A program made the translations under genes and the position numbers. Positions 1 to 35,467 of a stretch of 35,467 bases of DNA are shown one piece after another. Source of the DNA: Armatimonadota bacterium (GTDB lineage Bacteria > Sysuimicrobiota > Sysuimicrobiia > Sysuimicrobiales > Kaftiobacteriaceae). Where the stretch lies: positions 1-35,467 of the forward strand of contig JACPRY010000007.1 in the NCBI GenBank assembly GCA_016193565.1, in the 5' to 3' direction. The number at the start of each line of letters is the position of its first letter. The stretch's first letter is position 1. The notes beneath the pieces are model-generated. The model was not told where the DNA came from and did no database searches. It was given only the letters and a program-made list of their open reading frames with translations.

Positions 1-1
1 G

Positions 2-373
2 ACGGACGTTGCGGGCGATCTGGCCTTCCACGCCATGGTGGCAGAAGCGACCGGCAATCCCGTCATGCTGAGCGTCATGCGGCATCTGAACGTGATGTGG
101 CTCCAGGCGCGCGAGCGAACGGGACGGCGACCGACGAGTCCCATCAAAGCCCATCGCTTTCATCGACAGATCCTGGAGGCACTGCGCCGGCGGCTGCCGC
201 CCGCGGCTCGACGGGCGCTGCGCAAACACCTGCAGGATATGCGGGCGGACATATTGGCGGAGCTCCCGGTAACGCGGCAACGCGACAACGCGACAACGCG
301 AAAATTACAGAAGCGAACGTCAGGAGGTCTATCCGATGGCAGCAGAAGCGCGAAAAACCAGAATCGAGCGTGA
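2..373 (+). CDS. GntR-family regulator, FCD domain (3' part only)
   Basis: The 5' end lies outside the window; reading frame 2 is open from the first base. The visible ~80 residues match the end of an FCD ligand-binding domain: a 'DLAFHAMVAEATGNP' helix with a metal-binding type Asp/His, then R...H..I..AL, and an 'ARRALRKHLQDM' helix. FCD regulators (FadR/PdhR/LldR type) bind a carboxylic acid effector and control nearby catabolic genes; the winged-helix part is missing here. The gene runs 38 bp into fumC in another frame, so it may regulate the fumC-frd operon (inference). The last ~30 residues after 'ILAELP' are translated from an octamer repeat and the fumC leader, so the tail is probably not part of the fold. 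Confidence 0.75.
   Translation, partial: TDVAGDLAFHAMVAEATGNPVMLSVMRHLNVMWLQARERTGRRPTSPIKAHRFHRQILEALRRRLPPAARRALRKHLQDMRADILAELPVTRQRDNATTRKLQKRTSGGLSDGSRSAKNQNRA
271..302. repeat. Octamer tandem repeat before fumC
   Basis: Four consecutive 8-mers of the type aacgcgRc (aacgcggc, aacgcgac, aacgcgac, aacgcgaa) lie between the FCD domain end and the fumC ribosome site. They are inside the 3' end of the GntR reading frame and change its tail. The array resembles the short tandemly repeated elements found at other places in this window, though the unit here is 8 rather than 7 bases. Confidence 0.7.
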
Positions 374-1754
374 CTTCCTGGGGGAGATGGAGGTGCCGGT
401 CGATGCGTACTATGGCGCGCACACGGCCCGGGCGATCCGGAACTTTCCGATCAGCGGCCTGCGCTTCTCCCGCCCGTTCATCCGCGCCCTCGGTTTGATC
501 AAGCAGTCGGCGGCCGAGGTCAACATGGAGCTCGCTCTTCTGGATCGGCGCATCGGCGAGGCGATCGTCAGAGCCGCCGGCGAAGTGGCCGAAGGCCGGT
601 TCGACGAGCAATTTCCGATCGACATCTATCAGACCGGCTCGGGCACCTCGACGAACATGAATGCCAACGAGGTGATTAGTAACCGCGCTGCCGAGCTGCT
701 GGGCGGGCAGCGCGGGGGCAAGACCGTCCACCCCAACGACCACGTGAACATCTGCCAGTCCAGCAACGACGTCATCCCGACCGCGATCCACCTCGCGGCC
801 CTCATGGAAATCCGCAGCGCGCTCATCCCTGGTCTGGAACGCCTGCAGCGCTCGCTTGAAGCCAAGGCGAAAGGGTTCTACCCCATCGTCAAGACCGGCC
901 GCACCCACTTGATGGATGCGACGCCGATCCGGCTCGGCCAGGAGTTCGAAGGCTACGCGGGGCAGGTCGCTCGCGCGATCCGCAGGCTCCGCTACGCGCA
1001 GGATGAACTGCGCGAGGTCCCGCTGGGCGGCACCGCGGTCGGCACGGGGACCAACGCGCATCCCGAGTTCGCGCGCCGGGCGTGTGCCCGACTGTCGAAA
1101 CTCACGGGCATCGACATCCAAGAAACAGACGCCCATTTCCAGGCGCAGGCATCCCTCGATGCCCTCGTGTTCGCCTCGAGCGTACTGCGCACGTATGCGA
1201 CAGCGCTGATGAAGATGGCGAACGACATTCGTTGGATGGGGTCGGGCCCGCATGCGGGGCTCGGCGAACTCCAGCTGCCCGCGGTGCAGCCGGGCTCGTC
1301 GATCATGCCAGGCAAAGTGAACCCGGTCATCACGGAATCGGTCATCCAGGCCTGCGCGCAGGTCCAGGGCAACGACCTCGTCGTCGGGGTCGGCAACCAG
1401 TGGGGCAACTTCGAGCTCAATACGATGATGCCGGTCATCGCACACAACCTGCTCTGGTCGATCGAGCTGCTCGCGGCGGTCTCGCGCAACTTCGCGGAGC
1501 AGTGTATCGAGGGTCTCACGGCGACAGACCGCGGGCCGGAGCTAGTCGAACGCGGTTTGATGCTCGCCACCGCACTCGCGCCGGTCGTTGGCTACGACAA
1601 GGCCGCGGAAGTGGCGAAGACGGCCGCGGCCACCGGCCGCACGATTAGGCAGGTGGCGACGGAGACACGCGGGCTCAGCGACGCGCAGTTGAAGGAGATC
1701 CTCGACCCGGAAAAGATGACGGCAGCCGGCCTGCATGGAGGCGGGGGAGGTTGA
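336..1754 (+). CDS. fumC: Class II fumarate hydratase
   Basis: Catalyses reversible hydration of fumarate to malate in the cytosol (TCA cycle). The 472-residue length fits class II fumarases. Visible family signatures are '[14 protein letters not shown]', 'HPNDHVN', '[13 protein letters not shown]', '[10 protein letters not shown]', '[16 protein letters not shown]' and the superfamily loop '[12 protein letters not shown]', which carries the catalytic Ser. The GK(V)NP loop and the GTG.N.HPEFA stretch favour fumarase over aspartase, although the two are closely related and aspartase cannot be fully excluded. The start is set by a perfect aggagg at 322-327, eight bases before ATG. The C-terminus ends in a run of glycines encoded by gcgggggaggt, which also forms the purine-rich stretch at the frdA junction. 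It is the first gene of a fumC-frdABCD operon, so the product of one enzyme is the substrate of the next. Confidence 0.9.
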
Positions 1755-1789
1755 ACCCGTGGCAGAATACGAATAGCGCTGCGGATCAG

Positions 1790-3532
1790 ATGCACGAGAT
1801 GCTCGAGCACGACATCCTCGTCATTGGGGGCGGCGCGGCCGGCCTGCGCGCCGCCATCGCCGCCGTCCAGACCAATCCCAGGCTGAATGTCGCGATCGTG
1901 TCGAAGGTCTACCCCATGCGCAGCCACACCGTCTCGGCTGAAGGCGGCGCCGCTGCGGTGATCAAGTCCAACGACAGCCTGGAGGAGCACATCAACGACA
2001 CGATCACAGGGTCGGACTGGCTGGCCGACCAGGACGTGGTCGAGGCGTTTGTCCGGGAAGCCCCGGACGAGCTGCTCCAGCTCGAGCATTGGGGCTGCCC
2101 GTGGAGCCGGGAGCCCGACGGCAGCATCGCCGTGCGGCCGTTCGGCGGTATGACGATCGAGCGCACCTGGTTCGCGGCGGACAAAGTCGGCTTCCACCTC
2201 CTGCATACCCTGTTCCAAACCTCCTTGAAGTTTGAGTCCCTGACACGCTACGACGAATGGTTCGCGACGAAACTTCTGGTCGAGAACGGAAGGTGTCAGG
2301 GAGTCTCAGCCATCGAGCTCCGCACCGGAGAGGTGCGGCTGCTCCTGGCGAAAGCGGTGATCCTCTGCACGGGCGGCGCCGGACGCATCTACCCGTTCAC
2401 GACCAACGGCGCGATCAAGACCGGCGACGGGATGGCGATGGCGTATCGGGCCGGCGTGCCGCTCAAGGACATGGAATTCGTGCAGTACCATCCCACGGGG
2501 CTCCCCGGCACCGGCATCCTCATCACGGAAGCCGCGCGCGGAGAAGGCGGCATTCTGGTCAACAAGGACGGGTATCGGTACCTGCAGGACTATGGTATGG
2601 GCCCGCCCGATCCCTGGCCGCGGCTGCGCGCCATGGAGCTCGGTCCCCGCGATAAGATCTCGCAGGCCTTTGTCCACGAGATGCGCAAGGGCCGCACGAT
2701 TGCGGGCCCGTACGGCGACGTGGTCCACCTGGACGTCCGGCACCTGGGCGAAACAAAGATCGACACCAAGATTCCGTTCGTGCGGGAACTGGCTCACCGC
2801 TACGCGGGTATCGACCCGGTGCACGAACCGATTCCCGTGCGGCCGGTCGTGCACTACATGATGGGCGGCGTGCACACCGATATCAACGGAGCTACGCCGA
2901 TCGCGGGATTATACGCGGCGGGCGAGTCGGCGTGTGTGAGCATCAATGGCGCGAACCGGTTGGGCTCGAACTCACTCACAGAGTGCCTCGTCTTTGGCGC
3001 CCGCGCGGGACGGCACGCCGCCGCATTTGCCGCACACCATCGCTCACTCGACCGCGCGGCGCTGGCCGCTCAGGCGCGCGACGAGGCGAAGCGAGTTGCG
3101 GGGCTCGACGGTACAGACGGTGGCACCGAGCGCATCGCCATGTTGCGGACCGAGATGACGCGGGCGATGGAGGAAGGCACCGGCATCTATCGTGATGAGG
3201 GATCGTTGTCAAAGGCCTGCGATGTCCTGCGCACGCTGCGCGACCGGTTTGCCCGTATCCGGCTCGACGATCGCACGCGCAGCTTCAACACGGAGCTGAT
3301 CGCCGCCCTCGAGCTCGAGTGCATGCTGGACGTGGCAGAGGCGGTGGCCCATTCCGCGCTCGCGCGCACGGAATCGCGCGGCTCGCACCAGCGGACCGAT
3401 CACCCCAAGCGCGACGATGCCCGGTTCCTGAAGCACACGCTGGCCTACAGCACGGATGGAGCGCCGAGGATTGACTACCTGGACGTCGTCATCACGCGCT
3501 GGCCGCCGGCCGAGCGCGTGTACGGGAGATGA
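1790..3532 (+). CDS. frdA: Fumarate reductase / succinate dehydrogenase flavoprotein subunit
   Basis: Catalytic subunit that interconverts succinate and fumarate with covalent FAD on the cytoplasmic face of the membrane. The Rossmann motif '[12 protein letters not shown]' lies at the N-terminus; '[10 protein letters not shown]' carries the His expected to hold FAD; 'TEAARGEGG', 'HYMMGG' and '[10 protein letters not shown]' are the substrate-site and FAD-binding segments. Length is about 580 residues, normal for FrdA. The ORF track starts at TTG 1751, which overlaps the fumC stop but has its GGGGAGG directly against it. ATG 1790 (or 1799) matches the short N-terminus of E. coli FrdA (M-x3/6-D-hydrophobic-GxG) and is preferred, though it has no clear SD; translation coupling to fumC is likely. 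The gene is followed by frdB, frdC and frdD with overlaps. Confidence 0.92.
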
Positions 3533-3540
3533 GGAACGGG

Positions 3541-4287
3541 ATGGCTGAGCCCACCATTGCCCTTGAGATTTTTCGCTACCACCCCGAGCAGGGTGAGGCG
3601 CCCAGCTTCCGGCGCTACGAGATCCCCTACCGCGAGGATTGGGTGGTCCTCGACGGCATCAACTACATCAAGGATCAGATCGACGGCACCCTGGCCTACC
3701 GCTGGTCGTGCCGGATGGGCGTGTGCGGCAGCTGCGGCATGATGATCAATGGCACACCACGGCTCAGCTGCGCCGCTTTCTTGCGGGAATACTTTCCGAA
3801 CCCCGTGCGGGTCGAGCCGCTCGCGCATTTCCCTGTGGAACGCGATCTGGTCATCGTCATGGATGATTTCATGCACAAGCTACGGGAGGTCAAACCCTGG
3901 CTCATACGCGGACAAGAAACGCCGCTCTCCGAAGGCGAGTACCGGCAGACACCGGCCGAGGTCGACGAGTACAAACAGTACAGCATGTGCATCAACTGCA
4001 TGCTCTGCTACGCGGCCTGCCCGGTCTACGGCCTGGAGCCCCGCTTCCTCGGACCGGCCGCGATCGCGCTCGCTCAACGCTACAACCTGGATTCACGCGA
4101 TGAGGGACGGAGGGAGCGGCAGGAAGTCCTGAACACGGAGGAAGGCATCTGGGACTGCACCCTGGTGGGTGAATGCACGACCGCCTGCCCGGTGCATGTC
4201 GATCCTGCCGGGTCCATCCAGCGGGCGAAGGTGACGGCCACGGTGGACTGGTATAAGGACGTGCTCCTGCCGTGGGGGAAGCGGTGA
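3541..4287 (+). CDS. frdB: Fumarate reductase iron-sulfur subunit
   Basis: Electron-transfer subunit linking the flavoprotein to the quinone site. The N-terminal ferredoxin domain has '[21 protein letters not shown]' style Cys spacing for [2Fe-2S]. The C-terminal domain has '[12 protein letters not shown]' and '[12 protein letters not shown]' for the [4Fe-4S] and [3Fe-4S] clusters. Long stretches ('[19 protein letters not shown]') follow E. coli FrdB closely. The track start at 3529 (ATGA overlap with frdA) is possible, but ATG 3541 gives the family-like start MAEP and has gagg at a good distance. The [2Fe-2S] motif quoted is one residue over the core pattern C-x4-C-x2-C-x11-C and is complete. 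Confidence 0.93.
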
Positions 4288-4664
4288 GCCGCCCTTATCG
4301 CCGAACCATGCCGGCCACCTGGTGGCTGACCAACCGCGCCTACTTCCTCTTCATGGTGCGCGAATTGACGAGCGTGTTCATCGCCATCTATCTCGTCTTG
4401 CTCCTCGTCCTGATCAGCAAGGTGGCGGCTGGGCGCGAGGCGTATGAGGCGTACCTCACGTTTCTCGGCACGCCCGCGGTGCTTGCGTTCCACGTCCTGG
4501 CGCTGGCCGCCGCACTCTACCACAGCATCACCTGGTTCAACCTGGCGCCGAAAGGGCTGGTGGTCCGCGTGAGGGAGCGCCGGGTGCCCGACGCGATCAT
4601 CGCCGGAAGCAACTACCTGGCGTGGATTGCAGTCTCGGCACTGCTGTGGTGGGTTGTGTTGTGA
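4284..4664 (+). CDS. frdC: Fumarate reductase membrane anchor subunit C
   Basis: Integral membrane subunit that, with FrdD, anchors the FrdAB dimer and forms the quinone site. Three transmembrane segments are visible (about residues 25-47, 62-85 and 103-125). Family marks are 'TWW' near the N-terminus, 'MVRELTSV' and '[17 protein letters not shown]', the last being a close counterpart of the E. coli 'LAAALLHTKTWFELAPK'. The heme-ligand pattern of SdhC is not evident, as expected for type D (heme-free) enzymes. GTG 4284 overlaps the frdB stop (GTGA) and follows ggggga at a good distance, so it is preferred to GTG 4272. Confidence 0.88.
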
Positions 4665-5008
4665 GGCATTCGAGCGAACCCATCTGGTGGTCGCTCTTCG
4701 CGGCCGGCGGTGTGGTCGCGGCCCTGGTCGCTCCGGTGCAGATCGCGCTCACCGGGATCGCGGCGGCCCTGGGCTGGGCGGACGACGCATTCACCCACGC
4801 CCGAGTGCTGGCGCTGGTGTCGCACCCAATCAGCCGGCTGTACTTGTTTGTGCTGATTTCCCTCCCGCTGTTCCATTCGGCGCACCGGTTCCGGTTCACA
4901 CTGATCGACCTGGGGTTGAAGCAGGGCCGCGGTCTGGTGGCTGTCCTCTGCTACGGCGCCGCGGTCGCCGGCACGATCCTCGCGGCGCTGGTTCTCATCA
5001 GACTCTAG
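4661..5008 (+). CDS. frdD: Fumarate reductase membrane anchor subunit D
   Basis: Second hydrophobic anchor of the heme-free quinol:fumarate reductase. The N-terminus 'SSEPIWWSLFAAGG' aligns with E. coli FrdD 'SDEPVFWGLFGAGG', and 'SRLYLFVLISLPLFHSAHR' corresponds to its second helix with the conserved His. Three transmembrane helices are visible in 115 residues, the family length. GTG 4661 overlaps the frdC stop codon by four bases (GTGA); the track start at 4622 lies far inside frdC and is unlikely. The stop codon overlaps the stop of the convergent MFS gene (ctag at 5005-5008), and no terminator hairpin is visible between them. Confidence 0.87.
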   Translation: MRHSSEPIWWSLFAAGGVVAALVAPVQIALTGIAAALGWADDAFTHARVLALVSHPISRLYLFVLISLPLFHSAHRFRFTLIDLGLKQGRGLVAVLCYGAAVAGTILAALVLIRL

Positions 5009-6297
5009 TCCGTGGCTCCTTCTGAAGCCGCGCGGCCGCTGTAGGCCACTCTGCGAGATCCCGATGCAGGATTGGTGACGTCAAGTTCAACAACCGCCCG
5101 GTTGCGCCAGGCGATGATCCCCACCGCCAGGCCCATCACGAGCCCGCTCAGCGCGATGGTCCACGGCGCGCCCAACACGTTCCCCAGCACACCGGCGATG
5201 AGACTGTTCAGCGGCCCGCTGCCGATCAGTGCCAGCGTGTAGAGGCTCATGATCCGCCCCCGCAACGCATCGGGCACGTGCGACTGAATCGTCGCGTTGC
5301 ATGTCGCGAGAAACGCCATGACGGATCCGCCGATCCCGACGCTCAGCACCATGGACAGTACGAGATGGCGGGACAGCGAGAACGCGATCAGGCACAGCAC
5401 GGCCGCGTAGCCGAACGACACGATGAGTTTCCCGGGACGGCGCGGCCGCAGCGTCGCCACCATCAACCCGCCGAGCGTCGCGCCGACGCCGGCGGCGCCC
5501 AGGAGGTAGCCGTTCTCCGCCGGCCCGCCGCCGAGCACCTGGCTCGCGACGACCGGCATCAGGACCACGTAGGTGAAGGCAAACGTCCCAACGAGGGAGA
5601 CCAGCAGAAGCAGGGTTCGCTCGATGGGATGCGTGCGCGCATAGTTCACACCTTCGGCCAGGTTCCGCCACAATGTCGCCTGGGTCACGCTCGGCCCGCC
5701 CCATCGAGGACGGATGATCCACAGTACATACAGGATTGCCGCAAATGAGACGGTGTTCACCGCGAAGCACCAGGCCGGGCCTGCGGCAGCGTACACGATC
5801 CCGGCGATCGGCGGTCCGACCACGCGGCTCGCGTTGAAGACTGTCGAGTTGAGGGCGATCGCGTTGCTAAGATCCTCGCGCTCGACGAGCGACGGCAGCA
5901 TCGACTGCCGCCCGGGGGAGTCGAATGCCATCACGATCCCGTTGCCCAGCGCCAGGAGATAGATCTGCCAGACCTCGATGGTGCCGGCGAGGGTGAGCCC
6001 TGTCATAGCGGCGGACTGCAGCATGAACAGGGACTGCGTCGTCAGCACCAGCTTGCGCCGGTCGATCCGGTCGGCGACCACGCCGCCGAGCAAGGACAGC
6101 ACGGTCGACGGCAGCGAGAAAAACAGTACGGTGAGTCCGGTCGCAAGCGCGGAGCCCGTGAGTTCCCAGACGAGGTAGCTCTGCGCCGTGCTCTGCATCC
6201 ACGTCCCAACCAGCGACACGAGCGACCCCGTCCAGAACAGGCGGTAATCGCGATGCCGCAGGGCCGAAAACGTGGACAGCTGCGTGAGCGCCGACAT
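5005..6297 (-). CDS. MFS transporter, EntS/MFS_3-like exporter
   Basis: A 430-residue protein with about 12 transmembrane segments. The N-terminal 'FSALRHRDYRLFWTGSLVSLVGTWMQ' region and the loop 2-3 motif 'GGVVADRIDRRKLVL' are typical of the MFS_3 / enterobactin-exporter-like group of drug or siderophore exporters. 'SLVEREDLSNAIALNS' and 'ASRVVGPPIAG' are also shared by that group. Substrate cannot be read from sequence. The start ATG overlaps the stop of the small HTH gene by one base (TAATG), so the two are translationally coupled. It is the last gene of a minus-strand run that begins at the S9 peptidase or the phosphoesterase. Confidence 0.85.
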   Translation of the reverse strand: MSALTQLSTFSALRHRDYRLFWTGSLVSLVGTWMQSTAQSYLVWELTGSALATGLTVLFFSLPSTVLSLLGGVVADRIDRRKLVLTTQSLFMLQSAAMTGLTLAGTIEVWQIYLLALGNGIVMAFDSPGRQSMLPSLVEREDLSNAIALNSTVFNASRVVGPPIAGIVYAAAGPAWCFAVNTVSFAAILYVLWIIRPRWGGPSVTQATLWRNLAEGVNYARTHPIERTLLLLVSLVGTFAFTYVVLMPVVASQVLGGGPAENGYLLGAAGVGATLGGLMVATLRPRRPGKLIVSFGYAAVLCLIAFSLSRHLVLSMVLSVGIGGSVMAFLATCNATIQSHVPDALRGRIMSLYTLALIGSGPLNSLIAGVLGNVLGAPWTIALSGLVMGLAVGIIAWRNRAVVELDVTNPASGSRRVAYSGRAASEGATD

Positions 6298-6476
6298 TAT
6301 GTCCCGTTGGTGCGCAGCGTGTCGAGTAGCGCCTCGACGTCCTTCCGGTAGATGCGGTACACTTTCCCGAGCTTTGCCGCGGGCAGCAGACCCGAGCGGA
6401 TGTACTTGTAGACAGTCACCTTGTGGATCTGTAAGTACTCGGCGGCCTGCTCGACCGTCAGAATTTCCCGCTCCAT
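6297..6476 (-). CDS. Small helix-turn-helix protein (excisionase / MerR-like)
   Basis: A 59-residue single-domain DNA-binding protein. 'ILTVEQAAEYLQIHKVTVYKYI' is the helix-turn-helix of the HTH_17 / excisionase family, followed by the wing 'GLLPAAKLGKVYRIYRKDVEAL'. Such proteins include phage excisionases, but also stand-alone regulators such as BldC. ATG 6476 is chosen because it starts four bases after the adenosyltransferase stop and has aggaa upstream; the track start at 6500 lies inside that gene. No integrase or attachment site is nearby, so a regulatory role for this operon is more likely than excision (inference). Confidence 0.75.
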   Translation of the reverse strand: MEREILTVEQAAEYLQIHKVTVYKYIRSGLLPAAKLGKVYRIYRKDVEALLDTLRTNGT

Positions 6477-6480
6477 CAGT

Positions 6481-7086
6481 TTAGTATTCCTGATTCCCAT
6501 GGTCCCAGATCACGTCGGGGCGGCCGGCCAGGTGATTCGCCCAGCGGGCCAGCACAAAGAGCAGGTCAGAAAGCCGGTTGAGGTAGCGGAGGATCTCCGC
6601 ATTGACCGATTCCTTGCGGGCGAGCGTGACGGTCCGCCGCTCGGCGCGGCGCGATGTCGTGCGCGCTGCGTGGAACGCGGCGGCAAGCGGCGTGCCGCCG
6701 GGCAGGATGAACGCCCGCAGCGGCGGCAGCAGCGCCTGGTAGCGGTCGATCGCTTCTTCCAGCGCGCGGACATGCGCCGTCGTCACGGCCGCAGCCCGGC
6801 GGGAGGGTGCGCCGGAGGGTGTGGCCAGTTCCGCACCGAGGTCAAACAGCCTGTGCTGAATGCCGTCGAGCAGAGACGCGACCGCGGTGTCTGAGAGCAG
6901 CGTCCGCACGATTCCGAGCTGAGCGTTCAATTCGTCGACGGCGCCGTACGCCTCGACCCTGGGATGGTCTTTGGGCACGCGGCGACCGCCGATGAGCCCG
7001 GTCTCTCCGCGATCCCCTGTGCGGGTGTAGATCCTCGGCGCCTGACCGGTGACTCTTCGTCCTGGCGCCGGCTGGCGCGGGGTCAC
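6481..7086 (-). CDS. Cob(I)yrinic acid a,c-diamide adenosyltransferase, PduO type
   Basis: Transfers the 5'-deoxyadenosyl group of ATP to cob(I)alamin to make coenzyme B12. The N-terminal ATP-binding motif 'IYTRTGDRGETGLIGG' and the C-terminal 'FILPGGTPLAAAFHAART..RRAERR' are diagnostic of the PduO/MMAB trimeric family. About 201 residues, the usual size. The start is taken as GTG 7086, overlapping the stop of the S9 peptidase gene (GTGA); the longer track ORF would run 75 bases into that gene with a low-complexity Arg/Gly tail. No B12-dependent enzyme or cobalamin riboswitch is seen in the window, so the client enzyme lies elsewhere. Confidence 0.88.
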   Translation of the reverse strand: MTPRQPAPGRRVTGQAPRIYTRTGDRGETGLIGGRRVPKDHPRVEAYGAVDELNAQLGIVRTLLSDTAVASLLDGIQHRLFDLGAELATPSGAPSRRAAAVTTAHVRALEEAIDRYQALLPPLRAFILPGGTPLAAAFHAARTTSRRAERRTVTLARKESVNAEILRYLNRLSDLLFVLARWANHLAGRPDVIWDHGNQEY

Positions 7087-9149
7087 GCGTCCGATCCGCC
7101 GGCGACCGCGGCCTCTCGGACCGGCGCCGGCGCCGCCGTCCTGAGGTGGTCCACGAACCACCGCACGATCCAGCGCAGCCGCTCGAGACGGTGGGCCGGC
7201 TTGCCATTGCGCGACAGGTCGTGGCTCTCGTCTGGAAAGCGCACGAAGACCACTTCGCGGCGCAGCTTCTTGAGCGCAGCGAAGAGCTGCTCGGCCTCAC
7301 CGACGGGACAGCGAAGATCCTGCTCGCTGTGCAGGATCAAGAGCGGCGTCGTCACTTTCTCTACGTAGGCAAGCGGGGAGCGCTCCCAGTACCACGTGGG
7401 AGTCTCCCACGGATCGCCCGGAAACTCCCAGAAGCCCTTCATGAACGCGAGGTCGGACGTCCCCCACTGGCTGAGGTGGTTGCAGATCGAGCGCATCGTC
7501 ACCGCGGCTTTGAAGCGGTCGGTGTGACCGATCACCCAGTTCGTCATGAAACCGCCGTAACTGCCGCCGCCGACGCCCAGGCGCTCGGTGTCGATGAACG
7601 GGTACCGTGCGATGGCTGCATTCAGCCCCCGCATGATGTCCTCGTAGTCCTTGCCGCCCCAGTCGTGGTGCGTGGCGGAGGTGAACCGCTGTCCGTACCC
7701 CTGGCTGCCGCGAGGGTTGGTATAGACGACCACAAATCCCTGGGCGGCCAGGAGCTGGAACTCGTGGAAGAACGCTTCGCCATACGCGCTGTGCGGGCCG
7801 CCGTGAATCTCGAGCACCGTCGGATATTTCGCTCCATCGGTGAACTCTACAGGACGCATCACCCAGCCTTCGATCGGCCAGCCGTCCGCGCCCTCATACG
7901 CGAACCGTTCGGGCATGCTCAGCGCAACTGCATCAAACAGCGTCTGGTTCATCGCGGTCAGGCGCCGCTCGCGCCGCAGCGATGATCCGTCGACCTCGGC
8001 CGCGTACAGATCGCCTGGGTGTGCGGGATCTGACACGGCCAGGGCCGCAACCCGGCACGGACGGTCGAGCGAGTAGCCGAAGATCTCGCGGCGTGCGCTG
8101 GTGAGCGGCTGCATCGTGCCGTTGTGGACCGACACCGCACCGAGCTGATTCGTTGCGCCGTCGGCAATGAGCGTGAAGATCGTGGATCCGTCCGGGGACC
8201 ACACCGGACCGCCGACGTCGGGATGCGCGCGCATGTCTGTGATGATGTGGTGGCCGAGGCTGCGGTCGAACGAGCGGGTGAGGTTACTGGGCTCACCGCC
8301 GTCGACGGCCACCATCCAAAGGGCCGTGTTGGTCGCACTCATGCACGCGTTGTCGTGGCCGTAGTACGCGATGCGGCGGCCATCTGGCGACCAGGCGGGA
8401 TTGGTGGCGGGGCCCACCGACTTCGTGAGGCACCGGGGCTCCCCGCCGGATGCCGGGATAAGGTAAATGTCGGTAATGTTGGTGAAGTCGCCTGCTGGCG
8501 TCCGGTTCGAGGAACACGCAATCCAGCGGCCGTCCGGCGACCAGGCGGGATTGGCGTGATCGAAGTCGCCGGTCGTGAGTTGACCCGGCGCTCCAGCCCT
8601 CACGCCGGCCGGACCGATCTCGAATGTCTGGACGAAGATCTGCTTGTAGCGGCCGTCCCAGAAGCCTTCGCCGTCGAACTTGTACCGAACACGCTCGATG
8701 ACCTTGACGTCGCCGGCGTCTTTCTGATCGTACTCGGGCTTGCCCACAAACACAATCGACCGGCCGTCGCTGGACCAGTCCAGCTGGCTCGGCCGCAGAT
8801 TCCCACCTGTCAGCTGCACCGCTTCACCGCCGTCTGCGGGAATCAGGTAGAGCTGCTTGGGATTCTTCTTGTCGTCGCCGCCGGCCGCGCCTCGATCCGA
8901 GAGGAAGGCGATGTACCGGCCGTCCGGCGACCAACGAGGGTCGCTGTCCTTGTGCGCGCCTGAGGTGAACTGACGGGCCGGACCGCCGCCATCGAGCGGC
9001 GCGAGCCACAGGTGAGAGCGATACGTGTCGGCCTCTCTGTCGGCGATGGTCTGCACAAAGACGACCTTCGTGCCGTCGGGTGAGACCCGCGGGTCACTGA
9101 CCCACTTCAACGCGAGCAGATCCTCGATCGTGATCTTGCGCTTCGTCAT
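7083..9149 (-). CDS. S9 family peptidase (acylaminoacyl-peptidase / prolyl oligopeptidase-like)
   Basis: A 688-residue serine peptidase. The N-terminal part is a beta-propeller of repeated 'SPDGR' (WD40-like TolB) blades, several with 'WSPDGR.IA'. The C-terminal part is an alpha/beta hydrolase with nucleophile motif 'GGGSYGGF' (Ser about 530), Asp in 'HSEQDLRCP' (about 611) and His in 'FPDESHDLS' (about 643). There is no signal peptide, so it is probably cytosolic and acts on short or N-acylated peptides. ATG 9149 follows gggag at a suitable distance; the longer track start at 9212 would extend into a heptamer repeat. The 3' end overlaps the adenosyltransferase start. Confidence 0.9.
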   Translation of the reverse strand: MTKRKITIEDLLALKWVSDPRVSPDGTKVVFVQTIADREADTYRSHLWLAPLDGGGPARQFTSGAHKDSDPRWSPDGRYIAFLSDRGAAGGDDKKNPKQLYLIPADGGEAVQLTGGNLRPSQLDWSSDGRSIVFVGKPEYDQKDAGDVKVIERVRYKFDGEGFWDGRYKQIFVQTFEIGPAGVRAGAPGQLTTGDFDHANPAWSPDGRWIACSSNRTPAGDFTNITDIYLIPASGGEPRCLTKSVGPATNPAWSPDGRRIAYYGHDNACMSATNTALWMVAVDGGEPSNLTRSFDRSLGHHIITDMRAHPDVGGPVWSPDGSTIFTLIADGATNQLGAVSVHNGTMQPLTSARREIFGYSLDRPCRVAALAVSDPAHPGDLYAAEVDGSSLRRERRLTAMNQTLFDAVALSMPERFAYEGADGWPIEGWVMRPVEFTDGAKYPTVLEIHGGPHSAYGEAFFHEFQLLAAQGFVVVYTNPRGSQGYGQRFTSATHHDWGGKDYEDIMRGLNAAIARYPFIDTERLGVGGGSYGGFMTNWVIGHTDRFKAAVTMRSICNHLSQWGTSDLAFMKGFWEFPGDPWETPTWYWERSPLAYVEKVTTPLLILHSEQDLRCPVGEAEQLFAALKKLRREVVFVRFPDESHDLSRNGKPAHRLERLRWIVRWFVDHLRTAAPAPVREAAVAGGSDA

Positions 9150-9176
9150 GGCGCTTGCTCCCGACATACCGAATTC

Positions 9177-9230
9177 GTGATTCGTGATGAGTGATTCGTC
9201 ACGATTCACCATTCACCATTCACCATTCAC
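9177..9230. repeat. Heptamer tandem repeat (GTGAATN / ATTCACC family)
   Basis: The spacer between the phosphoesterase stop and the S9 peptidase start is made of 7-base units: gtgattc, gtgatga, gtgattc, gtcacga, then ttcacca three times and a partial unit. The left and right halves are partly complementary (gtga...tcac), so transcripts could fold. The same unit family appears inside the metG T-box (29148-29210), about 20 kb away. It resembles the STRR heptamers known from cyanobacteria in form, not necessarily in origin. Confidence 0.8.
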
Positions 9231-9235
9231 GTCAG

Positions 9236-9967
9236 TCAGCGTCCATAGGCAAGGCGCTCGACCAGCATCGCGGGGAGTCCCGCCGCTTCCATCTTCTTCT
9301 GCGTCCGCTCCACCGGATACGCGAGGCGGAGGAGCGACACCGTTTGCGCGTCTTCATCGAACCACGCGTAGGCGGCGCGGGCGTCGCCGTCGCGGGGCTG
9401 GCCGACGCTGCCGACGTTGACGATGTACCGCCGCTCCGGCTGCAGGCGCAGCGGCTGTTCCGGCAACAACGGCGCCGCCGTCACCTTCTCGCCATCGAAG
9501 ACAAAGACGGCCGGCACGTGCGTGTGACCGACGAGACACACCCGGAACGGCGCGGCGTCGAAATTCGCCTGCGCCGTGTGCAGATCGAGGATGTACTCTT
9601 CAACGGGATCCCTGGCGCTCCCGTGCACGGCAAGAAACCCGTTCGGGGTGATCTGCTGCGGGAGATCGGTGAGATAGCGGCGGACCGGTGCGGTGAGCTG
9701 CTCGCGCGTCCAGAGGATCGCCGCCTGCGCGAGCGGATTGAAATCCGCGATATCGAGGGCGTCAACAGCCGCCAGGTCGTGGTTGCCGGCAACAGCGCCT
9801 GCCAGCGCGGGCCGCAGCCGTTCGACGCAGGTGACGGGGTCGGGCCCATAGCCGACAAAATCCCCCAGGCAGATGACAGCATCGGGGCGCCGGCGATCCA
9901 TGTCGCCGAGCACGACCTCGAGTGCCTCTAGATTCGCGTGGATGTCGGAGATGATTCCGTACTGCAT
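9236..9967 (-). CDS. Metallophosphoesterase (calcineurin-like, YfcE/MJ0936-type)
   Basis: A 243-residue single-domain dinuclear metal phosphoesterase. All family motifs are present: 'SDIHANLEAL' near the start, 'CLGDFVGYGPDP', 'AGNHDLA', 'VHGSARDP' and 'VGHTHVP', followed by 'IVNVGSVGQPRDGD'. This pattern belongs to the Metallophos_2 group of small phosphodiesterases, often annotated YfcE-like; the natural substrate is unknown. The start is ATG 9967. It precedes the S9 peptidase on the same strand with a repeat-filled 86-base spacer, so co-transcription is possible but not assured. Upstream is the divergent MFS gene. Confidence 0.88.
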   Translation of the reverse strand: MQYGIISDIHANLEALEVVLGDMDRRRPDAVICLGDFVGYGPDPVTCVERLRPALAGAVAGNHDLAAVDALDIADFNPLAQAAILWTREQLTAPVRRYLTDLPQQITPNGFLAVHGSARDPVEEYILDLHTAQANFDAAPFRVCLVGHTHVPAVFVFDGEKVTAAPLLPEQPLRLQPERRYIVNVGSVGQPRDGDARAAYAWFDEDAQTVSLLRLAYPVERTQKKMEAAGLPAMLVERLAYGR

Positions 9968-10027
9968 GTCACGTGCGAATAAAGAGGCACACCACGACTC
10001 GGAGCTGGTGGGTCCGGGGCATCGGGA

Positions 10028-10033
10028 TATAAT
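10028..10033 (+). promoter_or_regulatory. Possible -10 element of the second MFS gene
   Basis: A perfect tataat lies about 25 bases before the GTG start, in the divergent spacer between phosphoesterase and MFS gene. The -35 region is poor (ctggtg at the expected spacing), so the promoter call rests on the -10 alone. Confidence 0.4.
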
Positions 10034-10058
10034 GTTCGAGGATATGTAGAGGCCTCCT

Positions 10059-11315
10059 GTGCAGCCCTTATTCTTCCGGTTCTCAGATCGGTTTGCGCTG
10101 CTGGTTCCGAAGAGCGCCCGCGCCAGCGCGAAGATCGACCTGATCGCAGCAATCCTCTATGGGTTGTTTGGTGGGCTCACCACTCCGTTCATCCCGGTGA
10201 TCGGACGGCGCATGGGTGCCTCCACGCTCCAGGTGTCGCTGCTCGTCGGCGCGCCTGCGCTCGTGCTGCTGCTGTCGCTGTGGTGGGCAAACCTGGTCAG
10301 ACGCTCGCATCCCGTGCGACTCATGGTGTGGGGCGCAACGGTCGGCCGGTGTCTCTTTCTCCTGATGCCGTGGGTCCGCAATCCATTCACGTACGTCTCA
10401 GTCGTCCTCGGCTACCACGCCGTCGCTTCGATCGGGCAGCTGGGGTACGCGCAGGTGATGCGCGCCGTCTATCCCGCCGAGGCGCGCGGCAGGATCATGG
10501 CCCTCGTGCGCATCGGCATGGCGCTCGCCTGGGTCGTCGGATCGCTGCTGGGCGGCCCGCTGATGGACGCCTTCGCATTTCACTGGGTGTTTGCCGGCGC
10601 CGCGGTGATCGGCGCTGCCAGCGCGCTGGTCTTCGCCCGACTCAACGCTCCGGCCGTCGAGGATGAAGAGGGCCGGATCACGCTGCGCGGCACCGTGTCC
10701 GTGCTGCGAGAGAACCGGAGCTTCGTCCGGTTCCTGACGGGATTCTTCATTTTCGGGTTCGGGGGCTGGATGCTCACCGCGGCGGTCCCGATTCTCCTCG
10801 TCGACGAGCTGCGGGCCAGCACGTTTCAGGTCGGCCTGCTGGGCGCGGTGACCTCAGGGATGTGGCTGGTCGCCTACTACGGCTGGGGACGGATGATCGA
10901 TCGGCGCGGGTCGGCGGGCGCGCTGCGCACGATCTTCCTCCTCGGCACGTTGACTCCGGTCATCTTCCTGCTGGCGCGCAACGCTTGGATGGCGCTCCCG
11001 GCAGGCATCACCGACGGATCCACGTCGGCCGGCGTGGACTTAGGCTGGCTGACCGCGATCCTGCAGTATGCGCCTGCGGGAGCGGTCCGTCACTATGTGG
11101 CGATCTTCAACACGCTGGTCGGAATCCGCGGGTCCGTCGCCCCGCTGCTGGCGTCGGCGCTCATCCCCTCAATTGGACCGAGAGGGATCTTTGTCATCTC
11201 GGCGGTGCTGATGCTGATCGGCGCCTGGGTCATGCACGCGGTGGCTTCTCAACGGCCGGGTGCTCGCCGCGCCTTGCCGGAAGAGGCCCAACCCGCTCCA
11301 TCCACGGACCGCTGA
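10059..11315 (+). CDS. MFS transporter
   Basis: A 418-residue membrane protein with about 10-12 transmembrane segments. It has the loop 'AEARGRIMALVRIGMA' and a central 'GRMIDRRGSAGAL' cytosolic loop that corresponds to the MFS A-like motif of the second half. The N-terminal 'IDLIAAILYGLFGGLTTPFIPVIGRRMGAS' is the arrangement seen in poorly characterised MFS_1 proteins near surface-stress genes. Substrate unknown. The start is GTG 10059 with agagg upstream. The tail (after the last helix) is Pro/Ala/Arg rich and overlaps, antisense, the 3' end of the ORF at 11230-11592. Confidence 0.8.
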   Translation: MQPLFFRFSDRFALLVPKSARASAKIDLIAAILYGLFGGLTTPFIPVIGRRMGASTLQVSLLVGAPALVLLLSLWWANLVRRSHPVRLMVWGATVGRCLFLLMPWVRNPFTYVSVVLGYHAVASIGQLGYAQVMRAVYPAEARGRIMALVRIGMALAWVVGSLLGGPLMDAFAFHWVFAGAAVIGAASALVFARLNAPAVEDEEGRITLRGTVSVLRENRSFVRFLTGFFIFGFGGWMLTAAVPILLVDELRASTFQVGLLGAVTSGMWLVAYYGWGRMIDRRGSAGALRTIFLLGTLTPVIFLLARNAWMALPAGITDGSTSAGVDLGWLTAILQYAPAGAVRHYVAIFNTLVGIRGSVAPLLASALIPSIGPRGIFVISAVLMLIGAWVMHAVASQRPGARRALPEEAQPAPSTDR

Positions 11316-11592
11316 GGATAGCGGCGAGGTCCGCGGCGGACTTTCGCCACAGCACAAGGCGCGTCAACTGCTCGCCCATGTGCAGCCGGTTGCGCCGCAC
11401 CTGCGTGTAGAACCGTCCCCAGAACGCATCCTCCGTGTCATCGAGCAGCGTCATCTGCCGGCCCTGGAGGCGGACCTCGAGACGGCAGCGGCCGCCGCCC
11501 GCCACCACCCAGGCATCCTGGCATCTAAAAGAACGGCGGAGCACGTCACGCAGCTCCCGCACGAGGCGCTGCTGTTGAGGCCAAACGAGCAC
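11230..11592 (-). CDS. Hypothetical protein, 120 residues
   Basis: No family recognised. The reading frame begins with GTG two bases after the stop of the preceding small gene, which fits a translationally coupled operon. The central part ('WVVAGGGRCRLEVRLQGRQMTLLDDTEDAFWGRFY') alternates beta-like and charged segments and has a plausible globular composition; no transmembrane helix or signal peptide is visible. The last 86 bases overlap the MFS gene on the other strand. The plus-strand alternative in this spacer (11260-11598) has a less protein-like composition, which is why the minus frame is preferred. Confidence 0.5.
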   Translation of the reverse strand: MLVWPQQQRLVRELRDVLRRSFRCQDAWVVAGGGRCRLEVRLQGRQMTLLDDTEDAFWGRFYTQVRRNRLHMGEQLTRLVLWRKSAADLAAILSGPWMERVGPLPARRGEHPAVEKPPRA

Positions 11593-11594
11593 AG

Positions 11595-11864
11595 CTAGCG
11601 TTCGGCTCCGAGCCGGTTGGCGAGGTCGTCGAGGAATGCGCCCAAGTAGACCGCCCCGATCTCATCCGGATCGCGCAGATCGATCAGTGCGTTGCGGTTC
11701 ACGTCTAGCGTGGCGGCGACATCGGCCACCATCGGCCGCAGCGTCTGAATGTACGCCTGGACATGCTTCTGACCCGAGCGGGTGTGGGGGACCGGGATCA
11801 CGACTCCGTGCCGGCGAGATCCCGGCGGCATACGGCGATCCATTCGCGTCGCCTTCATGATCAT
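11595..11864 (-). CDS. Hypothetical protein, about 89 residues
   Basis: No family recognised. After a basic N-terminus ('MDRRMPPGSRRHG') the protein has a helical segment 'HVQAYIQTLRPMVADVAATLDVNRNALIDLRDPDEIGAVYLGAFLDDLANRL' that looks folded. The coding start lies at the end of the YbaK-like gene: GTG 11867 overlaps its stop, while ATG 11864 and ATG 11858 lie better spaced from agaggag. ATG 11864 is chosen. Tight spacing on both sides supports a real gene in a four-gene operon. Confidence 0.55.
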   Translation of the reverse strand: MIMKATRMDRRMPPGSRRHGVVIPVPHTRSGQKHVQAYIQTLRPMVADVAATLDVNRNALIDLRDPDEIGAVYLGAFLDDLANRLGAER

Positions 11865-12352
11865 CACGCTCCTCTGCGTACCTGCGGCTCGGTCGCGAAC
11901 TCTGCAACTCTCGGCTGCGCCAGCCGTTCGAAATCATGGTAGGACACTGTCATCGTTTCACGGTGGGTGCCTGCATTGAAGACGATCTTCGGATCCAGGG
12001 TCATGCTGCGGTCGACGACGACTGGCACGTTGTACAGGTTGCCAAACGGAGGCATCGCGCCCAGTTCGCAGTCGGGAAAGAGGTTCGCAAACTCCTCTTC
12101 TCTGGCCAGGCGGGCGTCGCGCGCGCCGAGCGCTGCGCGCAGGCGCGCGGTATCCACGCGGGCAGGCCCAGGCAGCACGAGCATCGTGAGCCGCCCGTCC
12201 ACATTGGCGATGACGACCTTCGCAAACAGGCGGCCCGGCACGTGTTCAACGGCGGCGACTTCCTGTGCGGTATAGACCTCGGGGTGTGAATGAGCCTCAA
12301 ACGTCACCTTCTGTTCCTTGAAATAGCGCTCCAGGCGCTCACGGCATGTCAC
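11864..12352 (-). CDS. YbaK/EbsC-family aminoacyl-tRNA deacylase
   Basis: A 162-residue protein of the family that hydrolyses mischarged aminoacyl-tRNAs (for example Cys-tRNA(Pro) or Ala-tRNA(Pro)). Family segments visible are 'HSHPEVYTAQEVAA', 'GRLFAKVVIANVDGRLTMLVLPG' with the catalytic-type Lys, 'CELGAMPPFGN' (the GAMPP-like loop) and 'VFNAGTHRETMTVSYHDF'. It is closer to the stand-alone YbaK-like group that begins 'L...KV.F..HSH' than to E. coli YbaK, so the exact tRNA specificity is not known. The GTG start follows a strong ggggaggtga. It lies six bases after a small membrane protein gene and overlaps the next gene. Confidence 0.85.
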   Translation of the reverse strand: MTCRERLERYFKEQKVTFEAHSHPEVYTAQEVAAVEHVPGRLFAKVVIANVDGRLTMLVLPGPARVDTARLRAALGARDARLAREEEFANLFPDCELGAMPPFGNLYNVPVVVDRSMTLDPKIVFNAGTHRETMTVSYHDFERLAQPRVAEFATEPQVRRGA

Positions 12353-12358
12353 ACTCGG

Positions 12359-12772
12359 TCACCTCCCCAACGCACCTGTCGTATAGGCCCGGAGGACCAA
12401 CGCGGCCTGGGTGAGACAGATCAGCGCCACGAGGCGCGGCTCGCGGAAGGTCGTGGGGTCTCTCGCGATCGAGGGACGCAGAAAGCCGCCGGGGCGGATG
12501 CCGAACTGCACCAGCGCGGTTCCTGCCACCAGGACGCCATACAGGAAGTGCAACGCGGCTTTCGGACGAGACCCGCCGGCGGCCAGCGTGACTCCCGCAG
12601 CGACCTGAACGGCGAGCGCAACCAGCGCCAGCAGCAGCACCGTCCAGAAGGCTCGGGACAGCGCGCGCTGTCGCGTGAGCATCGCGGCGAATGCCCACAC
12701 TGCGAGCGCAACGTTCCCGACGACGACTGCGAGGATGAGTGGTGGGAAGGCGTGCAGGTCCACCAGGGACAT
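12359..12772 (-). CDS. Small four-helix membrane protein
   Basis: A protein of about 137 residues with four clear transmembrane segments (starting LILAVVVGNVALAVW, TVLLLALVALAVQVAAG, LHFLYGVLVAGTALVQF and LVALICLTQAALVL) and a C-terminal 'LRAYTTG'. No named family is recognised. ATG 12772 is preferred because it gives a normal short cytosolic N-terminus, but GTG 12790 with an upstream gaggtgg-like stretch is also possible. It heads a minus-strand operon with the YbaK-like gene and two unknowns, six bases or fewer apart. Confidence 0.7.
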   Translation of the reverse strand: MSLVDLHAFPPLILAVVVGNVALAVWAFAAMLTRQRALSRAFWTVLLLALVALAVQVAAGVTLAAGGSRPKAALHFLYGVLVAGTALVQFGIRPGGFLRPSIARDPTTFREPRLVALICLTQAALVLRAYTTGALGR

Positions 12773-12810
12773 CGTGGGGGTCTTCCACACACGGGCTAAT
12801 GGCCCCTTTC

Positions 12811-12837
12811 CACCTCACCTGTGGTGAGCCGGTGGAG
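12811..12837. promoter_or_regulatory. Hairpin in the divergent spacer
   Basis: In the spacer between the membrane-protein gene (minus) and the FAD oxidoreductase (plus) is a dyad ctcacc-tgt-ggtgag, flanked by an outer ccacc/ggtgg. It could be an operator or a simple hairpin. Just to its right are degenerate 7-base units ggtgaag and ggtgagg (12855-12868), related to the heptamer repeats seen elsewhere in the window. Confidence 0.3.
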
Positions 12838-12915
12838 CTAGCTTGTTGACGTAAGGTGAAGGGTGAGGCGCAGTGGGGGATGTATAGAATGAGAAGACCT
12901 CCCGGAGTGGCTCAG

Positions 12916-14313
12916 ATGGACCGCCGCATTGCGCTGCCCATGGTCATCGGGGCGATTGTCGCCGCCCTCGCTGCGGCCGGACTCGCCGCCGCGCCTCCGC
13001 GGACGATCGCCGTTGACGTCCTCGTCGTGGGCGGGACGCCCGCCGGCATCGCCGCCGCGGCGGGAGCCGCGCGGGCGGGCGCCCGCGTGCACATCGTCGA
13101 GCCACGGTCGAAACTGGGCGGCGACATCACGTGGGCGTGGCTCACGACCTTTGACATGAACCTCTCCCCGGACGGCATCCACCTGACCCGCGGCATCTTC
13201 TCCGACTACTACCGGCTGCTCGGACTGAGCTTCGATCTCGAAGAGGCCGTTCACAAGCTCACGTGGGCCGTCTACCGCGAGCGACTCGCGAACGTCACCG
13301 AGCACGCGCCCCTGCTGCGGCCGCTGCTGGACGGTACCCGCGTGATCGGCGCGGAGTTTGAAGACCGCGGGTTCAACCGGACGCTCACGGTGCGGGCGAA
13401 AGTCTCGATCGACGCCACCGACGACGCGGAGTTCGCCGCGGCGGCCGGCGTGCCTCATGTGCTGGGCCGCGAAGGTGCGGGCGGCGAGCGGTGGATGCAG
13501 CCGGCAACGCTGATCTTCCGCCTCTCGGGCGTCGATTGGGTTGAGCTCACCACCGCGATCATGGCGCGCCGGAACGGCGACACCGTCTCCTGGGGCGTGA
13601 ACGGGAAAGCGGCCTGGGGATTCTGGGAGGCGATGCGCGGCTACAAACCCAGCCAGCCCGATGCCGGCGTGCTCGGACTGAACCTCGCGCTGCAGCACGA
13701 CGGCAGCGTGCTCGTGAACACCCTGCAGATCTTCCGCGTAGACGGCACGGTCCCGGCTTCGCTCGAGGACGGCCTGGCCAAGGCGAAACGCGAGCTGCCG
13801 TCCCTCGTGCAGTTCATGCGGACGCACATCCCCGGCCTGGCGCAGGCGCAGCTCGCCGATCACGCACCGGCGCTCTACGTCCGCGAAACCCGGCACATCG
13901 CGGGGCTGCAGACGCTGACGGTCGATGACATTATCCTGCGGCGGGTCTTCCCCGACCGGATTGCCGTGGCCTCATATCCGATCGACATCCATCCGTACCG
14001 GCCCACGTGGACGAGTCCCTATGCGCTGGCGCGGCACGTGTACACGATCCCGCTGAAAACCCTCGTCCCCAAAGATGTGCAGGGGCTGCTCGTGGCCTCG
14101 CGGTCGTTCTCCGCCACCTCAGAGGCCGCCGGCTCGGCGCGGGTGATCCCGACGACGATGGCGATGGGGCAGGCCGCAGGCGTCGTCGCCGCGATCTGCG
14201 CGAGCGCGGGCTGCACGCCGGCGGCCGTGGCGCGCACGCCGGCGCTGGTGAAAAAGGTCCAGCTGACGTTGATGAAGCAGGGAGCGTATCTGGGGGCAGA
14301 ACCGCTGCCTTAG
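12916..14313 (+). CDS. Exported or membrane-anchored FAD-dependent oxidoreductase (FAD_oxidored family)
   Basis: A 465-residue protein. An N-terminal signal or anchor segment (LPMVIGAIVAALAAAGLAAAP) is followed by the dinucleotide-binding motif 'DVLVVGGTPAGIAAAAGAARAG' and then an E-x-R pair at the end of the second strand. 'IDATDDAEFAAAAGV' and the C-terminal 'GLLVASRSFSATSEAAGSARVIPTTMAMGQAAG' are typical of the FAD_oxidored family (often labelled xanthan lyase or FAD-dependent oxidoreductase), whose substrates are mostly unknown. ATG 12916 has ggag nine bases upstream; the longer track start would put 20 odd residues before the signal. No redox partner is encoded beside it. Confidence 0.82.
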   Translation: MDRRIALPMVIGAIVAALAAAGLAAAPPRTIAVDVLVVGGTPAGIAAAAGAARAGARVHIVEPRSKLGGDITWAWLTTFDMNLSPDGIHLTRGIFSDYYRLLGLSFDLEEAVHKLTWAVYRERLANVTEHAPLLRPLLDGTRVIGAEFEDRGFNRTLTVRAKVSIDATDDAEFAAAAGVPHVLGREGAGGERWMQPATLIFRLSGVDWVELTTAIMARRNGDTVSWGVNGKAAWGFWEAMRGYKPSQPDAGVLGLNLALQHDGSVLVNTLQIFRVDGTVPASLEDGLAKAKRELPSLVQFMRTHIPGLAQAQLADHAPALYVRETRHIAGLQTLTVDDIILRRVFPDRIAVASYPIDIHPYRPTWTSPYALARHVYTIPLKTLVPKDVQGLLVASRSFSATSEAAGSARVIPTTMAMGQAAGVVAAICASAGCTPAAVARTPALVKKVQLTLMKQGAYLGAEPLP

Positions 14314-14352
14314 GAACATGTCCGAGAAATGTCGCTTCGCAAGGCCCGGGGC

Positions 14353-14381
14353 CCCCAAAAATTGCCCGGCAATTTTTGGGG
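14353..14381. terminator. Perfect A/T-rich hairpin between convergent genes
   Basis: ccccaaaaattgc-ccg-gcaatttttgggg is a perfect 13-bp stem with a 3-base loop between the stops of the FAD oxidoreductase (+) and the helicase (-). It is placed to stop transcription from both sides, but neither side has a T-run after the stem, so it is not a classical intrinsic terminator. The A/T core stands out in a GC-rich surrounding. Confidence 0.5.
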
Positions 14382-14385
14382 TGGG

Positions 14386-15903
14386 TTAGACTGGAGAGAG
14401 CAGCCCGACGTCGCGCAGCTGCTCGAGGATCTGCCGCATCTTCGCGAAGTCCCGGAAGCCACCGCTGAACTCGTCCGAGGTCTTGTAGCCGAGCTCTACG
14501 AACTTGTTCAACGCCACGAAGAACGCGTACTGGATCGTTGAGGCCATGCTCTCCGGCGCGTCCCGGTTCTTGTCGAGGTTGAGATCGATGATGTCGATCC
14601 GCGGGAGGTAGTCAGACTCCGTTCGCCCGGACTTGGCCTCGCCCTTCAGCAGTTCCTCCAGATTCTTCGTCGAGATCCAGTCCTTGGCCATGACCATCGC
14701 CACGTCGAGGTCGTACTCGAGGTCGCCGCTGCCCACGCAGTGGTGCATCGTCGGACGATAGAACTCCGAGACCTCATCGCCCGGCTTTTCGTCCAGCCGG
14801 CAGCCTTCCTTGTCGAGTGGAGAGATCGCGAACACCGGACAGTTCAGTTCCAGGCTCAGGTCGGCGAGTTTGGCCGAGATGAAGTCCGTGCGCGCCTTCT
14901 CGTCGTGCACGTTCTCCTCGAGGGGCACCCGCTGCAGGTAGTCGATGAAAATCACGCACTCGTCAGTCTGGAACGTGTGCATGAGGTTGTGGGCGCGAGC
15001 TCGAATTCGCTCGACGGTGTCTTGCCGGCCTCCCTCGAACAAGAACAGGGTCTGTAGCCCGGGTTCCATCTTGGCCCAGGTCTCCTTGACACGGCCCTGT
15101 ATCGTCGGCGCATTCGCCTCGGCCGACAACAGGGAGGCCGGGTTGACCAGGGCTTCGCGGCCGAGCAGACGCGCAAACAGCACGCGCCGCGTCTGTTCCC
15201 ATGAGTAGTACAGGATCGGGATCTTGTGCCGGCTGGCGATCGATGCGGCGAGTTCGAGCGCGAAGTTCGTCTTCCCCCGCCGCGGCGCCCCGGCAAGCCC
15301 GTAGTAGAATCCGCGCCGCAGCCCAGAGAGGATCTCGGTGAGCCGGTCAAACGGCGACAGCGAGTAGCCGAGCGTGGTGCCGGCGTGGCCGCGGATGATC
15401 TCACCCACGATGCGGGCGCCGATCTCGTTGGCCGGCGGGGACGTGCGGCTGAGGCGCTGCTGCTGGATCTCGAGGAGCGACGGGATCACGGCTCCGACAA
15501 AGTCTACGACGTCGCCGCCGTCCTGCCGCTCATTTTCCAGATAGTCGGAGATGCTCTTGTTGACCTCCACGAGGCGGAGCCGGCTCGCTCTCGCCTTGAG
15601 GAGGTCGACGTAGGCCATGACCTGCGAGGCGTCGGGCTCCGGCGCGGCGACGATGGCATCCAGGAACCGGCGCATCTCCGGCGACATCATCCCCCGCTCC
15701 TTGAGCATCGCCCCGACGGCGACCGGTTCGAGCGGCATCTCCGTGTTGCCGCAGACGTCGACGAGCGTGCGGGAAAGGACGCGCCCGAGGTTGTGAGGCA
15801 TCAGGTCGGGTTTGAAGCCCAATTCCATCGCCCGCCCGAGCAGATAACGGTCGCGAATGAAACCGCTTAGTAGGGATTGCTCAATCTCGGTTGCTTCTTC
15901 CAC
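14386..15903 (-). CDS. DnaB-type replicative helicase, divergent
   Basis: A 505-residue RecA-fold ATPase. Residues 1-105 look like the DnaB N-terminal helical domain ('EIEQSLLSGFI', 'MAYVDLLK'). After a linker helix (to about 160) comes the C-terminal motor: Walker A 'GAPRRGKT' (205-212), Walker B 'VIFIDYLQ' (317-324), and the region 'GSGDLEYDLDVAMVM' that matches DnaB 'SGAIEQDADVV'. 'LDKNRDAPES' stands for the arginine/K-N-R loop. The P-loop differs from the usual 'ARPSMGKT', and the protein is about 50 residues longer than typical DnaB because of extra sequence between the last strands. It may be the cell's main helicase, a phage-derived copy, or a paralogue; the sequence alone does not decide. 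GTG 15903 has ggagag upstream. Confidence 0.8.
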   Translation of the reverse strand: MEEATEIEQSLLSGFIRDRYLLGRAMELGFKPDLMPHNLGRVLSRTLVDVCGNTEMPLEPVAVGAMLKERGMMSPEMRRFLDAIVAAPEPDASQVMAYVDLLKARASRLRLVEVNKSISDYLENERQDGGDVVDFVGAVIPSLLEIQQQRLSRTSPPANEIGARIVGEIIRGHAGTTLGYSLSPFDRLTEILSGLRRGFYYGLAGAPRRGKTNFALELAASIASRHKIPILYYSWEQTRRVLFARLLGREALVNPASLLSAEANAPTIQGRVKETWAKMEPGLQTLFLFEGGRQDTVERIRARAHNLMHTFQTDECVIFIDYLQRVPLEENVHDEKARTDFISAKLADLSLELNCPVFAISPLDKEGCRLDEKPGDEVSEFYRPTMHHCVGSGDLEYDLDVAMVMAKDWISTKNLEELLKGEAKSGRTESDYLPRIDIIDLNLDKNRDAPESMASTIQYAFFVALNKFVELGYKTSDEFSGGFRDFAKMRQILEQLRDVGLLSPV

Positions 15904-15987
15904 GAGAGGGCACTCTCCGCCGACGATCTGAACGGCTCATCTGGATATGCCACTCGTGGCGCAGCCCTAGACCGGCGTGAAAAACGG

Positions 15988-16308
15988 CTACGGCTTCTCT
16001 GCAGCAGAGAACGTGCCCACGGCGGCCTCACAGACCCAACCGCCTTCGGGCAACTCCACGCCGGCGTGCATCCTGAGCCGGAGGCCTCTCAGCACCAGCA
16101 CCGGGCGGCCGGCGGAGATCGCGGTGACACGCGCGCGTCCTGTTGCCAGCCGGTTGAGACTGCTCGGGGCAAAGGTCGCGCCCGTCACGCCGACTGTGCT
16201 GCCGTGCACTGAGAGCGTGTGGGCATACGCGAGCACGCGGCCCCGTAGATCGAGGAGCGTCACATCGTGATAACCGCAAGGGCGAATTCCTTGTTTGCGT
16301 GCGGGCAC
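15988..16308 (-). CDS. Hypothetical small protein upstream of the helicase gene
   Basis: The track ORF at 15988-16461 begins with the antisense translation of tRNA-Arg, which is spurious, but its last ~90 residues ('VTLLDLRGRVLAYAHTLSVHGSTVGVTGATF...') have a beta-rich, GC3-biased, protein-like composition. A start at GTG 16308 or GTG 16263 would exclude the tRNA; neither has a strong SD. No family recognised. It ends 84 bases before the helicase gene on the same strand. If it is not real, the 425-base spacer 15904-16328 holds only the tRNA promoter. Confidence 0.4.
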   Translation of the reverse strand: MPARKQGIRPCGYHDVTLLDLRGRVLAYAHTLSVHGSTVGVTGATFAPSSLNRLATGRARVTAISAGRPVLVLRGLRLRMHAGVELPEGGWVCEAAVGTFSAAEKP

Positions 16309-16320
16309 GGTTGATATAAT
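16291..16320 (+). promoter_or_regulatory. Promoter of tRNA-Arg
   Basis: ttgttt at 16291-16296 and a perfect tataat at 16315-16320 are separated by 18 bases, and the tRNA starts 9 bases after the -10 box. This is a vegetative sigma-type promoter. Confidence 0.7.
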
Positions 16321-16328
16321 CGGGCTGC

Positions 16329-16404
<76 letters not shown>

Positions 16405-16461
16405 CTTTCTTCTCTTTGACGAACCCCCCTCGAAATCCACACAACCTCGCCCCGGCACCAT

Positions 16462-16481
16462 GATAGCCCATTTGGGCTATC
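16462..16481. repeat. Perfect hairpin after tRNA-Arg
   Basis: gatagccc-attt-gggctatc is a perfect 8-bp stem with a 4-base loop, 57 bases after the tRNA. It has no T-run on either side. It may mark the edge of the RAYT-associated unit that begins just after it. Confidence 0.45.
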
Positions 16482-16521
16482 GACCCGCCCTGGCCCCCCA
16501 TGTAAGAATTTGGCCGAAAAT

Positions 16522-16565
16522 CGGTGCCAGGCACCGTTTCTGGGCGGAAATGGTGCCAGGCACCG
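16522..16565. repeat. Two REP-like palindromes before the Y1 transposase
   Basis: cggtgccaggcaccg at 16522-16536 and ggtgccaggcacc at 16552-16564 are identical palindromic cores in direct order, spaced by 15 bases and each preceded by a gaaa(a)t stretch. Such ggtgcc-ggcacc palindromes beside a Y1 gene are the substrate type of REP-associated tyrosine transposases. No copy is seen downstream of the gene. Confidence 0.8.
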
Positions 16566-16581
16566 GATGTGGGGGAAAAGC

Positions 16582-17172
16582 GTGCCTCGAGATCCACGCA
16601 TCATTGTCGCAGGGGGCATCTACCACGTCTTTGCTCGTGGGAACAACAAGCAGAATATCTTCGTGGACACCGTGGATCGCTCAATTTACCTTCACGCGCT
16701 GACCGCCAGCTTCAAACTGCTCAAGGTCCGGCTCCTCGCGTACGTGTTGATGTCGAATCATGTCCATCTGGTGCTGCAGATCACTGAACCCAACATGGAT
16801 GAAGCCATGTACCGCCTCCACAGTCTTTACGCACATCGCTTCAACCGTCGCCATGGCCGAATCGGCCACACCTTCAACAACCGTTATAAGAGCCGAATCA
16901 TCGTTGATGATGCATACCTCCTTGAAGCAACTTGCTACGTCCACCTTAACCCTGTTGACGCAAGGCTAGTCGCGCATCCCCGGGACTACCCCTGGAGCAG
17001 TTATCGTCAGTACGTCGAGCCACCACGACGGAACCAGCTCATCGATCCGAATCCGGTGCTGTCGCTTCTCACCAATGACCACATCCGAAGTCGGGAGGTC
17101 TATGAGCAATTCGTCATGACGGAAATGCACCGCCAAGGGCGGCAGAGACAGTCAGTGGCCCGCCGTTCCTGA
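16582..17172 (+). CDS. REP-associated tyrosine transposase (RAYT, Y1_Tnp / IS200-like)
   Basis: A 196-residue HUH single-strand transposase. The N-terminal 'GGIYHVFARGNNKQNIF' and the metal-binding HUH motif 'SNHVHLVL' are clear, and the catalytic Tyr lies in 'EATCYVHLNPVDARLV', followed by 'YPWSSYRQYV'. This order and length fit RAYTs rather than the shorter IS200 TnpA. The track start at 16510 reads through the palindromes; GTG 16582 has ggggga at a good distance and gives the usual 'MPRxPRI' N-terminus. The gene appears intact. Its codon use is less GC-biased than its neighbours (many aat, aac, cat), in keeping with a mobile or domesticated origin. Confidence 0.9.
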   Translation: MPRDPRIIVAGGIYHVFARGNNKQNIFVDTVDRSIYLHALTASFKLLKVRLLAYVLMSNHVHLVLQITEPNMDEAMYRLHSLYAHRFNRRHGRIGHTFNNRYKSRIIVDDAYLLEATCYVHLNPVDARLVAHPRDYPWSSYRQYVEPPRRNQLIDPNPVLSLLTNDHIRSREVYEQFVMTEMHRQGRQRQSVARRS

Positions 17173-17180
17173 ACAGAGAA

Positions 17181-17204
17181 CGAGAGCCCGTCGCCGGGCT
17201 CTCG
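17181..17204 (+). terminator. Hairpin after the transposase gene
   Basis: cgagagccc-gtcgcc-gggctctcg is a perfect 9-bp stem eight bases after the RAYT stop codon. It is in the right place for a transcription terminator but lacks a T-run. Confidence 0.5.
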
Positions 17205-17393
17205 TCGCAGTTGCACGTCGTCGACCTACGCTACCGCGTGCCGGAGTACTGTGCCAGCGCGGCCTTGATCGCCTCTAGGGTCATCGGAACCGGTAGGGTG
17301 TCGGCTGCCGCCCGATGGTCGGGCGCCGGTCGCGGCCCCCAGGTTGAGCCGGCAGGGAACGCGTGGCAAGGAGAGAACAGTCAGAGGACGCGA

Positions 17394-17813
17394 ATGGCGG
17401 CCTCAGCTCTCGACCGACTGAAGAAAGTGCCTATCTTCAGCGCGCTCCCCCCGAAAGAGCTGGAGTGGATCTCCCGCTCGATGAAAGAGCGCGTCTACGA
17501 GCCGGGCGCGGTGATCGTCAAGCAGGGCGATCCCGGTGTCGGCTTCTTCCTCGTCGCCGACGGTACGGTCGAGGTGACCCACGACGGGCACAAACTCCGC
17601 GAGATGGGCGCCGGCGAGTTCTTCGGCGAAATGGCGCTGATGGAAGAGCGTGTCCGCACCGCCACGGTGACCGCGAAGACGCAGACCCGCTGTCTGCAGC
17701 TGGTGCGCTGGGATTTCCGCGCGATGCTGAAAGAGAATCCTGATCTGGCCGTTCGGATGCTCGAAGTCGTCGTTCGCCGGCTCCGGGAGCATCCGCCCCG
17801 CGAACACGACTAA
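17394..17813 (+). CDS. Cyclic nucleotide-binding domain protein
   Basis: A 139-residue single cNMP-binding domain. 'LKKVPIFSALPPKELEWISRSM' is the leading helix, 'GAVIVKQGDPGVGFFLVADGTVEV' the beta-barrel start, and 'GAGEFFGEMALMEERVRTATVTA' the phosphate-binding cassette with FGE and the Arg expected to hold the cyclic phosphate. No HTH follows, so this is a stand-alone sensor, not a Crp/Fnr regulator. ATG 17394 has agagga upstream; the 61-residue extension in the track ORF is low complexity. The rhomboid gene follows after 54 bases in the same direction. Confidence 0.85.
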   Translation: MAASALDRLKKVPIFSALPPKELEWISRSMKERVYEPGAVIVKQGDPGVGFFLVADGTVEVTHDGHKLREMGAGEFFGEMALMEERVRTATVTAKTQTRCLQLVRWDFRAMLKENPDLAVRMLEVVVRRLREHPPREHD

Positions 17814-17867
17814 CCCCTCGTCGCATCCTCCGACTCTAACAGCAATGCGCCGGGCAGAAGCACGAGT

Positions 17868-18950
17868 GTGTTCACCTGCCCGAATGACCATAAGGCGCTG
17901 ACCCGCACTCCCGTACATCACGGAGTCGTCTGGGCGTGCGCGTCTTGCGGCGGACGCGCGGTCGGCATGGGCGTACTCCGGCGGAACGCGGCGGGGGAAC
18001 AGGTGACGGATCTGTGGACCCGCGCCCGGGACGGCGGCGCGCCCCGGGGGCGGGCCTGTCCCGTCTGTGATCAGCGTATGTCGCTCGTGTCCCTCAACGG
18101 GACTGGCCCCGCGGTCGACGTGTGCCGCGCGTGCCATTTCGTCTGGTTTGATCCGCAGGAGTTCGAGCACCTCCGTCCCCTGCCACCCCCGGCTCCAGAG
18201 CCCCCGCTGCCGGAGAAGGCGAGCGAGATCCTCGCCACGGCAGCGAACGAAGCGATCAAGGACCGCGCGAACCGCAGCTGGGGAACAGAGGCCCCAGACG
18301 AATACTGGAAGTACCTCCCGGCGTTCCTCGGCATGCCCGTGGAATACGATCAGTCGGCGCTCGCGCGCGCGCCGGTGCTCACCTGGACGCTGGTCGCATT
18401 CATCGTCGCGTTCAGCATCAGAGCGTTCTTCAACCTGGAGGTCGCCGTTCGGGAGTTCGGGTTGATTCCGGCGCAGGCCATGCGGGCCGGCGGGCTCACC
18501 TTTGTCACCTCATTTCTCCTCCACGGGAGTCTGCTGCATCTCATTGGGAACATGTACTTCCTGGTCGTCTTTGGAGATAACGTGGAGGACTACGTCGGCG
18601 GATGGCGGTACCTGCTGCTCATTGCCGGCGCCGCCCTCGTGGGAGATCTCGCGCACATCGCCTTGGATCCCCGGTCGGACATTCCGGTCATCGGCGCGAG
18701 TGGCGGGATCTCGGGCGTGCTGGCCTACTACATCCTGACGTTCCCGAAGGCGCGGCTGGGATTTCTGATGCGCTATTTCTTCTACTTCCAGTGGATCCGG
18801 CTGCCGGCGTACGGATGGGGGCTGATCTGGATCGCGTTTCAGCTGCTCGGCGCGTACCTCCAGGTCCGCGGCGCAAGCAACGTGTCGGCGTTGGCCCATC
18901 TCGGCGGAGCCGCCGTCGGGGTGGTGTTCTGGTGGGCCAGGCGGAACTGA
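17868..18950 (+). CDS. Rhomboid intramembrane protease with N-terminal zinc ribbons
   Basis: A 360-residue protein. Residues 1-100 carry Cys pairs typical of TFIIB-like zinc ribbons: C4, 'CASC' (24-27), 'CPVC' (64-67) and 'CRAC' (86-89). A Pro-rich linker leads to the membrane part (from about 165). The rhomboid signatures are 'HGSLLHLIGNMYFLVVFG', 'GASGGISG' with the nucleophile Ser278, and 'HLGGAAVG' with the catalytic His344. It should cut membrane proteins within the bilayer, with the zinc ribbons on the cytosolic side. The first zinc site is short of one Cys (CPND instead of CPxC), as in many zf-TFIIB proteins. The GTG start has no strong SD. Confidence 0.88.
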   Translation: MFTCPNDHKALTRTPVHHGVVWACASCGGRAVGMGVLRRNAAGEQVTDLWTRARDGGAPRGRACPVCDQRMSLVSLNGTGPAVDVCRACHFVWFDPQEFEHLRPLPPPAPEPPLPEKASEILATAANEAIKDRANRSWGTEAPDEYWKYLPAFLGMPVEYDQSALARAPVLTWTLVAFIVAFSIRAFFNLEVAVREFGLIPAQAMRAGGLTFVTSFLLHGSLLHLIGNMYFLVVFGDNVEDYVGGWRYLLLIAGAALVGDLAHIALDPRSDIPVIGASGGISGVLAYYILTFPKARLGFLMRYFFYFQWIRLPAYGWGLIWIAFQLLGAYLQVRGASNVSALAHLGGAAVGVVFWWARRN

Positions 18951-18955
18951 CCGGT

Positions 18956-21900
18956 CTACTTCTCTTGCGGTTCTCCGTTCGACGCGCCGGCGACCGGCTG
19001 CATCGCGCCCGCCGGGGCGGCCTGACGCCCGCGCACGCGCAGCATCAGATCCTCGAGCAGCGTGTACATCACGGGGATGACAAATAACGTCAGGAAGGTC
19101 GAGGTCAGCATCCCGCCGAGTACGGCGATCCCGAGCGGCCGCCGCCATTCTGCACCGCTGGCGCCCAGACCGAGCGCCACGGGCAACCCGCCCATGATGG
19201 ACACGAGCGCTGTCATCAGGATCGGACGCAGGCGAGTGTGTCCCGCCTGCAACAGCGCCTCGCGCCGCGGCAAGCCGCGCGAGCGGAGCTGTGTGGTGAA
19301 CTCGATGAGCAGGATCGCATTGTTCACCACGATGCCGGCCAGCATGATGATGCCCAGCAACGACATGAGGTTCACGGTCGTACGGGTGACGAGCAGGATC
19401 AAGAATACGCCGATGCCCGCGAGCGGCACGCTGACCATGATGGCCAGCGGATTGCGCAGCGACTCAAACTGCGCTGCGATCGTCATGTAGACGAGCAACA
19501 TGCCCAGCGCCAGCGCGAAGAACATGTCGCGGAAGGTCTCCTGCTGAAACTCGGCCTCGCCGCCGAACCGCACACCATAGGCCGGCGGGATCGTCAGCGT
19601 CCGCAGTGTGGTTTGCACCTCTGAGACGACTGCGCCGAGCGGCCGTCCCGACAGTCCCGCGGTCACGTTGACCAACCGCTGGCGATTGAGCCGGTCGATG
19701 GTGACTGGACCGCGCCGCAGCTCGAGTTGAGCCACGTCGCTCAACCGGATCGAGGTGCCGTTCACGGCGCCGACGCGCATCTCGCCCAGCTTCTCGAGCG
19801 CGTCGCGGTCGGCCGGCTGCGCCCGGACCGTCATGTCGAACTCATCGCCACCCACGCGATACTGCGTCACCGGCGCGCCTTCGATATTCGTCCGCAGCTG
19901 CGCGCCGATCTCCGCCGTCGACAGCCCGAACTCCCCCAGCCGCGTGCGGTCCAGCCGCACCTGCACCTCGGTCTTCCCGGTGCGCAGGCTCGTGTCCACA
20001 TTGGTGGTGCCCGGGGTGGCCGCGACGATCGCCCTCACCCGCGCCGCCAGAGTCTCGAGCACCGCGGGATCCGGGCCGGTGACTTCAATCACGACCGGCG
20101 CCGTTCCGCCGGCGACCCCTTGCGAGCTGATCTTGATCGTGGCGGCGGCGACGTCGCGCACTCGCGCCCGCAGATCGTCCATGACCTGGTTGACAGATCG
20201 CGCCCGCTGTTCGCGCGGCACGAGATTGACGAAGATCTGCGCGCGCTGCGTGCCCACCTCGGAGAAGCCAAACCCCGTGTCTGAACCGCCCACGATCGTG
20301 AAGAACGCGTCCACCTCAGAGAGCTGCGCGATCCGCTGCTCCACCGCGGCGGTCGCCCGGTCGGTCTGTACGAGCGACACGCCCGGGGGCAGCGCGACGT
20401 CGACCTGGAACTGCCCGAAATCGCCGGTCGGGAAGAACTCCTTACCGATCAGGGGCGAGGCCACCAGCGCGAGGCTGGCCACAAAGAGGACCGCGGCGAT
20501 CAGCATGACGCGCCCGCGGTGCAACAGCGCCCACCCGAGCGCCGTACGGTACCGCGATCCAAGCCGGTCATACACGCGATCCCAGCGTGCGAAGAACCGA
20601 TCGACCCATCCGCGGATCCCCCCGGCCGGCTGGGCGTGTGCGACCGGCGGGCGGAGCGCGCGGCTCGAGAGCATCGGGGTCAGGGTGAACCCGACGAGGA
20701 TGCTGAACAGGTTGGCAAAAACGACGGTCAAGCCGAACTGGCGGAAAAACTGGCCGACCAGCCCCTGCATGAACGCGATGGGGATGAAGACCGCAACGTT
20801 GGCCAGGTTGCTCGCCATGACCGCGAGCTCGATCTCAGACGCGCCCCGGACGGCCGCCACCTTCGGATCCGGTTCCTCTTGCAGGTGGCGGCTGATGTTC
20901 TCGTTCACGACGATCGCGTTGTCGATCATCAAGCCGATCGCGATCGCGAGGCCCAGCAGGGAGAGCACATTCAGCGAGAATCCGGCAAAGAACATCGGGA
21001 TGTAGGTCGCGACGATCGCGGCCGGCAGCGCGAGCGCGATGATCGCCGTGCTGCGGATGTTGTGGAGGAACAGGAAGACCACGAGCGTGGCCAGGACCGA
21101 TCCCAGGATCAAGTTGCCCTGGACGTCGTTCACGGACTCCCGGATGAACAGCGAGTCGTCGCGCGCCACGGCGATCTCGACACCCCGCGGCAGCGCCGGG
21201 CGGAGCTGCGCAATGGCGGCCGTGACCCCGTCCGCGACGCTCACCGTATTGGCGCCGGCCTGCTTCTGCACCGCGATCCCCACGCTCTCCCGGCCGTTGA
21301 GCCGGGTGAGCCGGTCGGGATCCTTGAACGTATCACGGATCACCGCGACGTCGCCGAGACGGACCGGTGAGGCGCCGGTCCGGGTGATGCGCAGCTCGGC
21401 GATCTCCTCAAGGGACTTGAGCTCGCCGACGACGCGGACGAGAAACTCTTCCTGCCCCTGCCGGATGCGGCCGCTTGGGACGTTGAGGTTCTCCTTGCGC
21501 AGGAGATCGGCAATGTCGAGGGCCGACAGGCCGAGCGCGCGCAGCCGGTCCTGACTAATCTCGACGCGGATCTCGCGGGTCCGGCCGCCGGTGATCGTCA
21601 CCGCCGCGACTCCCTCCACGCGCTCGAGCCGCGGCTTGATCACGTTCTCCGCGAGCTGGCGCAGCTCATACCCGCCTAGCCGCCCGCCCATCCCGAGCAA
21701 CAGAATCGGCTGCGAGCTGAAGTCGAACTTCTGGACGGTCGGGTCGTTGGCGTCACGCGGGAACGAGCCTTTCACGAGGTCCACCCGCTGGCGGACGTCG
21801 GCGGTCACGGCTTCCAGGTTGGTGCCGAGGTTGAACTCGATCCCGACAATCGATGAGCCTTCGGCAGACGTCGAGAACACGCGCCGCACGTTCGTCAGCG

Positions 21901-22117
21901 AGCTCACCTGTTCTTCGAGCGGCCGCGTGATAAGCGTCTCGACCTCTTCCGGGCCGGCGCCAGTATAGGACGTGATGACCGTGACGAAGGGGAACTGCAC
22001 GCTCGGGAACAGCTCCACGGGCATGCGGCCGTAGGAGATGAGACCCATCACCGCGAGGAAGGCGATGAGCACCAGCACGAAGACGGGACGGCGAATGGCG
22101 AGCCGGGACAGCGACAT
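18956..22117 (-). CDS. RND efflux pump, HAE1/AcrB-like permease
   Basis: A 1053-residue inner-membrane proton antiporter. The N-terminal 'RLAIRRPVFVLVLIAFLAVMGLISY' helix, two large periplasmic loops, and the second-half repeat with 'LLIEFTTQLRSRG' and 'RLRPILMTALVSIMGGLPVALG' are all present. The TM4 motif is 'GLMIDNAIVVNENI', with Asp followed by Asn where AcrB has two Asp, a common variant in HAE1 pumps of diverse phyla. It exports drugs, dyes or lipids with the adaptor encoded just upstream; no outer-membrane channel gene is in the window. The start ATG overlaps the adaptor stop by one base (TGATG). The C-terminal tail after the last helix is Ala/Pro rich. Confidence 0.95.
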   Translation of the reverse strand: MSLSRLAIRRPVFVLVLIAFLAVMGLISYGRMPVELFPSVQFPFVTVITSYTGAGPEEVETLITRPLEEQVSSLTNVRRVFSTSAEGSSIVGIEFNLGTNLEAVTADVRQRVDLVKGSFPRDANDPTVQKFDFSSQPILLLGMGGRLGGYELRQLAENVIKPRLERVEGVAAVTITGGRTREIRVEISQDRLRALGLSALDIADLLRKENLNVPSGRIRQGQEEFLVRVVGELKSLEEIAELRITRTGASPVRLGDVAVIRDTFKDPDRLTRLNGRESVGIAVQKQAGANTVSVADGVTAAIAQLRPALPRGVEIAVARDDSLFIRESVNDVQGNLILGSVLATLVVFLFLHNIRSTAIIALALPAAIVATYIPMFFAGFSLNVLSLLGLAIAIGLMIDNAIVVNENISRHLQEEPDPKVAAVRGASEIELAVMASNLANVAVFIPIAFMQGLVGQFFRQFGLTVVFANLFSILVGFTLTPMLSSRALRPPVAHAQPAGGIRGWVDRFFARWDRVYDRLGSRYRTALGWALLHRGRVMLIAAVLFVASLALVASPLIGKEFFPTGDFGQFQVDVALPPGVSLVQTDRATAAVEQRIAQLSEVDAFFTIVGGSDTGFGFSEVGTQRAQIFVNLVPREQRARSVNQVMDDLRARVRDVAAATIKISSQGVAGGTAPVVIEVTGPDPAVLETLAARVRAIVAATPGTTNVDTSLRTGKTEVQVRLDRTRLGEFGLSTAEIGAQLRTNIEGAPVTQYRVGGDEFDMTVRAQPADRDALEKLGEMRVGAVNGTSIRLSDVAQLELRRGPVTIDRLNRQRLVNVTAGLSGRPLGAVVSEVQTTLRTLTIPPAYGVRFGGEAEFQQETFRDMFFALALGMLLVYMTIAAQFESLRNPLAIMVSVPLAGIGVFLILLVTRTTVNLMSLLGIIMLAGIVVNNAILLIEFTTQLRSRGLPRREALLQAGHTRLRPILMTALVSIMGGLPVALGLGASGAEWRRPLGIAVLGGMLTSTFLTLFVIPVMYTLLEDLMLRVRGRQAAPAGAMQPVAGASNGEPQEK

Positions 22118-23406
22118 CAGCGGACCACCACCTTGACAGGTTGCCCGTCCCGCAGTGCCTCTGGTCCGAGCACGATCACCTGCTCGCCTCCACGCAATCC
22201 GGCCGTGACTTCGATCAGCGCCCCCTGCTCAAGTCCGGTCGTAACCGTCCGCAGCCGGGCGACGCCGCCCTCGACAATGGCGACCTCGCCGCCCGCCCGC
22301 AGTGCCTGGCGCGGAATCAGCAGCGTCTCGCTTCGCCGTTCAACTACGATCGCCGCGCGCACAAAGGTCCCGGGCAGCAGGCCGGTTGGCAGATCGATCA
22401 GCGTGATACGGGCCTTGGCCGTGCGGCTACTGGGATCGGCCGCCGGCAGCACCAGCCGCACCGCGCCGCGCAACGTGCGGCCCGGCAGGGCTTCGGGGGA
22501 CAGCGTGACAGCGGCCCCAGGCCGGACGAGGTGCAGATCGCGCTCGCCGACGGCGACTTCGACTTCGAGCCGCTGATCGTCATACAACGTAGCGATATTC
22601 ATGCCGGGCGCGACAAACTCGCCCACGGTCACGGGAATCTCTGCGATGCGGCCAGCAAACGGCGCGCGCACCGTCGCATCGCTCAACTGCGCGCGGGCAA
22701 GATTGAGTGACGCCACGGCAGCCGCATGAGCCGCGTCGGCCTGAACGACCTGGGCCCGGGCCGTGCGGAGATCTTCCTCTCGCGCGCCGGTCTGCACCAG
22801 GCTCAGCTGCTGCCTCGCTGACTCCAGCTGCGCGCTGGCGACATCGCGCTGCAGCACGGCTGCATCCAGCTCCTGCCGGCTGACCGCACCGGCCTCAAAA
22901 AGCTGCTGCAACCGGATCGCCGTCGCTTCCGCATTCTTGAGGTTGGCTTCCGCCTGCCGCACCGCGCTCTCGGCCAGAGCCCGCTCTTGTAATCGCGCCC
23001 CGGACTGCAGCGCCGCGAGGCGCGCCCGGGCGACTTCCTGTCCGGCCCGCGCCTGCTTTACCGCCTGCTCGGCCTGCGCGACCTGGGCGATCAACTCCGT
23101 CGCCTCCAGCCGCGCGACGGCCTGACCGCGCGCGATATGCGATCCTTCTCCGACCAGCAGGGCGGCGATCTTGCCAGCCATCCTCGGCGTCACGTGGACT
23201 TCCTGCGCGGAGATGATCGAGCCGCTCAGCTCGAGCGTGCGCTCGATCGTGCCGCGCCGGACGGCCACGACCTCGACCACCGCCGGCTCCTCAGTTGGCT
23301 GCGCGGCGGCCTGCGGGGACGTCGCGGCCGGACGCCGGCGGGATGCCAATACGCCCCCCGCCAGTACGACCGCGAGAATGACTATCACGACCACCCACTT
23401 CCTCAT
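22117..23406 (-). CDS. RND efflux periplasmic adaptor (membrane fusion protein)
   Basis: A 429-residue adaptor of the HlyD/AcrA type. An N-terminal membrane anchor (WVVVIVILAVVLAGGVLA) is followed by 'GSIISAQEVHVTPRMAGKIAALLVGEGSHIARGQAVARL' (lipoyl half), a long alpha-helical hairpin rich in Ala, Gln and Glu (about residues 110-235), the returning lipoyl half 'DATVRAPFAGRIAEIPVTVGEFV', and beta-barrel and membrane-proximal domains ending in 'GGEQVIVLGPEALRDGQPVKV'. There is no lipobox Cys. It joins the RND pump to an outer-membrane channel. The ATG has ggag upstream; tetR ends 15 bases before it on the same strand. Confidence 0.93.
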   Translation of the reverse strand: MRKWVVVIVILAVVLAGGVLASRRRPAATSPQAAAQPTEEPAVVEVVAVRRGTIERTLELSGSIISAQEVHVTPRMAGKIAALLVGEGSHIARGQAVARLEATELIAQVAQAEQAVKQARAGQEVARARLAALQSGARLQERALAESAVRQAEANLKNAEATAIRLQQLFEAGAVSRQELDAAVLQRDVASAQLESARQQLSLVQTGAREEDLRTARAQVVQADAAHAAAVASLNLARAQLSDATVRAPFAGRIAEIPVTVGEFVAPGMNIATLYDDQRLEVEVAVGERDLHLVRPGAAVTLSPEALPGRTLRGAVRLVLPAADPSSRTAKARITLIDLPTGLLPGTFVRAAIVVERRSETLLIPRQALRAGGEVAIVEGGVARLRTVTTGLEQGALIEVTAGLRGGEQVIVLGPEALRDGQPVKVVVR

Positions 23407-23421
23407 GTCTGTGCTCCGCCT

Positions 23422-24108
23422 TCAATCAAATTCCATGCCCTCTCCCTTTGAGGGAGAGGGAGGGGGGAGGGAAAGACCATCCGCGCGCGCACGCGGGGTG
23501 AGAATGCCCTCGAGCAAACCGTTTCGCAGCGTGGCCACCGCGCGCGTCCAATCCACCCGCGCCTTCGTCATACCTTCCTGCACCATAAGCCCATCGAACA
23601 TCGCCACGAGAATCGCGGCCAGTTCATCGGGATCGACCTCCGGCGTGATATGCCCGTCGGCGATCCCCTCGCGCAGCAGCCCAGCCAGAAACGCCCGCCA
23701 TCGCACATACCCGGCCGCGCACAGCGCATTCAGTTGCGGGTTCTTCGAAGCCTCGGCCCAGATCTCGATCAGCAGCTGCGGGGAATGCGCCGGGTCGGGC
23801 TCGCCGCCCGTGAGACGCGACAGCATCGTCGATGCGACCAGATCGAGTTTTTCCATCGCCGTCTGCTCCGCGCCCACCGCCTGCATCGCTTCGTCCAGGC
23901 CTCCCATGAAACTGTGCTCGACGACGGCGGCGAGCAATTCTTCTTTGGATTGGAAGTACGTGTACAGACCGCCCTTGCTGAGACCGGCTTCTTCGCAGAC
24001 GTCTTGAATCGTGGTGCGATGGTACCCGCGGCGGCAGAAACAGGCCGTCGCGGCTTGAAGAATCTTGTCACGCTGATGCTGCTCGTACTCTACGGTCACC
24101 TTCGGCAT
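23422..24108 (-). CDS. TetR-family repressor of the efflux operon
   Basis: A 228-residue regulator. The N-terminal HTH is clear ('ILQAATACFCRRGYHRTTIQDVCEEAGLSKGGLYTYFQSKEEL'). The ligand domain resembles the TetR_C_6 / AcrR-type group ('FDGLMVQ', 'WAEASKNPQLNALC'). ATG 24108 follows a strong agaggaa six bases before it; the track extension to 24192 lies in the promoter region. The gene starts an operon with the adaptor and RND genes, so it most likely senses a pump substrate and represses its own operon. The last ~14 residues ('SLPPPSPSKGEGMEFD') are encoded by a REP-like hairpin and are probably an acquired tail. Confidence 0.9.
   Translation of the reverse strand: MPKVTVEYEQHQRDKILQAATACFCRRGYHRTTIQDVCEEAGLSKGGLYTYFQSKEELLAAVVEHSFMGGLDEAMQAVGAEQTAMEKLDLVASTMLSRLTGGEPDPAHSPQLLIEIWAEASKNPQLNALCAAGYVRWRAFLAGLLREGIADGHITPEVDPDELAAILVAMFDGLMVQEGMTKARVDWTRAVATLRNGLLEGILTPRARADGLSLPPPSPSKGEGMEFD
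23438..23460. repeat. REP-like hairpin at the 3' end of tetR
   Basis: ccctctccct-ttg-agggagaggg is a perfect 10-bp stem inside the last codons of tetR and 32 bases before the adaptor start, followed (leftward, away from the adaptor) by more purine-rich sequence. Palindromes of this kind recur in many bacterial genomes. In the tetR-efflux mRNA the hairpin would lie between the two genes and could lower expression of the pump or stabilise the 5' part. Confidence 0.7.
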
Positions 24109-24132
24109 CGTTATTCCTCTCTGCAAAAAAGG

Positions 24133-24150
24133 AAACCGGACGGTCAGTTT
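24133..24150 (-). promoter_or_regulatory. Likely TetR operator
   Basis: aaaccggacggtcagttt (read on the minus strand as aaactgaccgtccggttt) is an imperfect dyad with the ACCG/CGGT-type half-sites favoured by AcrR/TetR regulators. It lies just downstream of the predicted transcription start of tetR, a position that fits autorepression. Operator assignment is inference from position and symmetry. Confidence 0.5.
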
Positions 24151-24163
24151 TACGCCGCCCAAA

Positions 24164-24192
24164 AGCGTAACCGAGCGGGATGAACCTGTCAA
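24164..24192 (-). promoter_or_regulatory. Promoter of the tetR-efflux operon
   Basis: On the minus strand a perfect -35 ttgaca (24187-24192) and tacgct (24164-24169) as -10 are separated by 17 bases. The -10 keeps the TA...T positions only. The spacer begins 16 bases after the stop of the bactofilin-like gene. Confidence 0.6.
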
Positions 24193-24207
24193 TCGGGAAA
24201 TGAAGGC

Positions 24208-25158
24208 CTAGGAACCAGAAGGCGGAGGTTGAATGGGGCGCCGCACGCGGTACGCAAGCAGGAGCACTGCTCCACCAATGCCCCATGTGACGGCGAGAAA
24301 GATCGCGAGCCACCCCACCCCGGGAATGAGCGCGAGCACGCCGAGCACGACGGCGCCGATCACTGTGTCTCCAACGGGACTGGTCTGGCGCCGCATCGCA
24401 TCTCCCAGCCGGTTTCCCAGCAGCATCGAACTCGCCGCGAACCCAAAGACGGCAAGCAGCCCGACCGTGAGCGGCATCAACACCAGGGCGGGGATCCCCA
24501 CGATGCTGACGGCCAGCGTGACGGCAAGAAGCGGAAGGACAACCCAGACACCCAGCCCGGCGAGCAGCGCCTGGCCGGGCATCGCCGAGAGGCCATCGGC
24601 GATCCGTCGCAGTTGGTTCGGAACGAGCAGCGCGATCAGTGCGGTAAGCACAATGAACCCGACCGTCGCCCAGGCAGCCACCACGCGGACGACCGGACCC
24701 GGCCAGGACCAGTCCCAGCTCCAGGGGCGCCATCGCTCCCGCCACGTCGGCTGCGGGGGCGGCGTCGGCTGCTCCGACTGCGGTGGTTCGCTTCGGAAGA
24801 TCGAGCCCTGCGCGATGCGCCCTCTGACGACAGCCCCGGCCTCTTGCTGAACACGGCCGTTCACGGCGGCGACGTCTCCCTCGACCCGGGCCGTGCGATG
24901 CAGCGTGACGTTGCCGTTGAAGGTACGGACAGATCCGGTCACGGTTCCGCTGACGACAATGTCGCCGTTCATCGTGACGGCGTCGCCGCGCAACGTCCCG
25001 TTGACCTGGACGCGGCCGTTCATCGTCATCGCGAGTCCTTCGTGAACGGTGCCGGCGGGGATGATGATGTCACCGTTCATTTTCATGGTGACCCCCGCCG
25101 CCCCGGCCGCATCGGCGAGACCAAGGACAACCAGCATGATCATGAACCCGGCGCGCAT
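24208..25158 (-). CDS. Bactofilin-like repeat protein with C-terminal membrane domain
   Basis: A 316-residue protein. After an N-terminal signal (MLVVLGLADAAGAAG) come about five short beta-helix type repeats centred on 'MNGDI', 'MNGRV', 'MNGDI', 'FNGNV' and 'VNGRV', with 'GTV/GTL' turns, as in polymer-forming (bactofilin/DUF) proteins. A Pro/Trp-rich linker ('TPPPQPTWRERWRPWSW') leads to four or five transmembrane helices (about 150-300). The arrangement matches poorly known 'polymer-forming cytoskeletal / integral membrane' proteins of diderm bacteria. With a signal peptide the repeats would be outside the cytoplasm, unlike true bactofilins. ATG 25158 has gaggagg upstream. It closes the metG operon (11 bases after comB). 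Confidence 0.75.
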   Translation of the reverse strand: MRAGFMIMLVVLGLADAAGAAGVTMKMNGDIIIPAGTVHEGLAMTMNGRVQVNGTLRGDAVTMNGDIVVSGTVTGSVRTFNGNVTLHRTARVEGDVAAVNGRVQQEAGAVVRGRIAQGSIFRSEPPQSEQPTPPPQPTWRERWRPWSWDWSWPGPVVRVVAAWATVGFIVLTALIALLVPNQLRRIADGLSAMPGQALLAGLGVWVVLPLLAVTLAVSIVGIPALVLMPLTVGLLAVFGFAASSMLLGNRLGDAMRRQTSPVGDTVIGAVVLGVLALIPGVGWLAIFLAVTWGIGGAVLLLAYRVRRPIQPPPSGS

Positions 25159-25169
25159 AGCAGACCTCC

Positions 25170-25889
25170 TCAGGTCTCAGACTCGAGAATGACGAGTTCG
25201 CGTCCGAGTCTCGGCACCGCGCTGCTGCGGTCCCGCTCGGCGCAGTAGTCGACATCCTGGCTCAGCCCGAGCCGGATCACATTCTGTCCGGCCGCCGAGC
25301 GCCGGAACAGGACCAGCGGATCCGGTTCGCTGCGATACAGGCGCAGGGCTGCGTCGGTGCCGTCGGTCAGGGTCCACTCGTGAACGTCCATGAGGCGCGC
25401 GGCCAGATACCCGGCCGTGTAGGCGTCGTCGATTCCAAAGGCGCCCTCGCGTCCCGCGCACACGAGCGTGAGATCCGCGCGCTGCCCGGACGCCGCGTCC
25501 CACGCTTCCGAGCAGACCGCCGCGCCGTTGCGGAGTGCACCGACGAGCACGGGGCCATTCTGTTCCACCGCCCGGATCGCGGCCGTCCCGTTCGTGGTGA
25601 CAAAGATGACGGGGCGCCGCGCGACACTGGCCGTCGAGAGCTCGACGGGGGAGTTGCCATACTGAAACCCCGGTGGCGCGAGCCCTTCCAGCTCGCCGGC
25701 GAGCGCCGCGCCATCGTACCGCGACGCCATCCGCCGCGCCGCCGCGACGTCGGATGCGACGAGAATGCGCGAAGCGCCGCGCTCGACGAGTGTGATCAAC
25801 GAGGTGCTGGCCCGGATGACATCGATGACGATGCAGACTTGGCGGCCGGGCCGGACCAGTTGCGGCAGAAACGCCACATGGAGGTCCAC
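25170..25889 (-). CDS. comB: 2-phosphosulfolactate phosphatase (ComB family)
   Basis: A 239-residue enzyme of the ComB fold, which removes phosphate from (2R)-phospho-3-sulfolactate. Family signatures are 'IDVIRASTSLITLVERGA', 'ALAGELEGLAPPGFQYGNSP', 'FVTTNGTAAI' and 'CAGREGAFGIDDAYTAG'. In methanogens the pathway leads to coenzyme M; in bacteria it leads to sulfolactate, and many bacterial ComB proteins have no proven substrate. No ComA or ComC is in the window. GTG 25889 starts 7 bases after the M48 stop and gives the standard N-terminus; the track extension of 28 residues is Arg/Ser rich and lies inside the M48 gene. Confidence 0.85.
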   Translation of the reverse strand: MDLHVAFLPQLVRPGRQVCIVIDVIRASTSLITLVERGASRILVASDVAAARRMASRYDGAALAGELEGLAPPGFQYGNSPVELSTASVARRPVIFVTTNGTAAIRAVEQNGPVLVGALRNGAAVCSEAWDAASGQRADLTLVCAGREGAFGIDDAYTAGYLAARLMDVHEWTLTDGTDAALRLYRSEPDPLVLFRRSAAGQNVIRLGLSQDVDYCAERDRSSAVPRLGRELVILESET

Positions 25890-25896
25890 GGACGCG

Positions 25897-26994
25897 TTAT
25901 CCGTTGAGCTTTCGTGTGCGGATGTCCTGCTCGATGACCCAGCGCAGCTTCGCCTGGATCGACACGGCGGCATCCGCGGCCGTCGTCCCCAGGAATGCGG
26001 CGTCGCCCGGCGTGACGGTAATAACCAGGGCGCCCCCGCCGAAAATCCCGGGGCCTCCCTCGACGGCGCGCGAGGTCACCTCAAACGGCTGCGGGTCGGT
26101 ATTGAAGAACCGATCCAACCGTGCGGCGGCGGTCTGCACGCGATCCGGATCCGGCAGACGCAGCACCAACGTGTCGTTGACGAATAGTTCTCCGATGGGC
26201 CGGCCCTGCTCCGCGATCGTCCGCGTGGTCAGCCGGAGGTAGTTGGCCGCGATACGGCGGATGATGGGGATGCCGCGCCGGCGCAAATCGTCCTCGAGAT
26301 ACGCCACCCGTTCTTCGACCATCGGGTGGGCCCGGAAGATGCCGAGATCGACCTTGGGCTGCCATCGCTCGTCACGCAGCACGCGCTCCATGACGGTCAG
26401 GATGGCCACTGGAGTGTATCTCGTGTTCAGCAAGTAGGCGATTGAAGCGAGGTCGGCGTCGCGCTCGAGCTCTCGCGTGTAGCCGCTCAGCATGCTCGTC
26501 CCGACCAGTTGCGCGCCCTGCGCGAGGTTCGCATCCCGCGTGACCAGGGCGATGATCAACGTCCAGAACGCCGCCTGATTGCTGCGCCGGATCATCTCCA
26601 GCTGGTGCCGGTGCGCGGCGTGCGCAATCTCGTGCGCGAGGACCGCGGCGAGTTCGTGATCCGAGCGGACGAACGACAGCATCGCTTTCGTCACATAGAT
26701 GAAGCCGCCGGGAAGGGACACGGCATTCGCGAAATCGAGATCGATGACCTTGAACGTATACGGGAGGCCCGGGCGGTCGGACGCCGCGGCCACCTCGGTG
26801 CCGATGCGCGAGACGCGCTCGACGATCGCCGGGTCGGTGATGACCTTGTACTCTGCCTCCAGCTGCCGGGCATACACCCGGCCGAGCTGGACCTCCCGCT
26901 CATCGGCGTCCGCCGCGGCGGCGGGAAGCGATCCCAGGAGCAGGGCGACGATCAGCAGCAACCAGAACGCGTGATGGAATCTCAGTAGTTTCAT
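25897..26994 (-). CDS. M48 family metalloprotease (BepA-like), exported
   Basis: A 365-residue zinc protease. A signal peptide (FWLLLIVALLLGSLPAAAADA) is followed by the M48 core: 'VSLPGGFIYVTKAML', zinc motif 'HEIAHAAHRH' (HEXXH at 121-125), and 'RELERDAD' with the third ligand Glu. A second part (from about 230) has no TPR repeats but two predicted beta domains, unlike E. coli BepA. It likely acts in the periplasm on misfolded envelope proteins. It lies 12 bases after metG with only a weak SD (acgag), suggesting coupling. No transmembrane anchor besides the signal is visible. Confidence 0.88.
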   Translation of the reverse strand: MKLLRFHHAFWLLLIVALLLGSLPAAAADADEREVQLGRVYARQLEAEYKVITDPAIVERVSRIGTEVAAASDRPGLPYTFKVIDLDFANAVSLPGGFIYVTKAMLSFVRSDHELAAVLAHEIAHAAHRHQLEMIRRSNQAAFWTLIIALVTRDANLAQGAQLVGTSMLSGYTRELERDADLASIAYLLNTRYTPVAILTVMERVLRDERWQPKVDLGIFRAHPMVEERVAYLEDDLRRRGIPIIRRIAANYLRLTTRTIAEQGRPIGELFVNDTLVLRLPDPDRVQTAAARLDRFFNTDPQPFEVTSRAVEGGPGIFGGGALVITVTPGDAAFLGTTAADAAVSIQAKLRWVIEQDIRTRKLNG

Positions 26995-27006
26995 CTCGTA
27001 GAAAGT

Positions 27007-28941
27007 CTAACTGATCTTTGCTCCCTTCGGCGCGTCCTTTTCCACTGTTAGCAGGGCCACCTTGCCCTCCCACTCCGCCGCCAGCAGCATCCCCTGCGAC
27101 TGGATGCCGCGCACCCGGCGCGGTTCGAGGTTGGCGAGCACGATGATGCGTTTCCCCACGAGATCGTCCGGCTGGTAGAAGGGGATCAGTCCGGTTGCGA
27201 GTGTCCGCACGTCACCGCCGATATCCACCTTGATCTCGATGAGCTTGTCGGTCCCAGGCACGCGCGTGGCCGAGACGATCTCTCCCACGCGGATGTCGAG
27301 CTTCTTGAACTCTTCGATGTTGATCGTGTTGTCCACCTTGGGTCCTCCGATCTGCTGTGTCTTCTCCGCTGTGGTCCCCTTGGTTTCGATGCGCGGGAAC
27401 ACCGGCGCACCCGGTCGCACGGGCGTGCCCGCCTTGAGGCGGCTCCAGCGCGTCGCATCCTCGAGCCGCTGCGTGCCGAGCGGCGTCTCGATCCCGAGCT
27501 GCGTCCAGATGATGGCCGCCGCACTCGGCAGCCAGGGTGAGACCAGGATCGTCGCGATGCGCAACGCATCCAGCGTGTTGTAGAGCACCGTCCCGGCGCG
27601 CTCGCGGTCGGTGCGGACCGCGGTCCAGGGCGCCTCGGTGTCGATGTACTTGTTCGCCACGCCCAGCAGCCGCCAGATCTCTTCTAGTGCGCCTTTGAAG
27701 TCCTGGCGATCGATGTAGCCCCCGATCGCCGACGCGACGTTCACCGCGGTCTCGCGGAGCGAGCCATCCCCGCCGCGCTCGTCGCCTTGGGTGGGAACCT
27801 TGCCCTCAAAGTGCCGCTCAATCTGCGGCAGCGTGCGGTTCAGCAGGTTGCCGTAGTCGTTGGCCAGGTCGGCGTTGAACCGGTGCACCAGCGCTGCGCG
27901 GCTGAAGTCCCCATCCTCTCCGAACGGGATCTCGCGGAGCAGGAAGTACCGGATCGCATCGACGCACACCTCGATGGCCGCTCCGGAGGCCGCCGCGAGT
28001 TCCTTGGCCACCTGGCCGGGATCGATGACGTTGCCGAGCGTCTTGCTGATCTTCTGGCCCTCCACGGTGATGAACCCGTGGACCAGGACCTGGCGCGGCG
28101 GTTCCACGCCGGCCGAGATCAGCATGGCCGGCCACAGGAGCGAGTGGAAGCGGTTGATGTCCTTACCGATCAGGTGATGGCTGGCCTGCCACCAGGCGCC
28201 AAATGCCTCGTCCTTCCCCCCGAAACCGATGGCGGAGATGTAGTTGGTCAGCGCATCAAACCAGACGTAGATCACGTGCGTCGGATCGCCGGGCACCGGA
28301 ATGCCCCACGACAGTTTCTCGAGCGGCCGCGAGACCGAGATGTCCTCAAGGGAGTCGATCAAGTTCAGCATCTCGCCGTAGCGGCTGGCCGGGACTACGA
28401 AATCTCGGCGCTCTTCGAAGAGCCGGCGCAGCTGTGACCGGTATTTGGACAGACGGAAGAAGTAGTTCTCTTCTTCGATCACGATCGGCTCGGCGTCGTG
28501 GGCGGGACACTTGCCGTCCACCAGGTCGCTCTTCGTCACGAACGCCTCGTGACCGACGCAGTACAGCGCCTGGTAGTTCTTCTTGTAGAAATCGCCCGCG
28601 GCCGCCACGCGCTTCCAGATCGCCTCCACGCCCCGGGCGTGTCGGGGTTCTGTCGTACGGATAAAGTCATCGATGGAGAGATTCAACAGCGTCGCGAGTT
28701 CGCGGAACCGCCCCGCGTTCTCGTCCACGAATTCTCGCACAGGCTTGCCGGCCGCGGCCGCCGAGGTGGCGTTCTTCTGGCCGTGCTCATCGGTTCCGGT
28801 GAGGAAATAGACTTCGGCGCCCCGCAGCCGGTAAAATCTCGCGAGCACGTCGGCAATGATCTTCTCGTACGCGTGCCCGATGTGCGGGCTCGCGTTCACG
28901 TAGTCGATTGCGGTTGTGATGTAGTACCTGTTGTCGCTCAC
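27007..28941 (-). CDS. metG: Methionine--tRNA ligase
   Basis: A 644-residue class I synthetase that charges initiator and elongator tRNA-Met. The HIGH motif is 'PHIGHAY', the KMSKS motif 'KISKTLGNV'. The CP1 knuckle ('YCVGHEAFVTKSDLVDGKCPAHD') keeps one Cys from each half of the usual pair, so this is the reduced-zinc type seen in Thermus-like enzymes. The C-terminal ~110 residues ('FKKLDIRVGEIV...TDKLIEIKVDIGG') form the dimerising tRNA-binding (Trbp111-like) domain. GTG 28941 is preferred to the track GTG 28950 because gaggtga lies five bases before it. It is the first gene after the T-box leader and heads a four-gene operon. Confidence 0.96.
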   Translation of the reverse strand: MSDNRYYITTAIDYVNASPHIGHAYEKIIADVLARFYRLRGAEVYFLTGTDEHGQKNATSAAAAGKPVREFVDENAGRFRELATLLNLSIDDFIRTTEPRHARGVEAIWKRVAAAGDFYKKNYQALYCVGHEAFVTKSDLVDGKCPAHDAEPIVIEEENYFFRLSKYRSQLRRLFEERRDFVVPASRYGEMLNLIDSLEDISVSRPLEKLSWGIPVPGDPTHVIYVWFDALTNYISAIGFGGKDEAFGAWWQASHHLIGKDINRFHSLLWPAMLISAGVEPPRQVLVHGFITVEGQKISKTLGNVIDPGQVAKELAAASGAAIEVCVDAIRYFLLREIPFGEDGDFSRAALVHRFNADLANDYGNLLNRTLPQIERHFEGKVPTQGDERGGDGSLRETAVNVASAIGGYIDRQDFKGALEEIWRLLGVANKYIDTEAPWTAVRTDRERAGTVLYNTLDALRIATILVSPWLPSAAAIIWTQLGIETPLGTQRLEDATRWSRLKAGTPVRPGAPVFPRIETKGTTAEKTQQIGGPKVDNTINIEEFKKLDIRVGEIVSATRVPGTDKLIEIKVDIGGDVRTLATGLIPFYQPDDLVGKRIIVLANLEPRRVRGIQSQGMLLAAEWEGKVALLTVEKDAPKGAKIS

Positions 28942-28979
28942 CGCACTCACCTCAACCCAAGAACCATTCGCTTGTCACC

Positions 28980-29007
28980 GTTCCCCGTTCCCGGTTCCCC
29001 GTTCCCG
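28980..29007. repeat. Heptamer tandem repeat (GTTCCCN family)
   Basis: Four contiguous 7-mers, gttcccc, gttcccg, gttcccc, gttcccg, lie between the T-box terminator and the metG ribosome site. On the transcript they read as gggaac repeats. The unit differs from the ATTCACN family but has the same length. Confidence 0.8.
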
Positions 29008-29010
29008 GAA

Positions 29011-29044
29011 AACAAAAGCCTCTCATCCCCATGGGACGAGAGGC
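29011..29044 (-). terminator. T-box terminator hairpin of metG
   Basis: On the minus strand gcctctcgtccc-atg-gggatgagaggc (12 bp, one G-U) is followed by ttttgtttt. Its 5' strand contains ctcgtc, which can instead pair with gacgag before the T-box, so the terminator and the antiterminator exclude each other. Confidence 0.9.
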
Positions 29045-29147
29045 AGTGCTCTCGTGGTACCACCCAAATCTCTGCTCGTCACAGGTACGGGGAACTCACT
29101 CCCGATACCCTGGCTCGTTCACGGTAGCCATCCGGCGGGCCCTACTT

Positions 29148-29210
29148 GGTGAATGGTGACTGGTGAATAGTGAATGGTCTTTGATTCACCATTCACGATT
29201 CACTATTCAC
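29148..29210. repeat. Heptamer inverted repeat inside the T-box
   Basis: Left arm ggtgaatggtgactggtgaatagtgaatggt and right arm attcaccattcacgattcactattcac (described here by unit: GTGAATN) face each other around a short ctttg loop. The 27-base arms differ at four places, some of which G-U pairs would allow, so the leader RNA can form a long hairpin. The same heptamer family occurs at 9177-9230. Confidence 0.8.
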
Positions 29211-29329
29211 TTTTTGGGGCCGCAGCTCTGGAGCCATGTTCACCGCCGACCTCCCGCCGGCTTTCACCTCTCCGGCTCGCTCTGAGGATCGGACGACGGC
29301 TACTCCCGCTCCGTCACCGCTTTGGCGCC

Positions 29330-29358
29330 ATTCTAGGAGGATGGGGTGCGGCTGTCAA
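29330..29358 (-). promoter_or_regulatory. Promoter of the metG operon
   Basis: On the minus strand a perfect ttgaca (29353-29358), a 17-base spacer and tagaat (29330-29335) make the strongest vegetative promoter in the window. Transcription would start near 29323, at the base of T-box Stem I. The 120 bases upstream, to the end of the HAD gene, hold nothing else recognisable. Confidence 0.88.
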
Positions 29359-29480
29359 TCTCTGGGACTGTCTGATAGTGGGTCAATTTGAAGAACGGCG
29401 TGCGCTGCGAGTTCCCGAGTGCCTATGGCCCCGTGCCGTAACTCGTCCGGACCGAGTTCGTCTCAAAAACTGGCTCCACG

Positions 29481-30173
29481 TCACAGGCGTGAACCAACGG
29501 CAGGCAGCACCTCCCGCAGATCCGTGATCCGCAGGCAATCCACGCCGACGTGCCGTTCATCTCGATCGATGAAGATCGGCGAGATGCCGGCCTGCCGGGC
29601 TCCGACCACGTCGGCTTCGTAACTGTCTCCAATATGGACGGCTTCGTCCGGACGGCATCCAGCGCGGTCCAGCGCGAGCCGGAAGATCTTCGGGTCAGGC
29701 TTGTCGGCTCGCGCCTCTTGTGAATACGTCACCGTGTTGAAATCGCGCGTTAAGCCAAGCTGCTGCAGCCGCTCCAACATCTCGTCCACGTTATTGGAGA
29801 TGATGCCTAACTGATAACCATTCGACCGCAACGCCTGTAGGGTCTCGCGGACATCTGGATAGAGATGGTACCAGTCTGGCCGCCCGAATCCAGCGTTGAT
29901 CGCATCGGCCAGGACACCCCGCGGGTCATCGATTCCGAGTCGTTCAAAGATAAGTCCATCGTACCGACGCCAGTACTCCCGCATCCGGCCATGGTAGTCG
30001 TAGATGTTCAGCCTGCCCGCCGTCTCATTGGCGATCTGGAACGCCTCCCCAAATGCCGCGGGATTCGGAGTGAATCCCAGCTCCTTCAGCAGGTGGAGCC
30101 AAATCCGTTCCGGCGGCGGATCCACGTAGGCCAGCGTGCCGCCATAATCAAAGAAGATGACCTTCGGTCTCAA
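29481..30173 (-). CDS. HAD-superfamily hydrolase (subfamily IA)
   Basis: A 230-residue phosphatase-type enzyme. Motif I is 'FFDYGGTL' (nucleophile Asp, but second Asp replaced by Gly: DYGGT rather than DxDGT), motif II 'IISNN', motif III 'KPDPKIF' and motif IV 'GDSYEADVVGA'. The DYGGT form is common in a subgroup of HAD-IA proteins of unknown substrate. A helical cap follows motif I. The TTG start overlaps the stop of the DapA-like gene (TTGA). It is the last gene of the operon that begins at the mrfA-like helicase. Confidence 0.82.
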   Translation of the reverse strand: MRPKVIFFDYGGTLAYVDPPPERIWLHLLKELGFTPNPAAFGEAFQIANETAGRLNIYDYHGRMREYWRRYDGLIFERLGIDDPRGVLADAINAGFGRPDWYHLYPDVRETLQALRSNGYQLGIISNNVDEMLERLQQLGLTRDFNTVTYSQEARADKPDPKIFRLALDRAGCRPDEAVHIGDSYEADVVGARQAGISPIFIDRDERHVGVDCLRITDLREVLPAVGSRL

Positions 30174-31330
30174 AGCAACCCAGCGGACGTGAGAAGGGTC
30201 CGCAGCCGGCTCCGGCCTTCGTCGGTAAGCGGCGGCGCGGGAGCCCGGATGATGGGTTTAGGAATCAGGCCCAGGATGGCCATGGCCTCCTTCACCACGA
30301 CGAAGAAGGGCGCGTCGAGCTGGTACAGCGTTGCGAGTTCCAGGCGGGCGCGCATCAGGGCTGCGGCTTCCTCAATTCGCCCCTTCCGGTATGCCTCGTA
30401 CACGGCGACCGACAGCTGCGGAGCGAAGTTCGCGATCGCCGGGATCGCTCCGTCGCCGCCAGACAGCAGTGTGTTAAGCAAGTGAAATTCGAACCCGCAC
30501 AATACGCTGAACTCCGGCTTCACCGGTTTGAGCCGCGCAATCACCTCGTGGATGTGGCTCACGCTATCGATCGTCTCCTTGATCCCGAGCACGTTCGCGT
30601 GAACCTGCGCAAGCTTCGCCACGAGCGGCGCCGGAATGATGCGCCCGATGACGGCCGGGAAGTGATAGATGAGGACCGGAAGTTCGACCGCCCGGGCGAC
30701 TGCGCCGATGTGCGTCTCAATCGCCGTATCGTTCGGACTCCAGTAGTATGGCGGGATGACGACCACGCCGTCGGCGCCGATCTCCTGGACGTGGCGCGCC
30801 AGGGCGACGGCTTCGTCCGTGGAGGTGGATAGACAACCGACGAGCACCGGCACGCGGCCGTTCACCTGCCGGACCACCAGCCTCGCAAACTCCCGCCGCT
30901 CGTCCGCCGAGAGATGCATCGCCTCACCCGTGCTGCCGAGCGCCAAGATGCCGTGGACGCCGCCCGCGATGAGAAACTCGATCTGTCTCTCGCTGGCGGC
31001 GTCGTCGATGCGGCCGCCTTCATCAAAGAGAGTCACAAGCGGCGGAATCACCCCGCTAAATCGTGCCACCGACGTGCTCTCCTTCAGCGCGCGCAGGTGC
31101 TCCTGAACGTAGCGCTGTGCTTCCGTTTCATACGCTTTGGGAACCAGAATGTCCCCCCACACGCCGATGGCACCACGGATCACCTCGCCGTAACCCGGAA
31201 CCTGCCGGCTGCGGACCAGCACGGGGATACCGGTGTCTTCGAGGATCCGCTGCACCAGCAGCGCTTCGGATTCGCTGACCGCCTGGTGCACGCGGGCGTA
31301 GTCATCGGGCAGCGGGATCCAGCGTCGCAT
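30170..31330 (-). CDS. DUF2007-like domain fused to a DapA-family aldolase/lyase
   Basis: A 386-residue protein of two parts. Residues about 14-80 ('VHQAVSESEALLVQRILEDTGIPVLVRS..VWGDILVPKAYETEAQRYV') look like the DUF2007 putative signal-transducing domain. Residues about 92-386 are a complete DapA/NAL TIM barrel: 'GVIPPLVTLFDEGGRID', 'LGSTGEAMHLS', Tyr in 'LIYHFP' (222) and Schiff-base Lys in 'LGIKETIDS' (251). The barrel normally cleaves or forms a C-C bond next to pyruvate; 'YHFP' instead of 'YNIP' and no nearby lysine genes argue against true dihydrodipicolinate synthase. ATG starts one base after the rsmI stop and the stop overlaps the HAD gene, so the fusion is the natural gene, not a track artefact. 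Confidence 0.82.
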   Translation of the reverse strand: MRRWIPLPDDYARVHQAVSESEALLVQRILEDTGIPVLVRSRQVPGYGEVIRGAIGVWGDILVPKAYETEAQRYVQEHLRALKESTSVARFSGVIPPLVTLFDEGGRIDDAASERQIEFLIAGGVHGILALGSTGEAMHLSADERREFARLVVRQVNGRVPVLVGCLSTSTDEAVALARHVQEIGADGVVVIPPYYWSPNDTAIETHIGAVARAVELPVLIYHFPAVIGRIIPAPLVAKLAQVHANVLGIKETIDSVSHIHEVIARLKPVKPEFSVLCGFEFHLLNTLLSGGDGAIPAIANFAPQLSVAVYEAYRKGRIEEAAALMRARLELATLYQLDAPFFVVVKEAMAILGLIPKPIIRAPAPPLTDEGRSRLRTLLTSAGLL

Positions 31331-31331
31331 C

Positions 31332-32018
31332 TCAGCCCCGACGTCGCGTAGCCCCGGCTACCACGATCGTGAACTCGCCGCGAGGCTCGGTGCCGCTGAA
31401 ATGCTGAAGCACCTCGGTCACGGTTCCCCGAATCACTTCCTCGAATCGTTTCGTGAGTTCTCGCGTGATCGCGACCTGCCTGTCTCCGAGCACTTCGCGC
31501 AGATCCTCGAGCATGTCGCGCAGACGATGCAGTGATTCGAACAACACCAGCGTCCAGGGGACCGCGGCGATCTCTCCTAGGACCCGCTTCCGCTGGCCGG
31601 ATTTCCGTGGGAGAAATCCCAGAAAGACAAAGCGATCGGTCGGCAGCCCAGACACCGCCAGGGCCGCAGTGACGGCGCTGGGGCCGGGCACGGCGACCAC
31701 GGGTATTCCACGCGCCGTGGCCTCATGGACGATCACGTATCCGGGATCGGACAGCGCAGGCGTCCCGGCATCCGACACAAGCGCGATGGACGCGCCTGCT
31801 TCCAGCCGTGGCAGCAGTTCGGCCGTCCGCCGGCGCTCGTTGTGCTCATGGTAGCTCACCAACGGCTTCGCGATGCCGTAATGTGTGAGCAGTAGACGCG
31901 TGTGCCGGGTGTCCTCGCACGCGATGAGATCGACTTCGTTGAGGATGCGCAGCGCGCGCAGGGTGAGGTCTTCTAGATTGCCGATCGGCGTCCCGACAAC
32001 GTACAGGGTGCCGGCCAT
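31332..32018 (-). CDS. rsmI: 16S rRNA (cytidine1402-2'-O)-methyltransferase
   Basis: A 228-residue SAM-dependent tetrapyrrole-methylase-fold enzyme that methylates the 2'-O of C1402 in 16S rRNA. The family sequence 'GTLYVVGTPIGNLEDLTLRAL' is at the N-terminus, followed by 'ACEDTRHTRLLL', 'LVSDAGTPALSDPG', 'VVAVPGPSAVTAALAVSGLP', 'FLGFLPRKSGQR' and 'EVIRGTVTEVL'. It lacks the ~50-residue C-terminal extension found in E. coli RsmI, as in many shorter homologues. It follows the SLOG gene by 11 bases and ends one base before the DUF2007-DapA gene. Confidence 0.95.
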   Translation of the reverse strand: MAGTLYVVGTPIGNLEDLTLRALRILNEVDLIACEDTRHTRLLLTHYGIAKPLVSYHEHNERRRTAELLPRLEAGASIALVSDAGTPALSDPGYVIVHEATARGIPVVAVPGPSAVTAALAVSGLPTDRFVFLGFLPRKSGQRKRVLGEIAAVPWTLVLFESLHRLRDMLEDLREVLGDRQVAITRELTKRFEEVIRGTVTEVLQHFSGTEPRGEFTIVVAGATRRRG

Positions 32019-32029
32019 CTCTCGCCCGC

Positions 32030-32515
32030 TCAGCGGGTCGCGCGCCCCGCAAGCGCGCGCGAAACCTCGTCAAGCGCCTGCTGTGGCGTCTCCACCATGG
32101 TAATCGGCGCGCGTCGTCCAGCGCGAGAGACGTCCCACGTTCGCAATCCTATCACCGGCTTGCCGGCCCGCAGGGCGTGGCCAATCTCCGCAAGCGTCCC
32201 AAACCCGCCGCCAATCACGATGAGCACGTCTGCCGTCAGCGCGATAACCACGTTCCGTCCCTGGCCCATCCCCGTCGTGATAGCGATGTCGACGAACGAA
32301 TTCGCCTCGCGGGCCTCGGTGCCGGGAAGAATCCCGATGGTTTCTCCCCCCGCCGCCTTTGCGCCGCGGCACGCCGCCTCCATCACGCCCGACAGCCCGC
32401 CGCACACGAGCACGTAGCCTGCGCGGGCAATCAACCGGCCGACGTCTTCGGCCAGCGACTGATGCGCTGGATCGGAAAACTCGCTTTCGCCAATGACTCC
32501 GATCACGGGCTTCAC
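32030..32515 (-). CDS. SLOG/LOG-like protein (TIGR00725 family)
   Basis: A 161-residue Rossmann-type nucleotide-binding protein. 'IGVIGESEFSD', 'GYVLVCGGLSGVMEAACRGAKAAGGETIGILPG' and 'ADVLIVIGGGFGTLAEIGHALRAGKPVIGL' are the SLOG signature; the GG-x-GT-x-x-E motif for phosphate binding is intact. The TIGR00725 group is related to LOG cytokinin-activating phosphoribohydrolases and molybdenum-cofactor carrier proteins, but its function is unproven. GTG 32515 starts 12 bases after the mrfA stop with only a weak aggcag. It lies between a repair helicase and rsmI in the operon. Confidence 0.85.
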   Translation of the reverse strand: MKPVIGVIGESEFSDPAHQSLAEDVGRLIARAGYVLVCGGLSGVMEAACRGAKAAGGETIGILPGTEAREANSFVDIAITTGMGQGRNVVIALTADVLIVIGGGFGTLAEIGHALRAGKPVIGLRTWDVSRAGRRAPITMVETPQQALDEVSRALAGRATR

Positions 32516-32527
32516 ACGCGTGGCTGC

Positions 32528-34888
32528 CTATGGCCGGCGGCGGTGCAGACGCCGGCGGGGCGCATACGGGGGCGCGGTCGCCGTCCCCACCTGCGCGGAT
32601 GACTTCGCGGCCGCAGACTCGCGCCCCAGCAGGCCACGCAATAGCAGGATGGCCGCGGCTTTGTCGAGCGGCTCGTTCATGTTGCCGCACTTTGGGGATT
32701 GGATGCATGACGGGCATCCGGCCTCGCAGGGACAGGCCTCGATCGCTGCGAGCGTTGCCGCCATGAGATCGTCGAGCAGCCCGAAGCCCTTCTCGGTGAT
32801 GCCCACGCCTCCGGGATGCCCTTCGTAGATGAAGATCGCGGCGGCGCTCAGGTCCGGATACATAGGATACGAGACGCCGCCCAGATCCCACCGGTCGCAC
32901 ATGGCAAACAGTGGAAGGATGCCGATGGCCGCGTGCTCCACCGCATGGATGCCGCCGGCCAGATCGAGACCGCGGCGCCGTACCTCATCGTCGAGCCCCT
33001 GCGGGATCGGAAACCACAGCGCCGTTGTCTGCAGCCGCTCTTCAGGAAGATCGAGCGGTTCCTCGCTGAGGACCTCGTCACTGAAGAGCCGCTTGCGCGC
33101 GAAGGCGATGACCTGGGTGGTGACCTCAACCTCGCCGAAATACGCGGTGGTCGGACCCCACGGCCGCTGCTTGAGCGCTTCGAGAATCTCCAGGTCCGTG
33201 GTGGAACGGGGCTGCGTGTAGTAATCGGCATCGGAGGGCATGACCGTGGCCGTCCTCTGATCAAGGTCCAGCCGCTCCACCTGGTAGGGCTCACCCTGAT
33301 GCAGGTAGATCGCTCCCGGATGCACCTGCTCGAACGCCCGCGCTCCGTCCACTGTGCCGACGAGCCGCCCGCGCACGCCTTCGACGATACGGAAGGTATT
33401 GCCTGACACTGAGCGCACTTCGACCTCGTTGGCGGGGTAGCTTCGCTTCGCCCAGTACCAGCGGCCCAGGCGGGTCACGAGATCACCGTGCTCTTCGAGG
33501 ATCTTCGCGACCTCCGGCAGGCTCGCGCCAAATAGCTCCGCATCCTGCTCGACCAGCGGGACCTCCGCGGCGGCGCACCTGAGGTGACCGGCAAGGATGT
33601 ACGGATTCTCGGGATCAATCACGGCGTGCTCGACGGGCCGCTCGAACAGATAGTCGGGGTTGCGCATCAGGTACTGGTCGAGCGCGTCTTCGAGCGCGAT
33701 GAGCACGACCAGCGCCTCGTCGGTGCCCCGACCCGCGCGTCCCGCGCGCTGCCACGTACTGGCGATCGTACCGGGAAATCCGACGAGCACGGCCGCGTCG
33801 AGTCCCCCGACGTCGATCCCCAATTCCAGCGCGCTCGTGCTCACGACGCCCAGCAGATCACCGTGAAACAGCCTCCGTTCAATTGTGCGGCGCTCCTCGG
33901 GGAGATAGCCGGCGCGATAGGGACTGATCCGCGCCGCGAGATCGGGATGGGTCGACTCGAGATCCAGCCGGGCGTACCGGTAGACCAGCTCAGTAATCTT
34001 CCGCGCCTGCGTGAACGCGATCGTCCGCACCGCGCGACGGATGAGCTCCGTGAAGATCCCAGTCGCTTCCGAGTAGGCGCTTCGGCGGTGCGCTCGGGCT
34101 TCGTCGATGATCGGCGGGTTCCACAGCGTAAACCACCTCGAGCCGCTGGGGGAGCCGTCCACGTCGACCACCGTCATCGGCACGCCGACCAATGCTCCTG
34201 CGAACTCTTTCGGATTGGCGATCGTCGCCGACGTGCAGATAAAGATGGGGTTTGCGCCATGCAGGCGGCAGATCCGCCGCAGCCGGCGGATGATGTTCGC
34301 CACGTTGCTGCCGAAGACACCCCGATAGATGTGCACGTCGTCGATCACGACATAGCGGAGGTGGCGGAACAGCGTCGCCCACTTGTAATGCTGCGGCAGG
34401 ATCCCGATGTGCAGCATGTCGGGGTTCGTGAGGATGATCTGCGCGCGTTCCCGCAGCCGGCGCCGCTGCTCCTGCGGCGTATCACCGTCGTACGTCCCAC
34501 AGGCGAGCCCGGGCACGTCGAACTTGGCGAGCGCGTCGGCCTGATCCTGGGCGAGGGCTTTCGTCGGGAAGAGGTAGAGCGCGCGCGACCTCGGATCCGA
34601 AAGCAGGGTTTCCAATACCGGGAGGTTGTAGCACAGCGTCTTCCCGCTGGCCGTGGCCGTCACGACTACAACATGCTGGCCGCGCCGCACCGCGCCGATC
34701 GCCTCGACCTGGTGGCGGTAGAGGCGGGTGATGCCTCGCGTTGCGAGTGCATCCTTCAGCTGTTGAGGAATTGGTGGGCGCAGCTCGGCGAAGCGTGCCT
34801 TGCGGGGTGGAATGAAGCGTTCGTGGACGATCTGGCCGTCATAGCCCTGCTTGCGCTTCAGTTCGTCAAGGAATGCCCTCATGTCCAT
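32528..34888 (-). CDS. DEAD/DEAH-box helicase, YprA/MrfA-like
   Basis: A 786-residue superfamily 2 helicase with a C-terminal Cys-rich domain. Walker A is 'TATASGKT' (77-84), Walker B 'VIDDVHIYRG' (183-186), motif III 'TSATIANP', and motif VI lies in 'QRAGRAGRG'. The DUF1998-type tail has the metal-binding set 'CPCEAGCPSCIQSPKC' (about 715-735). This architecture is that of B. subtilis MrfA (YprA), which acts in repair of mitomycin-type DNA damage. The box reads DDVH, where relatives have DEVH or DEMH (codons gac gac in the sequence). The helicase heads an operon with the SLOG protein, rsmI and two more genes. ATG 34888 has gcgagg upstream; ATG 34882 is an alternative. Confidence 0.9.
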   Translation of the reverse strand: MDMRAFLDELKRKQGYDGQIVHERFIPPRKARFAELRPPIPQQLKDALATRGITRLYRHQVEAIGAVRRGQHVVVVTATASGKTLCYNLPVLETLLSDPRSRALYLFPTKALAQDQADALAKFDVPGLACGTYDGDTPQEQRRRLRERAQIILTNPDMLHIGILPQHYKWATLFRHLRYVVIDDVHIYRGVFGSNVANIIRRLRRICRLHGANPIFICTSATIANPKEFAGALVGVPMTVVDVDGSPSGSRWFTLWNPPIIDEARAHRRSAYSEATGIFTELIRRAVRTIAFTQARKITELVYRYARLDLESTHPDLAARISPYRAGYLPEERRTIERRLFHGDLLGVVSTSALELGIDVGGLDAAVLVGFPGTIASTWQRAGRAGRGTDEALVVLIALEDALDQYLMRNPDYLFERPVEHAVIDPENPYILAGHLRCAAAEVPLVEQDAELFGASLPEVAKILEEHGDLVTRLGRWYWAKRSYPANEVEVRSVSGNTFRIVEGVRGRLVGTVDGARAFEQVHPGAIYLHQGEPYQVERLDLDQRTATVMPSDADYYTQPRSTTDLEILEALKQRPWGPTTAYFGEVEVTTQVIAFARKRLFSDEVLSEEPLDLPEERLQTTALWFPIPQGLDDEVRRRGLDLAGGIHAVEHAAIGILPLFAMCDRWDLGGVSYPMYPDLSAAAIFIYEGHPGGVGITEKGFGLLDDLMAATLAAIEACPCEAGCPSCIQSPKCGNMNEPLDKAAAILLLRGLLGRESAAAKSSAQVGTATAPPYAPRRRLHRRRP

Positions 34889-34968
34889 GCGATACGAACC
34901 TCGCCACCATAATTTAGGGCTCGCCTGAACGCTACCTGCCGAACGATGAGTGACCCGAATGAGTCAAC

Positions 34969-34997
34969 TTGACCAATTGGAGTGCGCTAAGTATCGT
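34969..34997 (+). promoter_or_regulatory. Promoter of tRNA-Leu
   Basis: ttgacc (34969-34974), a 17-base spacer and tatcgt (34992-34997) lie 15 bases before the tRNA 5' end. This fits a vegetative promoter with transcription beginning a few bases before the mature tRNA. Confidence 0.7.
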
Positions 34998-35012
34998 AGA
35001 GAATGCCGGTTT

Positions 35013-35099
35013 GCGGAAGTGGCGGAACTGGCAGACGCGCAGGCCTCAGAAGCCTGTGGGGGAAACCCCGTGGGGGTTCAAATCCCTCCTTCCGCACCA
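35013..35099 (+). tRNA. tRNA-Leu (anticodon CAG)
   Basis: Class II tRNA with acceptor gcggaag/cttccgc, anticodon stem aggcc..ggcct region around loop ctCAGaa (reads CUG), a long variable arm tgggggaaaccccg, T-loop ttcaaat and encoded CCA. All stems pair well. The ORFs over it (34950-35132 and others) are the usual false translations of this tRNA class. Its 3' 26 bases are repeated at 35327-35352. Confidence 0.95.
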
Positions 35100-35133
35100 T
35101 GGTCTCAGGCTCATTTCTCTGGTGTATGGTGAA

Positions 35134-35303
35134 TTGAACCCCCACGGGGGAGGGAGTGTGAGGGAGGGAATCCTCCCTCACGTGGTAGGGGGTGACATGG
35201 CTTCGCGCAAGCGAAGCCGTCCGAGGGGGCGAAGCCCCCTGAGGAGGAGCGAAGCCGCGACGTATGTTCCGCTGAGGGCCCCATGAGCTATAGGCTCATG
35301 GGG
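35134..35303. repeat. Palindrome-rich insert after tRNA-Leu
   Basis: About 227 bases between the tRNA and the second copy of its 3' end contain a chain of strong hairpins: an inverted copy of the tRNA variable/T-arm (35134-35149), gtgagggagg-gaat-cctccctcac (35157-35180), atggcttcgc-gcaa-gcgaagccgt with a GNRA loop (35197-35220), agggggc-gaa-gccccct (35224-35240), and ccccatgagc-tatag-gctcatgggg (35279-35303). The word gcgaagcc occurs three times. No protein frame is convincing across it, so it may be an RNA or a mobile-element remnant. Confidence 0.7.
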
Positions 35304-35326
35304 GGCGCGGCGAGCGACCCCGCGGC

Positions 35327-35352
35327 GGGTTCAAATCCCTCCTTCCGCACCA
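35327..35352 (+). repeat. Direct repeat: second copy of the tRNA-Leu 3' end
   Basis: The 26-base sequence from gggttcaaat to cgcacca is identical to the T-arm, acceptor 3' strand and CCA of tRNA-Leu (35074-35099). The match extends weakly to accccg further left. No second 5' tRNA half exists nearby, so this is a partial copy such as an att-site-like duplication. Confidence 0.9.
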
Positions 35353-35357
35353 AAATG

Positions 35358-35396
35358 AATGAGCCAGGATCCGGCAGATCCCGGCTCATTCTCTTT
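35358..35396. terminator. Terminator after the second tRNA 3' copy
   Basis: aatgagccaggatc-cggca-gatcccggctcatt forms a 13-14 bp stem with one mismatch, followed by ctctttcc on the plus strand and cattttgg on the minus strand, so it may act both ways. A shortened trace of its 3' side (caggctcatttctct) follows the first tRNA copy. The remaining 71 bases (to 35467) hold an open minus-strand frame ending at this hairpin, too short to name. Confidence 0.75.
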
Positions 35397-35467
35397 CCTC
35401 CTGCTCCGGTTCGCGGTCTGTCTCTCTGCCTGCCGTATCGCCGGTCAGTGGATGACGACTACGCTGT

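Follow-up and report, generated by a model that had tools for sequence, protein, structure and literature searches.

It has been reported that YagE of Escherichia coli splits or forms 2-keto-3-deoxy-D-xylonate, the parts of which are pyruvate and glycolaldehyde, and that a gene for xylonate dehydratase lies in the same operon as yagE (PMC13279387). YagE was also one of seven E. coli pyruvate aldolases that were removed against the breakdown of 2-oxo-4-hydroxybutyrate (PMC13279387). DapA, the 4-hydroxy-tetrahydrodipicolinate synthase, belongs to the same superfamily and has the same fold. DUF2007 (PF09413) is known from stand-alone proteins, and the excerpts consulted from the literature on them mentioned neither a function nor a fusion with an aldolase; the one DUF2007 fusion reported in these excerpts was with universal stress proteins (PMC3673472). 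The phylum Candidatus Sysuimicrobiota, in which the present locus was found, was described from metagenome-assembled genomes (PMC11604079).

In the window, that is, the whole stretch of 35,467 nucleotides that was analysed, a DUF2007 domain was joined to a YagE-type aldolase in a single gene. YagE itself is without such an N-terminal domain, and its operon partner had no counterpart here: the neighbour was rsmI, and no xylonate dehydratase gene was nearby. The fusion is lineage-specific, and we lean towards the view that DUF2007 would serve the aldolase as a sensor or adaptor module on a flexible tether. It is a modest new domain combination and not a new kind of system.

Layout of the fused gene and its neighbours

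The original prediction of a small domain joined to a barrel in one open reading frame was confirmed at its exact coordinates (Table 1). The same domain order and an unbroken frame recurred in 15 aligned genomes, and therefore the fusion was neither a chance event nor a sequencing artefact. In the AlphaFold model of the full protein (mean pLDDT 85.2), a confident barrel and a small N-terminal domain were separated by a linker of low confidence. The length of this linker ranged from about 5 to more than 50 residues among the aligned fused proteins.

Table 1. Features of the fused gene and of the genes adjoining it, in positions of the window
Feature	Position	Strand	Remarks
HAD hydrolase gene	29481..30173	-	Overlaps the stop codon of the fused gene
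Fused gene, DUF2007 + YagE-type pyruvate aldolase	30170..31330	-	386 aa; ATG start; uninterrupted frame
DHDPS/NAL-family (beta/alpha)8 barrel	30188..31060	-	Residues 91-381; nearest relative E. coli YagE
Lys251, predicted Schiff-base lysine (GIKET)	30578..30580	-	Invariant
Val227	30650..30652	-	Occupies the place of DapA Arg138
Tyr222, catalytic tyrosine of Y-H-F-P	30665..30667	-	YNFP in relatives
Linker	31061..31081	-	About residues 84-90; model confidence low at ~84-86
GTG codon 88	31067..31069	-	Conserved in all 7 fused genes within the family; in G003 (L013), the homologous GTG is the start codon of the separate barrel gene
DUF2007 domain	31082..31300	-	About residues 11-83; from profile, orthologs and AlphaFold model
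rsmI	31332..32018	-	Directly upstream of the fused gene (stop, 1 nt, ATG); present in 32 of 32 loci compared

An operon with rsmI and a HAD hydrolase gene had also been proposed. The part concerning rsmI stood, since this gene was directly upstream and was the conserved neighbour of the DUF2007 locus. The HAD gene did overlap the fused gene in the window, but the relatives compared had no such gene in this position, and its linkage was thus not conserved. In some members of family f1, the fused gene was followed by a 103-aa ABM-like ORF.

The RsmI protein of the window had 228 aa. In most relatives, those of the same genus among them, RsmI had about 276-300 aa, and the window's protein was shorter by ~50 aa or more at its C-terminus. 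Upstream of rsmI (32030-34888), there were a SLOG-family gene and a gene for an MrfA/HRQ1-type helicase, in an order common to several relatives.

Distribution in the phylum and history of the locus

Our sample consisted of 43 genomes of Candidatus Sysuimicrobiota, 31 of which had the N-terminal domain. A search for the same fusion across genomes, which had been suggested with the original prediction, gave 17 genomes from three families where DUF2007 was fused in frame to the barrel. These included G006, where a contig edge fell inside the barrel, and G017, where a run of N lay at the junction and the frame of the N-terminal domain read into the start of the barrel. A free-standing DUF2007 gene of about 86-106 codons was located at the rsmI locus of 11 genomes and was followed by other genes, e.g., those for a methyltransferase or an AMP-binding ligase, or metG; no barrel was found within ~5 kb each way of these 11 loci where the contig allowed. 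In three genomes the two parts were separate genes with a strong Shine-Dalgarno sequence and a 4-nt stop/start overlap, namely GTGA in G003 and ATGA in G015 and G018. Finally, the barrel gene of G039 came directly after rsmI, and no DUF2007 was found there. Thus, of the 21 genomes whose barrel locus was readable, 20 had the barrel fused or 4-nt-coupled to DUF2007.

No genome of the phylum had more than one strong match to DUF2007 of this type; the fused domain was not a duplicate but the same single copy that stood free in other genomes. The fusion in Candidatus Sysuimicrobiota was a lineage-specific one of two adjacent genes, i.e., the single-copy DUF2007 gene after rsmI and the YagE-type aldolase gene directly behind it. 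The distribution indicates that the DUF2007 gene probably was at the rsmI locus before the aldolase. Under the simplest and most likely history, rsmI and DUF2007 already formed a pair when the aldolase gene arrived behind them, and the fusion followed. The rsmI tree was weak at its base and was compatible with one joining and two splits, or with the reverse. The dN/dS ratios were similar, at 0.09-0.18 for the N-terminal domain and 0.07-0.21 for the barrel, rough values because dS was high in several pairs, and they show purifying selection on both halves.

Outside the phylum, a barrel was present within ~4 kb in none of the top 19 DUF2007 matches inspected. The other phylum whose free-standing domains were closest gave no barrel at E <= 1e-45 in 42 genomes. 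YagE-like barrel frames in G154, G291, G426 and G427 were considered as fusions and rejected, being 305 codons long and too short for the N-terminal domain. We rated the fusion as a new combination of two known domain families; no case from another phylum was found among the genomes sampled or in the literature searched.

The junction itself may carry a second start signal. The window's family has seven fused genes, and in each of them GTG codon 88 had a Shine-Dalgarno-like stretch shortly upstream (AAGGAG in the window) with duplex energies of -8.0 to -11.7, and among the 280 codons scanned it was the only one with a start codon at <= -8 in all seven genes. Since the seven genes share ancestry and -8 was reached by 14% of all their start-like triplets, we take the signal as suggestive, not as proof, of a second product in this family, that is, a free barrel that would be translated from the internal GTG. 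Alternatively, the internal start may be a remnant, or may result from the Lys-Glu codons. At the GTGA junction of G003 (L013, about 1480-1540, reverse strand), the fused and the split states were about one base apart; the split could be either a biological fission or an assembly error.

The original prediction of an enzyme controlled by, or tethered through, its small domain was plausible and compatible with these data. However, DUF2007 probably predated the aldolase at the locus and may be unconnected with its activity, and a linker of such variable length does not fit rigid allosteric coupling. Therefore, given also the barrel without DUF2007 in G039, a bifunctional fusion of neighbours was almost as likely as control or tethering. 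According to this explanation, unrelated neighbours that were already co-translated were joined by the loss of a stop between overlapping genes, and the two halves work independently. It agrees with the 11 genomes where DUF2007 stood alone after rsmI with other genes behind it, with the single-base distance at the G003 junction, with the variable linker and with G039. However, fusion or 4-nt coupling at all but one of the readable barrel loci, across three families and with high dS in several pairs, argues against it, and we regard it as a serious alternative that is nevertheless somewhat doubtful. We retain the flexible tether as the preferred reading, while control of the aldolase by DUF2007 in the proper sense is plausible and about as probable as a merely bifunctional fusion. 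One phylum has the same single-copy domain free, translationally coupled, fused or missing beside one enzyme, which makes a natural series for identifying what DUF2007 binds, and the locus shows a step of fusion or fission caught at a 4-nt overlap.

Resemblance of the barrel to YagE-type aldolases

Residues 91-381 matched the DHDPS profile (PF00701) from position 2 to 287 of its 289 positions (E 6.9e-69), and this full-length barrel of the DHDPS/NAL superfamily had both the predicted Schiff-base Lys and the catalytic Tyr. T134, Y195, Y196, Y222 and K251 were invariant across the aligned orthologs. YagE was the closest solved relative both in sequence (E 5.8e-78, against 1.9e-40 for the next kind) and by fold (43% identity, model TM 0.97 by target length), and the overall identity between the barrel and YagE was about 43-45%. 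The E. coli 2-keto-3-deoxy-D-xylonate / KDG aldolases YagE and YjhH were alike to it in the PYYW, YNFPA(L/V) and VLCG...HL.NTLL.GGDG motifs and in the catalytic Lys and Tyr. In the barrel tree there were three family clades, and their nearest outside rows were YagE and the L133/L134 barrels, which adjoined the clade at a fork with support of 98/98. Thus, the barrel is YagE-type by sequence, fold and tree.

By this resemblance, the protein is probably a pyruvate-dependent class I aldolase/lyase of the YagE kind. It would bind pyruvate as a Schiff base on Lys251, with the use of Tyr222, Thr134 and Tyr196, and would make or split a 2-keto-3-deoxy (or 4-hydroxy-2-oxo) acid and not dihydrodipicolinate; most likely, it works as YagE does. 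The complete lyase/aldolase barrel of the original prediction was borne out, whereas its assignment to the DapA family was right only at the level of the superfamily. The unusual Y-H-F-P motif was real (codon 223 is CAC), but it was a substitution unique to the window's genome and not a trait of the fused group, since YNFP was present in 14 of 14 other aligned fused proteins and in YagE.

No sugar-acid dehydratase of the IlvD/EDD type was found in the neighbourhood of the fused gene. The barrel-bearing genomes had one gene of this type each, apart from G018 with two and the incomplete G000 where none was found; since there was mostly a single gene, a yagF-like partner was mostly lacking. Enolase-superfamily proteins occurred in every genome and were uninformative as pathway partners, and the same applied to the PfkB kinases in the window's own genome. 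The fused proteins represent a branch of YagE-type aldolases that is uncharacterised and lies outside sugar-acid operons.

DapA shares the active-site Lys, Tyr and Thr with the barrel but has no additional N-terminal domain. The dapA equivalog model (TIGR00674) gave 180.6 bits here and 184.7 and 180.4 bits in orthologs, below its cut-off of 206.15. The place of Arg138, which in DapA binds the carboxylate of aspartate semialdehyde, was taken by Val or Leu in the orthologs, and two other dapA-type paralogs in the genome both exceeded the dapA cut-off. DapA was rejected as the identity of the barrel because of the lost Arg138, the low score and the two paralogs. On the other hand, in family f7 (L081, L082, L083, L089) the downstream genes encoded a homoserine dehydrogenase, a threonine-synthase-like PLP enzyme, a GHMP kinase and an amino-acid kinase, and therefore probably formed a threonine operon. 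A true dihydrodipicolinate synthase with DUF2007 as its feedback domain would share the substrate aspartate semialdehyde with this hom-thrC-thrB-lysC-like set, and the fold search with the N-terminal domain gave a weak similarity to aspartate-kinase regulatory domains; against the residue and score evidence above, we still find this explanation quite improbable. Very improbable, too, is a scheme where one frame yields two co-assembling proteins, the DUF2007-aldolase and the free aldolase from the internal GTG, and where the enzyme of f7 would condense formaldehyde with pyruvate. The 4-hydroxy-2-oxobutanoate thus made would be a natural route into homoserine, and DUF2007 would sense a product.

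In one further locus (L139, G000:C33:29000-38500), a dapA-type paralog had transporter-like genes next to it, and a second DHDPS-like gene, which was more divergent, was close by.

The small domain

When scanned alone, the window copy matched DUF2007 over residues 13-74 with E 0.0026 and 18.3 bits, below the curated Pfam cut-off of 25.7 bits for PF09413. However, all 19 orthologous fused or split N-terminal domains matched the profile at E <= 0.1. The best of them was L014 (46.0 bits, E 5.8e-12), and L025 (31.7 bits) and the free-standing orthologs L070 (34.7 bits) and L077 (33.0 bits) also exceeded the cut-off. We therefore assigned the domain to DUF2007 through its orthologs, as the weak match of the window copy was insufficient alone. 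A domain search had been named as the check by which the predicted DUF2007 identity could fail, either for want of a profile match or if the N-terminal part was a usual DapA extension; the orthologs did match, and the part was no such extension. The idea of a mere structural extension of the barrel, with which the low score of the window copy would agree, is hardly credible and was rejected, since orthologs were above the cut-off and the same domain formed free-standing genes in the same position and was matched by the profile in other phyla.

The AlphaFold model of the domain alone (pLDDT 82.6) had the order strand-helix-strand-(helix)-strand-helix. Likeness to stand-alone DUF2007 proteins consisted in the profile match of the orthologs and a similar order of secondary structure, the difference being that the domain was joined to an aldolase here. 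A fold search with the model gave no match at E <= 0.001, and 2hfv was at rank 3 (prob 0.99, TM 0.58, E 0.045). This entry, RPA1041, is what we take to be a possible solved example of DUF2007. Against the sequences of solved structures, the profile of the N-terminal domain gave chance matches only, and no match was found for a DUF2007-type protein from another phylum.

Residues 40-60 of the domain contained a conserved loop, RSRQVPGY...GVWGD (in general form RSRQxPGY...WGD), variants of which recurred in free-standing copies and in DUF2007 copies of other phyla. Through this loop, the domain might retain an ancestral role in binding a small ligand or a partner. In other phyla, we also observed two DUF2007-type genes in tandem or near each other (L117, L119, L120).
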